Source: Streptosporangiales bacterium
Lineage (GTDB): Bacteria > Actinomycetota > Actinomycetes > Streptosporangiales > WHST01
NCBI GenBank assembly: GCA_009379955.1
Contig: WHST01000003.1
Coordinates: forward strand, 1-64,000
Length of the DNA: 64,000 nt
Direction: 5' to 3'
Part shown: positions 1-64,000 of the stretch, in pieces
Layout of the letters: each line of letters starts with the position of its first letter
Numbering within the stretch: position 1 is the first letter of the stretch
The notes under the pieces: generated by a model
Databases searched by the model: none
Told to the model about the DNA's origin: nothing
The model's input: the letters and a program-made list of their open reading frames with translations, nothing else
Position numbers and translations under genes: made by a program

Positions 1-1
1 C

Positions 2-124
2 GGCCTGACTCTTTACGCCGTCCTCCGCGAACTCCAGGCCCTACTCGGCGTCTGGACCGGCGCTTGCCGTCTCTGCCTGCAACCCGTCCTGCCACGCCCA
101 CCCACCCCCGCAGACTCGACATAA
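2..124 (+). CDS. 3' end of an unidentified protein, possibly a transposase (partial)
   Basis: An open frame runs in from the left edge and stops at TAA 122-124, giving about 40 residues with the pattern LYAVLRELQALLGVWTGAC and two later CxxC-like cysteines. The Leu-rich stretch followed by WTGAC resembles the carboxyl end of some actinobacterial transposases. That identification is from memory of the family and is weak. The gene start lies outside the window and no inverted repeat or target duplication can be seen here. Nothing recognisable lies between its stop and the end of pth at 237. Confidence 0.3.
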   Translation, partial: GLTLYAVLRELQALLGVWTGACRLCLQPVLPRPPTPADST

Positions 125-236
125 CAAAGTACTACTAGTGGTCACCCGGCGTTCATGGCCCGCGAACGGTCAAGATGTGGACGGATCGGCGACGGTGCGT
201 GAGAGCGTGTCCGCCGCGTAGTGCGGAGCATCGCCG

Positions 237-833
237 TCAACAAGCAGGCGGCCGCACGTTGTAGAGGTTCTGCGTCTGCTCGAGGCCGTCGGCCAGGAGC
301 GACTCGACGGCGTCGGCGCTGCGGTCGACGAGGTAGTCGAGGTCGGCGCGCTCGGCCCTGCCGAAGTCGCGCAGCAGGAAGTCGATCGGGTCCTGCCTGC
401 CCGGCGGGCGCCCCACACCGAAGCGGACGCGGAAGTACTCACCGGAGGCGATGGACCGCCTGATCGACCGCAGGCCGTTGTGCCCGTTGTCCCCGCCGCC
501 GAGCTTGACCCGCAGCTGCCCGAACTCCACGTCGAGCTCGTCGTGCACGACCACGAGGCGCTCGGTGGCCACCTTGAAGAAGCCACACAGTCCGGCGACG
601 GCGGTGCCCGAGTCGTTCATGTACGTCTGCGGCTTGGCGAGCACGCAGCGTTGACCGGCCACGTGGTCCTCGGCGAAGTCGGCGCGGGACCGGTGGCGCT
701 TGAACCGGGCACCGCGCCGCTCGGCGAGCAGGTCGACGACGCGGAACCCGATGTTGTGCCGGTTGCCCGCGTAGGTCGGACCGGGGTTACCGAGACCGAC
801 GACCAGCCACGGACCCGACGCGGGCACGTCCAC
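237..833 (-). CDS. pth: Peptidyl-tRNA hydrolase
   Basis: Pth cleaves peptidyl-tRNA released by stalled ribosomes and so recycles tRNA in the cytoplasm. The 198-residue product shows GLGNPG near residue 13, the catalytic-His segment NRHNIGF (His about 26) and the conserved HDELD segment with the catalytic Asp. The length matches bacterial Pth. The GTG at 833 is chosen because it lies just before the conserved core and downstream of the rplY stop. An ATG at 896 would overlap rplY by 38 nt and add an unconserved Arg/Pro-rich head. The gene follows rplY by 25 nt and is almost certainly cotranscribed with it. Confidence 0.93.
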   Translation of the reverse strand: MDVPASGPWLVVGLGNPGPTYAGNRHNIGFRVVDLLAERRGARFKRHRSRADFAEDHVAGQRCVLAKPQTYMNDSGTAVAGLCGFFKVATERLVVVHDELDVEFGQLRVKLGGGDNGHNGLRSIRRSIASGEYFRVRFGVGRPPGRQDPIDFLLRDFGRAERADLDYLVDRSADAVESLLADGLEQTQNLYNVRPPAC

Positions 834-858
834 GGTCGGCTCGACGACTAGTCCCCCA

Positions 859-1527
859 CTAGCTCGAGGACTCGGCGGGCTCGGGCGTCTCCGCATCGGC
901 GGACTCGCCGGCCCCGCCCTCGGTCTCCTCGCCGCCCTCGTCCGCGGTCTCCGCCTCGGCGTCGGGGAGGTCTGCCTCGAGCTCCTCGGCGGTCGGGGCG
1001 GGCACGATGTGGAGGACGAGCAGGTCGCCGTCGACGTCGAGCTCGACGCCCGACGGCAGCTTGACGTCGGCGGCGGTGAGCTGTTCGCCGATGGCCAGGC
1101 CGTCGACGTTGACCTCGAACTCGGTCGGGATGTGGGTGGCCTCCGCCTGCACGGTGAGGCTGTTGAGCTGCACCGCGAGCATGCCGTCCACGACGACCTC
1201 GCCGACGATGGTCAGCGGGATGTCGACGCTGACCTTCTCACCACGCCGCACGAGCAGGAGGTCGACGTGCTCGAGGATGCCCTTGATCGGGTCGCGCTGC
1301 ACCGCCTTGGGGATCGCCAGCTCCGACTCGGCGAGGCCGTCGATCCGCAGCAGGACGTTGGGCGCCTTGAGCGCGAGCATCAGGTCGTGTCCCGGCATCG
1401 ACAGGTGCCTGGGATCGGTGCCGTGGCCGTACAAGACGACGGGCACCTTGTGCGCGCGGCGGACACGACGCGCGGCGCCCTTGCCGAACTCGGTGCGCGG
1501 CTCGGCCTGGATACGGACCTCGGACAC
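859..1527 (-). CDS. rplY: 50S ribosomal protein L25, general stress protein Ctc type
   Basis: L25 of the long Ctc/TL5 type binds 5S rRNA in the large subunit. The 222-residue product has the L25 5S-binding beta-barrel first (VRIQAEPRTEFGKGAARRVRR, VPVVLYGHG), then the Ctc beta domain, then a very acidic tail of about 45 residues rich in Glu, Asp and Ala, which is normal for actinobacterial homologues. The start is GTG 1527, with a strong AAGGAG site 8-13 nt upstream. A longer reading to 1803 adds unconserved residues. It is the promoter-proximal gene of an rplY-pth unit. In many actinobacteria it sits next to prs, but here about 16 kb separates the two. Confidence 0.95.
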   Translation of the reverse strand: MSEVRIQAEPRTEFGKGAARRVRRAHKVPVVLYGHGTDPRHLSMPGHDLMLALKAPNVLLRIDGLAESELAIPKAVQRDPIKGILEHVDLLLVRRGEKVSVDIPLTIVGEVVVDGMLAVQLNSLTVQAEATHIPTEFEVNVDGLAIGEQLTAADVKLPSGVELDVDGDLLVLHIVPAPTAEELEADLPDAEAETADEGGEETEGGAGESADAETPEPAESSS

Positions 1528-1584
1528 GGGGGAACTCCTTGTTGCACTGTCTGGACGGTGGTCGCATCCGTCGCATGAGCGGGG

Positions 1585-1604
1585 TCGCACCGGGACCGGT
1601 GCGA
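1585..1604 (-). promoter_or_regulatory. Inverted repeat in the rplY leader
   Basis: Two perfect 8-nt arms, TCGCACCG and CGGTGCGA, flank a 4-nt loop about 58 nt upstream of the rplY start. If transcription starts from the promoter proposed at 1641-1670, this folds as a hairpin in the 5' leader. A regulatory role is inference. Confidence 0.35.
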
Positions 1605-1640
1605 TGGAGTGCGCGCACGGCGCACCACATGGGAGAGCCG

Positions 1641-1670
1641 AGTCTATCCGCATCCCCACGCGCCGGTGAA
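1641..1670 (-). promoter_or_regulatory. Candidate promoter of rplY-pth
   Basis: On the minus strand TTCACC (1670-1665) and TAGACT (1646-1641) are separated by 18 nt. This is a plausible housekeeping-sigma promoter giving a leader of about 107 nt before the rplY GTG. Confidence 0.45.
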
Positions 1671-1714
1671 TCGCCCGCCCCCGATCGAAGCCGCTCCTGC
1701 CAGCCGACCTATCC

Positions 1715-1724
1715 CGATATATCG
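1715..1724. promoter_or_regulatory. Perfect palindrome CGATATATCG, candidate PadR operator
   Basis: A 10-bp perfect palindrome that is strikingly AT-rich for this DNA lies 37 bp before the PadR start codon. PadR repressors commonly bind short ATAT-centred palindromes in their own promoters, so autoregulation is likely but inferred. Confidence 0.45.
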
Positions 1725-1760
1725 TTGACCCATCGTAGACAGTCGAGAAAGGACTCAACG

Positions 1761-2522
1761 ATGTCGCACAGCGAAGCAATGAGAGGCCCCTGGAGTGGGC
1801 CACACAGCAGGGGGCCGGGTCCCTGGTTCGCCCCCCGCACGTTCGCCCTCCGGGCGGCGGCCGCCGAAGACGAGGACCGCGGTGACCCGCGGCATCGTGG
1901 CGGAGGCGGGCGGCGCGGTCCGCGCGGCGGCCGGCGCGGACCGGCCGGCGGGTTCCCGTTCGGCGGCCCTCCGGGGTTCGACCCCCGGATGTTCGGTCGC
2001 GGCTTCCCCGGACGGGGGTTCGGCCGCGGCAGGCGCGCCCGCAAGGGTGACGTCCGGGCCGGGATCCTCGCGCTCCTGCGCGAAGGACCGCGCAACGGCT
2101 ACCAGATGATCCAGGAGCTCGAGGAGCGCAGCAACGGCTACTGGCGGCCGAGCCCCGGCTCGGTCTACCCGGCCCTGCAGCAGCTCGAGGACGAGGGTCT
2201 CGTCACCACGACCGAGGTCGACGGCCGCAAGGCGTACGAGCTCACCGACGAGGGTCGCAGCCATGTCGAGTCGCGTCCCGGCGAGTACGACGCCCCGTGG
2301 GAGGCGCTCTCCGGCCAGGGCGACGACGCGGTGCACGAGATCGGCGCGCTCGGCGCCCAGCTCGCCGGCGCGGTCATGCAGGTCGCCCAGGCCGGCAACG
2401 ACGCCCAGCTGGCGCAGGCGAAGCAGGTGCTCACCGAGGCCCGCCGCAAGCTCTACCGCATCCTCGCGGAGGACGAGCCGGACACCTCGGCCGACGACGA
2501 GGACGAGACCGGGGATGCCTGA
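1761..2522 (+). CDS. PadR-family transcriptional regulator with a Gly/Arg-rich N-terminal extension
   Basis: This 253-residue protein has two parts. Residues 1-95 are low-complexity, rich in Gly, Arg, Pro and Phe with repeated GRGF/GGRRG patterns. From about residue 97 there is a PadR winged-helix domain (KGDVRAGILALLREG, NGYQMIQELEERS, GSVYPALQQLEDEGLV, KAYELTDEG), followed by an amphipathic dimerisation helix. The start ATG 1761 has AAAGGA about 8 nt upstream; the frame stays open further 5', but that part overlaps the rplY promoter. PadR proteins usually repress their own and a neighbouring gene and respond to small toxic ligands. No obvious efflux or detoxification target lies next to it. 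The Gly/Arg-rich head is common in actinobacterial PadR proteins and of unknown role. Confidence 0.85.
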   Translation: MSHSEAMRGPWSGPHSRGPGPWFAPRTFALRAAAAEDEDRGDPRHRGGGGRRGPRGGRRGPAGGFPFGGPPGFDPRMFGRGFPGRGFGRGRRARKGDVRAGILALLREGPRNGYQMIQELEERSNGYWRPSPGSVYPALQQLEDEGLVTTTEVDGRKAYELTDEGRSHVESRPGEYDAPWEALSGQGDDAVHEIGALGAQLAGAVMQVAQAGNDAQLAQAKQVLTEARRKLYRILAEDEPDTSADDEDETGDA

Positions 2523-2547
2523 GGCCCGTCCGGGTCCAGCGCCACGC

Positions 2548-2595
2548 GTGAAGGGCACCGTCACCACACCACGGTGGAGTGACGGTGCCCTTCAC
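2548..2595 (+). terminator. Long perfect hairpin after the PadR gene
   Basis: Arms of 17 nt at 2548-2564 and 2579-2595 are perfectly complementary around a 14-nt loop. The arm GTGAAGGGCACCGTCAC is close to the core of the hairpins at 25416 and 33614. No T-tract follows. It lies 25 bp after the PadR stop. Confidence 0.7.
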
Positions 2596-2604
2596 CACCG
2601 GTGT

Positions 2605-2610
2605 GATACT
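2605..2610 (+). promoter_or_regulatory. -10-like hexamer for a leaderless start at 2619
   Basis: GATACT ends 8 nt before the ATG and there is no purine-rich ribosome binding site, as expected for a leaderless mRNA. Confidence 0.4.
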
Positions 2611-2618
2611 CCGTACTG

Positions 2619-3953
2619 ATGGCGAACGGCTCGCGCGGGTGGGACGGCCATACCCTGACCCGGCTGGAGGATGTCCTGGCAGCCGAGCCGTGCCCGGTGT
2701 GCGCCGAGGCCGACGGCGCGGCCGAGTCGTGGTTCGCCACGTACGAGCACGAGACCAACGCCGACCCCGCGATGAAGATGCGGATGAAGGACACCCTCGG
2801 GCTGTGCACGGCGCACACGAGGCGGCTGCTCGACCAGACCATGTCGGCGGGCTGGCTCACGGCCGCGCTGTTCGCCGACGTGGTGCCGGCCGGGTTACGC
2901 ATGCTCGCGGCGGGCCACGGACCGACCGCCCCCTGTCCCCCGTGCACCGCCGCCGCGCGCCGCGTCGACACCGTGCTCGGCGTGCTGCGCGCGGGGCTCG
3001 CCGACTCCGCCCGCCTGCGTGCGGCGTACGAAGCGGGGTCGGGCGTGTGCCTGCCGCACCTGCGCCCGCTCGTCACGGGGATGCGTGCCAACACCGCCGC
3101 TCCGGTCGTACGCCGGCTCGTCCGCACCCTCGAGGCCGGCACCGGTGAGGCACTTGGCGGCCTCGCCGGGTTCGACCCCGACCAGCGCCGGCGTGCACGG
3201 GTGACGACCGTGCACAGGGACGCGGTGCTCGAGGCCGAGGAGCGCGCGGTCAAGACGTCCACCGCCGCGTACGTCGAGCTGATCCTCGCGACGCCGGCCT
3301 GCCCGCTCTGCACGGCGCGTGAACGCGCGCGGTGGCGGCTGTACGACTGGCTCGGCACCACCCCGACACCGCCCGAGGAGCTCCGCCTCGACGCCGCCCT
3401 GTGCGGCGCGCACCTCGGCGACCTCGCGGCGGCGGGCTGGTCCGCGGCCGCCGACGCGCTCACCCGCTACAACGCCGACCGCGTCCTCGCCGACCTCCGG
3501 CCGGCCGCCGACCGGCTGGCCGCACTGCCGACCGGGTGGCGCGGCGCCGTCCGCGCACCGCGCCGCACGGTGCTGCGTACGCTCACCGCGACCTTCCGAC
3601 CCATCCCCTGCCGCGCCTGCCGGGTCGCCGACCTCGCCGAGCGCGACGAGCGCGCCCTGTGCGCGATCGTCGCGGGCGACAGGTCGCGCGCGGACGAGCT
3701 CGCCCAGGCGCACGGCCTCTGCCTGCGGCACGGCCTCGCCCTGGCCGCGGACGCCCGGCTGCCCGCCTCCTGGCGCGACCTGCTGGTGACCCGGCTGCGA
3801 CTGCTCGGCTACGAGCTCGACCGGGCGGCCAGGCAGACCCCTCGCGACGGCCGATGGCGTACCCGCGGCTCCGAGCTCACCGCCTGGCGCCGGGCACCCA
3901 CCCTCCTCGACGGCGCGGTCCTCGGCCCCCGACCCCCCGGCGGCCCGGCCTAG
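2619..3953 (+). CDS. Cys/His-rich putative metal-binding protein, DUF6062-like, four modules
   Basis: The product is 444 residues, mostly helical and without signal peptide or membrane spans. Its most visible feature is a repeated pair of motifs, CPxC followed 35-50 residues later by CxxH. C25PVC28 pairs with C63TAH66, then CPPC with CLPH, CPLC with CGAH, and CRAC with CLRH. This gives four potential Cys3His zinc sites in tandem. The arrangement resembles proteins annotated as DUF6062, whose function I do not know. The start is the ATG at 2619. The hairpin at 2548-2595 separates it from the PadR gene, and the next gene on the same strand starts 142 bp after its stop, so it probably forms its own unit. 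Confidence 0.7.
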   Translation: MANGSRGWDGHTLTRLEDVLAAEPCPVCAEADGAAESWFATYEHETNADPAMKMRMKDTLGLCTAHTRRLLDQTMSAGWLTAALFADVVPAGLRMLAAGHGPTAPCPPCTAAARRVDTVLGVLRAGLADSARLRAAYEAGSGVCLPHLRPLVTGMRANTAAPVVRRLVRTLEAGTGEALGGLAGFDPDQRRRARVTTVHRDAVLEAEERAVKTSTAAYVELILATPACPLCTARERARWRLYDWLGTTPTPPEELRLDAALCGAHLGDLAAAGWSAAADALTRYNADRVLADLRPAADRLAALPTGWRGAVRAPRRTVLRTLTATFRPIPCRACRVADLAERDERALCAIVAGDRSRADELAQAHGLCLRHGLALAADARLPASWRDLLVTRLRLLGYELDRAARQTPRDGRWRTRGSELTAWRRAPTLLDGAVLGPRPPGGPA

Positions 3954-4095
3954 CCCCCTCGCGGCACCGGCCCCCAGGCGGCACCCCGACACCCGCGTCG
4001 GGTCGGCTGTCTACTGCGGCGCAACCGATCCGCAAACGAGCCGCAAGCGCGTCCCTCTTTCCTGGTGGTCGAACCACGAGCACGAGGAGGACGCA

Positions 4096-4380
4096 GTGAC
4101 TGAGTCGAGCGTCATCGTGACGCACCGTACAGACGAGCTCGACGATCTCGCGCGGACACTCAGGCTGCTCAAGGGTCAGGCGGGTCTCAGCCTCAACCAG
4201 CTGTCCCGCAGATCCTGGTACAGCCGGTCCGCGATCGACCGCTATCTCAACGGCAAGGTGTTCCCGCCCCGCCAGGCGGTGGCGTCGATCACCGAGATCT
4301 GCGGGGGCGACACCGGCGCCGTGATCACGCTGTGGGAGCGCGCGTGTCTGCTACGCGCGGAGCGCCGCGCGAGCGCCTGA
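4096..4380 (+). CDS. Small helix-turn-helix protein (XRE type)
   Basis: This 94-residue protein has a single helix-turn-helix of the XRE/Cro type at about residues 22-65 (AGLSLNQLSRRSWYS, then RSAIDRYLNGKVFPPR). The usual acidic or ligand-binding partner domain is absent. Start GTG 4096 has GAGGAGG 6-12 nt upstream. Short XRE proteins of this type are frequent in actinobacteria, often next to DUF397 genes, but no DUF397 gene is present. Its target is unknown. It is convergent with the MBL gene at 4390, only 9 bp away and without a hairpin between them. Confidence 0.75.
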   Translation: MTESSVIVTHRTDELDDLARTLRLLKGQAGLSLNQLSRRSWYSRSAIDRYLNGKVFPPRQAVASITEICGGDTGAVITLWERACLLRAERRASA

Positions 4381-4389
4381 CCGGCGTCG

Positions 4390-5136
4390 TCACACGATGT
4401 TGGGCGGCGGCACCAGGCGGTCGAACGTCTCCGCCGCCGTCGCCAGGTGCGCGGCGCCGCCGGCGAGCACAAGGTCGAGGTGGCCGGGCAGCAGCGCATC
4501 GACCGGTAGCCGGGCGAGTCGCGATGCCGTGAGCCGGTACTCGTACGGGCGACAGTCGGGGATCGCCTGGATCGAGACGCGCCCGCCGGCGAAGATCGAG
4601 TCGCCGGTGCACAGCGCGGTCGTGTCGCCGTCGTCGACGAGGAAGCAGACATGGCCGTCGCAGTGGCCGGGTGAGGCGTACGCCGTCACGCGCAGGTCAC
4701 CGATCTCCCAGGACTTCTCGTCCTCGGCGACGTCGTCGACCTGGCACGACGCGAGCCGGTAGTCCTCCGGGTACACGCCGACCCGGCGCGCCTCGGCGAC
4801 CTGGGTGACGTCCTCGTCGCCCGTGGCGAGCGCGTACGCGGTCCCGGTCGAGGCGCAGACCGCGGCGCCGGTTGCGGCACGGATCGCGGCGGCGCCTCCC
4901 GCGTGGTCGGCGTGGTAGTGCGTGACGAACACATGCGTGAGCCGGTCGAGCGCCGCGACCTCGTCCAGGTGGCGGAGCAGGACCTCGGTGCCGAGACCGG
5001 TGCCGGTGTCGACGAGAGCGCAGGCACCGCCACCGTCGAGCAGGAACACGTGGCAGTCGTACGGCGAGGTCCGCGCCTCGGCGTCCGTGCCGCTGCCGAC
5101 GAGGCGGATCGCCGGTGTCAGTTCGCGCGCGCTCAT
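4390..5136 (-). CDS. Metallo-beta-lactamase-fold hydrolase
   Basis: A 248-residue protein of the metallo-beta-lactamase fold, likely a dinuclear zinc hydrolase. The signature THYHADHAGG near residue 95 supplies the HxHxDH ligands. GHCDGH and later Asp and His residues supply the rest of the metal site. Substrates in this superfamily include thioesters, lactones and glyoxalase-type adducts, so the substrate cannot be read from sequence. It is the last gene of the ten-ORF operon and could serve as its hydrolase or lactonase. The ATG at 5136 fits the conserved start of the fold. A GTG at 5181, which nearly abuts the upstream stop codon, would add 15 residues and cannot be excluded. Confidence 0.8.
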   Translation of the reverse strand: MSARELTPAIRLVGSGTDAEARTSPYDCHVFLLDGGGACALVDTGTGLGTEVLLRHLDEVAALDRLTHVFVTHYHADHAGGAAAIRAATGAAVCASTGTAYALATGDEDVTQVAEARRVGVYPEDYRLASCQVDDVAEDEKSWEIGDLRVTAYASPGHCDGHVCFLVDDGDTTALCTGDSIFAGGRVSIQAIPDCRPYEYRLTASRLARLPVDALLPGHLDLVLAGGAAHLATAAETFDRLVPPPNIV

Positions 5137-5181
5137 CGCTCCATACGCCCGCTCATCGCCCCACGCGCCCGCTTCCTCCAC

Positions 5182-6213
5182 TCATCCCCGCGCCACCTCC
5201 TCCCGCTCACCCGAGGCACCGGCACGGACGATCGCGTCCGCGATCCGCACGCCCTCCACCGCGTCGTCCAGGGGCATCACGTCGTGCGGCCGCTCGCCGC
5301 GGACGACATCGAGCGCGTACGCCAGCTCCGCGGCCAGAGCCCCGGACACGCGCCCCGCGACCGTCGGCCACAACGTGAGCTCCGGATGCGCGAGCCCGCG
5401 GTCGGAGCGCACCGACAGACCATCGTGCGCGAGCCGGTACGACGCGGTGCCCTGGTCGCCCAGCACCTCCAACGAGGCCTCGATCGTGCCGTCGAGCTCC
5501 AGCGAGCCGCGCAGCGTCTGCGGCGCGGAGTCGGGGACGAGCCACGCACTCTCGATGGTCGCGACGACACCGGAGTCGAAGCGCAGCACCGCGACGAACG
5601 TGTCCGGGTGGGGGAAGCCGGAGACGTTGCGCTCGACCGCGTACACGTCGCGGCACGACGAGCCCGCGAACCACACGGCGAGGTCGACGTCATGGATGCC
5701 CGACTCCCAGACCGGGTGCACGCGCTTGCCGAACGCCGGGAACCACGACCGGCTGAAGTCGCGGCGCAGCCGCAGGTTGACCACCTGGCCCAGCTCTCCG
5801 GACGCGACGACGTCGCGCAGGTGCTGGTACCCGGCGCCGAACCTGCTGACCTGGCCGGTGACGACGGCGAGACCGCGGTCGTCCGCGAGCGTGCGGATGC
5901 GCTCGGCCTCGCCTACGTCGAGCGCGAGCGGCTTCTCGACCAGGACATGGCAACCGGCCTCGAGCGCCCGCGCCGCGAGCGCACCATGGCTCGACTCGTC
6001 GGCGGCCACGTCGACGAGGTCGACCCGCTCGTGCGCGAGCAGCTCGTCGAGGGTGGGGTACCCACGTCGTACGCCGAACTCGTCGCGGACGGCCCCCAGC
6101 CGCGCGGGGTCGGGGTCGCAGGCGGCCACGACCTCCGCCGGCAGGTGGGCGTACGCCCGCAGGTGGAGGGCGCCGAACCGGCCCGCGCCGGCCAGTGCCA
6201 CGCGGACGGTCAT
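5182..6213 (-). CDS. Gfo/Idh/MocA-family dehydrogenase (first of two in the operon)
   Basis: The 343-residue product has the N-terminal Rossmann fold with GAGRFG at residues 9-14 and the family signature EKP in the segment VLVEKPLAL (about 90-100). An alpha/beta C-terminal domain carries the conserved catalytic-type His in GIHDVDL. Members oxidise or epimerise sugars, inositols and related polyols with NAD(P), some through dehydrogenation-elimination chemistry. The substrate here is unknown. Its ATG overlaps the stop of the preceding gene by four bases, so the two are translationally coupled. It differs clearly from the second family member at 10920-11927, so the operon probably needs two separate redox steps. 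Confidence 0.88.
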   Translation of the reverse strand: MTVRVALAGAGRFGALHLRAYAHLPAEVVAACDPDPARLGAVRDEFGVRRGYPTLDELLAHERVDLVDVAADESSHGALAARALEAGCHVLVEKPLALDVGEAERIRTLADDRGLAVVTGQVSRFGAGYQHLRDVVASGELGQVVNLRLRRDFSRSWFPAFGKRVHPVWESGIHDVDLAVWFAGSSCRDVYAVERNVSGFPHPDTFVAVLRFDSGVVATIESAWLVPDSAPQTLRGSLELDGTIEASLEVLGDQGTASYRLAHDGLSVRSDRGLAHPELTLWPTVAGRVSGALAAELAYALDVVRGERPHDVMPLDDAVEGVRIADAIVRAGASGEREEVARG

Positions 6214-7361
6214 CGGTCGCCTCCCGCCGGCTCCTTCGCGCCGTGGCCGGTCGCGACGAGGACGACGTCGCCGGACGCGGGCACGGTACCGTCGGCCAGC
6301 AGTCGCCGCAAGGCCGCGAGCGGTGCGGCGGCCGCCGGCTCGACCAGCAGGCCCTCGTCGCGCGCGAGGTCGTCGCGCGCGGCCACGATGTCGGCGTCAG
6401 GTACCGCCACGACGGTGCCGCCCGAGTCGCGGACGGCGGCGAGGGTGAGTGCGCCCTCGTCCTCGTACCCCCGCATCGGGTCGGCGATCGCCTCGGCGAC
6501 GGTGTGCCCGGCCGGCAGGGCGGTGACGCTCTCGGCGCCGTCGCGCCAGGCCGCCGCCAGCGGAGCGCACGCGGCCGCCTGCACCGCCACCAGGCGGGGA
6601 AGGCGGGAGAGGCGCCCGGCGGCGAGCAGCGCACGGAAGCCGTCGTGGATGCCGACGAGCAGCGGTCCCGCGCCCACCGGCACGACCACCCAGTCGGGCA
6701 CGGCCGCGCCGGTGCGCTCCGCATGCTCGACCAGCTCGACCGCGACACCGCGGTGCGCCGCGGTGATCCAGGGGTTCCTGAAGGTCGTCGTCAGCGGGTA
6801 CCAGCCGTCCGCCTCGCTCCGGGTGGCGACGGCGTACGCCGTACTGAAGTCACCCGCCACCGGCTCGACCCGGGCACCCGCCGCCGCGGCCGCGGCGAGC
6901 TTCGGGCCGCCCGCCGCCGACTCGGCGCACACCACCCGGCACGGCAGTCCCGCGCGCGCCGCGTACGACGCCGCGGACGAGGCGGTGTTGCCGGTCGACG
7001 CGGCGACGACCCCGCGCGCCCCGGCGTCGAGGGCGAGGCTGACGCCGAGAGCCATCGCACGGTCCTTGAACGACAGCGTGGGGTTCACGCACTCGTTCTT
7101 CACCCACAGTCGGGACACACCGGCACGCGCCGCCGACCGGTCGCAGCGCAGCAACGGTGTGCCGCCCTCACCCAGCGACACCTCGGTCTCCACGGGCGGC
7201 AGCCACGCCCGGTGCCGCCACACGCCCACCCCCACGCCCGCGCCGGGAGCGGCGGCGCCGTCGGCGGCCCGCACACCCGCGCAGGCCCGACAGCGCGACC
7301 AGCCGCCCTCGTCGCGCCCGCACGAGGTGCACGGCGCGGCCCAGGTCGCGAGCGAGGTCAT
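6210..7361 (-). CDS. Threonine-synthase-like PLP enzyme (fold type II) with N-terminal zinc-ribbon
   Basis: A 383-residue fold type II PLP enzyme. CTSC (11-14) and CRAC (24-27) form a small zinc ribbon as seen in some threonine synthases. The core has GEGGTPLL, the PLP lysine in NPTLSFKDRAM (about residue 105), ASTGNTASS for the cofactor phosphate and PVGAGPLL. The family includes threonine synthase, threonine dehydratase and diaminopropionate ammonia-lyase. A housekeeping threonine synthase is unlikely because the gene sits inside a transport/catabolic operon. Beta- or gamma-elimination on an amino-acid intermediate is the likelier role, by inference. It overlaps both neighbours by 4 nt. Confidence 0.82.
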   Translation of the reverse strand: MTSLATWAAPCTSCGRDEGGWSRCRACAGVRAADGAAAPGAGVGVGVWRHRAWLPPVETEVSLGEGGTPLLRCDRSAARAGVSRLWVKNECVNPTLSFKDRAMALGVSLALDAGARGVVAASTGNTASSAASYAARAGLPCRVVCAESAAGGPKLAAAAAAGARVEPVAGDFSTAYAVATRSEADGWYPLTTTFRNPWITAAHRGVAVELVEHAERTGAAVPDWVVVPVGAGPLLVGIHDGFRALLAAGRLSRLPRLVAVQAAACAPLAAAWRDGAESVTALPAGHTVAEAIADPMRGYEDEGALTLAAVRDSGGTVVAVPDADIVAARDDLARDEGLLVEPAAAAPLAALRRLLADGTVPASGDVVLVATGHGAKEPAGGDR

Positions 7362-8359
7362 CGCGCGCCGCGGGTCGCGCGGCGGTGGAGCACGCGCATG
7401 CCGGCGTCGAAGACCAGCGCCGCGACGATGATGAGGCCCTTGAACAGGTCGATCGCCGAGGGATCGACGCCGAGCACCTGCAGGCCGTTGGTGACCAGGC
7501 TGATGATCAGTGCTCCCACCAGCACCCCGCCGACCGTGCCGCGGCCACCGAAGATGCTGGTACCGCCGATCACCGCCGCGGCGATCGCATCGAGCAGGAG
7601 CGTGATGCCGCCGAGGTTGGGCTGCACCAGCGGCACCTGCGCGACCACCATGACGGTCGCGAGGAACACCAGCACGGACGCGGTGACGTAGACGAAGAGC
7701 ATCTGCCGCCCGCGCCGCACGCCGCTCAGCAGGCTCGCCTGCTCGTCGGACCCGTACGCGTACGTGCGCAGGCCGAACCGCGTGCGCCGCATCAGGAACC
7801 AGAGCGCGACGGCCACCACGGCGACCGCCAGCAGCGGGGCCGGGATGCCGAGCACCGAGCCCTGGCCGAGCGCGGCGAGCACCGCCTCGTCCACGACGAC
7901 CATGCCGTCGGGCGCCGCGAACAGCGTGAGTCCCTGGACGACCGTCATGGTCCCGAGCGTGGCGATGAACGGCGGGAGGCCGGCGACGCCCACCAGCAGC
8001 CCGTTGACGACACCCACCGCGGCGACCGCGAGCAGCCCGAACAGCGCCGCCCTGGCGAGCCCCGCACCGCCCTGCAGCTGGGTCGCCATCACGACACCGG
8101 CCAGCCCCACCGCGAAGCCCGCGGACAGGTCGATGCCTGCCGACACGAGCACCACGTACGCACCGAGCGCGAGCAGTGCCGTCGGCGCCGCCTGCAGCAT
8201 CACGTTGCGCAGGTTGAGGGGCGAGGCGATACGCGGGTCGACGATCGCGAACGCGACGACGAGGACGACCAGCAGCACCACCGGCGCGAGGACGAGCAGC
8301 AGCCGGGCGGCCCGCGGCGACAGGCCGGCTGGTACGCGCGGGACGGTCGTGGCCGTCAT
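7358..8359 (-). CDS. CUT2-type ABC transporter permease, intact
   Basis: A 333-residue integral membrane protein of the RbsC family with about nine to ten hydrophobic spans. It carries the family pattern GIDLSAGF after the third span, FGLRTYAYGSDEQASLLSGV, and GGTSIFGGRGTVGGVLVGALI near the end. It would form the transmembrane channel of an importer together with the binding protein at 14493 and the ATPase domain encoded at 11944. ATG 8359 is chosen because it forms an ATGA overlap with the aldehyde dehydrogenase stop. An upstream start at 8428 would lie inside that gene. The operon also encodes a second, split permease, so the pore may be a heterodimer. Confidence 0.88.
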   Translation of the reverse strand: MTATTVPRVPAGLSPRAARLLLVLAPVVLLVVLVVAFAIVDPRIASPLNLRNVMLQAAPTALLALGAYVVLVSAGIDLSAGFAVGLAGVVMATQLQGGAGLARAALFGLLAVAAVGVVNGLLVGVAGLPPFIATLGTMTVVQGLTLFAAPDGMVVVDEAVLAALGQGSVLGIPAPLLAVAVVAVALWFLMRRTRFGLRTYAYGSDEQASLLSGVRRGRQMLFVYVTASVLVFLATVMVVAQVPLVQPNLGGITLLLDAIAAAVIGGTSIFGGRGTVGGVLVGALIISLVTNGLQVLGVDPSAIDLFKGLIIVAALVFDAGMRVLHRRATRGAR

Positions 8360-9822
8360 CGCAGGTCTCCCGGCGGCGCCGTCCTGATCACGATCGCCTG
8401 CTGCTCGGTCATCTCCTCCAGCGACCACGGCCCGCCGGTGCGCCCGTGCCCGCTGCCGGTGCCGGCCGCGCCGCCCGCGGGGACGTTCGGCTCCCAGTAG
8501 CTGCTCGCCTCATTGAGGTTGACGATCCCGCAGGGCAGCTCCTCGGCGAGCGCCATCGCGCGTCCGAGGTCGCCGCTGAAGATCGCGCCGGAGAGGCCGT
8601 AAGGGCTCGCGCGCACGAGCGCGTCGAGCTCCTCGGCGCCGTCCCAGTGCACGACGGGGACGACGGGTCCGAAGGTCTCCGCGCGGTGCAGGTCGGACGA
8701 GGCCGGTACGTCGTCGACGACCGTCGCCCGCACGTAGTGCTCCGTCGGCGCGCCCGGCTGCCGCCCGCCACCTGCGAGCAGGTGCCCACCACCGGCCACG
8801 GCCGCCTCGACCTGGTCGCAGACGCGCTGCGCCACCTCCGCGGTGTGGACGGGTCCCATCGTCGTGCCGGACGCGAACGGGTCGCCGAGCACCACCGCGC
8901 GCGCGTGCTCGGCCACCCGCTCGGCGAGCTCCTTCGCCACGCTCGCGTGGGCGAGCACGCGTTCGGTGGACGTGCAGATCTGACCCGCGTTGGCGAACGC
9001 GCCACCGGCGATCGCGGACGCGGCGAGGTCGAGGTCGGCATCGCCGAGCACGATGCTCGGGCCGTTGCCGCCGAGCTCCAGCTGCACGGGCTTGCCGGCG
9101 GCGGCCTGCGCGATCAGGCGTCCGGTGGCGGTGCTGCCGGTGAACCCGACGGCGTCGACGTCGGCGTGCCGGATCGCGGCGTCGCCCACCGTCGGGCCCT
9201 CGCCGGTGACGAGGTTGAGGACGCCGGGCGGCAGGCCGGCCTCGTGCAGCACCTCTGCGAGACTGGCGGCGACGCCCGACACGCTCGGCGCGGGCGTCCA
9301 CACCAGTGTGTTGCCCGTCGCGATGCCCGGCGCGAGGTAGTAGATCGAGGCGACGGCGACCGGGAAGTTCCACGGCGTCACCACCGCGTACACGCCGCGC
9401 GGCCGCCGGGTGATGAGCACCCGCTTGCTCCGGTCGCGCACGGCGATGGACTCCGCGCGCAGCGACACCACCTGGTCGGCCGCGTCGCGGAACGCCGTCG
9501 CCACCGCGTCGATCTCGCCGAGGCCCTCGGTGTGATACGGCTTTCCGTGCTCGCCGGTGAGCTGCCGCGCGAGCTCCTCCCGGCGTGCGGTGACCGCGTC
9601 GGCGAGCGTGCGGCACAGCGCCGCCCGGTCGAACACCGACGTCCGGCGCCAGCCCGCGGACGCCGCGCGAGCGGCTGCCACCGCGCGGTCGACGTCGTCG
9701 CGGGTGCCGAGGCGTACGTGGCCCACGACCTCGCCGGATCCCGGGCTGCGCACCTCACGCACCGGCCGGTCCGGTGTGTACGCCTCTCCGTCGATCACCA
9801 TCGGGTACGTGTCCGCGGACAT
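8356..9822 (-). CDS. NAD(P)-dependent aldehyde dehydrogenase
   Basis: A 488-residue aldehyde dehydrogenase superfamily enzyme. It shows the cofactor region VVTPWNFPVA, the general-base segment QLELGGNGPS and the catalytic Cys in FANAGQICTSTERV (about residue 280). A C-terminal FGPVVPVV and YGLSGAIFS complete the usual pattern. It oxidises an aldehyde to the acid, probably a product of the upstream PLP or dehydrogenase steps. The exact substrate, semialdehyde or sugar aldehyde, cannot be told. It starts 9 nt after the stop of the class V PLP gene and its stop overlaps the permease start, placing it inside the operon. Confidence 0.92.
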   Translation of the reverse strand: MSADTYPMVIDGEAYTPDRPVREVRSPGSGEVVGHVRLGTRDDVDRAVAAARAASAGWRRTSVFDRAALCRTLADAVTARREELARQLTGEHGKPYHTEGLGEIDAVATAFRDAADQVVSLRAESIAVRDRSKRVLITRRPRGVYAVVTPWNFPVAVASIYYLAPGIATGNTLVWTPAPSVSGVAASLAEVLHEAGLPPGVLNLVTGEGPTVGDAAIRHADVDAVGFTGSTATGRLIAQAAAGKPVQLELGGNGPSIVLGDADLDLAASAIAGGAFANAGQICTSTERVLAHASVAKELAERVAEHARAVVLGDPFASGTTMGPVHTAEVAQRVCDQVEAAVAGGGHLLAGGGRQPGAPTEHYVRATVVDDVPASSDLHRAETFGPVVPVVHWDGAEELDALVRASPYGLSGAIFSGDLGRAMALAEELPCGIVNLNEASSYWEPNVPAGGAAGTGSGHGRTGGPWSLEEMTEQQAIVIRTAPPGDLR

Positions 9823-9831
9823 GTCAGCTCC

Positions 9832-10923
9832 TCACCGTGCGGCCGCGTGCAACGCGGCCAGCGTGCGCTCGACGTCGTGCTCTTCGTTGTAGAGGTGGAA
9901 CGCCACCCGCAGCCCGCCCCGCCGTGCCGCGACCGCGATGCCACCGGCGGCCAGCGCGGCCGCCGCCGCGACCGGATCGGGATGCGCGACCGAGACGATC
10001 GCCGACTCCAGGTCGACGATGCCGTGCCGGAGACCGAGGCCGCCGATACCGTCCAGCAGCCGCGTCGCGAGCCCGGTCGCGTGCGCGTCGAGGTCCGCGG
10101 TGCGGTACGTCCCCAGGACCGCCAGCCCGGCGGCGGTCGCCACCCAGGTGAGCCAGGCGTTGGGCTGGTCGAAGCGGCGCGCATCGTCCCAGAGCCGGTG
10201 CCCGGCACCGTAGTACGCGCCGTCGGACGCCGACGGAGAACCCGCCAGCACCGGACCGAACCGCGTCTGGTGCTCCGGACGCACGAAGAGGAACGCCGAC
10301 CCGCGCGCGCCGAGCAGCCACTTGTACGCCACCGCACCCACGAAGTCGGCGCCGCTGTCCGCCAGCGTCGCGTCGACGCCGAGCGACTGGCTGGCGTCGA
10401 CGTACACGAGAGCGCCCCGGGTGTGCGCGTGCGCGACGACGGCGGGAACGTCGACGCGCAAGCCCGTGGCGGACTGCATGCTGGAGAGCGCGACGAGGTC
10501 GGCGCCCTCGTCGACAGCCGCGCAGATCGCCTCCGTCGTCGCGGGTTCGGGGACCAGTCGGACCCGCTCCCGGTCGAGCGTCCACGGCAGCAGGTTGGAC
10601 CGGTACTCCTCCGCAGGCACGACTACGGTCGCATCCGGGTGGCGCCGCGCGACCGTCGACGCCGCACCGACGTGCGACGACACCAGCGCCACGTCGTACG
10701 TCCGCGCAGCCAGGATCGTCGCCACCGCACCGCGCGCGGACTCCGCGGCCGCGTCCCACTCGTCGTGGTCGGCGGTGCCGGACGACCAGCGCGCGACCGC
10801 GTCGTGCACGGCCTCGACCGCCGGCGCCGGCGGTACGCCCTTGGTAGCGGTGTCGAGGTAGGCGCGGCGGTCCCCGAGCGCGGGGAACCACGCCTGCCTG
10901 CTGGCGAGACCTGGGGCCGTCAT
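9832..10923 (-). CDS. Class V PLP-dependent aminotransferase / cysteine-desulfurase-fold enzyme
   Basis: A 363-residue fold type I, class V PLP enzyme. Visible elements are YLDTATKGVPP near the start, SSHVGAAS for cofactor phosphate binding, VYVDASQSLG with the Asp that contacts the pyridine nitrogen, and the PLP lysine in AVAYKWLLGARG. Class V members include desulfurases, isopenicillin-N epimerase-like enzymes, serine-glyoxylate transaminases and kynureninases. The sequence does not decide among them, and no catalytic Cys loop typical of IscS/SufS is evident. The start is ATG 10923 in an ATGA overlap with the upstream dehydrogenase. In context it probably removes, transfers or epimerises an amino group on the imported substrate. 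Confidence 0.85.
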   Translation of the reverse strand: MTAPGLASRQAWFPALGDRRAYLDTATKGVPPAPAVEAVHDAVARWSSGTADHDEWDAAAESARGAVATILAARTYDVALVSSHVGAASTVARRHPDATVVVPAEEYRSNLLPWTLDRERVRLVPEPATTEAICAAVDEGADLVALSSMQSATGLRVDVPAVVAHAHTRGALVYVDASQSLGVDATLADSGADFVGAVAYKWLLGARGSAFLFVRPEHQTRFGPVLAGSPSASDGAYYGAGHRLWDDARRFDQPNAWLTWVATAAGLAVLGTYRTADLDAHATGLATRLLDGIGGLGLRHGIVDLESAIVSVAHPDPVAAAAALAAGGIAVAARRGGLRVAFHLYNEEHDVERTLAALHAAAR

Positions 10924-11927
10924 ACGTCCTCGACGTCCTGCGGCAGGCCGCTCTCCACCGACCGCAGGATCGCGTCGTTGACGGCGACGTTGCGCATCGC
11001 GTCGACGGTGGGCACGGCGAACTCGCCGCCGTCGCGCAGGACGGTGACGAAGTGCCGCACCTCGGCGGCGAGGTCGCCGCGGATGCGCCCGTTGACGTCC
11101 GGCCAGTGCAGGGCGTCGGGAGTGGCGAGGCCGTCGCCGCCGTAGACGCGGAGACCGTGGTCGCGCACGTCGACGTTCACCGTGCCCTCGGTACCCATGA
11201 CCTCCAGCCGGCCGTCGATCGCGACGGGGTCGTCGGAGCGTCGCGTCCAGCCGTTGAAGAGCTCGCCGACCGTGCCGTCCTCCAGGTCGGCGACGGTGAA
11301 GATCGCGTCCTCGGACTCGATCCCGTGGGCGGGCATCAGCTTCGACACCGCACGGGAGTACACGCGGACGATGCGTCTGCCGGTCACCCACTGCATGGCG
11401 TCGACGTCGTGCACGCCGAGGTAGAACAGCACCGAGCTGCTCCCGGCCATCCGCAGGCCGACGTCGCGCGACGCGATCCGCCCGGCGGTGACGTGGATCG
11501 GCTCGCCGACCGCGCCGGAGGCCACGGCCTCCGCGGCACCCACGTACCGCGGGTCGAACCGCAGCAGCTGCCCGACCATCAGGCCGGCCCCGCCCTCGCG
11601 TGCCGCGTCCGCGATGGTGCGTGCGCCGTCCAGCGTGTCCGCCATCGGCTTCTCCAGCAGCACCGGCCGGCCCGCCCGCAGGATCGCGCTCGCCGGCGCG
11701 ACGTGCGCGCGGTCGGGCACCGCCACGACGTACGCGTCGATGTCGTGGGCGAGCGCCTCCTCCACCGAGGCGTGGTGGGCGACACCGAGCTCCGCGGCGG
11801 CGCGGCTACCAGCACCCGGGTCGGTGTCGACCACCGCGGTGAGGGTGGCCTCCGTGCACTCCGCCACGGTGCGTGCGTGCAGCATGCCCATGAACCCGGT
11901 GCCGACGACGGCGATCCTGATGGTCAC
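10920..11927 (-). CDS. Gfo/Idh/MocA-family dehydrogenase (second of two in the operon)
   Basis: This 335-residue protein has the Rossmann signature GTGFMG at residues 9-14, the family motif EKPMA near residue 95 and GVHDVDAMQW with the conserved His/Asp of the active site. The C-terminal part forms the beta-sheet domain typical of inositol and sugar dehydrogenases. It shares fold but little local sequence with the paralogue at 5182-6213. It starts 16 nt after the ATPase fusion gene stop and overlaps the following PLP gene by four bases. An NAD(P)-linked oxidation of a hydroxyl or amine-bearing carbon is the general expectation. The substrate is unknown. Confidence 0.88.
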   Translation of the reverse strand: MTIRIAVVGTGFMGMLHARTVAECTEATLTAVVDTDPGAGSRAAAELGVAHHASVEEALAHDIDAYVVAVPDRAHVAPASAILRAGRPVLLEKPMADTLDGARTIADAAREGGAGLMVGQLLRFDPRYVGAAEAVASGAVGEPIHVTAGRIASRDVGLRMAGSSSVLFYLGVHDVDAMQWVTGRRIVRVYSRAVSKLMPAHGIESEDAIFTVADLEDGTVGELFNGWTRRSDDPVAIDGRLEVMGTEGTVNVDVRDHGLRVYGGDGLATPDALHWPDVNGRIRGDLAAEVRHFVTVLRDGGEFAVPTVDAMRNVAVNDAILRSVESGLPQDVEDV

Positions 11928-11943
11928 GACGCGATTCCCTCCA

Positions 11944-13989
11944 CTAGGCGATGACGGTCGACTGGCCGAACGCCAGCCGCATGACGTCCTCCTCGCTTGC
12001 CTTGTGCGGCAGCTCCCCGACCGTGCGGCCCGCGTGCGTCACGTACAGGCGGTCGGCGACGCCGAGCAGCTCGGGCAGCTCGCTGGAGACCAGGAGGACG
12101 CCGACGCCCTGGTCCTTGAGGTCGGCGATCAGCCGGTGGATCTCGGCCTTCGCGCCGACGTCGACGCCGTTCGTGGGCTCGTCGAGCAGCAGGACCCGCG
12201 GCTCGGTCGCGAGCCAGCGGGCGAGCACGACCTTCTGCTGGTTGCCGCCGGACAGCACGCCCGCAGGACGGTCGGGCTGCGGCGGCCGGATCGCGAGCCG
12301 TTCGATCGCGGACGTCACGACGGACGCGACGCCGCGCGGCACCAGTCCGCCTCGGGCGTGCCGCCGCAACCAGGCCAGCGCGATGTTGTCGCGCACCGAC
12401 ATGTCGGCGACGATGCCCTCGCGCAGCCGGTCCTCGGGCACGTACGCGACGCCGAGCCGGTTGGCCGTGCCGGCGGCACCGGCCGACAGCTCCGTGCCGC
12501 CGACCACGATGCGGCCGCCGACGTGCCGCGACAGGCCCGCCGCGCAGCGCAGCACCTCGCTGCGACCCGAGCCCATCAGGCCGGCGAGGCCGACGATCTC
12601 GCCCGCGCGCACGCGCAGCGAGGCGTCCACCAGCCGGCCGCCGTCGCCGATCCCGTCGATCTCGAGCAGGGTGTCGCCCGCCTCGGTCTCGCGGTGGGCG
12701 AAGACGTTGCCGATGTCCCGACCGACCATCATCGAGATGAGCGCGGCCTCGTCGACGTCGCCGATCTCGGCCGTCCCCGCGAGCACGCCGTCGCGCAGCA
12801 CGACCACGCGCCGCGCCAGCGCGAACACCTCCTCCAGCCGGTGCGAGATGTAGAGGACGCCGATGCCGCGGTCGACGAGCGTGCGGACGAGCGCGTACAG
12901 GCGTTCCCGTTCGCGGTTGGACAGCGCCGACGTCGGCTCGTCCATCACGACCAGCCAGGAGTCGTCGAGCAGCGCCTTCGCGACCTCGACCAGCTGCCGC
13001 TCCCCGACCCGCAGCCCGGCGACGGGAGCGTCGACGTCGACGACGAGGTCGAGCTCCGCGAGCACCCGGCGGACCTCCCGCCGCATGTGGCGTCGCCGCA
13101 GCACGCCGAACGTCGTCGGCTCGCGACGGAGGAAGAGGTTCTCGACCACGGACAGGTCGGGCACGAGGCTGAAGTGCTGGTGGATGACGCTCACGCCGGC
13201 GGCGCGTGCCTCCTCCGGACTGCGCAGGCGGACGGGTGCGCCGTCGATCCGCAACGCACCGGCGTCCGGCTCGTGCGCGCCGGCGAGCATCTTCACCAGC
13301 GTGGACTTGCCGGCGCCGTTCTCGCCGACGAGCGCGGTGACCTCGCCTGCACGCAGCGAGAACGACACGTCGTCGAGTGCCGTCACCCCCGGGTACCGCT
13401 TGCCGACGCCGACCAGGTCGAGGCTCCGGGTGCCGGTCTCCGTTCCGGGGTCGCCGGACGCCTCCTGCCGCGCACCGGCTCGTCGCAGCGAGGTGATGAG
13501 CCTGGTCACCTCACGGCTCTGGGTCAGCAGGACCGCGGCGACGACGAGCACGCCGTTGATGACGTACATCGACTGCTGCGGCACCTGCAGGAACGACAGG
13601 CCCGCATTGACGACGCCGACGAAGACCGCGCCGAGCGCCGTGCCGCCGACGCTGCCGTAGCCGCCGGACAGCCGCGTGCCGCCGACGACGGCGGCCGTGA
13701 TGGCCGCGAACTCCAGGCCCTGCCCCGCGAGCGGCTGCGCCGACCCGATACGGCCGATCAGCAGCACCGCGCCGAGTCCGGCGGACGCGCCCGCGAGCAC
13801 GAACGTCGACAGCTGCACCATCCTGGAGGGCACGAGCGACGCCGACGCGGCCTCGATGTTGCCGCCGACGGCGTAGACCCAGCGGCCGTAGAGCGTGCGC
13901 CGCAGCACGAACAGCCAGCCGACCATCACCACGAGCGCGACGAGCAGCGCGCTCGGCACCGGCCCGACGTAGCTGCCGCCGGGCATCAC
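11944..13989 (-). CDS. Fusion: C-terminal half of a CUT2 permease joined to a two-domain sugar ABC ATPase
   Basis: This 681-residue ORF begins with the second half of an RbsC-type permease (about residues 1-165: four to five spans, YGRWVYAVGGNIEAAS, GGTRLSGGYGSVGG). After a charged linker of about 30 residues come two ABC ATPase domains of the RbsA type. The first has Walker A GENGAGKST and Walker B VVMDEPTS. The second has the degenerate Walker A GLMGSGRS, signature LSGGNQQ and Walker B LLLDEPTNGVD. The matching N-terminal permease half is the separate ORF at 13986-14474. The GTG start overlaps that ORF's stop as GTGA, the same coupling geometry used elsewhere in the operon. A simple frameshift would look identical, so the choice between two real polypeptides and a broken gene is open. 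Confidence 0.8.
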   Translation of the reverse strand: MMPGGSYVGPVPSALLVALVVMVGWLFVLRRTLYGRWVYAVGGNIEAASASLVPSRMVQLSTFVLAGASAGLGAVLLIGRIGSAQPLAGQGLEFAAITAAVVGGTRLSGGYGSVGGTALGAVFVGVVNAGLSFLQVPQQSMYVINGVLVVAAVLLTQSREVTRLITSLRRAGARQEASGDPGTETGTRSLDLVGVGKRYPGVTALDDVSFSLRAGEVTALVGENGAGKSTLVKMLAGAHEPDAGALRIDGAPVRLRSPEEARAAGVSVIHQHFSLVPDLSVVENLFLRREPTTFGVLRRRHMRREVRRVLAELDLVVDVDAPVAGLRVGERQLVEVAKALLDDSWLVVMDEPTSALSNRERERLYALVRTLVDRGIGVLYISHRLEEVFALARRVVVLRDGVLAGTAEIGDVDEAALISMMVGRDIGNVFAHRETEAGDTLLEIDGIGDGGRLVDASLRVRAGEIVGLAGLMGSGRSEVLRCAAGLSRHVGGRIVVGGTELSAGAAGTANRLGVAYVPEDRLREGIVADMSVRDNIALAWLRRHARGGLVPRGVASVVTSAIERLAIRPPQPDRPAGVLSGGNQQKVVLARWLATEPRVLLLDEPTNGVDVGAKAEIHRLIADLKDQGVGVLLVSSELPELLGVADRLYVTHAGRTVGELPHKASEEDVMRLAFGQSTVIA

Positions 13990-14474
13990 ATCGCGACGTC
14001 GTCCACGGGGATCGACGAGGCGCCGGACAGCGCGAGCGCGGCGCCGGCGCCGAACGCCATCGTGCCCAGCGTCGCGACGAGCGGGCTGACGCGCAGCACG
14101 CCGATGAGCACACCGTTCAGCGCGCCGACGAGCGCGCCGGCGAGGACGCAGGCCACGACGGCGAGCGGCGCGGGCAGCCCGGCGCCCAGTAGCAGCGCGC
14201 CGACGACGCCCGACACCGACAGCGTCGATCCCACCGAGATGTCGATGCCACGCGCCACGATGACCACCGTCATGGCGAAGGCGACGACGGCGGTGACGGC
14301 GATCTGCTGGCCGATGTCGAGGAAGCTGCGCAGGCCGAGGAAGTCCGGCCGCAGGATGCCGAACGTCACGACGGCGACGACGATGAGGACGAGCAGCGGG
14401 CTGCGTCGCAGGAACCCCGCCAGCGCGACGGAGAACCTGCGGGAGGCCGCCTGCGTGGCACTCGGGTCGAACAT
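13986..14474 (-). CDS. N-terminal half of a CUT2 permease (split gene)
   Basis: The 162-residue product holds only the first five or so membrane spans of an RbsC-type permease, including the family motif RGIDISVGS. It ends within the segment that normally runs SSIPV-DD before the central cytoplasmic region. The reading frame stops at TGA 13988-13986, directly after a Met codon. The rest of the permease continues in the -1 frame in the next ORF. ATG 14474 has AGGAGT 5-10 nt upstream and follows the binding-protein stop by 18 nt. The two parts could assemble as a split permease, or the gene could be inactivated. An intact permease exists further down the operon. Confidence 0.8.
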   Translation of the reverse strand: MFDPSATQAASRRFSVALAGFLRRSPLLVLIVVAVVTFGILRPDFLGLRSFLDIGQQIAVTAVVAFAMTVVIVARGIDISVGSTLSVSGVVGALLLGAGLPAPLAVVACVLAGALVGALNGVLIGVLRVSPLVATLGTMAFGAGAALALSGASSIPVDDVAM

Positions 14475-14492
14475 GGTGACTCCTGCCTGTGC

Positions 14493-15602
14493 CTAGGAGG
14501 TCGAGACCGTCATGGCCGACGCCGGCTCGTCCGGGCCGAACTCCTGCCCGTACGCCTCGGCGAGCCCCGCCGCACGGGAGGGCGAGACGTGGGGGAAGCT
14601 CACGCCGCGACCGGCGAGGTGCGTGGCGGTGTCGTCCGTCGTGACGAAGTACGAGCGCAGGTAGAGGTCGCGCGGCAGCTCCTCACCCTTGGCGAGGCGC
14701 GCGCCGACGGCGACGTTCCAGTACCCGACGCGGCCCGCGCCGGTGAGCACGTCCATCACCATCGACCCGTCCTCGAGCAGGGGACGCATGTCCTGCTCGC
14801 CGTCGTGGCCGGCGATCTTCAGGTCCGGCCGCTTCAGTGAGGTCGCGGTCGATTTCGCCGCCAGGCACAGCGGATCGCTGATGCAGACGACGAGGTCGAG
14901 GTCCGGGTACGTCGTCATCCAGGTGACCGTGGTGTTCGAGGCACGCCGAGCGTCGAAGGCCGTGGGCTGCACGGAGACGAGGTCGACGTCGGGGTAGTGC
15001 CGCGCGAGCGACTCGCGGAACGCCTTCTCGCGCAGGTCGGACACGTAGTTGCCCCGCGCGCCGACGAGGAGCGCCACCTGCCCCTTGCCGCCGAGCTCGG
15101 CGCCGGTGGCGCGCGCGACCATCGCCATGTTGTCGGCGTCCTGGTAGAGCGTGCTGTGGTTGCCGTCGGCCCGGACCTTGTTCCCCATCGTGACCACCGG
15201 GATGCCGGCGGCCGTGGCGCGCCCGATCGCCGGACGCAGCGCGTTCTTGTCGAGCGGGTCGATCAGGATCGCGTCGACGCGTTGGTTGACGTAGTTCTGC
15301 ACGGTCGAGACCTGACGCTCGACGCTGCCCTCCGCGCTCTGCCACGTGGTGACGACGCCGTAGTCGTCGGCCGCCTTCTCACCCGCCTCGCGCATGCCGA
15401 CGAAGAACGGCGAGGTCAGGTCGATCGCGGAGACACCGATCACCGGCTTGCCGCCCCCACCTGCTGGACGTTGCGAGCCCGCGTCGTCCGCGCCGCCCGG
15501 CGGGGTCATGGAGCACGCCGTCAGGCCGACGGTGAGGAGGCCGGCGGCGAGCAGCCGCCAGCGCGCACCCCGTGGTCGTGACCCCCGGTGTTGCCGCCTC
15601 AT
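14493..15602 (-). CDS. Sugar-type ABC substrate-binding lipoprotein
   Basis: A 369-residue periplasmic-binding-protein family 4 (RbsB-like) lipoprotein. After a charged start and hydrophobic segment the lipobox LTAC places the acylated Cys at residue 30. A Gly/Pro-rich linker follows, and then the ligand domain opens with VIGVSAIDLTSPFF and has AILIDPLDKNALRPAI. It captures the substrate outside the cell and delivers it to the permeases encoded downstream. ATG 15602 is preferred over ATG 15617 because GAGGAGA lies 7 nt upstream. It is the first gene of the minus-strand operon and is divergent from the M20 gene across an AT-rich 96-bp intergenic region. Confidence 0.9.
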   Translation of the reverse strand: MRRQHRGSRPRGARWRLLAAGLLTVGLTACSMTPPGGADDAGSQRPAGGGGKPVIGVSAIDLTSPFFVGMREAGEKAADDYGVVTTWQSAEGSVERQVSTVQNYVNQRVDAILIDPLDKNALRPAIGRATAAGIPVVTMGNKVRADGNHSTLYQDADNMAMVARATGAELGGKGQVALLVGARGNYVSDLREKAFRESLARHYPDVDLVSVQPTAFDARRASNTTVTWMTTYPDLDLVVCISDPLCLAAKSTATSLKRPDLKIAGHDGEQDMRPLLEDGSMVMDVLTGAGRVGYWNVAVGARLAKGEELPRDLYLRSYFVTTDDTATHLAGRGVSFPHVSPSRAAGLAEAYGQEFGPDEPASAMTVSTS

Positions 15603-15640
15603 GGCGTCTCCTCGCATCGACTCGACCTGCGTGAGACAAA

Positions 15641-15659
15641 TTTGGAAGTTGGTTTCAAA
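15641..15659. promoter_or_regulatory. Candidate IclR-type operator
   Basis: TTTGGAA and TTTCAAA form a near-perfect inverted repeat around GTTGG, in the divergent promoter region between the binding-protein and M20 genes. An IclR regulator gene sits in the same locus, which suggests it binds here. This is inference. Confidence 0.45.
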
Positions 15660-15682
15660 GACTAGACAAGAAGGAGAACTCT

Positions 15683-15706
15683 GTGTCAAGACTTGTCGAT
15701 GGGTAA
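15683..15706 (+). other. Possible 7-codon leader ORF overlapping the M20 start
   Basis: GTG 15683 has the best ribosome binding site in the region (AAGGAG, 6-nt spacing) and opens a 7-codon frame, MSRLVDG, that stops at TAA 15704-15706. The stop overlaps ATG 15699 of the M20 gene. It may couple translation or may be accidental. Confidence 0.3.
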
Positions 15707-16880
15707 TCCGTCCGCGCTGGAGCTGACCGCCGCGATGGTGGCGATCGACTCCCAGAACCCCGGCGTCGGCGAGGAGCGGCTCGCGGGCTTCGTCGCCTCG
15801 TACGCCGAGGAGCGCGGACTCGCGGTCACCGTCGTCGAGACGGCTCCGGGACGGTGCAACGTCCTCGTCACCGCCGACGCCGGTGAAGGACCGCACCTCG
15901 CTCTGTCGGGTCACCTCGACACCAAGCCGATCGGCGACTCGGCGAGAGCCTGGCGCACACCACCACTCGAGCTCGTGGTGGACGGCGACCTGGCGTACGG
16001 GCTCGGCAGCTCGGACATGAAGGGCGGCGTCGCCGCCATGCTGCGGGCGGCGGAGGCGTGGGCGCATACCGCGTCCCGCGGCCGGCTGTCGCTGATCCTC
16101 ACCGCCGACGAGGAGGCGGGCAGCGAGCACGGCGCCAGGGAACTCGCACGGCGCGGCCTCGTCGACGCCGACGCCATCGTGATCGGCGAGCCGTCCGGCG
16201 TACGCGATCCGTGGGAGGCGCTGTACGTCATCTCGCGCGGCATCTGCTGCTTCGAGGTCATCGTCGAGGGCCAGCAGGGCCACAGCGGACTGTCCGATCG
16301 GCTCGCGCCCAGCGCGACCGTCGCCGCCGCCCACGCGGTCACGGCACTGGCGTCGTTCGAGCCGACCGTGTCGCGCCCCTCAGGGATCCCGTGCGCCCCG
16401 ACGGTCAACCCGGCCGTGGGCATCTCGGGCGGGGTCTTCTACGGCGTCCACCCGGGCGACGCGGTGGTCAAGAGCGACATCCGGCTGGTGCCCGGCATGG
16501 ACCGCGACGTGCTCGACCGCGAGCTCAGGCAGCTCCTCTCCGAGGCGATCCCGCGCGACGTGAGCTGGCACCTCCGGTACGCGGACGGGTCGCTCGGCTG
16601 GATGGACCCGGCGCATATCGCGGCCGACCATCCCGTCGTCGCCGCGGCGCAGTCGGCGTGCGCCGAGGTCCTCGGCCGCACGCTTCCGCTCGCGGCGTAC
16701 CCAGGCGGCACCGACGCCACGTACTTCATCCACGGCGGCGTCCCGACCGTCGCCGCACTCGGCCCCGGGTGGCTCTCCGTCGCGCACGGCCCGAACGAGT
16801 GCGTGGGGGTGTCGCAGCTCGACGAGGCCGAGCGGCTGTACACCCGCCTGGCCCACACGTACCTCGGCAGTGGGTCATGA
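15699..16880 (+). CDS. M20-family metallohydrolase (ArgE/DapE/CPG2 type deacylase)
   Basis: A 393-residue zinc hydrolase of the M20 family, which removes acyl groups from amino acids or cleaves small peptides. Metal-ligand motifs are all present: LSGHLDTKP (His, Asp), SSDMKGG (bridging Asp), ADEEAGSEHG (general-base and metal Glu), IGEPSG and the C-terminal His in YFIHGGVP. A central dimerisation domain follows GQQGHSGL. Start choice is uncertain. ATG 15699 overlaps a possible leader ORF, and TTG 15693 in the same frame would add two residues. It is divergent from the ABC operon and followed by the IclR gene, so it probably deacylates the imported compound. Confidence 0.85.
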   Translation: MGNPSALELTAAMVAIDSQNPGVGEERLAGFVASYAEERGLAVTVVETAPGRCNVLVTADAGEGPHLALSGHLDTKPIGDSARAWRTPPLELVVDGDLAYGLGSSDMKGGVAAMLRAAEAWAHTASRGRLSLILTADEEAGSEHGARELARRGLVDADAIVIGEPSGVRDPWEALYVISRGICCFEVIVEGQQGHSGLSDRLAPSATVAAAHAVTALASFEPTVSRPSGIPCAPTVNPAVGISGGVFYGVHPGDAVVKSDIRLVPGMDRDVLDRELRQLLSEAIPRDVSWHLRYADGSLGWMDPAHIAADHPVVAAAQSACAEVLGRTLPLAAYPGGTDATYFIHGGVPTVAALGPGWLSVAHGPNECVGVSQLDEAERLYTRLAHTYLGSGS

Positions 16881-16926
16881 TGGCGGCTCCGGACCCGTAC
16901 CCGCGCACACCCGGGAGCAGGCAGAC

Positions 16927-17715
16927 GTGACGCAGGACGACACCCGCACCGCCCCCGCGCGCAACCTCGTTCGCGCGTTCGGCCTGCTCGACGTCCTGGC
17001 GGAGTCGCCTGACGGACTCACGCTCGCCGAGCTCGCCGTCAGGGCGCAGCTGCCCGAGCCGACCGTGCACAGGTTGCTGTCGGTGCTCGCCGACCTGCAC
17101 GTCGTACGCATCGGCGACCGCAGTCGCTGGCGGGTCGGCAGGCGGTGTCTCGAGCTCGGCGCGGCCTACCTCGACTCGGTGGAGATCCGGTCGGAGGCCC
17201 GCGACCTCATGCGCGGCCTCACCGACGAGACCGGCGAGACCTGTGCGCTCGGCGTGCTCGACGACGATCGCGTGGTCTACGTCGAGAAGATGGACAGCCC
17301 GCACGCCGTCCGGATGCACTCGGCCATCGGCAGGAGCAACCCGGCGGCCACCAGCGCGCTCGGCCGCGCGATCCTCGCCTGGTCGTCGGACGAGGTCGTC
17401 GCGCACGTGCTCGGCACGGGCATCCCGTCACGCACCGCCAACACGGTGACGAAGCCCGAGGAGCTGCGCGCCGAGCTCCGTCGCTGCCGCAGGCGCGGCT
17501 ACAGCGTCGACGACGCGGAGAACGAGCCGGGCATCAGGGGCGTCGGCGCCCCGGTGCTCGACTACCGGGGATGGCCGGTGGCGGCGCTGTCGGTGGCCGG
17601 ACCCGAGCAGCGGGTGTCGCGCAAGCGGCTGCAGGAGCTCGGCGCCGCGGCCGCGACGGCCGCCGGCGAGCTGTCCACGCGCCTCGGCTACTCCGCCCGT
17701 GCACGCCGCGCCTGA
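16927..17715 (+). CDS. IclR-family transcriptional regulator
   Basis: This 262-residue regulator has the IclR winged helix at residues 15-75 (LVRAFGLLDVLAES, LAELAVRAQLPEPTVHRLLSVL) and an effector-binding GAF-like domain from about 80 onward. Family landmarks there are VVYVEKMDSPHAVRM, GRSNPAATSALGRAILA and GYSVDDAENEPGIRGVGAPV. GTG 16927 is chosen because GGGAG precedes it by about 9 nt and the wing starts shortly after. An upstream in-frame start would overlap the M20 gene. It is the second gene of the M20 unit and the evident local regulator of the divergent catabolic operon, probably released by a pathway intermediate. A long hairpin separates it from prs. Confidence 0.92.
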   Translation: MTQDDTRTAPARNLVRAFGLLDVLAESPDGLTLAELAVRAQLPEPTVHRLLSVLADLHVVRIGDRSRWRVGRRCLELGAAYLDSVEIRSEARDLMRGLTDETGETCALGVLDDDRVVYVEKMDSPHAVRMHSAIGRSNPAATSALGRAILAWSSDEVVAHVLGTGIPSRTANTVTKPEELRAELRRCRRRGYSVDDAENEPGIRGVGAPVLDYRGWPVAALSVAGPEQRVSRKRLQELGAAAATAAGELSTRLGYSARARRA

Positions 17716-17758
17716 CCCGGCAGGCCGACTGACACTGGGACGACCTGGCCGTGTCTTG

Positions 17759-17818
17759 ACATCGTGATTCGGGGGTTCCCACATGCTGCAGCCGATGGGA
17801 ACCCCCGAATCACGATGT
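17759..17818. terminator. 23-bp perfect hairpin between convergent IclR gene and prs
   Basis: Arms 17759-17781 and 17796-17818 pair without mismatch around a 14-nt loop. Both converging genes could use it as a bidirectional terminator. The arm sequence differs from the GTGAGGGGCACC family but the design is the same. There is no T-tract. Confidence 0.75.
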
Positions 17819-17850
17819 GCAGCAGTGCCTCACTCCGCGAGAGCAGGCGA

Positions 17851-18831
17851 CTAGGAGTGGCCGCCGAAGAGGCTGGTGACCGAGCCGTCGTCGAAGACGG
17901 CACTGATCGCGCTCGCGATCAGCGGTGCGATCGACAGCACGGTGAGCTTGTCGATCCGCTTCTCCTCCGGGATCGGCAACGTGTTGGTGAGGACGATCTC
18001 GGAGACCGGCGAGTTCTTCAACCGGTCGACCGCCGGGCCGGACAGCTGCGCGTGCGTGGCCGCGGCGACGACGTCGCGGGCGCCGTTGGCCATCAGCGCC
18101 TCGGCCGCCTTCACGATCGTGCCGCCCGTCGCGATGATGTCGTCGACGATCACGCAGGTGCGGCCCTCGACCTCGCCCACGACCTCGTGCACGGAGACGT
18201 CGCGCTCCTTGCCGTACGGGTCGCGTCGCTTGTGGATGATCGCCAGCGGCATGCCGAGCCGGTCCGACCACAGGTCGGCCACCCGGACCCGGCCGGCGTC
18301 GGGCGAGACGACCGTGCACTCGTTCGGATCGAGCTTGTCGCGCAGGTAGTCGGCGAGGACGGGCATCGCCCACAGGTGGTCGACGGGCCCGTCGAAGAAG
18401 CCCTGGATCTGCGCGGTGTGCAGGTCGACGGCCATCAGCCGGTCGGCGCCCGCGGTCTTGAACAGGTCGGCCATCAGCCGGGCGCTGATCGGCTCGCGGC
18501 CGCGCGACTTCTTGTCCTGCCTGGCGTAGCCGTAGAACGGCGTGACCACGGAGATGCGCTTGGCGGATGCGCGCTTGAGCGCGTCGACCATGATGAGCTG
18601 TTCCATGATCCGCTCGTTGATCGGGTCATAGTGGCTCTGCAGCACGAACGCGTCGCAGCCGCGCACCGACTCGTCGAACCTCGCGTAGATCTCCCCGTTG
18701 GGGAAGTCGTACACCTGGGTCGGGGTGAGCTCGATCCCGAGATGCTTGACGACCTCTTCGGCCAGCTCCCGGTTCGACCGGCCAGAGATGACCATGAGCT
18801 GCTTCTGGCTGGTCTTCTTGATCCCTGACAT
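17851..18831 (-). CDS. prs: Ribose-phosphate pyrophosphokinase (PRPP synthetase)
   Basis: Prs makes 5-phosphoribosyl-1-diphosphate from ribose-5-phosphate and ATP, feeding nucleotide, His and Trp synthesis. The 326-residue length is standard. Landmarks are SGRSNRELAEEV, NGEIYARF, YGYARQDKKSRGREPISA with catalytic residues, VDLHTAQIQGFF, and the PRPP loop VIVDDIIATGGT. ATG 18831 is preceded by GGGGGG and matches the usual MSGIK start. An in-frame ATG at 18855 would add eight residues. It lies directly downstream of glmU as in most actinobacteria, but the usual next genes rplY and pth have been displaced by the catabolic locus at 4390-17715. Confidence 0.96.
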   Translation of the reverse strand: MSGIKKTSQKQLMVISGRSNRELAEEVVKHLGIELTPTQVYDFPNGEIYARFDESVRGCDAFVLQSHYDPINERIMEQLIMVDALKRASAKRISVVTPFYGYARQDKKSRGREPISARLMADLFKTAGADRLMAVDLHTAQIQGFFDGPVDHLWAMPVLADYLRDKLDPNECTVVSPDAGRVRVADLWSDRLGMPLAIIHKRRDPYGKERDVSVHEVVGEVEGRTCVIVDDIIATGGTIVKAAEALMANGARDVVAAATHAQLSGPAVDRLKNSPVSEIVLTNTLPIPEEKRIDKLTVLSIAPLIASAISAVFDDGSVTSLFGGHS

Positions 18832-18862
18832 CGAACGCCCCCCTTGCTCGGTCATACCGTCG

Positions 18863-20350
18863 TCACCCCGGCGCTCCTTCCCCAGTCTCTCCTGCATCCT
18901 CGTCGGCGGTACTCGCCGCACGTTCCCTGGCCGAACGCGCGGCCTCGGCCGACCTCGTGCCGGCCCGCCGACGCTCGACCCACCCCTCGACGTTGCGCTG
19001 CTTCCCCCGCGCGACCGCCATCGCTCCCGGCGGGACGTCGGACGTGATCACCGAGCCCGCGGCCGTGTAGGCACCGTCGCCGACCTCGATCGGCGCGACC
19101 AGCATCGTGTCGCTGCCGATGCGGACGTGGTCGCCGATCCTGGTGAAGTGCTTCTCGACGCCGTCGTAGTTGACGAACACGGTGGCGGCGCCGATGTTGC
19201 TGTGCTCGCCGATCTCCGCGTCGCCCACATAGCTGAGGTGCGGCACCTTGGCACCCACACCGACGTCGGCGTTCTTCATCTCGACGAACGCGCCCGCCTT
19301 GGCGCCCGTACGCAGTCGCACGCCCGGCCTGAGATACGTCCACGGCCCGACGGCGGCACGTGGCCCGATATCGGCGCCGACGGCGTGCGTACTCACGACG
19401 GTGGCGCCCTCACCGACGAGGGTGTCGAGCAGTGTGGTGGACGGGCCCACCTCGGCGTCGCTCGCGACGTGGGTGCGGCCGCGCAGCCAGGTCATCGGGT
19501 ACAGCGAGGAGTCGGGCTCGAGGGTCACGTCGGCGTCGACCCAGGTCGTCGCGGGATCGACGACCGTGACGCCAGCCCGCATCCAGTGGTCGAGGAGCCG
19601 GTCGTTGAGCATCCGGCCCGCGGCGGCGAGCTGCACCCGGTCGTTGACGCCGAGCGTCTCGCGGTGGTCGGCGGCGACGACCGCCTCGACCGCGCGGCCC
19701 TCCACGCGTGCCATCTCGACGACGTCGGTGAGGTACTCCTCGCCCTGGACGTTGTCGGTGGTCAGCTTGGACAGCGCCGCCGCGAGGTAGGGGCCGTCGA
19801 ACGCGTACACCGACACCGCGCACTCGGTGACCTGCCGCTGCTCGTCGCTCGCGTCCTTGTGCTCGACGACACGGTCGACCGTGCCGGTGTCGGCATCGCG
19901 GATCACCCGGCCGTACCCGGTCGGGTCGGGCATCTCCGCCGTCAGCAGCACCACGGCGGCGCCGGACTCGTCGCGCCGCTCGACGAGCCGGGCAAGCGTG
20001 TCGGTGGTCAGCAGCGGGGCGTCGCCGGGGACGACGAGCACGGAAGCGTCCGGATCCGTCGCCGGCAGCGCCTCGAGCGCCAGCCGGGCCGCGTGGCCGG
20101 TGCCGCGCTGCTCGGCCTGCACGACCGGCAGCGCGTCGGCGTCGATCTCGGCGAGATGCGGGACGACCTGGTCACGCCCGTGCCCCACGACGACGGCAAC
20201 CCGCTCGGGCGCCAGACCGCGCGCGGTCACCACGACGTGACCGAGCATGCTGCGGCCGGCGAGGGGGTGGAGGACCTTGGGGGTTCGCGAACGCATCCGC
20301 TTGCCCTCGCCTGCGGCGAGGACCACGACGACCGGCGGGCGAGCGCTCAC
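18863..20350 (-). CDS. glmU: Bifunctional N-acetylglucosamine-1-phosphate uridyltransferase / glucosamine-1-phosphate acetyltransferase
   Basis: GlmU makes UDP-GlcNAc for peptidoglycan: the C-terminal domain acetylates glucosamine-1-phosphate and the N-terminal domain couples the product to UTP. In the 495-residue product the uridyltransferase signature LAAGEGKRMRS is at residues 10-20, followed by QRGTGHA and GDAPLL. The second half is a left-handed parallel beta-helix of hexapeptide repeats (for example IGPRAAVGPWTYLRP, GEHSNIGAATVFVNYDG) with the acetyltransferase His in this region. The tail of about 35 residues is charged and unconserved. GTG 20350 is preceded by GAGGAG. It heads the glmU-prs unit, with prs starting 31 nt after the glmU stop. 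Confidence 0.96.
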   Translation of the reverse strand: MSARPPVVVVLAAGEGKRMRSRTPKVLHPLAGRSMLGHVVVTARGLAPERVAVVVGHGRDQVVPHLAEIDADALPVVQAEQRGTGHAARLALEALPATDPDASVLVVPGDAPLLTTDTLARLVERRDESGAAVVLLTAEMPDPTGYGRVIRDADTGTVDRVVEHKDASDEQRQVTECAVSVYAFDGPYLAAALSKLTTDNVQGEEYLTDVVEMARVEGRAVEAVVAADHRETLGVNDRVQLAAAGRMLNDRLLDHWMRAGVTVVDPATTWVDADVTLEPDSSLYPMTWLRGRTHVASDAEVGPSTTLLDTLVGEGATVVSTHAVGADIGPRAAVGPWTYLRPGVRLRTGAKAGAFVEMKNADVGVGAKVPHLSYVGDAEIGEHSNIGAATVFVNYDGVEKHFTRIGDHVRIGSDTMLVAPIEVGDGAYTAAGSVITSDVPPGAMAVARGKQRNVEGWVERRRAGTRSAEAARSARERAASTADEDAGETGEGAPG

Positions 20351-20458
20351 GCGCGAACTCCTCGTCGATGGCTGGCGAGTCGTACGACGCCACCGAGAAT
20401 ACCCACGCCGCCCGCGAGCGCCAGGGCTGGGTGGACCGCCGTGACCGGCCGCCTACAG

Positions 20459-20529
20459 CTCCCGGGGGAGGATTCGAACCCCCATCAGCGCCACCAAAAG
20501 ACGCGGTCCTGCCCTTGGACGACCCGGGA
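20459..20529 (-). tRNA. tRNA-Gln(UUG)
   Basis: Read on the minus strand the 71-nt sequence folds as a complete cloverleaf. The acceptor arms are TCCCGGG and CCCGGGA with a G discriminator. The D stem is GTCC/GGAC and the anticodon stem GCGTC/GGCGC has loop TTTTGGT. The T arm has loop TTCGAAT. The loop gives anticodon UUG for glutamine. CCA is not encoded. It lies 108 bp upstream of glmU on the same strand, a common actinobacterial arrangement. Confidence 0.93.
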
Positions 20530-20835
20530 TTGCGATTCACGAACGCGTGACTGCGCTCGATACCTCTACCTTGCTCGGCTCCAACGGTATCGCGTCAGGA
20601 CTCGGACACCAGTGCGCCTTCCACGATGCCGGTGACCCAGCCCTCGATCCGCCGATAGAGCTCAGCACCCTGCTTGACGCACCGGGGACCCCAACAGGGG
20701 GTGAGCACCACGACCGGGGACCCCAGCGGGTGTGGGGCGACCGGCGATAGGCACGTACGATGAGGGCGTCGTAGGGCATTCGGCGCGCTTGGGATGGGGA
20801 GGCGCGCTCCCGCCGCATACCCGGGAGCGTGCACG
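20530..20835. other. Intergenic stretch with a GGGGACCCC direct repeat, no gene seen
   Basis: No convincing gene lies here. ACCGGGGACCCCA occurs twice, at 20681-20693 and 20713-20725, 32 bp apart. Each copy holds the self-complementary GGGGACCCC. A short hairpin TCACG-N4-CGTGA at 20537-20550 borders the tRNA. Function unknown. Confidence 0.4.
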
Positions 20836-21303
20836 ATGCCCACCCTCGCCTCACCCGCCCCTACCGCCCGCACCTCGCTGCGCCGACTGCCGGCCACCGC
20901 CGGCTGGTCGTTCCTGGTCTCGGGCTTCGTCGCCCGACTGCCGCAGGCGATGGTGCCGATGGGCATGCTCCTGCTCGTGGCGTCCGCCGCCGGGAGCTAC
21001 GCCGCCGCGGGACTCGCGGTCGCCGCGTGGAGCGTCGGGTGCGCCGTAGGAGGGCCCGCGATCGGGGTGCTCGCCGACAGGCACGGGCACCGCAGGGTCG
21101 GCCTCGTCGCCGCGGCCGCGAACTCGCTCGCGATGGCCGCGGTCGTCGCGGTCACCTGGGCGGACCTCCCGCAGGCAGCGACCCTCGCCGCCGCCGCGGT
21201 CATCGGGATCACCAACCCGCAGACCGGCTCGCTGGCCCGGCACTGCTGAGCACTGCTCGCACGCGACCGGAGCGACCGTCGTGGCTTCGTCGTGAGCGCA
21301 TGA
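20836..21303 (+). pseudogene. Truncated major facilitator superfamily transporter
   Basis: ATG 20836 (GGGAG about 9 nt upstream) opens a frame encoding only the first four membrane spans of an MFS transporter, with the loop-2 motif GVLADRHGHRRVG and the actinobacterial MFS segment ITNPQTGSLAR. TGA at 21247-21249 interrupts it, but the same frame continues with family-like sequence (ALLARDRSDRRGFVVSA) to a second stop at 21301. Nothing of the remaining eight spans follows. The gene is therefore broken by an internal stop and lacks its 3' two thirds. A functional four-span product is unlikely. The neighbouring gene at 21483 is intact. Confidence 0.75.
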
Positions 21304-21482
21304 CGGGCACCTTGCTGTCGCCAGGGGTCGAGAAAACCGGTTCACCGCAACGTCGAGGTGTGACCCGACGCGAGCGGGCGCCCTCACCTTACGTACATCT
21401 TCGCGCACGCAGGGCATGCGCTCGACTGGGTGGACACGGCACACTGGGAGGCCGACGGTCGAGGGCACAAGGGGAGCGAATC

Positions 21483-22220
21483 GTGAGCGTGGACATGCAG
21501 GCCTGCACGCGCAGGGAACCGACGCCGGAGATGATCCAGGAACTGGCGACGGCCTGCGGCGTTCCGGGGGCGCGGGTCCTGTTGGACGCGTACGGCGACT
21601 GGCCGGGCACGATCGAGACCGACGACGGCGCGGTCTGCTTCCTCGAGGCTCCCGAGGTGCTCGCCGACAGCGAGGACGTCGACGACCTCGTCGACGGCGC
21701 CGAGATCGCGCCCGAGGAGCTGCCGCTGTGGCTCGTCACGCTGACGACGCCCGCCGACAGCGGCCAGGCCGGGTCGACGGTGATGACGGCTCTCGCCGAG
21801 GGCATCGTGACGCGTTGCGGCGGCTGGGCGTACTGCGACGGCGACCTCGTCGCGACGGGGCCCGACCGTATCGACGACGCCGCCGACGCGCCGAGCACAC
21901 CCCTGTCCTTCTTCGCCGTCACGTCCGACCCGCCGACGGCCGAGCTGGTCGGCAAGGTGCGGGAGCGCCATGTGCTCGTCGGTGAGCCGGCGAAGGTCGA
22001 GAGCGACGCGGAACTCGCGGCCTTCATCGGCACCGCCGAGGCCGCGAGCATCGACCCGCCGGTCTGGGTGACCGAGCTCACCGCCGACCCGACGTCGCGG
22101 GCGTCCTCTCCTCTCACCCTGGCCGTCGGTGCCGCCGAGTTCGTCATGAACGGCGGTGCCGACGTCTTCGACCGCACCGGTCACCGCCTGCCACTGCCAC
22201 CGACGCTCCCGGCAGAATGA
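21483..22220 (+). CDS. Hypothetical acidic protein coupled to a SAM hydrolase-type gene
   Basis: I do not recognise this 245-residue protein. It is acidic, soluble-looking and without signal peptide or membrane span. Cysteines occur at about positions 8, 19, 35, 113 and 118, without a clear metal motif. The sequence alternates predicted strands and helices, including ELPLWLVTLTTPADS and PPVWVTELTADP, which may be an internal repeat of a beta-hairpin unit. GTG 21483 follows AGGGGAG at good distance. A much longer upstream reading exists but runs through the MFS remnant. Its stop codon overlaps the start of the SAM hydroxide adenosyltransferase gene as ATGA, so the two are cotranslated and may act together. 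Confidence 0.7.
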   Translation: MSVDMQACTRREPTPEMIQELATACGVPGARVLLDAYGDWPGTIETDDGAVCFLEAPEVLADSEDVDDLVDGAEIAPEELPLWLVTLTTPADSGQAGSTVMTALAEGIVTRCGGWAYCDGDLVATGPDRIDDAADAPSTPLSFFAVTSDPPTAELVGKVRERHVLVGEPAKVESDAELAAFIGTAEAASIDPPVWVTELTADPTSRASSPLTLAVGAAEFVMNGGADVFDRTGHRLPLPPTLPAE

Positions 22221-23062
22221 CCGACGGCGCGAGCAGGGCCGGCAGCCATGCCGTCCACCGGTACGACCTCGTCACGTTCACCAGCGACTTCGGCCTCGAC
22301 GACGCGTACGTTGCGATCTGCAAGGGCGTCCTGGCGCGCTTCGCGCCACACACACGGGTGGTCGACGTCAGCCACGGCGTGCCGCCGCAGGACGTCAGGC
22401 GGGCCGCGGCCGTCCTCGCCCGCGCGGTGCCGTGGTTCCCGCCGGCGGTGCACCTCGCCGTCGTCGACCCCGGCGTGGGCACCGATCGCAGGGCCGTGGC
22501 CCTGCGGGCGGGTGACAGCGTGCTCGTCGGCCCGGACAACGGCCTGCTCGTCGGCGCCGCCGCGGCGCTCGGCGGCGCCGACCAGGTCGTCACGCTCACC
22601 GTCGACAAGTGGTTCCTGCACCCGGTGTCCGCGACGTTCCACGGCAGGGACGTGTTCGCACCGTGCGCCGGCCGGCTCGCCGCCGGCGCGCCGCTGTCCG
22701 ACTTCGGCGTCGACGTCGACCCCGAGTCGCTCGTCCGGCTGCCGCCGCCGCGGGTCGTGACCGGAGCCGGCATGCTGTCCGCCGAGGTCGTCGACGTCGA
22801 CACGTTCGGCAACCTGCAGCTCGCGGCCCATCCGGACGACCTCGACCGCGCCGGGCTGTCCGGGGTGGTCGAGCTCAAGATCACGGTCCCCGGCGGCACC
22901 ACCCGCGCCCTGCGGACGAGGTCGTACGGCGACGTGCCGCCCGGCACGATGGTGCTCTACGTCGAGTCGACCGGCGCCCTGGAGCTCGCCGTCAACGAGG
23001 GCAGCGCCGCGCACGCTCTGGGCGTGGCGACCGGCGACCAGATCGAGCTCCGCGGCGCCTGA
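22217..23062 (+). CDS. SAM hydroxide adenosyltransferase (DUF62/fluorinase superfamily)
   Basis: A 281-residue member of the DUF62 family related to fluorinase and chlorinase. Most members hydrolyse S-adenosylmethionine to adenosine and methionine with an activated water. Signature segments are LVTFTSDFGLDDAYV, VVDVSHGVPPQDVRRAA, AVVDPGVGTDRRAVA, GPDNGLL and STFHGRDVFAPCAGRLA-like sequence in the 140-155 region. The Asp, Arg and His of the proposed catalytic triad are present (DPGVGTDRR, then the His of FHGRD). The extended fluorinase insertion is not evident, so hydrolase activity is more likely than halogenation. Translation is coupled to the upstream hypothetical gene. It converges with tam, another SAM-using enzyme, 21 bp away. 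Confidence 0.88.
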   Translation: MTDGASRAGSHAVHRYDLVTFTSDFGLDDAYVAICKGVLARFAPHTRVVDVSHGVPPQDVRRAAAVLARAVPWFPPAVHLAVVDPGVGTDRRAVALRAGDSVLVGPDNGLLVGAAAALGGADQVVTLTVDKWFLHPVSATFHGRDVFAPCAGRLAAGAPLSDFGVDVDPESLVRLPPPRVVTGAGMLSAEVVDVDTFGNLQLAAHPDDLDRAGLSGVVELKITVPGGTTRALRTRSYGDVPPGTMVLYVESTGALELAVNEGSAAHALGVATGDQIELRGA

Positions 23063-23083
23063 GGCTCCCCCTCCTCCGACCCG

Positions 23084-23854
23084 TCAGGTGTGCGCGACGA
23101 CGAAGATGCGGCGGAACGCGAGGACGGTGCCCCACGGCCTGCGGGGGAACTCCTCGCGGAGCAGGGCGCCGTACTCGTCGAGGAACTCCGCGCCGTCGGC
23201 CTCGTCGAGACGGCTCAGCACGGGACGCAGGCCGGTGCCCTTCATCCACTCCAGGACGGCGTCGTCGCCCGGCAGGACGTGCCGGTACGTGGTCTCCCAG
23301 ACGTCGAGGGTGCAACCGAGCCCGCCAAGCAGGTCGAGGTACGCGTCGGGCTCGCGGACCACGAGGTGCCGGTCGGCACCGTCGCCGACCAGGTCGCGCC
23401 AGCGGGGGGACAGGCGCAGGTCGCGGAGCAGGAGGTGGGCGGGCGCGCGATGGTTGCCTGGCACCTGGAAGGCGAGCCAGCCGCCGGGCGACAGCCACTC
23501 GACGTACCGCGGCAGCAGGTCGGCGTGCTCCGGCACCCACTGGAGCGTCGCGTTGGAGACGACCACGTCGACCGGCTCGCGCGGCGTCCACGTCGTCAGG
23601 TCGCCGCGGGTGAACGCGAGCCGCCCGTCCTTCGCATACGCCTGCGCCGAAGCGAGCATGTCGGCAGAGGCGTCGACGCCCTCCACCCGCGCCCCCGGCC
23701 AGCGGTCGGCGAGTGTCGCGGTCGCGTGACCCGTACCGCAGCCGAGGTCGACGACGTACGTCGGATCGCCGGCGCCGACCCGGGCGACCAGGTCGTGGAA
23801 CGGCCGGGACCTGTCGTCGGTGAACCTGTCGTACTGCGTCGCGTCCCAGTGCAC
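23084..23854 (-). CDS. tam: Trans-aconitate 2-methyltransferase
   Basis: Tam methylates trans-aconitate, a spontaneous inhibitor of aconitase, with SAM in the cytoplasm. The 256-residue protein has the class I methyltransferase motif VVDLGCGTGHATATLA near residue 33, then EGVDASADML, VVSNATLQWVPEH and the Tam-typical end PWGTVLAFRRIFVVA. It opens with the family start MHWDATQYDRF. GTG 23854 has GGAGGA 6-11 nt upstream. A palindrome at 23881-23898 lies over its promoter and matches the site in front of the MarR gene at 28360. In Streptomyces coelicolor tam is controlled by the MarR protein TamR, so the same circuit is probable here. Confidence 0.93.
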   Translation of the reverse strand: MHWDATQYDRFTDDRSRPFHDLVARVGAGDPTYVVDLGCGTGHATATLADRWPGARVEGVDASADMLASAQAYAKDGRLAFTRGDLTTWTPREPVDVVVSNATLQWVPEHADLLPRYVEWLSPGGWLAFQVPGNHRAPAHLLLRDLRLSPRWRDLVGDGADRHLVVREPDAYLDLLGGLGCTLDVWETTYRHVLPGDDAVLEWMKGTGLRPVLSRLDEADGAEFLDEYGALLREEFPRRPWGTVLAFRRIFVVAHT

Positions 23855-23880
23855 GGCGTCCTCCGGACCCCTCGGGCAAG

Positions 23881-23898
23881 TATCTCGACATCAAGATA
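23881..23898. promoter_or_regulatory. Candidate TamR/MarR operator between tam and the ATPase gene
   Basis: TATCTCGACATCAAGATA is an 18-bp palindrome with one mismatch. Its core TCTNGAYRTCAAGA matches the perfect palindrome before the MarR gene at 28339. It sits 27 bp upstream of tam and 47 bp upstream of the divergent ATPase gene. Confidence 0.7.
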
Positions 23899-23931
23899 CA
23901 TCCGTCTTCTGACATCCGTCGAATCGCGACG

Positions 23932-23937
23932 TAGTTT
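23932..23937 (+). promoter_or_regulatory. -10-like hexamer for a leaderless start at 23945
   Basis: TAGTTT ends 7 nt before GTG 23945. The region lacks a ribosome binding site. Confidence 0.35.
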
Positions 23938-23944
23938 CGTAGCT

Positions 23945-25387
23945 GTGACAGCCATCCCCTCGCCCCCTGCCGACCTGCCGAAGACCGTCGGCGAGCTGCG
24001 TGCCGCCGGCCACGAGCTGCGCGGCGTGCGCGCCGAGCTCCGCGACAACCTGCTGGCCGCGCTCCGCGCGGGCCGTGACCCGTGGCCCGGCATCGTCGGG
24101 TTCGGCGAGACGGTGCTGCCGAAGCTCGAGCGCGCCCTGATCGCCGGACACGACGTCGTCCTGCTCGGCGAGCGCGGCCAGGGCAAGACGCGGCTGCTGC
24201 GCAGCCTCGCCCAGCTGCTCGACGAGTGGACCCCGGCGATCGCCGGCGCCGAGCTCGCCGAGCACCCGTTCGAGCCGATCACGCCCGCGTCGCGTCGCCG
24301 TGCCGCCGAGCTCGGCGCCGACCTGCCGGTCACCTGGGTGCATCGGTCGCAGCGGTACGCGGAGAAGCTCGCCACGCCCGACACCTCCGTCGGCGACCTC
24401 GTCGGCGACGTCGACCCCGTCAAGGTGGCGGAGGGACGCAGCCTCGGCGACCCGGAGACCATCCACTACGGCCTGGTGCCCCGCGCACACCGTGGCATCG
24501 TCACCATCAACGAGCTGCCCGACCTCGCCGAGCGCATCCAGGTGGCGCTGCTCAACGTGATGGAGGAGCGCGACATCCAGGTGCGCGGGTACATCCTCCG
24601 GCTGCCGCTCGACGTCCTGCTCGTCGCGTCCGCCAACCCCGAGGACTACACCAACCGCGGCCGCATCATCACGCCACTGAAGGACCGGTTCGGCGCGGAG
24701 ATCCGTACCCACTACCCGAACGAGCTCGACGACGAGATCGCGCTGATCACCCAGGAGGCCGACGTCGTGGCCGACGTCCCCGACCACCTCGTCGAGGTGG
24801 CGGCGAGGTTCGCGCGGCACCTGCGCGAGACGCCGGAGGTCGACCAGCGGTCGGGCGTCTCCGCGCGCTTCGCGATCGCCGCGGTCGAGACGGTCGCCGC
24901 CGCGGCCCTGCGCAGGTCCGCGCTCACCGGCGAGGACGAGGCCGTCGCGCGTCCCGTCGACCTCGACACGATCCCGGCCGTGCTGCGCGGCAAGTTGGAG
25001 TTCGAGAGCGGACTGGAGGCGTCCGACGACGAGGACGTCGACGAGCTGCTCACCCACCTGCTGCGCAGGTCCGTCGCCGACACGGCACGATCGCGCCTGG
25101 CAGGCGTCGACCTGACGCCGCTCGTCGAGGCGGTCGCCACGGGCGACCGGGTCGTCACCGGTGCCACGGTCCCCGCGAGCGAGGTCGTCGGCGCGCTGTC
25201 GTCCGCGAGCGTGGTGAGCGGCGCGCTGCAGCGGCTCGGTGTCGGCGAGGGCGACCCGCCGGGACACGTCGCGGCCGCCGTCGAGCTCGCGTGCGAGTCG
25301 CTCTACCTCGCCCGGCGACTGGCGAAGGACACCGACGACGAGGGACGCGCGGTGTTCAGCGCCGACCCGGAGCTCGACGACCTCTGA
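23945..25387 (+). CDS. AAA+ ATPase of the MoxR/magnesium-chelatase subunit I type
   Basis: A 480-residue AAA+ protein. Walker A is GERGQGKTR (about residues 77-85), Walker B with sensor residues is GIVTINELPDLAERIQ, and ASANPEDYTNRGRIITPLKDRF is the sensor-1/arginine-finger region typical of chelatase and MoxR ATPases. Such ATPases work with a VWA-domain partner to insert metals or remodel protein complexes. A VWA protein is encoded at 26318, separated only by the oppositely oriented ppgK, so a functional pair is likely. GTG 23945 is chosen as the first start inside the frame after the operator; no ribosome binding site is visible, suggesting a leaderless message. A C-terminal all-helical region of about 130 residues is unassigned. 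Confidence 0.85.
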   Translation: MTAIPSPPADLPKTVGELRAAGHELRGVRAELRDNLLAALRAGRDPWPGIVGFGETVLPKLERALIAGHDVVLLGERGQGKTRLLRSLAQLLDEWTPAIAGAELAEHPFEPITPASRRRAAELGADLPVTWVHRSQRYAEKLATPDTSVGDLVGDVDPVKVAEGRSLGDPETIHYGLVPRAHRGIVTINELPDLAERIQVALLNVMEERDIQVRGYILRLPLDVLLVASANPEDYTNRGRIITPLKDRFGAEIRTHYPNELDDEIALITQEADVVADVPDHLVEVAARFARHLRETPEVDQRSGVSARFAIAAVETVAAAALRRSALTGEDEAVARPVDLDTIPAVLRGKLEFESGLEASDDEDVDELLTHLLRRSVADTARSRLAGVDLTPLVEAVATGDRVVTGATVPASEVVGALSSASVVSGALQRLGVGEGDPPGHVAAAVELACESLYLARRLAKDTDDEGRAVFSADPELDDL

Positions 25388-25415
25388 GGCGGGTCGGCCC
25401 AGCCTGGACCTGGAG

Positions 25416-25469
25416 CACGTGAGGGGCACCCTCACCGTGTCATCGCACGGTGAGGGTGCCCCTCACGTG
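25416..25469. terminator. 24-bp perfect hairpin between the convergent ATPase and ppgK genes
   Basis: Arms 25416-25439 and 25446-25469 pair perfectly around a 6-nt loop. The arm contains GTGAGGGGCACCCTCACCG, identical over 19 nt to the hairpin arm at 33618. It is likely a bidirectional terminator without a T-tract. Confidence 0.8.
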
Positions 25470-25491
25470 TCGGACCCTGGGCGACGCGCGC

Positions 25492-26253
25492 TCAGCCGGA
25501 ACGTTCTGAGGCGACCGCGGCGGCGCCGACCACCCCCGCGGTGTTGTGCAGCTGGGCGGCGACGATCGGCGCGCGTAGGTGGAGCAGCGGGAGGAACCTG
25601 TCCGACCGCTTGCTGACGCCGCCCCCGACGACGATCAGGTCGGGCCAGAGCAGGTCCTCGATGGTGGCGAAGTACCGCTGCAGGCGCTCGGCGTACTCCT
25701 CCCACGACAGGTCCTCCTGCTCGCGCTGCCTGGCGGCGGCCCTGTCCTCGGCGTCGTGGCCATCGATCTCGATATGGCCGAGCTCGCTGTTGGGGACGAG
25801 CGCACCGTCGAGCAGGAGCGCCGTGCCGATCCCGGTGCCGAGCGTCGCGACGAGGACGAGGCCGGTGGTGCCGCGCGCGGCGCCGTACCTGACCTCGGCG
25901 ACACCCGCGGCGTCGGCGTCGTTGACGACGTGCACCTCGCTGGCGAGCCTGCGGCCGAACAGGCCCTCGGCGTCGGTGCCGATCCATGCCTGGTCGATGT
26001 TCGCGGCGGTACGTACCACGCCGCGCTGGACGACCGCCGGCACCGTGATGCCGATCGGCCGGTCACCCGCGTGCTTGCCGAAGTGGTCGACGATCTCCGC
26101 GACCACGCCTGCGACGGCGTCGGGCGTCGACGGGTGCGGTGTGGAGATGCGGTGCCGCTCTTCGGCGAACTCCCCCTTGTCGAGGTCGACCGGCGCACCC
26201 TTCATGCCGGTGCCCCCGATGTCGATCCCGAAACCCTCTGCCGATCTGCTCAT
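25492..26253 (-). CDS. ppgK: Polyphosphate glucokinase (ROK family)
   Basis: PpgK phosphorylates glucose using polyphosphate or ATP, an enzyme characteristic of actinobacteria. The 253-residue protein starts with the phosphate-binding loop [13 protein letters not shown] at about residues 8-20. [11 protein letters not shown] supplies the catalytic Asp, and [14 protein letters not shown] and [11 protein letters not shown] complete the glucose/nucleotide site. [32 protein letters not shown] is typical of PpgK rather than other ROK kinases. ATG 26253 is used; TATCCT lies 6 nt upstream with no ribosome binding site, so the mRNA may be leaderless. It interrupts the ATPase/VWA gene pair and is divergent from the VWA gene. 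Confidence 0.93.
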
Positions 26254-26259
26254 CGCCAA

Positions 26260-26265
26260 AGGATA
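26260..26265 (-). promoter_or_regulatory. -10-like hexamer for leaderless ppgK
   Basis: On the minus strand TATCCT is followed by 6 nt and then ATG 26253. No ribosome binding site is visible. Confidence 0.4.
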
Positions 26266-26317
26266 GGGCCGCCCCGCGAGCTACCGGTCGGGCGATCCGC
26301 GACGTAGCGTCGAGGAC

Positions 26318-28297
26318 GTGAGCACGCGCGACACCTCCCGCTACGCGTACGGACGCTGGCACGGCGGACCCGATCCGCTCGCGCGTCCGGCCAACCTCCG
26401 CGAGGCGATCGACGCCATCGGCCGCGACGTGCTCGACGGCTCGTCGGTCAGGGCGGCCCTGCGTGAGCTGCTCCGCCGCGGTGTCGAGGGCAGGCGCGGA
26501 CTCGACGACCTCAACGCGCGGCTGTGGCGGCGCCGCCGCGAGCTGACCCGCGGCAACCGGCTCGACGGCACCCTGCAGGACGTCCGCCGCCTGCTCGACC
26601 GCGCGCTCGACGCCGAGCGCTCCGCGCTCGCGCGCGACACGTCCGACGACGCCCGGTTCCGCGAGATGCAGCTCGGCGCGCTCCCCCCGTCGACCGCGCA
26701 GGCCGTCCGCGAGCTCGCGTCGTACGACTGGCGTTCCTCCGACGCGCGCGAGGCGTACGAGGAGATCCAGCGGCTGATGGGCCAGGACCTGCTCGAGTCG
26801 CGGTTCCAGGGGATGAAGGAGGCGCTGGAGCAGGCCACCCCGCAGGACGTCGAGCGCATCCAGCGCATGCTCGACGACCTCAACGAGCTGCTCGCCGCGC
26901 ATGCCCGCGGCGACGACGACGTCCCGCAGCGGTTCGACGACTTCATGGCCGAGCACGGGCAGTTCTTCCCCGAGAACCCGCGCGACGTCGACGAGCTGAT
27001 CGACGCGCTCGCCGCGCGCGCCGCGGCGGCGCAACGGATGATGAACTCGCTCACGGCGGAGCAGCGCGCCGAGCTCGCCGCCCTGTCGGCGCAGGCGTTC
27101 GGCGACCAGCGGCTCGCCGGCCAGCTCGCCGAGCTCGACGCCAGGCTCCGCGCGGCGCGACCCGGCGAGGACTGGGAGTCGGGCGAACGCTTCCGTGGGC
27201 AGGACCCGCTCGGGATGGGCGAGGGCACCGACGCGATGCAGGAGCTGGCCGACCTCGACGCGCTGTCGGAGGAGCTCGGCCAGACCTACCCGGGGGCATC
27301 GCTCGAGGACATCGACCTGGAGGCGCTGACCCGCCAGCTCGGCGACGAGGCAGCCGTCGACGTCCAGGCCCTGCGCGACCTCGAGCGCGAGCTGTCGCGG
27401 CGCGGCCTACTCGACCGCGCGCCCGACGGCTCCCTGCTGCTGTCGCCGAAGGCGCTGCGCCGGCTGGGCCAGACGGCGTTCCGCGACCTCGTCAGCGACC
27501 TCGCCGCCCACCGCGGCGAGCACGACGACACCTCGGCAGGCGCGGCGGGCGAGGTCACGGGCGCGACCAGGGCGTGGCAGTTCGGCGATGCGCAGCCGTT
27601 CGCGACGACGGCGACGGTGCGCAACGCGATCCTCCGCACGGCGTCCGCGGGCACCGAGGGCGACGGGCCGGGCGTGCGGCTACTCCCCGAGGACATCGAG
27701 GTGGTCGACACCGAGCGCAGGACCCAGGCCGCCGTCGCGCTCTGCGTCGACACGTCGTGGTCGATGGTCGCGGAGGGCAGATGGGTGCCGATGAAGCGCA
27801 CCGCCCTCGCGCTGCACCACCTCGTCAGCACCCGCTTCCGCGGCGACGCGCTCAGCCTGATCGGGTTCGGGCGGTACGCGCAGTCGCTGCGGCTCGGCGA
27901 GCTGACCGGCCTGGAGGGCGCGTACGAGCAGGGCACCAACCTGCATCACGCGCTGCTGCTCGCCGGGCAGCACCTCCGCCGGCATCCGGGTGCGCAGCCG
28001 CTCGTGCTCGTCGTCACCGACGGCGAGCCGACCGCCCATCTGGAGCGCGACGGCGAGGCGGTGTTCAGCTACCCGCCACTGCCGGTGACGCTGGGGCTCA
28101 CGCTGCGCGCCGTCGACGACCTCGCACGGCTCGGCGCCTCGCTCACCGTCTTCCGCCTCGGTGACGAGCCCCGGCTGGAGGCGTTCGTCGACGTCGTCGC
28201 CCGCCGCAGCGGCGGTCGCGTCGTCGCTCCCGACGTCGACGGCCTCGGCCCCGCCGTCGTGGCCGACTACATGCGCTCACGCCGCACCCGCAGGTAG
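26318..28297 (+). CDS. VWA-domain protein, partner of the AAA+ ATPase
   Basis: A 659-residue soluble protein. The first 440 residues are strongly helical and rich in Glu, Arg, Leu and Ala, with probable coiled coil (ELLRRGVEGRRGLDDL, RIQRMLDDLNELLAAH). The C-terminal third is a von Willebrand factor A domain with the metal-adhesion site DTSWS in ALCVDTSWSMVAEG. It also has GTNLHHALLLAG and the strand LVLVVTDGEPTA with its metal-ligand Asp. This layout is found in proteins that pair with MoxR or chelatase-type ATPases, such as the one encoded at 23945. GTG 26318 has GAGGA a few bases upstream. Its cargo or client complex is unknown. Confidence 0.85.
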   Translation: MSTRDTSRYAYGRWHGGPDPLARPANLREAIDAIGRDVLDGSSVRAALRELLRRGVEGRRGLDDLNARLWRRRRELTRGNRLDGTLQDVRRLLDRALDAERSALARDTSDDARFREMQLGALPPSTAQAVRELASYDWRSSDAREAYEEIQRLMGQDLLESRFQGMKEALEQATPQDVERIQRMLDDLNELLAAHARGDDDVPQRFDDFMAEHGQFFPENPRDVDELIDALAARAAAAQRMMNSLTAEQRAELAALSAQAFGDQRLAGQLAELDARLRAARPGEDWESGERFRGQDPLGMGEGTDAMQELADLDALSEELGQTYPGASLEDIDLEALTRQLGDEAAVDVQALRDLERELSRRGLLDRAPDGSLLLSPKALRRLGQTAFRDLVSDLAAHRGEHDDTSAGAAGEVTGATRAWQFGDAQPFATTATVRNAILRTASAGTEGDGPGVRLLPEDIEVVDTERRTQAAVALCVDTSWSMVAEGRWVPMKRTALALHHLVSTRFRGDALSLIGFGRYAQSLRLGELTGLEGAYEQGTNLHHALLLAGQHLRRHPGAQPLVLVVTDGEPTAHLERDGEAVFSYPPLPVTLGLTLRAVDDLARLGASLTVFRLGDEPRLEAFVDVVARRSGGRVVAPDVDGLGPAVVADYMRSRRTRR

Positions 28298-28338
28298 GCA
28301 CAGGCGCGAAGTACGGTGCCCGCTGCCCGGAGCAGGTC

Positions 28339-28352
28339 TCTTGATGTCAAGA
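28339..28352. promoter_or_regulatory. Perfect palindromic operator of the MarR gene
   Basis: TCTTGATGTCAAGA is a perfect 14-bp palindrome. It overlaps the -10-like CAAGAT (28348-28353) that lies 6 nt before ATG 28360, so bound repressor would block transcription. The same core lies upstream of tam. Confidence 0.7.
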
Positions 28353-28353
28353 T
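28348..28353 (+). promoter_or_regulatory. -10-like hexamer for a leaderless MarR gene
   Basis: CAAGAT is followed by 6 nt and ATG 28360, and it overlaps the palindromic operator. Confidence 0.35.
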
Positions 28354-28359
28354 GGCTGG

Positions 28360-28848
28360 ATGCAGGACGAGGTCGACCGGCTCGTCGAGGCGTGGCGCCG
28401 TGAGCGCCCCGACCTCGACGTCGCGCCGCTCGACGTCCTCAGCCGAGTCTCCCGGCTGGCCCGCCACCTCGACCTGGCGCGCCGTACGGTGCTCGACGGC
28501 CACGACCTCGAGGTGTGGGAGTTCGACGTCCTCACGACGCTGCGCCGCGCCGGCCCTCCGTACGAGCTCAGCCCCTCCGAGCTGCTGAAGGCGACGCTCG
28601 TCACCTCGGGGACGATGACCAACCGCATCCAGCGGCTCGCCGCGTCCGGGTTGGTGTCGCGGCACCCCGACCCGCGCGACGGCCGGGGCGCGCGCATCAG
28701 ACTCACCGCTCGCGGCCGGACGACGGCCGACTCGGTGATGGCCGACCTGCTCCGCGAGGAACGCACACTGCTCGCGTCGCTCACCGACGCTCAGCGCACC
28801 ACCCTGGCGTCCCTGCTCCGCACCCTCCTGCTCCCGTTCGACAACTGA
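28360..28848 (+). CDS. tamR: MarR-family regulator, probable TamR
   Basis: A 162-residue MarR protein with the winged helix at about residues 50-115 (WEFDVLTTLRRAG, LVTSGTMTNRIQRLAASGLVSRHPDPRDGRG). It is flanked by N- and C-terminal dimerisation helices. The N-terminus DEVDRLVEAWRRERPDLDV and VLSRVSRLARHLDLARR is typical of the group that includes TamR. TamR of Streptomyces coelicolor represses tam and responds to trans-aconitate and citrate-type ligands. Support here is the shared palindrome: a perfect copy overlaps this gene's own promoter and a one-mismatch copy covers the tam promoter at 23881. Unlike in S. coelicolor, tam and the regulator are not adjacent but about 4.5 kb apart. Confidence 0.75.
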   Translation: MQDEVDRLVEAWRRERPDLDVAPLDVLSRVSRLARHLDLARRTVLDGHDLEVWEFDVLTTLRRAGPPYELSPSELLKATLVTSGTMTNRIQRLAASGLVSRHPDPRDGRGARIRLTARGRTTADSVMADLLREERTLLASLTDAQRTTLASLLRTLLLPFDN

Positions 28849-28869
28849 GCGGAGCGGATCCCTCGACGG

Positions 28870-29691
28870 TCAGTCGCCCGCCCGGATGGACTCAACGGCG
28901 TGGCGGAGGTCGTGGTCACCCAGACCGCGGGCGGCAACGCCGCGCAGCCTCGCCTCGGCAGCCGCCGTGATCGTGAGGTCGGGCACGGCCGCGACGGCGA
29001 GGGCGAGATCCTTCGCGGCCAGGTCGACCGCGAACTCGGCGGGCTCGTACGCCGCTCGCGCGACCACCCCACCGACCGGTGACGTCGCGAGCAGGCCGGT
29101 CACCTGCTCGTGGTCGACGCCCAGCCACCGGGCGAGCCGTAGCGCCTCCCCGACGAGCGGCACCGCGGCGAAGATCGCCGTCGCGAGCACGAGCTTGGTC
29201 GCCGCGCCCTGGCCGAGCGCGCCGCACCGGACGACCTGTCCGAGGTCAGCGAGGAGGGCGTCGACGCGGTCGAGGTCCGCCCGGTCGCCGCCGGCGAGCA
29301 CGGTCAGCCCGCCGATGGCCGCGCGGTCGACGCTGCCCATCACCGGCGCGTCGACCAGCCCCACGGACTCCGGCAGCCGTCGGCGGACCTCGGCGACGGC
29401 CCCGGGCCCGATCGAGGACAGGTCGACCAGGCACGACCCCGGACGCATCCCGCCCGCGATCTGGTCCACCACCGCGAGCACGGCCGCGGGATCGGCCAGC
29501 ATCGTGAGCACGACGTCCGCGTCGGCCACCGCGTCCGCGGCGCGGCGCCCAACCTCCACCCCGTCGTCGACGAGTGGCTTCGCGCGCGACGCGGTCCTGT
29601 TCCACACCACGAGCTCGTGCCCGGTCTCCACCAGCCGGCGCGCCATCGGCGCACCCATCCGTCCCAGTCCCAGAAACGCGACCTCGGTCAC
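28870..29691 (-). CDS. NAD(P)-binding beta-hydroxyacid dehydrogenase (3-hydroxyisobutyrate dehydrogenase family)
   Basis: This 273-residue protein has the N-terminal Rossmann signature FLGLGRMGAPMARRL at residues 5-19, the family segment DLSSIGPGAVAEV, the substrate-binding DAPVMGSVDRAAIGGLTVLAGG and the helix with the catalytic Lys in LGQGAATKLVLA. Members oxidise 3-hydroxy acids or, as imine reductases, reduce cyclic imines. The conserved Lys favours hydroxyacid chemistry. GTG 29691 is preceded by GAGGAG; a longer reading to 29721 lacks this. It is divergent from a LysR regulator that probably controls it, and converges with the MarR gene 21 bp away. Confidence 0.85.
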   Translation of the reverse strand: MTEVAFLGLGRMGAPMARRLVETGHELVVWNRTASRAKPLVDDGVEVGRRAADAVADADVVLTMLADPAAVLAVVDQIAGGMRPGSCLVDLSSIGPGAVAEVRRRLPESVGLVDAPVMGSVDRAAIGGLTVLAGGDRADLDRVDALLADLGQVVRCGALGQGAATKLVLATAIFAAVPLVGEALRLARWLGVDHEQVTGLLATSPVGGVVARAAYEPAEFAVDLAAKDLALAVAAVPDLTITAAAEARLRGVAARGLGDHDLRHAVESIRAGD

Positions 29692-29803
29692 GGCTCTCCT
29701 CTCGTCGGTTGCCGTCGCCACGCTAGAGACACGTCATAGCATGTGACAAACGATTCATCAGCATGCCTGCCATGCGAAGAACGCATACCCGAGAGGAGGC
29801 GTC

Positions 29804-30709
29804 ATGGACACCAGCGCGCTCCAGGTGTTCCGTGAGATCGCGCGTCTCGGCTCGTTCACGGCCGCGGGCCGCGCACTCGGCTACACGCAGTCGGCGGTGT
29901 CACGCCAGGTCTCCGGGCTCGAACGCGAGCTGGACGTCACCCTCTTCGACCGCCTTGCGCGCGGCACGAGGCTCACCGCGGCGGGTGACTGCCTGCTGTC
30001 CCACGCCACGGTCGCGCTCGACCGCCTCGACGCGGCGCGCCTCGAGCTGGGCGATCTGCGGTCGCTGCGGGCGGGACGGCTCCGCGTCGGCGCGTTCCCC
30101 AACGCGAACGCCGCGCTGATCCCCCGCGCGATGGCCGCCTTCAAGGACCGGCATCCGGACGTCTCGCTCGCGCTGACCGAGGGCAGTACGAGCGCCCACC
30201 TCGCCGGTCTGGCCGCGGGTGAGATCGACCTCGCGGTGGTCACCACGCCCTGGCGGGACGACGACGCGCCACGGGTCGACCTGCACCCGCTCGCCGAGGA
30301 CCCGCTGTTCGTGGCCCTGCCCCGGGCGCACCGGATGGCGCACCGCAGGACGATCCGGCTCGCCGACCTCGCGGAGGAGACGTGGATCGCCGGGACCACC
30401 CTCGTCGACGACACGCTGCTCGGCGAGGGTCGGCGCGCCGACTTCCGTCCCAGGATCCAGCTCGTCGCGGCCGACTGGGTGGCGAAGCTCGGCCTGGTCG
30501 CCGCCGGACTCGGCGTCACGGCGGTGCCGTGGCTCGCGGCGCACGCGGGCCGCACCGACGTGCGCTTCGTCGCGCTGCACCGCGACGACGTGTCCCCGCG
30601 CGTGGTGGCGGCGGCAACCCCGCACGGCAGCACCGTGCCGCCGCCCACGGCGGTGTTCCTCGAGATCCTCGTCGAGACGGCCGGGGAGATGCGGCGGCGC
30701 AGGCCGTGA
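29804..30709 (+). CDS. LysR-family transcriptional regulator
   Basis: A 301-residue LysR regulator. The winged helix occupies residues 1-60 with the classic pattern LQVFREIARLGSFTAAGRALGYTQSAVSRQVSGLERELDV broken here by no gaps (helix 2 at AAGRALG, recognition helix at QSAVSRQV). The periplasmic-binding-protein-like effector domain starts near residue 88 (GRLRVGAFPNANAAL). ATG 29804 has GAGGAGG 6-12 nt upstream. It is divergent from the beta-hydroxyacid dehydrogenase, the usual layout for a LysR gene and its target. The 112-bp intergenic region contains GCATG repeats at 29733 and 29761, which could be part of a binding site. Confidence 0.92.
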   Translation: MDTSALQVFREIARLGSFTAAGRALGYTQSAVSRQVSGLERELDVTLFDRLARGTRLTAAGDCLLSHATVALDRLDAARLELGDLRSLRAGRLRVGAFPNANAALIPRAMAAFKDRHPDVSLALTEGSTSAHLAGLAAGEIDLAVVTTPWRDDDAPRVDLHPLAEDPLFVALPRAHRMAHRRTIRLADLAEETWIAGTTLVDDTLLGEGRRADFRPRIQLVAADWVAKLGLVAAGLGVTAVPWLAAHAGRTDVRFVALHRDDVSPRVVAAATPHGSTVPPPTAVFLEILVETAGEMRRRRP

Positions 30710-30716
30710 CCCGCCG

Positions 30717-31826
30717 TCAGGGGCGGACGGCGGACTCGACGCGTCGGGCCAGGGCGAGGAGCGACTCCTCGGCGTACCAGGCACCCACCAGCTGCAGCGA
30801 CGCCGGGAACCCGCCGCCCGGCCTGGGCACCGGCAGCGACACCGCGGGCAGGCCGGCGAGGTTGAGCGGGACGGTCAGGTACGTCGTGGCGTACCGCTCC
30901 CCGAGGCGCGGCGGGATCGACCGCAGCGTGGGCAGGGCGAGCGCGCCGTGGGTGGCGAGCAGCTCGCCGAGCACCGTCCGGGCGGCCAGTCCCTCCCGCC
31001 GGCAGGCGACGACACGTGCGGCGGTGATCGCGCGGCCCCGCTCGATGCCGCTGACGTGTCGCTCCTCCAGCCGGTCGGGACGGTCGAGCAGGTGCCGGTG
31101 CGCCGGGTATCCCTCGGCCAGCATCAGGTCGTCGGCCGCGGCGATCCACCGGTCCCAGTCCGGCACCATCTCGTCCGCCACGTCGAGTCCGGCCGCGGCG
31201 AGCGCGGCGTCGACGGCCTCGTCGACCGCGGGCTCCGTACCGGGGAAGCGCAGCCGCGCCACCGTGCGCGACGGGTCGGGGCCGGCGGCGAAGCCCGGCT
31301 CCATCAGCCGCATGCCGAGCACGAGTCCCGCCACGTCCGGCGCCAGCGGGCCGACCGTGTCGAGGGTGCGGGAGAACTCGAAGACGCCGTGCGTCGGGAC
31401 CCTACCCGCCGTCGTCTTCAGGCCCGCGATGCCGCAGCAGGCCGCCGGCACCCGGACCGAGCCGCCGGTGTCCGTCCCGTACGCGACGTCGGCCTGCCCC
31501 CGTGCCACCGCGACCGCGGAGCCGCTCGACGAGCCGCCGGGGATGCGGTCGGGGTCGAGCGGGTTGCGCGGGGTGCCGGTCCACGGGTTGACGCCGTCGG
31601 CGTGCCGACACAGCTCGACCAGGTTGGTCTTGCCGACGATCCGTGCCCCCTGCCGGCGCGCGTTCTCGACCACGGGCGCGTCGAACGCCGCGGGCGACGC
31701 GGCGTCGGCGATCGCCCGGCAGCCGACGGTCGTCGGCGTGCCCGCGACGTCGATGCAGTCCTTGACCGCGAGCCGCGGTCCGTCGCCCACAGAGTCGAGC
31801 CGCAGCAGCCACGTCGCGTCGGACAT
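30717..31826 (-). CDS. Amidase signature family hydrolase
   Basis: A 369-residue amidase-signature enzyme with the Ser-cisSer-Lys triad. The Lys is in LAVKDCIDVAGTPT near residue 22, the cis-Ser in GGSSSGSA, and the nucleophilic Ser in GTDTGGSVRVPAACC. At 369 residues it is shorter than GatA (about 480), and no GatB or GatC gene is near, so it is probably a catabolic or detoxifying amidase. The substrate is unknown. It lies 7 bp from the convergent LysR gene and downstream of the diiron protein gene (34-bp gap), which may be cotranscribed. Confidence 0.88.
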   Translation of the reverse strand: MSDATWLLRLDSVGDGPRLAVKDCIDVAGTPTTVGCRAIADAASPAAFDAPVVENARRQGARIVGKTNLVELCRHADGVNPWTGTPRNPLDPDRIPGGSSSGSAVAVARGQADVAYGTDTGGSVRVPAACCGIAGLKTTAGRVPTHGVFEFSRTLDTVGPLAPDVAGLVLGMRLMEPGFAAGPDPSRTVARLRFPGTEPAVDEAVDAALAAAGLDVADEMVPDWDRWIAAADDLMLAEGYPAHRHLLDRPDRLEERHVSGIERGRAITAARVVACRREGLAARTVLGELLATHGALALPTLRSIPPRLGERYATTYLTVPLNLAGLPAVSLPVPRPGGGFPASLQLVGAWYAEESLLALARRVESAVRP

Positions 31827-31859
31827 CGCGTCACCCCCGTGCCGGCGCGGGCGCCGGGC

Positions 31860-32657
31860 TCAGGTGACGGGCACGTCGCGCGCGATGAGCGACCGCTCGA
31901 CGATGTTCAGACCGGCGAGCCCCGGCAACCTCGACATGCTCTCGTCGATCTTGCGGGCCGCCGCGTACCCGGCCTCGCCCTGCATGACGTAGCGCAGGAC
32001 GTGACGCACCTCAGACTCCGGCATCAGACCGGATCCGACGGGACCCCAGAACTTGTCGAGCGCGAACCTGGCGAGCTTCTGCGCCTTGGTGCCCAGCGAC
32101 AGCTTCCTGCGGGCCTGGGTGGCGTAGAAGGCGACGTGCCTGGCCTCCTGCTTGGCGATGCGGCGCAGCAGCGTGGCGAGCACGGAGTGGTTGGCGATGT
32201 CGGCGAGCCGGTTGTACGCGGCGATCGCGGACCACTCGTTGACCGCGCCCCACGCCATGTGCACGGCGACGTAGTCCTGGCCGGCGAAGTTGGCGAGCAG
32301 AGTGTGCTTGATCGGGTCGAGCTTGTCCTTCCACCCGACCCGCTTGCGCACGAACCTGATGTGCCCGTAGTCGGCCTGGATACCGTGCCGCTTCAACACC
32401 TCCGCCAGCGCGGCGCCGTGCCAGAACTCCTCCATGTTCCACATGGTCATGAAGGTCGTGACGTCGGGATCGCGGTGGGAGGGGGTGACCAGCATGTCGC
32501 GCAGGTAGCAGACGGTGTGGTACTCGACGTCGCACATGTACTGCACGGCCCGCAGGGTCTCGGGGGACAACGGCTCACGCTCGAAGGCGTCGAAGTCGAG
32601 GTCGTCGTACTTGACCGGCTTCGAGTTCTGCGCGTAGTCCTCGGTGTCGAAGGGCAT
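31860..32657 (-). CDS. Diiron ferritin-like protein, acyl-ACP desaturase-like
   Basis: A 265-residue, mostly helical protein with the ligand set of a carboxylate-bridged diiron four-helix bundle. The candidate ligands are E in CDVEYH, EE..H in NMEEFWHG, E in AVNEWS, and E..H in KQEARHVAFY. The nearest recognised group is acyl-ACP desaturase-type ferritin-like proteins, but the substrate is unclear. It is shorter than plant desaturases (about 360). ATG 32657 is used. TAAAGT lies 6 nt upstream and no ribosome binding site is seen, so the message is probably leaderless. It is divergent from the PhzF gene and leads into the amidase gene. Confidence 0.75.
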   Translation of the reverse strand: MPFDTEDYAQNSKPVKYDDLDFDAFEREPLSPETLRAVQYMCDVEYHTVCYLRDMLVTPSHRDPDVTTFMTMWNMEEFWHGAALAEVLKRHGIQADYGHIRFVRKRVGWKDKLDPIKHTLLANFAGQDYVAVHMAWGAVNEWSAIAAYNRLADIANHSVLATLLRRIAKQEARHVAFYATQARRKLSLGTKAQKLARFALDKFWGPVGSGLMPESEVRHVLRYVMQGEAGYAAARKIDESMSRLPGLAGLNIVERSLIARDVPVT

Positions 32658-32663
32658 GGTCAA

Positions 32664-32669
32664 ACTTTA
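32664..32669 (-). promoter_or_regulatory. -10-like hexamer for the leaderless diiron gene
   Basis: On the minus strand TAAAGT is followed by 6 nt and ATG 32657. Confidence 0.4.
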
Positions 32670-32803
32670 CGTGGCGTTGAACCGAACTGCCGCCTCCCGG
32701 CCACCGTCAGGTACGTCACGTCACCATGACTACCCTGCAGTGTCACGCGCCGTTGCGCCGGTGGCGGTCACCCGTCCGGTCGCCCGGGTGAAGGATGTCC
32801 CAC

Positions 32804-33610
32804 ATGGAGTACTTCGTCGTCGACGCGTTCACCGACGTACCGTTCACGGGCAACCCGGCCGCGGTGGTCCTCCTCGACACCGCGGACCCGTCCGGCGCCG
32901 CACCCGAGACCTCCGTGCTGCAGCGGATCGCCGCCGAGACGAACCTCCCGGCGACCGCGTTCCTCGCCGGTGGTCAGCCGGATGCCTCGCTGCGCTGGTT
33001 CTCCGCGGCGGCGGAGCTCGAGCTCTGCGGACACGGCACCCTGGCCACGGCGCACGTCCTGCACGAGACCGGCCGGGCCGACGGCCCGCTGACGTTCCGC
33101 ACCCGCGGCGGCGTCCTGCGCGCCGAGCGCCTGCCGGCGGGCGACATCGGCCTCACGCTGCCCGCCGACGCGACGGAGCCGCTACCGTCGGCGGCAACCG
33201 TTGCCGCGGCACTCGGGGTCACACCCGTCACCGTCCACCGCGGCCGCCTCGACCTCCTCGCCGAGCTCGACGATCCCGCGGCGGTACGGGCGGTCACGCC
33301 GGACCTGGCCGCGGTGCGGGCGCTCGACACCAGGGGCGTCATCGTGACGGCGCGCGGCGGCAACGGCAGCGACTTCGTCTCGCGGTTCTTCGCTCCGTCC
33401 GCCGGCATCGACGAGGACCCGGTCACCGGTTCCGCCCACTGCACGCTCGGCCCGTACTGGGCGGCACGGCTCGGGCGAACGTCGCTCACCGGGCATCAGG
33501 TCTCCACGCGGGGCGGCCGCGTCGGCGTGGACGTCGACGGCGGGCAGGTGCGGCTGCGCGGCCGCGCGGTGACGGTCGCCCACGGCGAGCTGCTCCTGCC
33601 CGGGCGCTGA
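32804..33610 (+). CDS. PhzF-family isomerase
   Basis: A 268-residue member of the PhzF/DapF-fold family. VDAFTDVPFTGNPAAVV opens the protein, ETNLPATAFL holds the catalytic Glu, ELCGHGTLATAHVL follows, and the second half carries DEDPVTGSAHCTLGPYW. PhzF isomerises dihydro-hydroxyanthranilate in phenazine synthesis, but most family members lie outside phenazine clusters and have unknown substrates. No phenazine genes are here. ATG 32804 is preferred because GAAGGA sits 8 nt upstream. ATG 32795 would add three residues. The gene stands alone, ended by the hairpin at 33614. Confidence 0.88.
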   Translation: MEYFVVDAFTDVPFTGNPAAVVLLDTADPSGAAPETSVLQRIAAETNLPATAFLAGGQPDASLRWFSAAAELELCGHGTLATAHVLHETGRADGPLTFRTRGGVLRAERLPAGDIGLTLPADATEPLPSAATVAAALGVTPVTVHRGRLDLLAELDDPAAVRAVTPDLAAVRALDTRGVIVTARGGNGSDFVSRFFAPSAGIDEDPVTGSAHCTLGPYWAARLGRTSLTGHQVSTRGGRVGVDVDGGQVRLRGRAVTVAHGELLLPGR

Positions 33611-33613
33611 ACC

Positions 33614-33669
33614 ACCCGTGAGGGGCACCCTCACCGTGGCATGACGCGGTGAGGGTGCCCCTCACGGGT
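33614..33669. terminator. 23-bp perfect hairpin between convergent PhzF and ABC-F genes
   Basis: Arms 33614-33636 and 33647-33669 pair perfectly around a 10-nt loop and contain GTGAGGGGCACCCTCACCG, shared exactly with the hairpin at 25416. It is probably a bidirectional terminator. There is no T-tract. Confidence 0.8.
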
Positions 33670-33684
33670 CGACGTCCGCCGCGG

Positions 33685-35472
<1,788 letters not shown>

Positions 35473-35561
35473 CGCTCGAGGCTAGCTGGCCGCTCCCGGC
35501 CGGTTGTCAGAACCTCAGCGGGCTATGGCACGTTGTCAGCCTGACACGTCGAGGGAGGACC

Positions 35562-36536
35562 ATGCGCCGCGCACCGATCGCCGTCCTCGCGGCCGTCGCC
35601 GTGGCGGCGGTGAGCCTCGCCGCCTGCGACGACGACCCGGCGCCGCGATCATCGGCCACGGCCACGCCGAGCGGCTCGGCACGCCAGCTCTCGCCGTTCA
35701 CCGGACGCCCGTACGAGCCGGCGCCCGTCCTGGCGGTAAAGGTCGACAACGTCGCTCCCGCGAGACCGCAGACCGGGATCGCGAAGGCCGACATCGTCTA
35801 CGTCGAGCCCGTCGAGGCGGGTCTCAGCCGGATCCTCGCCGTCTACTCCTCGTCGCTGCCGCGCACCGTCGGCCCGGTCAGGAGCGCGCGGGCGTCCGAC
35901 CTGGAGCTGCTGCGGCAGTTCGGCCGCCCCGCGTTCGCGTACTCCGGTGCCCGCACCTCCGTGCGGCCCGACATCGGGCGCGCTCCGCTGTACGACGTCT
36001 CGCCCGCGAACGCCGGTCATGCGTACGTCAGGAGCGCGCCGCACCGCGCGCCGCACAACCTGTACGCCCGCCCCGACAGCCTGCTGACCGAGGCACCGAG
36101 GGCCGCCGAGCCGCGTGACATCGGCTTCCGGTTCGGCGCCGCCCCGGCCGGCGGCACGCCCGTCGACGCGCGCACCGTGACGTACCCGGCGTTCCGGATG
36201 CGCTTCGGGTGGTCGGCGGAGCGGGAAGCCTGGCTGGTCGGGATGGACAACGCCGCCTACGGCGCTGCCTACGGTCCCCGCCCGACGCCTTCCACCGTCG
36301 TGGTGCAGTACGTCGACGCCGAGCCGCGGGGACCCAAGGACAAGTTCGGCAACCGCTCGCCGTACGTCGAGTCGGTCGGCAAGGGGCGCGCCGTCGTCCT
36401 GCGCGACGGCAGGGCGTTCGAGGCGCGCTGGCAGCGACCCTTCCCGGACGGCGGCACGACGTACACGACGGCCGAGGGCGAGCCGATGACCTTCGACCCC
36501 GGACAGGTCTGGGTGGTGTTCGCCCCGCGCGGCTGA
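35562..36536 (+). CDS. DUF3048 (YerB-like) lipoprotein
   Basis: A 324-residue exported lipoprotein. MRRAP, a hydrophobic run and the lipobox SLAAC place the lipid-modified Cys at about residue 22. A Ser/Thr-rich linker follows. The mature part shows DUF3048 landmarks: SPFTGRP near the start, VKVDNVAPARPQTGI, VYVEPVEAGLSRILAVY, VGPVRSARASD, and a C-terminal half with NRSPYVESVGKGRAVVLRDG. The family is common in Gram-positive bacteria and its function is not established. ATG 35562 has GAGGGAGG 5-12 nt upstream. The gene is divergent from the ABC-F gene and converges with the secreted glycosidase-like gene 8 bp away. Confidence 0.88.
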   Translation: MRRAPIAVLAAVAVAAVSLAACDDDPAPRSSATATPSGSARQLSPFTGRPYEPAPVLAVKVDNVAPARPQTGIAKADIVYVEPVEAGLSRILAVYSSSLPRTVGPVRSARASDLELLRQFGRPAFAYSGARTSVRPDIGRAPLYDVSPANAGHAYVRSAPHRAPHNLYARPDSLLTEAPRAAEPRDIGFRFGAAPAGGTPVDARTVTYPAFRMRFGWSAEREAWLVGMDNAAYGAAYGPRPTPSTVVVQYVDAEPRGPKDKFGNRSPYVESVGKGRAVVLRDGRAFEARWQRPFPDGGTTYTTAEGEPMTFDPGQVWVVFAPRG

Positions 36537-36544
36537 ACCACCGG

Positions 36545-39091
36545 TCAGCGCAACCGCACCGTTAGCCGGTGCTCGCCACCGTGTCCCGCCGCCACCCGCA
36601 CCTCGACGCCGCGCGCCGTCGTCACCCGCTCGTACGCGACCGCGTGGCCGTCCAGCCGCACCGACGACACCGACGCTCCGGTGGGCAGCACCGCGCCGAC
36701 CGTCAGCGCGGCAGGGACCCGCGCGGTCACGTCCGTGCGCAGCGTCGTGCCCGTCCTGGTCGCGGTGACGTCGACGGATCCCCGGCCGAGCCGGACGTTG
36801 GTGGCGGCGATCCGCTGCCGGTCGGGGGGAAGCTGCGGGACGACCCGCAACCGCCGTTCACCGAGGTCCGGGGCGACACCGAGCTGCTGGTGGACGACTG
36901 GCCAGAGCACGCCGTACGCGCCCCAGGCCTGGAGCACGCTCGACCGGCTGAGGAAGCCCTGGTCGATGTTGGCGACGAAGTCGGGTGACGGCGCGATCTC
37001 CGGCATCGCGCCCGGCAGCTCCCACACCTTCGGGTCGAGCTGGATGCGCGCGTTGCCCATGGTGTAGCGGCGCTGCTCCACGAGCCGGCCGTAGTTGCCC
37101 TCGGCGACGGCCATCACCGCCGCACCGAGCGAGTAGGTCGTGCGCTCCGACTGCACGGTCGACGTCACGCCGTCGCACGACGGTCCGCGGTTGCCGCCCT
37201 CGGCGCTGGTCGGTCCCGTGCCGGTGTGGTACAGCCCGAACTCGCCGGTGTAGCAGTCGCGCTCCCGCTGCCCGAGCGCGGCGGCCGCGTGCCCGCGGGC
37301 CGCGAGCGGCCGCCCGTCAGGCAGCACGGCCTCCATCGGCGTCACGCCGATCCAGTGCCGCTGGAACACCTTCGCGTTGTCCGCACCGTCGAGCGAGTCC
37401 GCGTACGCCCGCGCACCGGCGCCGTACCACCAGGTGCGTTCGAACGCCTTCTCCCTGACCGACGCCTGGCGGTCGGCCCACCGGGCGGTCACGGTGTCGC
37501 GCTTGCTCTTCGCCATGTCGGCGAGGTCGCGCAGCCCGCGGATCGTGTACACGGCGACGTCGAGCTTCTCCGCGCCCATGCCGGGCCGTTCGACGTTGCC
37601 GAGCCCCTCCGGCCAGCCGTCGGCGTCCTCGTCCAGGCCCACGACGTGGTGCATCGCGCGGACGTTGAAGTCGTACATCGCGTCGCGGAACCGGTCGTCG
37701 CCCGTCCACCGCCACACCAGCGCGACGGCGCTCGGGAACTTGGCGGTCTCGTCGGTGTTGCCGGGATCGTCGTTCGCACCGAAGTACACCTGCCCGTCGG
37801 GCGTGACCTCGTGGACGACCTTGCCCGACCGTTCGTTCACGACGTCGCTGATGTCACGCAGCGCGGTGAGGTGGTCCTCGATCGCGTCGAACTGGCCGGC
37901 CGCCACCGCCGCGAACGCCGTGTACTCCCCGTCGGTGCCGAACAGCCACGGATAGTCGGGCCAGCCGGCGCCGAGCCACCGCGCGGAGTCGAGCCGGCCG
38001 ACCGGCGGCGGGTACTCCGCGCCCTCGTTGCTCGCGAACAGGCGCAGGTCCCTGGACTCCTGCACCGAGTCGGCGAGGTTCTGCTTCGACCACTCGACAC
38101 TGCGCTCGAGCAGCGGGTCGCCCGGCAGGTCGACCTCGGTGCGCCCGGCGACGTCGCGCCGCTGCGCCAGCTTGCGCGCGTACGCGCCGGCCGGGTCGCG
38201 CAACGCCTCACCGAGCGCCGCGTAGGTCGGTCGAGTGCCCTGGTCGGACCCGGCGACGGCGAACCAGACCGTGCGCCCGCCGCGCGGCACGTCGACCGTG
38301 TAGGTCAGCTCGCCGCCGGTGCCGCGCCCGTACGGGCCGTCGTCGCACCGCTTCGGCGCCGGGTCCTCCTCCGGGCAGACCACCGCCGGGTCCTGCGGCC
38401 CACGCATGTCCGGCCCGAGCCGGTGCCCGTCGGGGCGCAGCGTGCTGCCGACAGCCGCCGCGTAGTCGTGCGCGGGCGCGCCCTCGACGTCCGGCGTACC
38501 GGTCTCACGGAAGAGCAGGTTGCGCCCGTCGTACGCACCCTCGTCGGCCAGGTTGAACGTCTTCTGGTCCGGCGTCGTCCAGCCCCACGGGTAGGCGGAC
38601 AGCAGCTCGGAGTGCGCCTGGACGGTCAGCTCGACCCGCCGTTTCTCGCCGCCGAACCTCAACCCGACGAGCGCGGCGCGACCGCCGTCCGGCGCGACGT
38701 CGACCCGCTGGACGCGTGCGCCGTCGTCGTTCGCCATCTCCATCCGCGTGTACCCGTGGCCGTTGGTGAACCTCGTCGCCGACAGCCAGCCGCCGTCGAC
38801 GCCGAACCACAGGCCGTCGAGCAGCTTGATCGGGGGCGACCAAAACCCGCCCATCTCGCCGCGGATGTGCCACCCGGTCGCGGGGTACGTGCCGTCGGCC
38901 GCCCCGACCTGGTACATCCGGTCACCGGTCACCACCGTGCGACGCTCGGCGAGCCGGTCGGTCACCGAGAGCCCGCCGTCGTCTCCGGCGCCGGTGGGTT
39001 CGGCGGCGTACGCTCCCGGCGATCCGAGTGCGCCCACCGCGACGACGACGGCGGCGAGTGCGAGGGGCTTGGGGACGCGAACAGCACGCAT
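36545..39091 (-). CDS. Secreted six-hairpin glycosidase-like protein
   Basis: An 848-residue exported protein. After MRAVRVPKP a hydrophobic stretch ends at AYA-AEP, a standard signal peptidase I site near residue 29. Residues 30-300 are beta-rich. Residues 310-720 form a helical region with repeated aromatic and acidic stretches (SARWLGAGWPDYPWLFGTDGEY, HEVTPDGQVYFGANDDPGNTDET, ERTWWYGAGARAYADSL) characteristic of (alpha/alpha)6 six-hairpin glycosidases and debranching-type enzymes. The final 110 residues are beta-rich. The acidic pairs could be catalytic, but I cannot assign a GH family. ATG 39091 with GGGAG upstream is chosen; the frame is open further 5' without conservation. It stands alone between DUF3048 and ispE. 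Confidence 0.75.
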   Translation of the reverse strand: MRAVRVPKPLALAAVVVAVGALGSPGAYAAEPTGAGDDGGLSVTDRLAERRTVVTGDRMYQVGAADGTYPATGWHIRGEMGGFWSPPIKLLDGLWFGVDGGWLSATRFTNGHGYTRMEMANDDGARVQRVDVAPDGGRAALVGLRFGGEKRRVELTVQAHSELLSAYPWGWTTPDQKTFNLADEGAYDGRNLLFRETGTPDVEGAPAHDYAAAVGSTLRPDGHRLGPDMRGPQDPAVVCPEEDPAPKRCDDGPYGRGTGGELTYTVDVPRGGRTVWFAVAGSDQGTRPTYAALGEALRDPAGAYARKLAQRRDVAGRTEVDLPGDPLLERSVEWSKQNLADSVQESRDLRLFASNEGAEYPPPVGRLDSARWLGAGWPDYPWLFGTDGEYTAFAAVAAGQFDAIEDHLTALRDISDVVNERSGKVVHEVTPDGQVYFGANDDPGNTDETAKFPSAVALVWRWTGDDRFRDAMYDFNVRAMHHVVGLDEDADGWPEGLGNVERPGMGAEKLDVAVYTIRGLRDLADMAKSKRDTVTARWADRQASVREKAFERTWWYGAGARAYADSLDGADNAKVFQRHWIGVTPMEAVLPDGRPLAARGHAAAALGQRERDCYTGEFGLYHTGTGPTSAEGGNRGPSCDGVTSTVQSERTTYSLGAAVMAVAEGNYGRLVEQRRYTMGNARIQLDPKVWELPGAMPEIAPSPDFVANIDQGFLSRSSVLQAWGAYGVLWPVVHQQLGVAPDLGERRLRVVPQLPPDRQRIAATNVRLGRGSVDVTATRTGTTLRTDVTARVPAALTVGAVLPTGASVSSVRLDGHAVAYERVTTARGVEVRVAAGHGGEHRLTVRLR

Positions 39092-39192
39092 GACCGGCTC
39101 CCGGGGCTTCCACGTTGAGGCCACCCAAGACGTTCCGCCTTTCCGGCGCTCGGCGCAAGCCCCGGCGAGAAGTGAGACGGCGCGTTGCGTCC

Positions 39193-40128
39193 TCAGGCTG
39201 CGGCGGCGTCGACCACGCGGGCGCCGGGGACGGGGCCACGGGCACGGCGGACCACCCGGCACACGCCGGCGGACGCCAGCTCGACGGCCAGGTCGACGGC
39301 GTGGTCGGCGGAGTGGGCGAGGAACGCGCACGTCGGACCCGAGCCGGACACCAACGCGCCGATCGCGCCCAGCTCGCGTCCGGCCGCGAGCGTGCGGCGC
39401 AGGGTCGGCCGCAGCGAGACGGCGGCGGGCTGCAGGTCGTTGTGCAGCGCGCGGCCGAGAGCGACCTCGTCACCCGAGGCCAGCGCCGACATCAGGGTGT
39501 CGGGCTCCACCGGATGATCGGCGTCGGGCGACGCCGCCCGGGAACCGTTGCGCAGGCGGTCGAACTCGGCGTACACCTTCACCGTCGACAGGCCGGTCGA
39601 CGCGACCGCGAAGACCCAGTGGAACTCCCCCCGCGCCAGGGCGGGCGTCAGCTGCTCGCCGATGCCGCGACCGACGGCCGTGCCGCCGACGAGGGCGAAA
39701 GGGACGTCGGCTCCCAGCGTCGCCGCGACGGCCTGCAGCTCCTCCCTCGACGCGCGGGTGCCCCACAGCGCGTCGCACGCGACGAGCGCCGCGGCGGCGT
39801 CGGCGCTTCCCCCCGCCATACCGCCGGCGACCGGGATCTGCTTGCGCAGCTGCAGTGCGACCTCGGCGGGCACGCCCGCGTGCTCGGCGAGTGCGTGGGC
39901 GGCGCGGACGGCGAGGTTGCGCCGGTCGTGCGGTACCCCGCGGACGTACTCACCGGTGACGTCGAGCGTCACCCCGCCCTCGTCGTCGGGTGCCCGCGCG
40001 GTGAGGTCGTCGGTCAGGGAGACCGCTTGGAAGACGTTGACGAGCTCGTGGAATCGGTCGGAGCGGACGTCACCGACACCGAGGTGGAGGTTCACCTTGG
40101 CGGGGGTACGGACGATCACCGAGCTCAC
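39193..40128 (-). CDS. ispE: 4-diphosphocytidyl-2-C-methyl-D-erythritol kinase
   Basis: IspE phosphorylates CDP-methylerythritol in the MEP pathway of isoprenoid synthesis. This 311-residue GHMP kinase has VRTPAKVNLHLGVG at the start with the conserved Lys, the ATP-binding loop IPVAGGMAGGSADAAAAL near residue 98, and the third motif ALVSGSGPTCAFL near the end. GTG 40128 begins VSSVIVRTPAKVN; TTG 40134 would add two residues. Neither has a strong ribosome binding site. It lies 11 nt after the rsmA stop, giving the usual actinobacterial rpf-rsmA-ispE run. Confidence 0.95.
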   Translation of the reverse strand: MSSVIVRTPAKVNLHLGVGDVRSDRFHELVNVFQAVSLTDDLTARAPDDEGGVTLDVTGEYVRGVPHDRRNLAVRAAHALAEHAGVPAEVALQLRKQIPVAGGMAGGSADAAAALVACDALWGTRASREELQAVAATLGADVPFALVGGTAVGRGIGEQLTPALARGEFHWVFAVASTGLSTVKVYAEFDRLRNGSRAASPDADHPVEPDTLMSALASGDEVALGRALHNDLQPAAVSLRPTLRRTLAAGRELGAIGALVSGSGPTCAFLAHSADHAVDLAVELASAGVCRVVRRARGPVPGARVVDAAAA

Positions 40129-40139
40129 GGTCAAGCATG

Positions 40140-41018
40140 CTATGTGTCCGACCGCGGGCGATGCTCGGCGAGGCGGGCGAACGTCGCGACGTCGAGCGTC
40201 TCCCCGCGGGCGCGCGGGTCGACGTCCGCCGCCCGCAGGGCCGACTCGGCAGCGTCCGGGCCACCCGCCCAGCCCGCGAGTGCCGCGCGCAGGGTCTTGC
40301 GCCGCTGCCCGAACGCCGCGTCGACGAGCGCGAAGACCTCCTCCCGCGACGCCGTCGTCGCGGGAGGGTCGCGCCGGACGAGCGCGACGAGCCCCGAGTC
40401 GACGTTGGGCCGCGGCCAGAACACCCCCCGGTTGACCGAACCGGCCCGCCTGACGTCGGCGAACCAGGCGGCCTTCACGCTCGGCACGCCGTACGTCCTG
40501 CTGCCGGGTGGTGCCGCCAGCCGGTCGGCGACCTCGGCCTGCACGAGCACCAGGGCCCGCGCGACCGACGGCAGCGAGGCGAGCACGTGCACCAGGACCG
40601 GCACGGCCACGTTGTACGGGAGGTTCGCCACGAGCGCGGTCGGCAGGTGCCTACCGAGGTCGTCCACCGACATCCGCATGGCGTCGGCCCGGACCACCGA
40701 GAGCCGGTCGGCGTACGCCGCCGCGCGGTCGGCGACGGTCGCGGGCAGTGCCGCGGCGAGCGTCGCGTCGACCTCGACCGCCACGACCCGCCGGACCGCC
40801 GGCAGCAAGCCGAGGGTCAGGGAGCCCAGACCGGGGCCGACCTCGAGCACGACGTCGTCCGCGGTGACACGGGAGAGGCGGACGATCCGCTCGATCGTGC
40901 CGACGTCGACCATGAAGTTCTGCCCGCGCACCTTGGTGGGCCGCAGCCCGAGGCGTTCGGCGAGCAGACGCACGTCGGCCGGGCCCAGCAGCCTGGACCC
41001 GGCCGATGTGTCCGTCAC
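40140..41018 (-). CDS. rsmA: 16S rRNA dimethyladenosine transferase
   Basis: RsmA (KsgA) dimethylates two adjacent adenosines in helix 45 of 16S rRNA late in small-subunit assembly. The 292-residue product shows VRGQNFMVD, the SAM motif [25 protein letters not shown] and the catalytic [21 protein letters not shown] and [12 protein letters not shown] mark the C-terminal domain. GTG 41018 is chosen because TATAGT lies exactly 6 nt upstream, as for a leaderless message. A longer reading to 41069 would overlap rpfB. The TATAGT includes the rpfB stop codon, so rsmA can be expressed apart from rpfB. Confidence 0.95.
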
Positions 41019-41024
41019 ACGGGC

Positions 41025-41030
41025 ACTATA
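41025..41030 (-). promoter_or_regulatory. -10 hexamer of rsmA overlapping the rpfB stop codon
   Basis: On the minus strand TATAGT is followed by 6 nt and GTG 41018. Its TAG is the stop codon of rpfB. Confidence 0.45.
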
Positions 41031-42117
41031 GGCGGCTGAGCGGGCAGCTCCACTGGCCCGTACCTGCACGCTCGACGAGCTTGTACGCGCGCTGCGTCTG
41101 CTCCTCGGGCGAGGCGTCGACCGGGCTGCCGCTGCCTCCCATCGACTGCCAGGTCTGCATGCTGAACTGGTAGAGCCCGTAGTGGCCGTTCGGGTTGACC
41201 GCGCGGGGGTTCATGCCCGACTCGCACTCGGCGAGACCGCGCCAGTTCCACCCGCCGAGGGTCCAGAACGTGCCGTCCATGCTGTGCTTCTTGGTGCCCA
41301 CCAGGACGACCTTGGTCTTGGGCTTCTTGACGATCTTCTCGTCGACCTTCTTGACCTCGCCCTTCTTGCCGTCGACCGAGCGGGTCTCGTAGTAGACGAT
41401 CTTCTGACCCTTCTTGCCCGGGTCCTCGACCTTGGTGTCGCCCTTGTCGAGCTTGTCGGTCTTCTTCTCCTTGACCGGCGGGGCGATGTCGACCTTCTTC
41501 TCCGACTTGGTGACGACCACCCGGAAGACGGTGATGCTCATCCCGTTCTCCAGGTCGGTCTCCTTGCCGGGCCTGACCACGTCGTCGGCGTCCATCGTGA
41601 CGCCGGCGTCCTCGACCGCGTCGGCGACCGTGCTGCCGAACGACAGCAGCTTCTTCGACTCGTCGTCGGCCTTGACGCTGACGTTCTTGGGCAGGTTGAC
41701 CGTGAGCTCCATGCCGGCCAGCGGGATGCGGGCGGCACGGTCGGCGGACACGCGCATGCCCTTGCCGCGGATGCCGAGCTGGCGAAGTGCCTCGTCGACG
41801 TTGAGCGCAGTGACCCACCTCTTCTGGGTCTTGCCGTCGAGGGTCAGCGTGACCTGGCGGGCGTGCCTGACCACGATGTGGTCGCCGTCGTTGACGGTGT
41901 CCGACGGGTCCGGGGCCACGAGGTCACGCGACTTGGGACGGACGTCGGCCTTGTCGAGGACGCTCTGCACGTCCCCGGACAGGGTGTGGACGGTCTGGGT
42001 CTTGCCGTCCACGGTGAGTGTGACTGATCTGTCGACCGCCGCGTATGCGACGCCGCCGCCGGCCAAGACCGCGAACGCGGTCACGCCGACGGCAAGTGCT
42101 GCCGGTGTCTTGCGCAC
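41026..42117 (-). CDS. rpfB: Resuscitation-promoting factor, RpfB type (secreted muralytic enzyme)
   Basis: A 363-residue exported cell-wall lytic factor that helps dormant cells resume growth. A signal sequence ([15 protein letters not shown] to GGVAYA) comes first. Then come DUF348/YabE repeats beginning [14 protein letters not shown] and [14 protein letters not shown], and a G5-type segment around [14 protein letters not shown] to [14 protein letters not shown]. The C-terminal lysozyme-like Rpf domain has [16 protein letters not shown] with the catalytic Glu, and [20 protein letters not shown] 42117 is selected: it follows AGGGAG by 4-5 nt and gives a clean signal peptide. An upstream start at 42180 would bury the signal. 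It is preceded by a good promoter and a leader of about 135 nt. Confidence 0.93.
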
Positions 42118-42259
42118 AGTTCTCCCTGGGGCAACGGGGTAAGGGCCGCAGGGGAGATCGACGAGTCGGCGCATACGCACGACCGTCTGGGGTCCGACGA
42201 CCGTGCTACGCCCCCGAGCGCCACCCGAGGTCTCCCTGGACCCCGGCTAACAGCCTCGA

Positions 42260-42288
42260 ACTATAACGAGACGATCACACCCGGGCAA
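42260..42288 (-). promoter_or_regulatory. Promoter of rpfB
   Basis: On the minus strand TTGCCC (42288-42283), a 17-nt spacer and TATAGT (42265-42260) form a strong housekeeping-type promoter. Transcription would start near 42253 and give a leader of about 135 nt. In that leader GGGGTCC (42246-42240) can pair with GGACCCC (42196-42190). I see no recognisable ydaO riboswitch core. The rest of 42118-42440 holds nothing else I can assign. Confidence 0.6.
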
Positions 42289-42440
42289 TCCGACCCACCG
42301 GAGAGCCCTCACCGTCCGTCACGTGGGCGGTCGCGGAACCAGGGTCGAATGGGGGTTCGATCAGGGCCACCGGGCCGCCCTGCCGGGTACCGTGGGACGA
42401 AACCGGCATCGGGCCGGCAAGCACCGCAGAAGGAGCCCAC

Positions 42441-42632
42441 ATGCCGAAGAAGGCCTGGTACATCATCGGCGGAGTCGGCGGCGCGATCGTCGCCTGGTGG
42501 CTTCTCCCCAACTGGATCGCCGTCCTGATCATCGCGGCCGTCATCGCCGCTCCCGTCGTCGGCTACTTCATGCTCGACCCGAGCCAGCGCAAGCGCCTGC
42601 ACCGGGTCCGCCGCAAGCAGATCGGCGGTTGA
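42441..42632 (+). CDS. Small membrane protein
   Basis: A 63-residue protein with one or two hydrophobic spans: residues 6-22 (WYIIGGVGGAIVAWWLL) and 25-46 (WIAVLIIAAVIAAPVVGYFML), followed by a basic tail ending RKRLHRVRRKQIGG. The positive tail places the C-terminus in the cytoplasm. ATG 42441 has AGAAGGAG about 5 nt upstream, strong support for real translation. It lies between the rpfB promoter and the sulfatase gene. No function can be assigned. Confidence 0.7.
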   Translation: MPKKAWYIIGGVGGAIVAWWLLPNWIAVLIIAAVIAAPVVGYFMLDPSQRKRLHRVRRKQIGG

Positions 42633-42656
42633 CCAAGCCCCCACCTCCCCGTGATC

Positions 42657-44201
42657 ATGCGGGATGTGACGGGTAGCTCCTCGACGTCCCGGCGGCGTCC
42701 CCACGTCCTGCTGATCATGGTCGACCAGCTCGCCGCGTCATGGCTGGCGGCGTACGGGCATCCGCTCGTCGACACCCCCGCGATCGACCGGCTGGCGGGC
42801 GGCGCCACCGTCTTCGAGAGCGCGTACTGCCCGTCGCCGCTCTGCGCGCCGTCGCGCGCCTCGCTGCTCACCGGCCGGCTGCCGTCCCGTACCGGGGTCT
42901 ACGACAACGCGGCCGACATGCGCTCGTCGCTCCCCACGCTCGCCCACCACCTGCGCGCCGCGGGCTACCGTACGAGCCTGGCCGGCAAGATGCACTTCGT
43001 CGGGCCCGACCAGTTGCACGGGTTCGAGGAGCGGCTCACCACCGACGTCTATCCCGCCGACCTCGACTGGACGCCCGACTGGCGGCGGCCGATGACCGAG
43101 CGGTTCTCCTGGTACCACACGATGGAGAGCGTCCAGACCCCCGCGCGGTGCCTCGCGTCGATGCAGATGGACTACGACGACGAGGTCGCGTTCCAGGCCG
43201 TCCGCAGGATCTACGACCACGCGCGTGACCCCGACCGCACACCGTTCTTCCTCACCGCGTCGTTCACCCACCCGCATGACCCGTGGGAGGTGCGGTCGGA
43301 GTACTGGGACAGGTACGACCCCGCCGCGATCGAGCCGCCCGCGGTCGGCCGGCTGCCGTTCGGCGAGGCCGACCCGCACAGCCGGCGGCTGCGCGAGATG
43401 TTCGCCGCGGAGGACGCCGAGGTGACCGACGAGCAGGTCCGCGCGGCCCGCCACGGGTACTTCGCGGCCGTGAGCTACGTCGACGCACGGGTGGGTGAGA
43501 TCCTGCACGCGCTCGACGACACGCGCCTCGCCGACGACACGATCGTGGTGTTCACCTCCGACCACGGCGAGATGCTCGGCGAGCGCGGTCTCTGGTACAA
43601 GATGTCGTTCTACGAGCACTCGGCCCGCGTGCCGCTGCTGATCCGCGCACCGGGCGGCGCCGCGGCGCATCGCGTCGCGTCGCCGGTGTCGCTCCTCGAC
43701 CTGGTGCCGACGGTGCTCGACCTCGCGGACCGCCGGCCCGACCACCTCGACGTCGACGGCGTGAGCCTCGCCGGGCTCGTCGCGGGCGGCATCGGCGACC
43801 GCGGTGCACCGGTGGTGGCCGAGTACCTCGCCGAGGGCGTGACCGCGCCCGCGGTCATGGTGCGCAGCGGAGCGCACAAGCTGATCAGGTGCCCCGGCGA
43901 CCCCGACCTGCTGTACGACCTCGACGCCGACCCGGACGAGGTCGACGACCTCGCGGGCAAGCCGGAGCACGCCGCGACGCTCGCCGCGCTGGGCGCCGAG
44001 GCCGACGCCCGCTGGGACCTCGACCTGCTCGACCACCAGGTCCGGGCCAGCCAGCGCGACCGGATCTCGGTCGCGCCGGCGCTCGCCGGCGGCGTCCGTA
44101 CCGACTGGGACTTCTCCCCGCGGGTCGACGGCAGCGCCGTCTACGTCCGCAGCCACACCAACATGTACGACCTGCAGCGCCGCTCCCGCCTGGAGTCGTG
44201 A
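42657..44201 (+). CDS. betC: Choline-sulfatase-like arylsulfatase
   Basis: A 514-residue type I sulfatase. The Cys-type activation motif CAPSRASLLTGR (about residues 65-76) would be converted to formylglycine. VLLIMVDQL supplies the first metal Asp, FTSDHGEMLGERGLWYK the second metal site, and HPHDPW and KMHF catalytic residues. The C-terminus YVRSHTNMYDLQRRSR closely follows the tail typical of choline sulfatases, which release choline and sulfate from choline-O-sulfate. No choline oxidase (BetA) or transport gene is adjacent. The start is uncertain among GTG 42651, ATG 42657 and GTG 42666, none with a good ribosome binding site. No signal peptide, so cytoplasmic. Confidence 0.8.
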   Translation: MRDVTGSSSTSRRRPHVLLIMVDQLAASWLAAYGHPLVDTPAIDRLAGGATVFESAYCPSPLCAPSRASLLTGRLPSRTGVYDNAADMRSSLPTLAHHLRAAGYRTSLAGKMHFVGPDQLHGFEERLTTDVYPADLDWTPDWRRPMTERFSWYHTMESVQTPARCLASMQMDYDDEVAFQAVRRIYDHARDPDRTPFFLTASFTHPHDPWEVRSEYWDRYDPAAIEPPAVGRLPFGEADPHSRRLREMFAAEDAEVTDEQVRAARHGYFAAVSYVDARVGEILHALDDTRLADDTIVVFTSDHGEMLGERGLWYKMSFYEHSARVPLLIRAPGGAAAHRVASPVSLLDLVPTVLDLADRRPDHLDVDGVSLAGLVAGGIGDRGAPVVAEYLAEGVTAPAVMVRSGAHKLIRCPGDPDLLYDLDADPDEVDDLAGKPEHAATLAALGAEADARWDLDLLDHQVRASQRDRISVAPALAGGVRTDWDFSPRVDGSAVYVRSHTNMYDLQRRSRLES

Positions 44202-44230
44202 CGTCGCCGCTGCTTCACCTCACCAAGATC

Positions 44231-44289
44231 GACTTCACCTCGTCCCGGCACGAGGTGAAGTCCCTGTTGATCACATTGGCGTGATCAAC
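44231..44289. terminator. Tandem hairpins between convergent sulfatase and tatD genes
   Basis: Hairpin 1 pairs 44231-44243 with 44250-44262 (13 bp, 6-nt loop). Hairpin 2 pairs 44266-44274 with 44281-44289 (9 bp, 6-nt loop). A partial copy of the first arm, CTTCACCTC, precedes them at 44213. They are likely bidirectional terminators. Confidence 0.7.
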
Positions 44290-44304
44290 CGGGACCCGGT
44301 CCGG

Positions 44305-45123
44305 TCAGAGCGCCGGGAGGCCGAAGAGGCGCCGCGCGTTCGCGGCGGTCAGGGCGGCGATCTCGTCCTCGGTCGTCCCGCGCACCTCGGCGAGGCAGCG
44401 GACGGTGAGCGGCACGAGGTACGGCGCGTTGGGCCTGCCGCGGTACGGCATGGGCGTGAGGTACGGCGCGTCGGTCTCGACGACGAGCAGCTCGGCGGGT
44501 GCGATCGCGGCCGCGGCGCGCAGGTCGGCGGCGTTCTTGAACGTCACCGTGCCCGCGAAGCTCATCACGTAGCCGCGATCGGCGCAGACCCGCGCCATCG
44601 CGGCGTCACCGGAGAAGCAGTGCAGCATGGTGTGCTCGGGTGTGCCCTCCTCGGCGAGGATGCGCAGCACGTCGTCGTGGGCGTCGCGGTCGTGGATGAC
44701 CAGCGCCTTGCCGGCGTCCTTCGCGATCGCGATGTGCCGCCGGAACGCCTCCTGCTGGACGGCGGGCTCCACCCGCTCCCAGTAGGCGTCGAGGCCGGTC
44801 TCCCCCACCGCGCGCACCTGCGGCAGCGCGGCCAGCCGCGCGATCTCGGCGTACGCGGCCTCGTCGGCGTCCGCGACCTCGTTGGGGTGGATCGCGACCG
44901 CGGCATACACCCCGTCGTACGTCGCGGCGGTGTCGGCGCACCACCGCGACGACGCGACCGTGTCGCCCGTCGTCACCATCGCGGTGACGCCGACGGCACG
45001 CGCAGCGGCCACCACGTCGGCGACGCCGGTGTCGAGCGCGTCGAGATGCGTGTGGCTGTCGACCGTGGGCACCCGCAGCGGGTCGGGCGCGGGCGGTGGT
45101 GAGCCCTGCCTGCGGGCGTTCAC
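44305..45123 (-). CDS. tatD: TatD-family metal-dependent hydrolase
   Basis: A 272-residue TIM-barrel amidohydrolase of the TatD family, with reported 3'-5' exonuclease/DNase activity. TVDSHTHLDALD holds the HxH metal motif. GETGLDAYW gives the bridging Glu, VIHDRDAHDD and HCFSGDAAMA further His ligands, and VVETDAPYLTP the final Asp. GTG 45123 follows the metG stop by about 10 nt and is chosen over the downstream GTG 45072. The order metG-tatD-rpf-rsmA is conserved in actinobacteria. Confidence 0.93.
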   Translation of the reverse strand: MNARRQGSPPPAPDPLRVPTVDSHTHLDALDTGVADVVAAARAVGVTAMVTTGDTVASSRWCADTAATYDGVYAAVAIHPNEVADADEAAYAEIARLAALPQVRAVGETGLDAYWERVEPAVQQEAFRRHIAIAKDAGKALVIHDRDAHDDVLRILAEEGTPEHTMLHCFSGDAAMARVCADRGYVMSFAGTVTFKNAADLRAAAAIAPAELLVVETDAPYLTPMPYRGRPNAPYLVPLTVRCLAEVRGTTEDEIAALTAANARRLFGLPAL

Positions 45124-45133
45124 CTGCACTCGT

Positions 45134-46714
45134 TCACGCGTCGTCGGCGAGCCGCGGGAACAGGGCGTCGCCCTTGCTGACCCGGGCGCCGGCGGTGAGC
45201 GTGCCCCACGCACCGGCGTCCTGCACCCGCTGGTCGGCGAGGGCGCCGAGGTGCTCCTCCGCGCCGAGCAGCTCCCACAGCCTGGCGCACGCTTTCGGCA
45301 TGACGGCGTTGTGCAGCACGGCGATCGCGCGCAACGACTCCGCCGCCGTGTAGAGGACGGTGGCGAGCCGCGCACGCGCCTCGGGGGCGTCGTCCTTGGC
45401 GACCTTCCACGGCTCCTGCTCGGTCACGTAGACGTTGACCGCGCCGACGAACTCGTGGGTCGCCGCGAGCGCCTCGTGCAACGCGTACCGGCCGACCGCC
45501 TCGTCGGCGACGCGGGCGGCGTCGGCCAGGCGCCCGGCGAGTGCGTCCTCGGCGGGACCGTGGTCGTCCGGCTTGGGCAGCGTGCCGTCGAAGTACCTGC
45601 CCACCATCGCGGCCACGCGCGACGCGAGGTTGCCGAGCCCGTTCGCGAGCTCCGAGGTGTAGACCGCGCTCATGTTCTCCCAGGAGAAGGAGCCGTCGGA
45701 GCCGAAGTTGATCGCCCGCAGGAAGTAGTAGCGGTAGGCGTCGGAGCCGAAGTGGTCGACGATCTCGCGCGGGTGGATGCCGGTGAGCTTGGTCTTGCTC
45801 ATCTTCTGCCCGCCGACGAGCAGCCAGCCGTGCGCGAAGACCGTACGCGGCACGTCGACGCCGGCGGCCATGAGCATGGCGGGCCAGATCACCGCGTGGA
45901 AGCGCGCGATGTCCTTGCCGACCAGGTGCAGGTCGGCCGGCCAGATGCTCTCGAAGCCCTCGTCGCCGTACCCGGCGGCGGTCGCGTAGTTGAGCAGCGC
46001 CTCGATCCAGACGTAGAGGACGTGGTCCTCGTCCCACGGCACCGGGATGCCCCAGTCGAACGTGGACCTGGTGATCGAGAGGTCCTGCAGACCCTGCCGG
46101 ACGAACGAGACGAGCTCGTTGCGGGTGCTCTCCGGCCGGACGAACTCCGGGTGCTCCTCGTAGAGCGCGAGCAGACGGTCGGCGTACGCGGAGAGCCGGA
46201 AGAAGTAGTTGGTCTCCGAGATGATCTCGACGGGCCTGCCGTGGATCGGGCAGAGCTTCACGCCGTTCTCGTCCTCATCGAGCTCGCTCTCGAGCTTGAA
46301 CTCCTCGCACGAGACGCAGTACGGGCCCTCGTAGCGGCCCTCGTAGACTTGGTCGGCGTCGTACAGCGCCTGCCAGAACGTGCGCACCCGCTCGATGTGG
46401 CGCTGCTCCGTGGTGCGGATGAAGTCGTCGTTGCTGATGTCGAGCACGCCGAGCACCGGCTTCCACTCGGTCTCGACGAGGCGGTCGCACCACTCCTTCG
46501 GCGTGACGCCGGCGGCCTCCGCGGACCGCATGACCTTCTGCCCGTGCTCGTCGGTGCCGGTGAGGAAGTGCACCCGCTCGCCGCGCTGACGGTGCCAGCG
46601 CGCGATCATGTCCGCCGCCACCGTGGTGTACGCGTGCCCCAGGTGCGGGACGTCGTTGACGTAGTAGATCGGCGTGGTGACGTAGAACGCCCGCGTGTCC
46701 CTCTCGGCTGCCAT
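45134..46714 (-). CDS. metG: Methionyl-tRNA synthetase
   Basis: A 526-residue class I aminoacyl-tRNA synthetase charging tRNA-Met. The HIGH-type motif is HLGHAY in PIYYVNDVPHLGHAY near residue 25, and the KMSKS loop is GQKMSKTKL in the middle of the protein. TGTDEHGQKV and FWQALYDADQVYEG are typical of MetG. The connecting peptide has CVSC and a CPIH segment, which may form one zinc knuckle. No C-terminal tRNA-binding EMAP domain is present, as in other short actinobacterial MetG proteins. ATG 46714 begins MAAERDTRAFYVTTPIYY. Confidence 0.97.
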   Translation of the reverse strand: MAAERDTRAFYVTTPIYYVNDVPHLGHAYTTVAADMIARWHRQRGERVHFLTGTDEHGQKVMRSAEAAGVTPKEWCDRLVETEWKPVLGVLDISNDDFIRTTEQRHIERVRTFWQALYDADQVYEGRYEGPYCVSCEEFKLESELDEDENGVKLCPIHGRPVEIISETNYFFRLSAYADRLLALYEEHPEFVRPESTRNELVSFVRQGLQDLSITRSTFDWGIPVPWDEDHVLYVWIEALLNYATAAGYGDEGFESIWPADLHLVGKDIARFHAVIWPAMLMAAGVDVPRTVFAHGWLLVGGQKMSKTKLTGIHPREIVDHFGSDAYRYYFLRAINFGSDGSFSWENMSAVYTSELANGLGNLASRVAAMVGRYFDGTLPKPDDHGPAEDALAGRLADAARVADEAVGRYALHEALAATHEFVGAVNVYVTEQEPWKVAKDDAPEARARLATVLYTAAESLRAIAVLHNAVMPKACARLWELLGAEEHLGALADQRVQDAGAWGTLTAGARVSKGDALFPRLADDA

Positions 46715-46771
46715 GGGGACATACTCCCAGCGGCCCGGCCCCGGCGACGACGAGGGCCGACACCGTGCCCC

Positions 46772-47608
46772 TCAGCGGATGAGTCGCTCCGCGAGCTCGC
46801 GTGCCACCTGGACCGGGTGGGGCTGGTCCTCCTCGTGGAGGACGCCGAGGACGACCTGGTCCGCGCCGGCCCTGAGGTGCTCGCCCACCCGCGCGGCGAT
46901 CGTGTCGGCGTCACCCCAGGCGACCAGCTCGTCGACGAGCCGGTCACTCAGGTCGGAGATCTCGTCGTCCGCGAAACCCATCCGCCGGATGTTCTCCGCG
47001 TACCCCCTGACCCCGCCTCCGACGAGGAACCTGAGCGGTCCGCGTGCCGTTTCCCGCGCCCGCGCGGGATCAGTGTCGAGAACCACCATCTGGTCGACCA
47101 CCAACGTGGAGTCGTGGCCCAGGGCGCGGCGCGCGTCCGCGGTGAAGGCGGGCGTGACGAGGAGGACCACGGCGCCGGCGAACCGGTCGCGGGCGAGCTG
47201 GAGCTTACGGGGGCCGAGCGCCGCCAGGATGCGCCGATCCGCGGGCACCGGCGGTTCACCTGTGTCGAGCCGGTCGAGGAACTCGTTCAGGGCCCGCAGC
47301 GATCGCGGTGTCTGCGGACCACCGAGCCCGACGACGAACCGACCTGGATGGGTGGCCTCGAGGTCGGCGTACAACGCGGTCACCGCTTCCGGACCGTAGA
47401 CGCCGAGCGGGATGATCCCGGGTGCGACCGGTATCGTCGTGGTCGCGCGGATGATCTTCGCTATCGGGTCCAGGGTGGTCAGCTGCCCGCCGGACAACCA
47501 GATCGTGGAGTACCCCAGCTTCTCCACCTCGACCGCGTCATCGAGGTAGGAGTCGTCGGCGGACAGGTCCAGCGAGACACCGATCGGCCCCAGGTCGAGT
47601 GTGGTCAC
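46772..47608 (-). CDS. LLM-class F420-dependent oxidoreductase
   Basis: A 278-residue luciferase-like TIM-barrel protein of the type found in F420-using actinobacteria. The N-terminus VTTLDLGPIGVSLDL leads into LGYSTIWLSGG, then PVAPGIIPLGVYGPEAV and GRFVVGLGGPQ, which resemble the deazaflavin-binding strands of the probable F420 oxidoreductase group. The substrate is unknown. GTG 47608 is chosen because AGGGGG lies about 6 nt upstream. GTG 47614 would overlap that site. It is inserted between metG and rsmI, both minus strand, with its own 57-bp and 92-bp flanks. Confidence 0.8.
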   Translation of the reverse strand: MTTLDLGPIGVSLDLSADDSYLDDAVEVEKLGYSTIWLSGGQLTTLDPIAKIIRATTTIPVAPGIIPLGVYGPEAVTALYADLEATHPGRFVVGLGGPQTPRSLRALNEFLDRLDTGEPPVPADRRILAALGPRKLQLARDRFAGAVVLLVTPAFTADARRALGHDSTLVVDQMVVLDTDPARARETARGPLRFLVGGGVRGYAENIRRMGFADDEISDLSDRLVDELVAWGDADTIAARVGEHLRAGADQVVLGVLHEEDQPHPVQVARELAERLIR

Positions 47609-47700
47609 GGCCACCCCCTGTCAGTCGCGAACCTCATGGATCCTTACCACCGCGAGACTAGAACCCGAACCAAACTTGAGGTCAAGTCGACATCCGCGGG

Positions 47701-48534
47701 CTACTCGGCTCCGCGGACCACGGCGTCGTAGACGTCGCGCTTCGGGACGCCGGCCGCGCGGGCGACGTCGGCGATGGCCTGCTTGCGCGGCGTACCGGCC
47801 GCCTCGCGGTCGGCGACCGCGGCGGCCAGGTCGGCGGGGTCGGTCGAGACGGCGGGACGGTCCGCGCCCGCGACGACCACGGTGACCTCGCCCCGGACCC
47901 CCTCGTCCGCCCAGGCCGCCAGCTCGTCGAGCGGGCCGCGCCTGACCTCCTCGTACGTCTTCGTCAGCTCGCGGCACACCGCGGCGCGGCGCCCCGCGCC
48001 GAAGGCGTCGGCCATCGACCGGAGCGTCGCCGCCAGCCGGTGCGGCGCCTCGAAGAAGACCAGCGTGCGCGGCTCGCCGGCGAGCTCACCGAGCCGGGTC
48101 GCGCGCTGGCCGTCCTTGCGCGGCAGGAAGCCCTCGAAGCAGAACCGGTCGACGGGCAGCCCGCTCACGGCCAGCGCCGTGGTGACGGCGGAGGGGCCTG
48201 GCACGGAGGTGACGTGCACGCCCGCCTCCACCGCGTCTGCCACCAGCCGGTAGCCGGGATCGGACACGCTCGGCATGCCGGCGTCGGTCACCAGCACCAC
48301 CCGCGCGCCGCCCCGCAACTCGTCGAGCAGCCCGGGAGTACGGGCCCGCTCGTTGCCGTCCCAGTACGAGACGATGCGCCGCGGGGTGACGCCGAGCGCG
48401 CCGCAGAGCCGCCGCAGCCGCCTGGTGTCCTCCGCGGCCACGACGTCGGCGCCACCGAGTTCGGCGGCCAGCCGCGGTGACGCGTCACGCGGGTCGCCGA
48501 TCGGCGTGCCGGCGAGCACGAGCACCCCGCTCAT
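47701..48534 (-). CDS. rsmI: 16S rRNA (cytidine-2'-O)-methyltransferase
   Basis: RsmI 2'-O-methylates C1402 of 16S rRNA with SAM. The 277-residue tetrapyrrole-methylase-fold protein opens with [19 protein letters not shown], followed by [27 protein letters not shown] and the SAM loop [29 protein letters not shown] and [14 protein letters not shown] follow. The C-terminal helical domain ends [25 protein letters not shown] 48534 starts 4 nt after the stop of the SEC-C gene. The gene pair with the divergent mannosyltransferase is conserved in actinobacteria. Confidence 0.95.
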
Positions 48535-48538
48535 CGGC

Positions 48539-49549
48539 TCAACCACGAGAGCGCGGCAGACAGCACTTCTTGTACTTGGCACCGGACTCGCACCAGCAGG
48601 CGTCATTGCGACCCGGCGGCCAGGGCACGAACCGCGCGTCGTCGTCCGCGTCCTCGACGTACCGGTCGCGGACCGACGGGTCGGTGGCATCGGCGTCGAG
48701 GTCGGCCGCGAGGTCGGCGTACTCGTCCACCGAAGCCGCCAGCACCGCCAACCGCGCGGCCCCCTGTGCCGACGCCGTCGCCAGAGCGCACTCGACGGTG
48801 GCGCGGTGCTCGTCCCACGAGCCGCCGTAGGTCTCGGTGAGCTCCGGCCACCGGGCACGCAGCCGGTCGAACTCCGCGCGGGGCCAGAACAGCTCCGCCA
48901 CGCCCTCGACGTCGTGCGGTGCCGTGTGGATCTCGTGCAGCTCGTCGGCGAGGTCGTCGTGGGCGTCGTGCGGCAGGTCGAGCTCTCTGCGCACCCGATG
49001 ACGTGACTGGAGGAGGGCGTTGAACACCTGAACCGGCTCAACGGCGTCGTCGCCCGCCGACGGCTCCTGGGCGACGTCGTCCTTCGGCACGGCGAGGTCC
49101 AACGCCTCGGTCAGCCACTGCTCGGCGAGCTCCGTGCGGTCCATCGCCTCCAGGGCGTCGGTGACGTAGTACGCCGCCTCCGGGTCGCGCGACAGCTGCG
49201 GACGGAGTGCGGTCAGCGCCACCATGGCGTCGTCCACGCGGTCGAGGCGGTACAGCAGCTCGGCGCGCAACGCTCGGGCGTACCCGGCCCCGAGTCCCGC
49301 GTCGCTGCCACGGTCGGCCGCGACGGCCCGGTCCACCTGGGCGAGCGCACTCACCAGATCGTCGCCCTCGGCGGACAGCTCGGCGGCCAGGCACAGCGCG
49401 TACGCGGCGTCGGCCGGGTCGGCGAGACGGTCCTGGTCCACGGCCTCGACCAGCGAAGCGGCGACCCGGCGCGGATCGTCGCCACGCTTCAGGGTGGTGG
49501 CGCCGATCTCGTCGAGGTCATCGGAGGTGAGTACGTCGGTCCCCGCCAT
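48539..49549 (-). CDS. SEC-C zinc-motif protein with TPR-like repeats
   Basis: A 336-residue cytoplasmic protein. The first 150 residues are helical repeats of TPR character ([29 protein letters not shown]). The last 25 hold a SEC-C zinc motif: [18 protein letters not shown], with the Cys-X-Cys and Cys-Cys ligands also seen at the end of SecA. The family is thought to use this motif for protein binding; the partner here is unknown. ATG 49549 is chosen. GTG 49570 would add seven residues, and neither has a clear ribosome binding site. It directly precedes rsmI and is probably cotranscribed with it. Confidence 0.8.
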
Positions 49550-49667
49550 GCCGAGCACGGTACCGCCCACCGGTTCCCGCCGCTCACCCGCTCATGGGAC
49601 GTTGTCACCACAGATCCCGGACCGCCGACAAACGCGGGGGGCACCACCGGTGCGGGTGGCGAATCCC

Positions 49668-49673
49668 TACCAT
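49668..49673 (+). promoter_or_regulatory. -10-like hexamer for the leaderless mannosyltransferase gene
   Basis: TACCAT is followed by 6 nt and GTG 49680. Confidence 0.4.
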
Positions 49674-49679
49674 TGCGTG

Positions 49680-51301
49680 GTGGCAACCACGCAGACGCGC
49701 CCCGCCCAGACGCGCGACGAGCCCGTCCGGTGGGCACCAGGCGAGCTCGCGGCCAGGATCGCCTCACGCATCCCCGGCAGCGCCCTGCTCGGCTGGCTCG
49801 GGCCGATCGCGGTCACCCTGGTCGCGGGGGTCCTGAGGTTCTGGAACCTCGGCAACCCGCACTCGATCATCTTCGACGAGACGTACTACGCCAAGGACTC
49901 GCTCTCGCTCCTGCAGTACGGCGTCGAGCACGAGTACGCCGACAAGGCCGAGGTCGTCGACAAGCTCCTGCTCGGTGGCAACACCGACATCTTCAAGGAG
50001 AACGCGTCGTTCATCGTCCACCCGCAGGTCGGCAAGTGGATGATCGCGATCGGGTACCTCCTCGTCGCGTTCGCCAAGACGACCCTGCAGGGGGAGGCGT
50101 TCGACTGGCAGGCGGGCGTCACACCCGTGGGCTGGCGCCTCTCGGCCGCCATCGTCGGCACCCTCGCGATCCTCGTCGTCGCCAGGACGGCACGGCGCAT
50201 GACCAGGTCGACGATGCTCGGCTGCCTGGCCGGCCTCCTGCTCTGCCTCGACGGGCTCGAGTTCGTGCAGAGTCGCATCGCCCTGCTCGACATCTTCCTG
50301 ATGTTCTGGATCCTGGCGGCGTTCGCGTGCCTCGTCGCCGACCGCGACCGCGCGCGACGAAGGCTCGCGCGCCTGGTCGAGGAGCGCGGGGCCGACCTCA
50401 TGGGCCCGTTCCTCGGCATCCGCGGCTGGCGCATCGCCGCCGGCGTCTGCCTCGGCCTCGCACTCGGCACCAAGTGGACGGCGATCTGGTACATCGCCGC
50501 CTTCGGCCTCCTCACGTTCTTCTGGGACGTCGGCGCCCGGCGCGCGGCCGGGATCAAGCGGCCGTTCCTCGCGGCGCTCAAGCTCGACTCTCCCCTCGCG
50601 GTCGTCTCGATCGTCGTGGTCTCCGCCTCGGTGTACGTCGCGTCGTGGTGGAGCTGGTTCGCGTCGGACGACGGCTGGGACCGCAACTGGACCGACGAGT
50701 CGCGGTTCGGCGTCCCGGCGATCGTCCGCAACTGGTGGCACTACCACGTCGAGATCTACAACTTCCACACCGGCCTCACGTCGCACCACGACTACCAGTC
50801 CTCGCCGTGGGGGTGGCTGCTGCTCGCTCGTCCCGTCGCGTACTTCTACGAGTCACCACCAGGGTGCGGCGCCGACAACTGCTCGACCGCGATCACCGGC
50901 ATCGGCACGCCCGCGATCTGGTGGGCGGCGATACCCGTGATCCTCGGGATGCTCTGGCTCTGGTTCGCACGCCGTGACTGGCGTGCCTCTGCCGTCCTCG
51001 TCGGCGTGGTGGTCGGCATCGCACCGTGGCTGCAGTACCCCGACCGCACGATGTTCTTCTTCTACGCCCTGCCCGCGCTGCCGTTCATCGTCCTCGCACT
51101 GACGGTCGCGGCCGGCTGGGCACTAGGCCCGCAGCCACCACCCGGCCAGCCCGCCAGCAACCGCCGCGTGGGCGGCGCGATCGCCGCCGGCGCCTACGTC
51201 CTGCTGGTGGCGGCGAACTTCCTATACTTCCTGCCCATCTGGACGGCACAGCTGATCACGTACGCCAGCTGGGGCGCCCGCATGTGGCTCCGCACCTGGA
51301 T

Positions 51302-51305
<4 letters not shown>
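49680..51305 (+). CDS. Dolichyl-phosphate-mannose-protein mannosyltransferase (PMT family)
   Basis: A 541-residue multi-span glycosyltransferase that adds mannose from polyprenyl-phosphate-mannose to exported proteins. About ten hydrophobic segments are visible. The first outside loop has HSIIFDETYYAKD with the Asp-Glu pair characteristic of the GT39 active site, and HPQVGKWMI, SRIALLDIFLMF and GLALGTKWTAIWY follow in the order seen in actinobacterial PMT. A later loop has RNWWHYHVEIYNFHTGL. GTG 49680 is 6 nt after TACCAT, with no ribosome binding site. The divergent position to rsmI is conserved, as in mycobacteria. Its stop overlaps the opposite gene's stop at CTAG. Confidence 0.93.
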
Positions 51306-52033
<728 letters not shown>

Positions 52034-52067
52034 GTCCCCGCTCCTGACTCTCGTGTCGCCGGTCGAA

Positions 52068-52103
52068 CTTACGATGTAAGCCACGGTATGCTTACGGTGT
52101 AAG
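52068..52103. promoter_or_regulatory. Two CTTAC-N3-GTAAG boxes, candidate TetR operators
   Basis: CTTACGATGTAAG (52068-52080) and CTTACGGTGTAAG (52091-52103) are near-identical palindromes centred 23 bp apart, about two helical turns. They lie between the NAD(P)-binding gene and the TetR gene and probably bind two TetR dimers on one face. Confidence 0.75.
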
Positions 52104-52133
52104 TCCGTCAAGTGGCAACCGGGAGGAGCACCC

Positions 52134-52808
52134 GTGCGCGAGCGCAGCACCGGCCGGCGCGCGAGACCGAAGCGCGCGCCGCTCAGCCGGGAGCGGGTGG
52201 TCACCGCCGCGATGGTTCTGGCCGATGAGAAGGGTGCAGCCGGGATCACCATGCGGGCGATCGCCGCCCGGCTGAGCGTCGAGGCGATGTCGCTCTACAA
52301 CTACGTGACCGGCAGAGAGGACATCCTCGACGGCATGGTCGACGCGGTGTTCGGCGAGATCGACCTTCCGACGTCGACCATGGACTGGAAAGAGGCCATG
52401 CGCGACCGTGCCGCCTCGTCGCGCACGGTGCTTCGGCGCCATCCCTGGGCCGTCGCCCTGATGGACTCCCGCAGCAAGCCCGGGCCGGCGACCTTGCGCC
52501 ACCACGACTCCGTCCTGGGCGCCCTGCGAGCGGGAGGCTTCTCCGTCGCGATGGCCGCGCATGCCTTCTCCGTGATCGACAGCTATCTCTACGGGTTCGT
52601 CATCCAGGAGCTGAGCCTGCCGTTCGCGAGCTCTGTCGAACTCGACGAGATCGCAGGCGACATCCTGCGCGACCTGCCGACCGACGCCTACCCGCACCTC
52701 ACCGAGCTCATCACCGAGCACGCCCTTCGGCCGGGCTACGACTACGCCGACGAGTTCGAGTTCGGCCTCTCCCTGATCCTCGACGCGCTGCACCCCGACG
52801 AGGTGTAG
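52134..52808 (+). CDS. TetR-family regulator with tetracycline-repressor-type C-terminal domain
   Basis: A 224-residue TetR repressor. After a basic head, the helix-turn-helix occupies about residues 20-65 (RERVVTAAMVLADEKG, TMRAIAARLSVEAMSLYNYV). The C-terminal domain is of the TetR_C_1 kind (WAVALMDSRSKPGPATLRHHDSVLGALRAGGFS, then FGLSLILDAL). GTG 52134 has GGGAGGAG 5-12 nt upstream. It should bind the two CTTAC-N3-GTAAG boxes upstream and control itself and the divergent NAD(P)-binding protein. The ligand is unknown. Confidence 0.9.
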   Translation: MRERSTGRRARPKRAPLSRERVVTAAMVLADEKGAAGITMRAIAARLSVEAMSLYNYVTGREDILDGMVDAVFGEIDLPTSTMDWKEAMRDRAASSRTVLRRHPWAVALMDSRSKPGPATLRHHDSVLGALRAGGFSVAMAAHAFSVIDSYLYGFVIQELSLPFASSVELDEIAGDILRDLPTDAYPHLTELITEHALRPGYDYADEFEFGLSLILDALHPDEV

Positions 52809-52895
52809 TCGCACCCGGATCTCCTCCCGTCGACAGCGTGACCTGGTCGGTTCGAGCCGGGGAACGTTTCCAGGTGCCGAATCGGGCTCTGAGGG

Positions 52896-52940
52896 TTGAC
52901 GTTCGCGGCCGGTGATGCCATCTTCTGGTAACGGTTCCAG
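52896..52940 (+). promoter_or_regulatory. Candidate promoter and LacI-like palindrome before the MFS gene
   Basis: TTGACG (52896-52901) and CATCTT (52919-52924) lie 17 nt apart. CTGGTAACGGTTCCAG (52925-52940), an imperfect 16-bp palindrome, directly follows and would overlap the transcription start. GGAACGTTTCC at 52861-52871 is a second similar element. These resemble LacI-family sites, but no LacI gene is in the window. Confidence 0.4.
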
Positions 52941-52964
52941 TAATCGCGAGGAGATCGACCAGCG

Positions 52965-54305
52965 ATGTCCACCCCACCTGCCTCAGCCGTGCATCCGACC
53001 CCGCCGGGCGCGCGGCGCCGCGTGGTCGGCGCCGCCGTCGTCGGGACGATCGTCGAGTGGTACGACTTCACGCTCTACGGTCAGGCCGCCGCGCTCGTCT
53101 TCAGCCAGCTGTTCTTCCCCAGCTTCAGCCCGCTCGCCGGTACGGCCGCGGCGTTCGCCACGTACGCCGTCGGGTTCTTCGCACGCCCACTGGGCGGACT
53201 CGTCTTCAGCCACTTCGGCGACCGGATCGGGCGCCGGCCGATGCTGGTGCTGACGCTGTGTCTGATGGGCGTGGCCACCACCCTCATCGGGTTCCTGCCC
53301 ACCTACGCCACCGTCGGCCTGTGGGCGCCGGTCCTGCTCGTCCTGCTGCGCCTGCTGCAGGGCGCCGGGGCGGGCGCCGAGTACGCCGGCGCGGTGGTGA
53401 TGGTGGCGGAGCACAGCAGCGCGCGCAGACGCGGCCTCGCGGCGGCCGTGCCCGCCGCCGGCACGTTCGTCGGCATCCTGCTCGCCACCGGCACCGCCAC
53501 GATGGTGTCGCGGCTCCCCGACGACGCCCTGCTGAGCTGGGGCTGGCGGGTGCCCTTCTGGTGCTCGGTCGTGGTCGTCGCCGTCGGCATCTACCTGCGT
53601 CGCCGGGTGCTCGAGTCGCCGGAGTTCGAGAGCGTCAAGGACCAGGGCACGGAGCACCGGCTCCCGCTCGCTCGGCTGCTCCGCACCCAGCCGCGACGGG
53701 TGCTGCTCGCCATGGGCACGAACTTCGCGCTCAACGGCTACTCGTACGTGCTCCAGGTCTTCTTCCTCACCTACATCACCACCCAACTGGGCATGGCGAA
53801 GAGCGTCGGGCTCACCGGACTGTTCATCGCCTCGGCCGTGGCCATCGTCACGATCCCGCTCTTCGGCGCGCTGTCCGACCGGGTCGGCCGGCGGACGGTG
53901 TACGTCTCCGGCGCCGTGTTCGCCACCGCCTTCTCGCTCGTGCTCTTCCCGCTGCTCGACACCGAGATCCCGTGGGTGATCTGGCTCGCCCTGACCATCG
54001 GGGTCGCCGTCGGCGCGGCGTCGATGTTCGGGGCGCAGGGGTCGTTCTACGCCGAGCTGTTCGACACCAGGTCCCGGTACAGCGGCATCGCGTTCGTCCG
54101 CGAGGTCACCGGCGCCCTCATCGGCGGACCGACACCGTTCCTCGCGACGGCGCTGCTGGCCGTCGCGAGCGGCAGCCCGTGGCCGATCGTCGGGTACATG
54201 GTGTTCACGACCGTCGTGTCCGCCGTCTGCGCGGCGCTGCTGCCCGAGACGAACCCTCGTGACCGCCGCCACGAGGTCGAGCCGGCCGCGGAGCGTGCGT
54301 CGTGA
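52965..54305 (+). CDS. MFS transporter, metabolite:proton symporter type
   Basis: A 446-residue, 12-span transporter of the metabolite:H+ symporter group that includes proline/betaine, alpha-ketoglutarate and shikimate carriers. It has the group start VVGTIVEWYDFTLYG, the loop-2 motif HFGDRIGRRPML, RLLQGAGAGAEYAGA before span 5 and the loop-8 motif ALSDRVGRRTVY. The usual substrates are carboxylates or zwitterions; a sugar acid is plausible in this context. ATG 52965 has GAGGAG about 10 nt upstream. The following SDR gene starts inside its stop (GTGA overlap), so it heads the second catabolic cluster. Confidence 0.9.
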   Translation: MSTPPASAVHPTPPGARRRVVGAAVVGTIVEWYDFTLYGQAAALVFSQLFFPSFSPLAGTAAAFATYAVGFFARPLGGLVFSHFGDRIGRRPMLVLTLCLMGVATTLIGFLPTYATVGLWAPVLLVLLRLLQGAGAGAEYAGAVVMVAEHSSARRRGLAAAVPAAGTFVGILLATGTATMVSRLPDDALLSWGWRVPFWCSVVVVAVGIYLRRRVLESPEFESVKDQGTEHRLPLARLLRTQPRRVLLAMGTNFALNGYSYVLQVFFLTYITTQLGMAKSVGLTGLFIASAVAIVTIPLFGALSDRVGRRTVYVSGAVFATAFSLVLFPLLDTEIPWVIWLALTIGVAVGAASMFGAQGSFYAELFDTRSRYSGIAFVREVTGALIGGPTPFLATALLAVASGSPWPIVGYMVFTTVVSAVCAALLPETNPRDRRHEVEPAAERAS

Positions 54306-55072
54306 CGGGTGCGCGCCTCGCCGGCAAGGTCGCCGTCGTCACCGGCGGGGCGCAGGGTATCGGCGAGGCGGTCGTCGAGAAGTTCCTGGCCGAGGGTGCC
54401 CGCGTCGCGTTCCTCGACCGGGACGCCGAGCGCGGTCATACCGTGGCCGCGCGACTCGGCCGGGACGTCGCGTTCCACGAGTGCGACATCACGGCGAGGG
54501 ACCAGGTCGACCGTGCCCTCGCCCGGGTGACGGAGGCCCACGGTCGGATCGACGTGCTGGTCAACAACGCGGGCGTCTCCGCGTACTTCGACGCCGTCGA
54601 CATGACCGACGCCGAGTGGGACAGCGTGTTCGCGGTGGACCTCAAGGGGGTCTGGCTGTGCGCGCGCGGCGTGCTCGCCGGCATGCGCGAAGCCGGTTCG
54701 GGGAGCATCGTGAACGTCTCGTCGATCCACGCGCGGATGACGACGACGGGCATGTTCCCGTACGCCGCGGCGAAGGCGGGGGTCTCCGGCCTCACCCGCA
54801 GCCTCGCGCTCGACGAGGGGCCCAATGGCATCCGGGTCAATGCGGTCTGTCCCGGTTACACGCGGACGCAGCTCGTCCAGGAGTACATCGACCGGCAGCC
54901 CGATCCCGAGGCCGCCGAGCGCACCATCGTCGGCGTCCATCCGCTGGGTCGGATCGCGACACCCGCCGAGATCGCCGCCGTCTGCGCGTTCCTCGCCAGC
55001 GACGAGGCGAGCTTCGTGACGGGCGCCGAGGTGTTCGTCGACGGCGGTCTGAGCGCCAAGTTCGCAAGTTGA
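54302..55072 (+). CDS. Short-chain dehydrogenase/reductase
   Basis: A 256-residue classical SDR. VAVVTGGAQGIGEAV near residue 10 is the cofactor loop, with the acidic residue in FLDRDAE pointing to NAD. VLVNNAGVS, the catalytic Ser in VNVSSIHARM and the YxxxK in PYAAAKAGVSGLTRSLA follow. VCPGYTRTQLVQEY and VTGAEVFVDGGLSAKF complete the pattern. In this cluster it probably oxidises an aldose to a lactone or a sugar-acid hydroxyl. It overlaps the symporter gene by 4 nt and precedes the MBL gene by 38 bp. Confidence 0.93.
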   Translation: MTGARLAGKVAVVTGGAQGIGEAVVEKFLAEGARVAFLDRDAERGHTVAARLGRDVAFHECDITARDQVDRALARVTEAHGRIDVLVNNAGVSAYFDAVDMTDAEWDSVFAVDLKGVWLCARGVLAGMREAGSGSIVNVSSIHARMTTTGMFPYAAAKAGVSGLTRSLALDEGPNGIRVNAVCPGYTRTQLVQEYIDRQPDPEAAERTIVGVHPLGRIATPAEIAAVCAFLASDEASFVTGAEVFVDGGLSAKFAS

Positions 55073-55110
55073 CACGGTTCGCAACCTGACACGACGCGAG
55101 GAGCAGACAC

Positions 55111-56076
55111 GTGGAAGTCGCCGAGGGAATCCACCGGATCGAAGCGCCGTTCGGGGACCGGGTCAACGCGACCTACCTGCTCGCCGGCACGCGCGCCGCG
55201 CTGCTCGTGGACACGACGACCAAGGACACCGCGGCCACGCACATCGGCGGCTACCTCGACCGGATCGACCTCGACCCCCACCGGCTCAGATACGTCGTCA
55301 ACACGCACTCGGACTGGGACCACATGGCCGGCAACGGCGCGATCCGCGCGCTGGCGCCCGACGCCGTGTTCTGCTGCCACGAGCTCGACCGGCCGATGAT
55401 CGAGGACGTCGACCGGATGATCGACCGCAGGTACGGGGACTTCGCCGCCGACCACGGCCACGACGAGACCGACGAGGCCAAGGCCGCGGTGCGTGCCGCG
55501 ACCGAGACCGTCCCGATCGACGTCGGGCTGACCGGCGGTGAGGTCATCGACCTCGGCTCGGGGTGGCGGGTGACGGTCCTGCACACGCCGGGACACTCGT
55601 GGGGCAGCATCAGCGTCCACGACCCGCGCTCCGGCGCGGTCGTGGTGGGCGACGCGGTCCTCGGCGACGCGGTGCCGACAGCGGCGGGCGCACCCGCGTT
55701 CCCACCCACGTACCGGTACCTCGACACCTACCTCGCCACGATCGGCCTGCTCACCGCGTTGGCACCCCGGCTGCTGCTGACCGGCCACTACCCCGTCTAC
55801 GCCGCCGACGAGGCGGCGGAGTTCCTGTACCTGAGCCGGGCGTTCACCGACCGCGTCGAGAGTGCCCTGCGCGCCGAGTTGGCCGAACGGTCCGAGCCCG
55901 TGACGCTGCGCGAGCTCACGACGGTGCTCGGGCCGCGGCTCGGCGACTGGCCGGTCGAGGCGACCGCCGCGCTGTTCTTCCCGCTCTCCGGTCACGTCGA
56001 ACGGCTCGTCGCGCACGGCGCCGTCGACACCGGTCGCGACGCGGACGGCCACCTCACGTACCGCAGCGCCCGATGA
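55111..56076 (+). CDS. Metallo-beta-lactamase-fold hydrolase
   Basis: A 321-residue protein with a metallo-beta-lactamase domain in the first 230 residues: VNTHSDWDHMAGN supplies a variant HxDxDH metal motif (His-Ser-Asp-Trp-Asp-His), then LHTPGHSWGSIS, VVVGDAVLGD and LLTGHYPVY. About 90 C-terminal residues form a winged-helix-like tail (LRELTTVLGPRLGDWPVEATAALFFPLSGHVERLVAHG), as in LACTB2-like members. A lactonase role fits between the SDR and the later dehydratase, but thioester hydrolysis is equally possible. GTG 55111 is preceded by GAGGAG. Its stop overlaps the epimerase start. Confidence 0.8.
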   Translation: MEVAEGIHRIEAPFGDRVNATYLLAGTRAALLVDTTTKDTAATHIGGYLDRIDLDPHRLRYVVNTHSDWDHMAGNGAIRALAPDAVFCCHELDRPMIEDVDRMIDRRYGDFAADHGHDETDEAKAAVRAATETVPIDVGLTGGEVIDLGSGWRVTVLHTPGHSWGSISVHDPRSGAVVVGDAVLGDAVPTAAGAPAFPPTYRYLDTYLATIGLLTALAPRLLLTGHYPVYAADEAAEFLYLSRAFTDRVESALRAELAERSEPVTLRELTTVLGPRLGDWPVEATAALFFPLSGHVERLVAHGAVDTGRDADGHLTYRSAR

Positions 56077-57065
56077 TCACGCTCGACAACGGCCTCCTCA
56101 CCGTGCGGGTCGCACCGGAACGCGGTGCGGAGATCCGCTTCCTCGGCGCTCCCGGCGGGCCGAACCTGCTCTTCCACCAGCCGACGGCCACGCCGCTGCG
56201 GGAGAGCAACTCGACGGGGTACGGCTCGACGGAGGGCGACTGGCTCTCGGAGTACCGCGGCGGGTGGCAGGAGCTGTTCCCGAACGCGGGTGCGCCCTGC
56301 CAGGTGCAGGGCGTGCCGTTGCCGTTCCACGGTGAGGCGTCGAGCGCGCGGTGGGAGGTCGTCGAGGCCGACGCGACCACGGCGGTGCTCCGCACGCCGG
56401 CCAGGCTGCCGCTCGTCCTCGAGCGCCGGATGCGGCTCGACGCGGAGCGCGCGGTGCTGACCGTCGAGGAGACCGTCACGAACGAGTCGGCGCTCACCGT
56501 CCCGTACGTGTGGGGGCACCACCCGGCGTTCGACGCCGTCGAGGGCGCGCGGCTCGACCTGCCCGGCGCGACGGCACGGGTGCCCGCCGACTACGACCCG
56601 CCACTGAACGACCTGCGACCGGATACGACGAGTCCGTGGCCGCTGGTCGCCGCCAAGGCCGGCGGCGAGATCGACCTGCGCGCCGTGCCGGGCGGCCCCC
56701 GCGAACGCGTCGTCTACCTGACCGACCTGGCCGCCGGCTGGGCCGCGCTGCGGCGTCCCGGCGACGGGTGCGGAGTCGCGCTCGCCTGGGACCTCGCGAC
56801 GTTCCCGCACGCGTGGCTGTGGACCGAGATCGGCGGGCCCGACTTCCCCTGGTACGGCCGGTCGCGCATCGTCGCGCTCGAACCTGCCTCGTCGTGGCCG
56901 AACGACGGACTCGCGGCCGCGATCGAACGAGGCCGCCACCACCGACTCGGCCCGCACGAACGGCATTCGACCTGGCTGACCGTGTCGCTGTTCGGCGCCG
57001 ACACGCGTCCCGTGACCCACGTCGACCGCGACGGCGGCGTCGACGTCCACAACCCCGAGGAGTGA
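56073..57065 (+). CDS. Aldose 1-epimerase-like protein
   Basis: A 330-residue galactose-mutarotase-fold protein. Beta-sandwich landmarks are LTVRVAPERGAEI near the start, RGGWQELFPNAG, YVWGHHPAFD with the probable catalytic His, FPHAWLWTEIGG and ALEPASSWPNDGLAAAIERGR. It interconverts sugar anomers, or belongs to a DUF4432-like relative of that fold. ATG 56073 overlaps the previous stop as ATGA. The gene sits immediately before the ABC importer genes, so it probably acts on the imported aldose. Confidence 0.85.
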   Translation: MITLDNGLLTVRVAPERGAEIRFLGAPGGPNLLFHQPTATPLRESNSTGYGSTEGDWLSEYRGGWQELFPNAGAPCQVQGVPLPFHGEASSARWEVVEADATTAVLRTPARLPLVLERRMRLDAERAVLTVEETVTNESALTVPYVWGHHPAFDAVEGARLDLPGATARVPADYDPPLNDLRPDTTSPWPLVAAKAGGEIDLRAVPGGPRERVVYLTDLAAGWAALRRPGDGCGVALAWDLATFPHAWLWTEIGGPDFPWYGRSRIVALEPASSWPNDGLAAAIERGRHHRLGPHERHSTWLTVSLFGADTRPVTHVDRDGGVDVHNPEE

Positions 57066-57067
57066 CC

Positions 57068-58063
57068 ATGCGGCGAGCTCGAACCCTTCAGGTGGCACTG
57101 GCCGCCGGCGCGCTTGTCGTCGCGTCGACGGCCTGCGCGGCCGACGCGGAATCGGCGGACGCGAAGGCGAAGATGGCCCTGTTGCTGCGGTCGCAGGGCG
57201 GCACCACGTACTTCCAGCAGGTGGCGAAGGGAGCGCGCGCGGAGGCGAAGAAGCTCGGCGCCGACCTCACCGTCCAGTTCACCAACAGCTCCGACGAGCA
57301 ACTGTCGGCCGTCGACACGGTGATCTCCTCGGGAGCCAAGGGGATCATCGTGACCATCCAGGACCCGTCGATCGGCCCGTCGGTCGCGACGAAGGCCAAG
57401 GCGGGCGACGTGGCCCTGCTCGCCAGCTCCGACCCGTTCGACGACACGGCCGGCAAGGCCGTCCCGGTCGTCACGCTCGACGCGAAGAAGGTCGGCAGCG
57501 ACGTCGGCGCCGAGATGGCCGCGCAGTACGAGAAGGCGGGCTGGGCGAAGGCCGGCGGCACGGTCAAGGTGGCGTCGGTCGAGCTGCCGAAGGTGTCGAC
57601 GTGCATGGATCGCACTGACGGCGCCCGCTCGGCGTTCCTGAAGGCGACGCCCGGGTTCAAGAAGTCCGACATCGTGAAGCTGAGCTACGACGGCACGCTG
57701 AACTCGGCGAACGACACCATGAGCTCGGCGCTCAACAACCACCGCGACGTCGACCGCTGGCTCGTCTGGTCGTGCAACGACGAGGGCGTCGTCGGCGCGC
57801 TGACGGCGCTGACCAACGGCGGCATCGGAGCCGACCGGCTGCTCGGTGTCGGCCTCGGCGCCAACCTCGCGTGCGACCAGTGGGACAAGGGCAAGGGCAC
57901 CGGCCTCGTCTCCGCGATCGCCCTCGACCCCGCGGACAACGGCCGGATGTCCGTCCGCGCCATGTACAACCTGCTGGCGAAGGACAAGGCGCTGCCACCG
58001 GTGACGATCTTCCCCGGCGAGCTCGTCACGCCGGACACCCCGCGCGCCGAGCTGCCGTGTTGA
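57068..58063 (+). CDS. Sugar-type ABC substrate-binding lipoprotein
   Basis: A 331-residue RbsB/AraF-like binding protein. A short signal and the lipobox STAC give a lipidated Cys near residue 23. KMALLLRSQGGTTYFQQVAKGA opens the ligand domain, SSGAKGIIVTIQDPS marks the first hinge strand, and DVDRWLVWSCNDEGVVGALTAL the second lobe. The latter resembles arabinose-binding proteins more than ribose-binding ones. ATG 57068 comes directly after the epimerase stop, with GAGGAG across the junction. The ATPase gene begins inside its 3' end. Confidence 0.9.
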   Translation: MRRARTLQVALAAGALVVASTACAADAESADAKAKMALLLRSQGGTTYFQQVAKGARAEAKKLGADLTVQFTNSSDEQLSAVDTVISSGAKGIIVTIQDPSIGPSVATKAKAGDVALLASSDPFDDTAGKAVPVVTLDAKKVGSDVGAEMAAQYEKAGWAKAGGTVKVASVELPKVSTCMDRTDGARSAFLKATPGFKKSDIVKLSYDGTLNSANDTMSSALNNHRDVDRWLVWSCNDEGVVGALTALTNGGIGADRLLGVGLGANLACDQWDKGKGTGLVSAIALDPADNGRMSVRAMYNLLAKDKALPPVTIFPGELVTPDTPRAELPC

Positions 58064-59595
58064 CCGCTCCGGTACGCGCCCCCGCGCTCGCGCTCCGGGG
58101 CATCGGCAGGAGCTTCCCCGGTGTGCGGGCACTCGACGACGTGACGATCGAGGTGCGCGCCGGGGAGGTCCTTGCCCTCGTCGGTGAGAACGGTGCGGGA
58201 AAGTCGACGCTGCTGCGCATCCTGAGCGGCGACCAGCAGCCGGACGAGGGCGAGCTGCGGCTGCCGTCCGGGCCGGTACGGTTCGGCTCACCACGAGACG
58301 CCAGGGCGGCAGGCGTGCGGGTCGTGTCCCAGGAACCCGAGCTGGTCGACCCGTTGAGCGTCGCGGAGAACGTGTTCCTCGGTCAGGTCGCGCGGGCGTC
58401 GGGCGGCCGGCTGGTCCGGCGGCGCGACCTGCACCGGCGTACCGCGGAGATCCTCGACCGGTACGGCTTCGCGGGCGACCTCGACCCGCAGGCGATCGCG
58501 GCCGACCTCTCGCCGTCGCAGCGGCAGCTCGTCGAGATCGTGCGGGCCCTGCACGAGGGGGCGACCGTGCTCGCACTCGACGAGCCGACGTCGTCGCTGT
58601 CGGAGCGGGAGGCCGACCGCCTGCTCGGCACCGTCGAGCGGCTGCGCCGCGACGGCGTCGCCATCGTCTACGTCTCCCACCGGTTGCGCGAGACGCTGCG
58701 GCTGGCCGACCGAGTCGCCGTCCTGCGCGACGGGCGGCTCGTCGCGACCGAGGACGCGGCGGCACTGTCCGAGGCCGACGTGGTCAGGCTGATGGTGGGC
58801 CGCCCGCTGACGGCCGTGTTCGACCGGCCGGAGCCGCCCGCCCTCGGCGACGTCCGGCTGCGGGTCGAGCACCTGTCGGCCCCCGGGTTGCACGACGTGG
58901 GCCTCACCGTCCGCGCCGGTGAGATCGTCGGCCTGGCCGGACTCGTCGGCGCGGGACGCACCCGGCTGGCCCGCGCGCTCTACGGCGAGCTGCCGCTCAC
59001 CGGTGGGCGGGTCGAGGTGGACGGCCGGCCCGTCCGGCTGCGGCACCCGCGCGACGCGATGGCGGCCGGCATCTGCCGGACTCCGGAGGACCGCAAGGGC
59101 GACGGTCTCGTCATGGTCCGCAGCGTGCGCGAGAACGTGACGCTGGCGATCCTGAAGCGACTGTCCACATTCCGGTTCGTCCGCAGGCGCGCCGAGCGGA
59201 CCGTGGTCGCGGACCTGACCGCGTCGCTCCGGGTGAAGGCGCCCTCGATGGATCACCCGGTCGCCACGTTGTCCGGCGGCAACCAGCAGAAGGTCGTGCT
59301 CGCCAGGGCGCTCGCCGCCGCGCCGCGCGTGCTGGTGCTCGACGAGCCGACCCGCGGTGTCGACGTCGGCGCGAAGGCCGAGATCTACCAGCTCGTCTTC
59401 CGACTGGCCCGCGACGGTCTCGCGGTCGTCGTCGTGTCGTCTGAGCTGCCCGAGGTGCTCGGGCTGGCCGACCGGATCCTCGTCCTCGCCGGTGGCCGGA
59501 TCACCGGCGAGCTGTCCCGCGACGACGCCACCGAGGAACGAGTCCTCGCCCTCGCGATGCCGGCCGAGGACGCGGCGTCAGGGAGCGACCGGTGA
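58057..59595 (+). CDS. Sugar ABC transporter ATPase, two domains (RbsA/AraG type)
   Basis: A 512-residue cytoplasmic ATPase with two ABC domains in one chain. Domain 1 has GENGAGKST, the signature-region sequence LSPSQRQLVEIVRAL and VLALDEPTSSLS. Domain 2 has the altered Walker A GLVGAGRT, the complete signature LSGGNQQKVVLARAL and LVLDEPTRGVDVG. A degenerate second Walker A is normal in this family. The start is GTG 58057 (overlapping the previous gene by 7 nt) or TTG 58060. The permease gene overlaps its stop by 4 nt. It powers import by the 57068/59592 components. Confidence 0.93.
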   Translation: MLTAPVRAPALALRGIGRSFPGVRALDDVTIEVRAGEVLALVGENGAGKSTLLRILSGDQQPDEGELRLPSGPVRFGSPRDARAAGVRVVSQEPELVDPLSVAENVFLGQVARASGGRLVRRRDLHRRTAEILDRYGFAGDLDPQAIAADLSPSQRQLVEIVRALHEGATVLALDEPTSSLSEREADRLLGTVERLRRDGVAIVYVSHRLRETLRLADRVAVLRDGRLVATEDAAALSEADVVRLMVGRPLTAVFDRPEPPALGDVRLRVEHLSAPGLHDVGLTVRAGEIVGLAGLVGAGRTRLARALYGELPLTGGRVEVDGRPVRLRHPRDAMAAGICRTPEDRKGDGLVMVRSVRENVTLAILKRLSTFRFVRRRAERTVVADLTASLRVKAPSMDHPVATLSGGNQQKVVLARALAAAPRVLVLDEPTRGVDVGAKAEIYQLVFRLARDGLAVVVVSSELPEVLGLADRILVLAGGRITGELSRDDATEERVLALAMPAEDAASGSDR

Positions 59596-60587
59596 CCGCG
59601 CGCGCCGGCCACCGCCTCGTCCGCGCGATCGGTGGACAGAACCTGAGCCTGTTGATCGCGCTCGGCCTGCTGATCGCCGTGATCGGCGTGCAACGACCGA
59701 ACTTCTTCCTGCTCACCAACATGATCAGCATCGGCGTGTCGGTCGCGCTGCTCGGCCTGGTGTCGCTCGCGCAGACCGTCACCATCCTGTCGGGCGGCCT
59801 CGACATCTCCATCGGCGCCGTCGTCGGCCTCGCCTCCGTGACCGCGGCGATCGGCGCGGCGACCGGCACCGCGTACGGCGTCGCGATCGGGCTGGTCACC
59901 GGACTCGCTGCGGGCCTGGTCAACGGGTTGCTCATCCTCGTCGGCAGGGTCAACCCGATCATCACGACGCTGGCCACGTTCTCGGCCTTCCAGGGCCTGA
60001 CGTTCATCGCCGCGCGCGGTGAGGCGATCGGCGTCGCCGACGCGGCCTTCCTCTGGCTGGGCAGCGGGCGCATCCTCGGCATCCCCTTCCCGTTGCTCGT
60101 GCTCGTCGCCGGCGCGGTCGCGTTCCACGTGCTGCTCACGTACACCGACATCGGCCGCGGTGTCTACGCGATGGGTGGCAACCCGGCCGCGGCACGGCTC
60201 GCGGGCATCCGCCTGCCGCGCTACACCCTCGCCATCTACGCGCTCGCCGGGCTCGTCGCGGGACTCGCCGGCGTGCTGCTCACGGCGCGGTCGGGCGCGG
60301 GTGTCGCCGACTCCGGCGCACCCAACCTGTCGCTGCAGTCGATCACCGCCGCGCTGCTCGGCGGCTGCGCGCTGTCCGGCGGGCGCGGCAGCGTCGCCGG
60401 CACCGTTCTCGGTGTCGCGCTGCTCGGCGTGCTGCAGAACGGCCTGGTGCTGCTCAACGTGCCGCAGTTCTACCAGCTCGTCGCGCAGGGCTGCCTGCTC
60501 GTGTTCGCCGTGATGATCCAGGAGTACCGGGGGTTCCGTCCGCTGCGCCGGCTGCGCGGCCCGTCCACCACACCGGAGGAGGCGTGA
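59592..60587 (+). CDS. CUT2-type ABC transporter permease
   Basis: A 331-residue RbsC-type permease with nine to ten hydrophobic spans and the motifs SGGLDISIGAVVG, IGRGVYAMGGNPAAARLAGI and GGCALSGGRGSVAGTVLGVA. It is intact, unlike the split permease of the first operon. GTG 59592 overlaps the ATPase stop. The next gene begins 2 nt after its stop codon, giving a tightly packed transcription unit with the secreted protein that follows. Confidence 0.92.
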   Translation: MTARAGHRLVRAIGGQNLSLLIALGLLIAVIGVQRPNFFLLTNMISIGVSVALLGLVSLAQTVTILSGGLDISIGAVVGLASVTAAIGAATGTAYGVAIGLVTGLAAGLVNGLLILVGRVNPIITTLATFSAFQGLTFIAARGEAIGVADAAFLWLGSGRILGIPFPLLVLVAGAVAFHVLLTYTDIGRGVYAMGGNPAAARLAGIRLPRYTLAIYALAGLVAGLAGVLLTARSGAGVADSGAPNLSLQSITAALLGGCALSGGRGSVAGTVLGVALLGVLQNGLVLLNVPQFYQLVAQGCLLVFAVMIQEYRGFRPLRRLRGPSTTPEEA

Positions 60588-60588
60588 C

Positions 60589-62748
60589 ATGCGCGCACGT
60601 ACCGTACTGACCGCGATCGTCACTGCCCTGTTTCTCGCATTGCCGGCGACCCTCGTCCCGTCCGCCGCGTCCGCCGAGCCGGCCACGACGGGCGCCGTCG
60701 TGCCGATCGACTGGTCGGCGTTCCGGTCGGCGCCGCGCGACGCGGAGGCGCGGCTGACGGCGGCGATCCTGAACAGCGCGGCGAAGTACGCCCTGACCGT
60801 CTGGTACCCCGACACGTACGGCGACCAGACCGGCGACGTGCTCGACCTCGGTGGCATCGCCGAGCCGAACATCCGCCCGCCCGCCGGTGAGGCGTTCGCG
60901 CTCGCGGTCGCGCTGCGGACCGGTGCGTACGACCCAGACGCCACCGGGGTGAGCGAGGCCGACTCACGCGACGTGGCGACTCGTCTCACCGCGTCGGTGG
61001 CCGCCGGGCACGTCGCGAACGGCGCGGGCGGCTGGGGCGACGACTGGCAGACCGCGCTGTGGGCGTACTACGCGGGCTATGCCGGCTGGCTGCTCTGGGA
61101 CGACCTCACCGCCGGGCAGCGGGCCCAGGTGACGGCGATGGTCGTGCACGAGGCGGACCGGTTCCAGACGTACCAGGTGCCGTACTACCGCGACGCGGAC
61201 GGCACGGTGTTGACCCCGGGCGACAGCAAGGCCGAGGAGAACGCCTGGAACGCCGACCTGCTGCAGCTCGCGACCGCGATGATGCCGGGACACCCGCACT
61301 GGCCGGCCTGGATGAGCAAGAACCTCGAGCTGATGCTCTCGGCGTTCGCACGCCCGTCCGACGTCGAGCGCAGCACGGTGGTCAACGGGCGCCCCGTACG
61401 CGACTGGCTCGACGGCTCGAACATCGCCGAGGACGGCACGCTCGTCAACCACGGCTTCATCCACCCCGACTACATGGCCACGGTCGCGGAGAACACCGGC
61501 GCCCCGCTCACGTACGCGCTCGCCGGGCAGCCGACGCCGAGGGCGGCGTTCTGGAACGCCGACCTCGTGTACGACTCGCTGGTCGACGTCGACTTCCCGA
61601 GCCCGCCGTACCGCGAGCCGGGCGGCACCGTCTACACGCGGAGCCCGGCCGGCACGGCGAGTCCCGGCGTCTACTACCCGCAGGGCAACGACTGGGGCAC
61701 CTCGCGGCGCATGCACTTCGCGCTCGTCGACACCCAGGCCGACCTGTTCGGCTTCGACGACGACGCGAGCGTGCCGGCGGCCGGCTGGGCCCACGAGCAC
61801 GCCGCGACCGTGCGGTCCATGCAGCAGCGGTTCGACGACGGGCGGACGTACGGCGAGGCGGCGGAGGACACGTACGCGGGCCGCGAGCAGTGGGTGGCCT
61901 TCATGGCGGCGGCGACGTACCTCACCCGCTGGGTCGCGCACCAGGGCCCGGTGGACGTCACGAACCGTCCGTATCCGCGTCCCGCCGAGCTGACGCTCAC
62001 CGGCCCCGACCTAGTCGAGGCAGGCGCGTCCGGCACCGTCGACGCGCATGTGCGCAACACCGACCGCGCCGCGATCCGCGACGTCACCGCGCGTCTCGCG
62101 GTGCCGGCCGGCTGGTCCGCGCGGGCCGACGGCGCGACGTGGTGGCGGATGCTGCGCGGAGGTGCGTCGGCCACGGCGGCCTGGCGCGTGCGCGCCCCGC
62201 GCGACGCGGAGCCCGGTACGTACACGCTCGCGGCCACGGTCTCGTACCGGCAGGGCGCGCGACGCGTCGAGGTACCGACCGACCTACGGGTCGACGTCCC
62301 ACCGCCCGCTCCCACGGGCGACACGTGGGTGTCCGACCTCACCTGGATGCGCGCGTCGAACGGATACGGACCGGCGCTCCTCGACCGCAACTACTACGGC
62401 GACCCGCTGGTGGTCGACGGCACGACACACGCCAAGGGACTCTGGACCAACGCACCGGCCTCGCTCACGTACCATCTCGGCGGCCGTTGCACCCGGCTCA
62501 CCGCCGACCTCGGCATTGACGACTCGATGCGCGCACACGGGGACGACAGGGGTTCGGTTGTCTACCGCGTGCTCGTCGACGGGACGGCGGCGTACACCAG
62601 CCCACGTCTCACCGGCAGCGCGCCCGCGACTCCCCTCGCGGTCGACGTGAGCGGCGCGCGGCTCGTCGAGCTGGTGGTCGACGACGGCGGGGACGGCAAG
62701 AGCTACGACCACGCGGACTGGGCCGGCGCCCGGCTCGCCTGCGGATAG
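60589..62748 (+). CDS. Secreted multidomain protein: helical catalytic-like domain, NEW3-like domain, NPCBM domain
   Basis: A 719-residue exported protein. A signal peptide ends near AASA-EP (about residue 30). Residues 35-450 are mostly helical with many aromatic and acidic patches (GGWGDDWQTALWAYYAGYAGW, NAWNADLLQLATAM, HPDYMATVAENTG), resembling an alpha/alpha toroid lyase or hydrolase. I do not recognise the family. Residues 465-565 are an Ig-like NEW3 domain (LTGPDLVEAGASGTVDAHVRNT). Residues 575-719 are an NPCBM/NEW2 carbohydrate-binding domain with THAKGLWTNAPASLTYHLGG and YRVLVDG. Its place after a sugar importer suggests it releases the sugar that the importer takes up. Confidence 0.75.
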   Translation: MRARTVLTAIVTALFLALPATLVPSAASAEPATTGAVVPIDWSAFRSAPRDAEARLTAAILNSAAKYALTVWYPDTYGDQTGDVLDLGGIAEPNIRPPAGEAFALAVALRTGAYDPDATGVSEADSRDVATRLTASVAAGHVANGAGGWGDDWQTALWAYYAGYAGWLLWDDLTAGQRAQVTAMVVHEADRFQTYQVPYYRDADGTVLTPGDSKAEENAWNADLLQLATAMMPGHPHWPAWMSKNLELMLSAFARPSDVERSTVVNGRPVRDWLDGSNIAEDGTLVNHGFIHPDYMATVAENTGAPLTYALAGQPTPRAAFWNADLVYDSLVDVDFPSPPYREPGGTVYTRSPAGTASPGVYYPQGNDWGTSRRMHFALVDTQADLFGFDDDASVPAAGWAHEHAATVRSMQQRFDDGRTYGEAAEDTYAGREQWVAFMAAATYLTRWVAHQGPVDVTNRPYPRPAELTLTGPDLVEAGASGTVDAHVRNTDRAAIRDVTARLAVPAGWSARADGATWWRMLRGGASATAAWRVRAPRDAEPGTYTLAATVSYRQGARRVEVPTDLRVDVPPPAPTGDTWVSDLTWMRASNGYGPALLDRNYYGDPLVVDGTTHAKGLWTNAPASLTYHLGGRCTRLTADLGIDDSMRAHGDDRGSVVYRVLVDGTAAYTSPRLTGSAPATPLAVDVSGARLVELVVDDGGDGKSYDHADWAGARLACG

Positions 62749-62756
62749 GAGGCGCG

Positions 62757-63878
62757 GTGTCCGGCGACGACGTCGTACGCGAGCTGACGTGGACCCAGGT
62801 GAGCGTGCCGCTCGACCGACCGCTGCAGTCGGGGGCGCTGGTCATCGAGGCACGCGCGTACTGCTGCGTCCGCGCCGTGCTCGGCGACGGCGCGACCGGG
62901 GAGGCGTTCGTGCTCACCCGCGGCCTCGACGTCGCGCGCGCCCTCGACACGCTGGTCACGCCGCGCGTGGTCGGCCACCCGTACGACGACCTCGAGCGGC
63001 GCCTCCGCGTGGGCCTGCGCAACGTCGGCTGGGACGGGCCGATCTCGCGTGCGGTGTCCGCGGTGTCGCTCGCCTGCTTCGACGCCCGCGCGCGCGGCGC
63101 GGGCGTGCCGGCGTGGCGGCTGCTCGCCGACACACCGCCCGCCGCGCCCGAGGGCATCGCCGTGATCGGCTACACGCCGGTCGGCGAGGAGCCCGACGAG
63201 GTCGGCGAGGCCGAACGCGCGGCCGCGTCCGGGGCGCGCTGCGTCAAGCTGATGGGTGGGTTCGCCTCGGCGGAGACCGACCTCGCGCGCGTGGCGGCGG
63301 TGCGCAAAGCGCTGGGCGAGGACTGCCGGGTCGCGTTGGACGTCAACGGCGCCTGGCCCGCCGACCTGGCGCTCGACCTGCTCCCCCGGCTCGCCGGCGA
63401 GCTCGCGTTCGTCGAGGAGCCGTGGTCGTACGAGCTCGGCCTCGCGACGTTCGACCGGCTCGGCGACGGGGCCCGGCCGGGCCTCGCGTTCGGTGAGGTC
63501 TCGGCGTCGACGATCGAGCTGGAGGCACTGGCCGCGACGGGACGGGTCGACCATCTGCGGCCGGACGCGACGCTGGTCGGCGGGCCGCAGACGTTCGCCC
63601 GGCTGCTCGGCCGGATCTCCGGGGTGTCGGTGATGCCGCACTTCTGGCCCGAGGTGCACCGGCACCTGCTGGCGCCGTTCACCGGGACCACGTACCTGGA
63701 GTACGCGCCCGCCGGCGCCGGTGGCTTCGGCCTCGACCGGTTCGTCGACGGGCTCGCGACGCTCGTCGACGGCCGGATCCCCGCACCCGACACACCGGGC
63801 TTCGGCTACCGGCTCGACTGGGACGAGCTCACGCGGCTCGCCGACGTCGCGCCCGAGACCAGGAAGGACACTGCATGA
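62757..63878 (+). CDS. Mandelate racemase/muconate lactonizing enzyme family protein, probable sugar-acid dehydratase
   Basis: A 373-residue enolase-superfamily enzyme. The capping domain is followed by a modified barrel with metal ligands Asp (ALDVNGAWP), Glu (FVEEPWSYE) and Glu (AFGEVSAST). The catalytic-Lys strand reads CVKLMGG, so the usual KxK pair has become K-L-M, similar to the single-Lys arrangement in galactonate dehydratases. VMPHFWPEVHRHL supplies a candidate His base. Acid-sugar dehydration is therefore likely; the specific sugar acid is unknown. GTG 62757 has TAGGAGG about 7 nt upstream. Its stop overlaps the next SDR start. Confidence 0.85.
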   Translation: MSGDDVVRELTWTQVSVPLDRPLQSGALVIEARAYCCVRAVLGDGATGEAFVLTRGLDVARALDTLVTPRVVGHPYDDLERRLRVGLRNVGWDGPISRAVSAVSLACFDARARGAGVPAWRLLADTPPAAPEGIAVIGYTPVGEEPDEVGEAERAAASGARCVKLMGGFASAETDLARVAAVRKALGEDCRVALDVNGAWPADLALDLLPRLAGELAFVEEPWSYELGLATFDRLGDGARPGLAFGEVSASTIELEALAATGRVDHLRPDATLVGGPQTFARLLGRISGVSVMPHFWPEVHRHLLAPFTGTTYLEYAPAGAGGFGLDRFVDGLATLVDGRIPAPDTPGFGYRLDWDELTRLADVAPETRKDTA

Positions 63879-64000
63879 GCACTCTTGTCGTGACCGGCGG
63901 CGCCAAGGGCATCGGACGCGGCGTGGCCGAGGCGTACGCGAACGACGGCTGGTCGGTGGTCATCGCGGATGCCGACGCCGGCGCCGCGGCGGCGACCGCC
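63875..64000 (+). CDS. Short-chain dehydrogenase/reductase, 5' part only
   Basis: The first 42 codons of an SDR, cut by the window end. MSTLVVTGGAKGIGRGVAEAY carries the TGxxxGxG cofactor loop at residues 7-14, and VVIADADAG places an Asp after the second strand, favouring NAD. ATG 63875 overlaps the preceding stop as ATGA. It would supply a second oxidation step in the cluster, which continues beyond the window. Confidence 0.88.
   Translation, partial: MSTLVVTGGAKGIGRGVAEAYANDGWSVVIADADAGAAAATA

Follow-up and report, generated by a model that had tools for sequence, protein, structure and literature searches.

Gene Organization of the Toroid Locus

The analyzed window is a stretch of 64,000 nucleotides (positions 1 to 64,000 of contig WHST01000003.1 from a soil-type Streptosporangiales bacterium). 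It contains a dense same-strand gene run in the order MFS transporter, short-chain dehydrogenase, metallo-beta-lactamase-fold protein, DUF4432 protein, sugar-binding protein, ABC ATPase, permease, toroid protein, and enolase-superfamily dehydratase-like protein (Table 1). Past the window end, the run continues with another short-chain dehydrogenase and then with an SMP-30/gluconolactonase-like protein. The intergenic gaps were -4 to 38 bases, assuming ATG starts at 56073 for the DUF4432 gene and at 57068 for the binding protein gene. The importer that had been noted next to the secreted protein was confirmed as a binding protein, an ATPase, and a permease. The GC3 value of the toroid ORF was 0.93, similar to that of the neighboring genes, and a genome search found no second copy in its own genome.

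Table 1. Coordinates of the operon genes, protein domains, and conserved motifs in the window
Feature	Position	Strand	Basis or remark
Short-chain dehydrogenase	54302..55072	+	Family match
DUF4432 protein, weakly aldose-epimerase-like	56073..57065	+	Pfam
Sugar-binding lipoprotein-like component of ABC importer	57068..58063	+	Pfam Peripla_BP_4
Sugar ABC ATPase, two ABC domains	58060..59595	+	Pfam
Sugar ABC permease (BPD_transp_2)	59592..60587	+	Pfam; 1 base upstream of toroid gene
Secreted toroid enzyme, whole ORF, 719 aa	60589..62748	+	ATG start
Probable Sec signal peptide, residues 1-29	60589..60675	+	Boundary and identity judged by eye
Alpha/alpha toroid domain, residues 36-458, predicted catalytic	60694..61962	+	AlphaFold2
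R96, conserved in 78/79	60874..60876	+	80-sequence conservation count
Motif D212-S-K214-A-E216-E217-N218-A-W220-N221, candidate carboxylate-neutralizing Asn	61222..61251	+	Conservation count
Motif N287-H288-xxx-H292-P-D-Y295, candidate acid/base His/Tyr	61447..61473	+	Conservation count
Motif Y363-P-Q-G-N-D368-W369	61675..61695	+	W369 78/79, D368 75/79
R414, conserved in 76/76	61828..61830	+	Conservation count
NEW3 (NPCBM_assoc, PF10633), residues 476-553	62014..62247	+	Pfam E 6.7e-13
NPCBM (PF08305), residues 578-716, putative carbohydrate-binding module	62320..62736	+	Pfam E 1.6e-45
Enolase-superfamily sugar-acid dehydratase-like protein	62757..63878	+	Pfam

The secreted protein had been described as carrying NEW3 and NPCBM modules at its C-terminus. 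Both were matched by Pfam above the gathering cut-off, with scores of 49.1 bits for NEW3 (cut-off 24.4) and 155 bits for NPCBM (cut-off 23.9), and the NPCBM module has relatives in the PDB.

Distribution and Phylogeny of the Toroid Family

A genome-contig scan with residues 1-458 detected 92 loci encoding a relative, and 80 of them were kept. The phyla include Actinomycetota, Bacillota, Bacteroidota, Planctomycetota, Verrucomicrobiota, Armatimonadota, and Acidobacteriota, among others. In the class of the window, 32 of the 394 sampled genomes were positive at E 1e-20. The gene was found in none of 60 relatives of the host, including neither of two genomes of the same genus, and a native origin in the host's order was thus rejected. 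This patchy spread makes horizontal transfer the probable origin of the toroid gene.

In the family tree, the window protein groups with Jiangella and Actinophytocola sequences inside the short forms. A long clade, consisting of 38 loci and one haloarchaeal row, forms a single branch with a support of 100/100. Phage forms, represented by 8 of the 13 viral loci, fall in two groups among the short forms, and long branches blur their exact placement. Five of the ten full-length proteins scanned carry extra modules such as F5/8C, NEW3, laminin-G, or dockerin.

Sequence Searches with the Toroid Domain

Residues 1-475 of the toroid protein matched zero Pfam families, and Pfam matched none of the 39 toroid family members at E 0.01. 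NCBIfam gave zero matches for the whole protein of the window, and PHROGs gave zero for the toroid domain. PDB sequence searches with the single sequence and two profiles left the toroid empty or covered by chance rows, and the 39-row toroid-domain profile gave chance rows only. The original prediction could not place the helical region in a GH or PL family; in agreement, searches of Pfam, NCBIfam, and PDB sequences placed the toroid domain in no known family, and none of them linked residues 35-450 clearly with any GH or PL family. In the open-licence literature, no description of this toroid family was recognized. From these searches, the toroid family is most likely new relative to Pfam, NCBIfam, PHROGs, and PDB sequences. 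DUF4962 (PF16332), with weak matches in only 4 of 148 genomes, was set aside.

Profile-profile comparison (hhalign) was performed against PL8 (30 rows), Hepar_II_III_N (20 rows from 24 loci), GlcNAc 2-epimerase (7 of 9 loci), and GH88 (3 rows). The short-family alignment A1 combined the window protein with 38 loci from L002-L041, a set of 40 from which L027 (partial) and L028 (stop) were dropped; it also excluded L042 (short match) and L043 (stop). Alignment A2 comprised 24 of the 38 loci L044-L081. None of the P values was significant: 0.30 for PL8, 0.29 for heparinase-type, 0.28 for GlcNAc 2-epimerase, and 0.044 for GH88 with A1; 0.17, 0.063, 0.45, and 0.14, respectively, with all domains; and 0.023, 0.016, 0.34, and 0.52, respectively, with the long clade. 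In this profile comparison, the long clade leans toward lyases and the short family by itself toward GH88. By Pfam, no membership was found in PL8 (Lyase_8_N), GlcNAc 2-epimerase-like, or GH76 families for the toroid domain, and PF07470 of GH88/GH105 gave no match in the window family.

Predicted Fold of the Short Toroid Domain

The helical domain had been proposed to be an alpha/alpha toroid. The AlphaFold2 prediction of residues 36-458 (39 rows) returned this fold with a pLDDT of 97.3 and a pTM of 0.95. Foldseek of the toroid alone against the PDB gave zero rows at E 0.001, and the viral structure library also gave zero rows at that threshold. The best Foldseek rows were GH76 hydrolases and an unsaturated glucuronyl hydrolase (GH88-type), with epimerases and one PL8 lyase also among them.

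In VIA, the toroid alone gave cellobiose 2-epimerases (Z 21.7), the PL35 chondroitinase 9o3q (Z 21.2, 15% identity, the top among lyases), GAGase VII (Z 21.0), dermatan sulfate epimerase (Z 20.8), the PL27 enzyme 5noa (Z 19.2 over 301 residues), and GH88/GH105 unsaturated uronyl hydrolases (Z 18.3-19.7). The best 50 VIA rows omit PL8, PL12, PL38, and others, which is no evidence against those families. The toroid alone resembles lyases, hydrolases, and epimerases equally; therefore, the chemistry is unreadable from the toroid alone. GH88/GH105 enzymes likewise consist of a single toroid. PL27 (L-Rha-α1,4-GlcA lyase BACCELL_00875) has the same (α/α)6 toroid and bears an N-terminal beta-sandwich, whereas the window toroid begins at about residue 36 and has NEW3 and NPCBM on its C-terminal side.

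The highest VIA score would suit an enzyme with the GlcNAc 2-epimerase fold that epimerizes or isomerizes sugars and was co-opted for extracellular work. However, the identity to cellobiose 2-epimerases in these rows was just 4-11%, the profile P values against GlcNAc 2-epimerases were 0.28-0.45, and the occurrence in secreted modular proteins and at phage tails points to the cutting of polymers. We consider such an epimerase highly improbable.

Sister Clade with a Beta-Sheet Domain

In the long clade, at least 241 residues follow the match in 36 of the 38 loci L044-L081; L048 and L065 end at a contig edge. The AlphaFold2 model of L060 (24 rows) displayed a toroid followed by a beta-sheet domain with a pLDDT of 92.4. 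By Pfam, this beta-sheet domain is absent from the window protein, in which NEW3 and NPCBM stand at that place.

Foldseek of L060 against the PDB gave 111 rows at E 0.001, and among the best 50, rows 1-40 were polysaccharide lyases without exception. The top row was a PL8 chondroitin AC lyase (E 3.9e-13), followed by PL17, PL15, PL12, PL39, PL35, and PL21; rows 41-50 contained PL33 mixed with the non-lyases OpgD, OpgG, Man38A, and AgaSK. The PL family labels were taken from PMC12088678 or from the row titles, and some of them are presumptive. In VIA, L060 matched xanthan lyase 1x1h over 569 residues and both domains (Z 18.4, 4.5 Å). Cellobiose 2-epimerases lead the L060 VIA list too, but they cover the toroid only.

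The sister clade thus shares its toroid and beta-sheet architecture with PL8, which includes chondroitin AC, hyaluronate, and xanthan lyases; the window protein lacks the beta-sheet domain that PL8 has. The two-domain model of the sister clade matches polysaccharide lyases, and therefore a lyase is favored over a glycosidase for the toroid family. The family shares fold and architecture with polysaccharide lyases without sequence membership. These results support the interpretation of the toroid protein as a candidate new carbohydrate-active family.

Conserved Residues and Candidate Active Site

Conservation was counted in 80 of the 81 domain rows, and one row of 250 residues or less was excluded. 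E216, E217, W220, D258, N287, and W153 were conserved in 80/80 sequences, H292, Y295, and N218 in 79/80, N221 in 78/80, and H288 in 77/80. H288 was replaced by Gln or Arg in three of the 80 sequences, N218 by I, V, or C in some phage forms, and one relative (L025) has neither H292 nor Y295. Clustered aromatic and acidic residues had been pointed out in the helical domain, and conservation was confirmed for W149, W153, W158, W167, and W220 and for E188, D212, E216, E217, and D258. The long clade has the same conserved motifs as the short forms, and none of the His residues in its beta domain is invariant or nearly so.

In Table 4 of PMC12088678, the catalytic residues are Asn183, His233, and Tyr242 for PL8 and Asn236, His291, and Tyr299 for PL23. 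PL35 uses Asn192, Tyr246, and, from its beta domain, His401. The 30 PL8 rows showed invariant columns N230, H280, and Y289 with the same spacing as the published PL8 set. The window toroid contains Asn221, His288 or His292, and Tyr295 in the PL8/PL23 order, and all of them lie on the toroid. The N-to-H spacing is 50 in PL8 versus 67-70 in the window protein, with 67 for Asn221, and the H-to-Y spacing is 9 versus 7. The order Arg, His, Asn, Tyr published for GAGase II is also the same in the window family. The window toroid superposes on the toroids of the PL35/PL39/PL12/PL15/PL17/PL21 group, with PL35 scoring highest; however, the catalytic His of these families is located on the beta-sheet domain, a domain that the window protein does not have. 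We infer by analogy that the Asn/His/Tyr residues may map onto the PL8-type catalytic set. Such a toroid-borne residue set would explain how the short forms manage without a beta domain.

The invariant E216, E217, and D258 would, by their conservation, also fit a hydrolase. As the main alternative, the protein could be an inverting toroid glycoside hydrolase in which two of E188, E216, E217, and D258 serve as acid and base, and the lyase-like build of the two-domain sister proteins would then reflect shared fold ancestry only. The GH76 and GH88-type enzymes that head the Foldseek list of the short domain agree with this, as do the best profile P value of the short family, which was to GH88 and not significant, and the NEW3 module, which takes its name from alpha-galactosidase. 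However, the whole two-domain sister protein matched lyases throughout Foldseek rows 1-40, the long clade was far from GH88 in profile comparison, PF07470 gave no match, and His, Tyr, Asn, and Arg equal the acids in invariance. An inverting hydrolase is therefore considered unlikely.

Judging by the predicted structures and the conserved residues, the toroid protein is probably a secreted member of a new polysaccharide lyase family and would represent a single-domain branch of the toroid lyases that cuts a uronate-containing glycan.

In the proposed lyase reaction, a uronate-containing chain would be held in the central cleft of the toroid domain. Asn (N221 or N218), together with R96, would neutralize the uronate carboxylate, and the His/Tyr pair of the N287-H288-xxx-H292-PD-Y295 loop would remove the C5 proton and protonate the leaving sugar in a beta-elimination. 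NPCBM, displayed by NEW3, may keep the enzyme on the glycan. The released small sugar would be imported via the ABC importer and oxidized by three kinds of enzyme encoded in this run: dehydrogenase, lactonase-like protein, and dehydratase. The lyase chemistry, the parts played by individual residues, and the product path are inferred from these combined features.

Phage-Tail Relatives

Viral contig scans detected 7 and then 13 loci with toroid relatives, on partly shared contigs. The genes directly upstream, or within about 5 kb upstream, were compared with PHROGs. Matches were found to minor tail protein (L200/L210 and L203), tail protein (L197 and L207), tape measure (L203, L205, and L207), and J-like tail protein (L213), and the upstream neighbor in L195/L202 weakly matched tail fibre (E 0.005). 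The tested neighbors of L209 and L211 and the larger neighbor of L202 gave zero PHROG rows. A K. pneumoniae record annotates the toroid protein, which directly follows the TipJ-family tail gene, as "hypothetical protein". The tail-gene position supports a glycan-cutting role of the toroid domain.

The L213 protein shared sequence with 61 phage records, 57 of which are Klebsiella phages. Among the best 25 of the 61, the shared stretches were confined to the first 152 residues, and in two of these 25 the counterpart is annotated as an SGNH hydrolase. From these rows, the C-terminal module of Klebsiella prophage tail proteins seems to be swapped.

The DepoScope survey (PMC11326577) counted alpha/alpha-toroid depolymerases as 11 of 984 fold hits. 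These are likewise toroid domains in phage proteins, but the toroid of the window family had no PHROG match, and tblastn of the toroid domain with three queries against INPHARED gave zero matches.

It is possible, and tentatively proposed, that one lyase family plays two roles, as secreted scavenging enzymes in many bacterial phyla and as phage-tail polysaccharide cutters, with the single-domain members being active lyases despite having no beta-sheet domain like that of classical toroid lyases. This proposal includes the swappable tail module of Klebsiella prophages and a dedicated importer and oxidative sugar pathway in the window operon. If true, an enzyme family present in 32 of 394 class genomes and in many other phyla would no longer rank as "hypothetical protein" but as a polysaccharide lyase open to testing, and it would offer an additional source of glycan-cutting tools. 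Unannotated phage tail proteins would gain a function, and the two-domain lyase plan would be shown to be workable as one domain.

Gene Neighborhoods and Candidate Substrate

Jiangella asiatica (L005, which is also L116) and Actinophytocola (L016) likewise have the importer, the dehydratase, and the second dehydrogenase next to the toroid gene. This recurrence covers two of the 80 loci in addition to the window, and many of the 80 lie on short contigs.

GH88/105 enzymes remove the unsaturated uronate ends left by lyases. From the 32 positive genomes, 22 were searched for nearby GH88/105 genes, and the stretches of 13 were examined. Five of the 22 (G090 with L002, G217 with L003, G059, G134, and G174) had GH88/105 within 10 kb of the toroid gene. 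These five belong to one family, in which they make up five of the six positive genomes. GH31 genes cluster with the toroid gene in all five, a GH78 rhamnosidase gene in three, and BNR_4 or GH2 genes in some. A GH88/105 gene also lies 5.4 kb from the toroid gene in L032. A general GH88/105 link was rejected, as GH88/105 was near only three of the 80 loci of the broad set, confined to the Jiangella group and one flavobacterium, and the same three loci had built the search model.

The haloarchaeal long-form member has three sulfatase genes around it, and a gene for L-rhamnose mutarotase lies 2.8 kb away. Together, the neighborhoods hint at glycans that combine rhamnose with uronate, such as those of gum arabic side chains or ulvan; a substrate carrying rhamnose next to uronate is our guess.

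A narrower form of the polysaccharide lyase reading would be an exo-lyase that frees L-rhamnose from uronic acid in the manner of PL27/PL42, with the operon taking up and oxidizing the rhamnose. According to PMC8377490, PL27/PL42 enzymes release rhamnose by beta-elimination, acting on gum arabic side chains. The superposition of PL27 5noa, the GH31, GH88/105, GH78, and BNR_4 genes around the close relatives, and the surroundings of the haloarchaeal member are consistent with this activity, as is RhaS as the best NCBIfam row for the binding protein, far under the cut-off. However, in the Pfam and PDB comparisons, which used a binding protein starting at 57107, its nearest solved relative was L-arabinose-binding protein (E 4.4e-32). 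The nearest solved relatives of the dehydratase-like protein were a putative racemase and unnamed MR/MLE proteins, followed by L-talarate/galactarate and L-fuconate dehydratase, and the protein scored better as talarate/galactarate or fuconate type than as rhamnonate type. Furthermore, Pfam, NCBIfam, and neighbor scans detected no gene named for rhamnose in the window operon, and none of the 94 stretches tested contained an L-rhamnose mutarotase (RhaM-like) gene. Rhamnose as a proven product was thus rejected on the arabinose-type binding protein and on the dehydratase, which is not clearly of the rhamnonate type. The rhamnose exo-lyase is rather unlikely, and its probability is contained in that of the polysaccharide lyase.

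No steady carbohydrate theme was observed around the Bacillus-type, Lacunisphaera, Lutibacter, and Phycisphaerae loci scanned. The Bacteroides member (L019) adjoins a SusC/SusD pair.

Neighboring genes of the toroid family

The gene immediately 3' of the toroid gene in the window encodes an enolase-superfamily protein that reads K-x-M at a position where many relatives carry K-x-K. One His and one Asp consistent with the usual pair are retained.

In two genomes of family f35 (loci L123 and L124), a pair of ~640-aa ORFs precedes the toroid gene in the same direction. One ORF of L123 contains DUF4012, and a GH39/GH10-like gene lies further upstream; the other ORF gave no Pfam match in a scan of the L123 pair only. 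This region is perhaps a surface-glycan locus. The sole match of a 945-aa protein encoded in L003 was a weak one to CelD_N, and this protein was found again beside the toroid gene in four Jiangella-type clusters (L114, L115, L117, and L118).

Features discussed in this part
Feature	Locus	Coordinates
Enolase-superfamily protein	Window	62757-63878
ORF pair	L123	11164-15020
ORF pair	L124	3962-7860
945-aa protein	L003	10305-13139
Short-form toroid protein	L025	1448-2692
Toroid protein, NZ_CP129873.1	L216	6897-8849
Core genes beside prophage	L216	10484-16672

Deviant members and unusual hosts

The L025 protein displays NHNIINPIS where other members read NHxxxHPDY or near variants. Because the candidate acid/base residues H292 and Y295 are both missing, it may, judging from its sequence, be inactive or altered. 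Two MAG contigs (L028 and L043) carry a stop inside the toroid reading frame, reflecting either decay or assembly error.

Family members are also encoded on two contigs, L010 and L030, whose bins are assigned to candidate phyla (Parcubacteria and Magasanikbacteria); either misbinning or transfer would account for this. The L010 member shares 55% identity with that of the window.

Phage tail regions also house the domain, on viral contigs L202-L214 and in Klebsiella pneumoniae. In L212-L214, it follows an N-terminal anchor common to Klebsiella phage proteins, some of which are annotated with an SGNH hydrolase as a different C-terminal domain, probably a module swap. The K. pneumoniae prophage adjoins lepA, lepB, rnc, era, recO, and pdxJ on a 727-kb "plasmid" record, as if a chromosome segment were carried on it.
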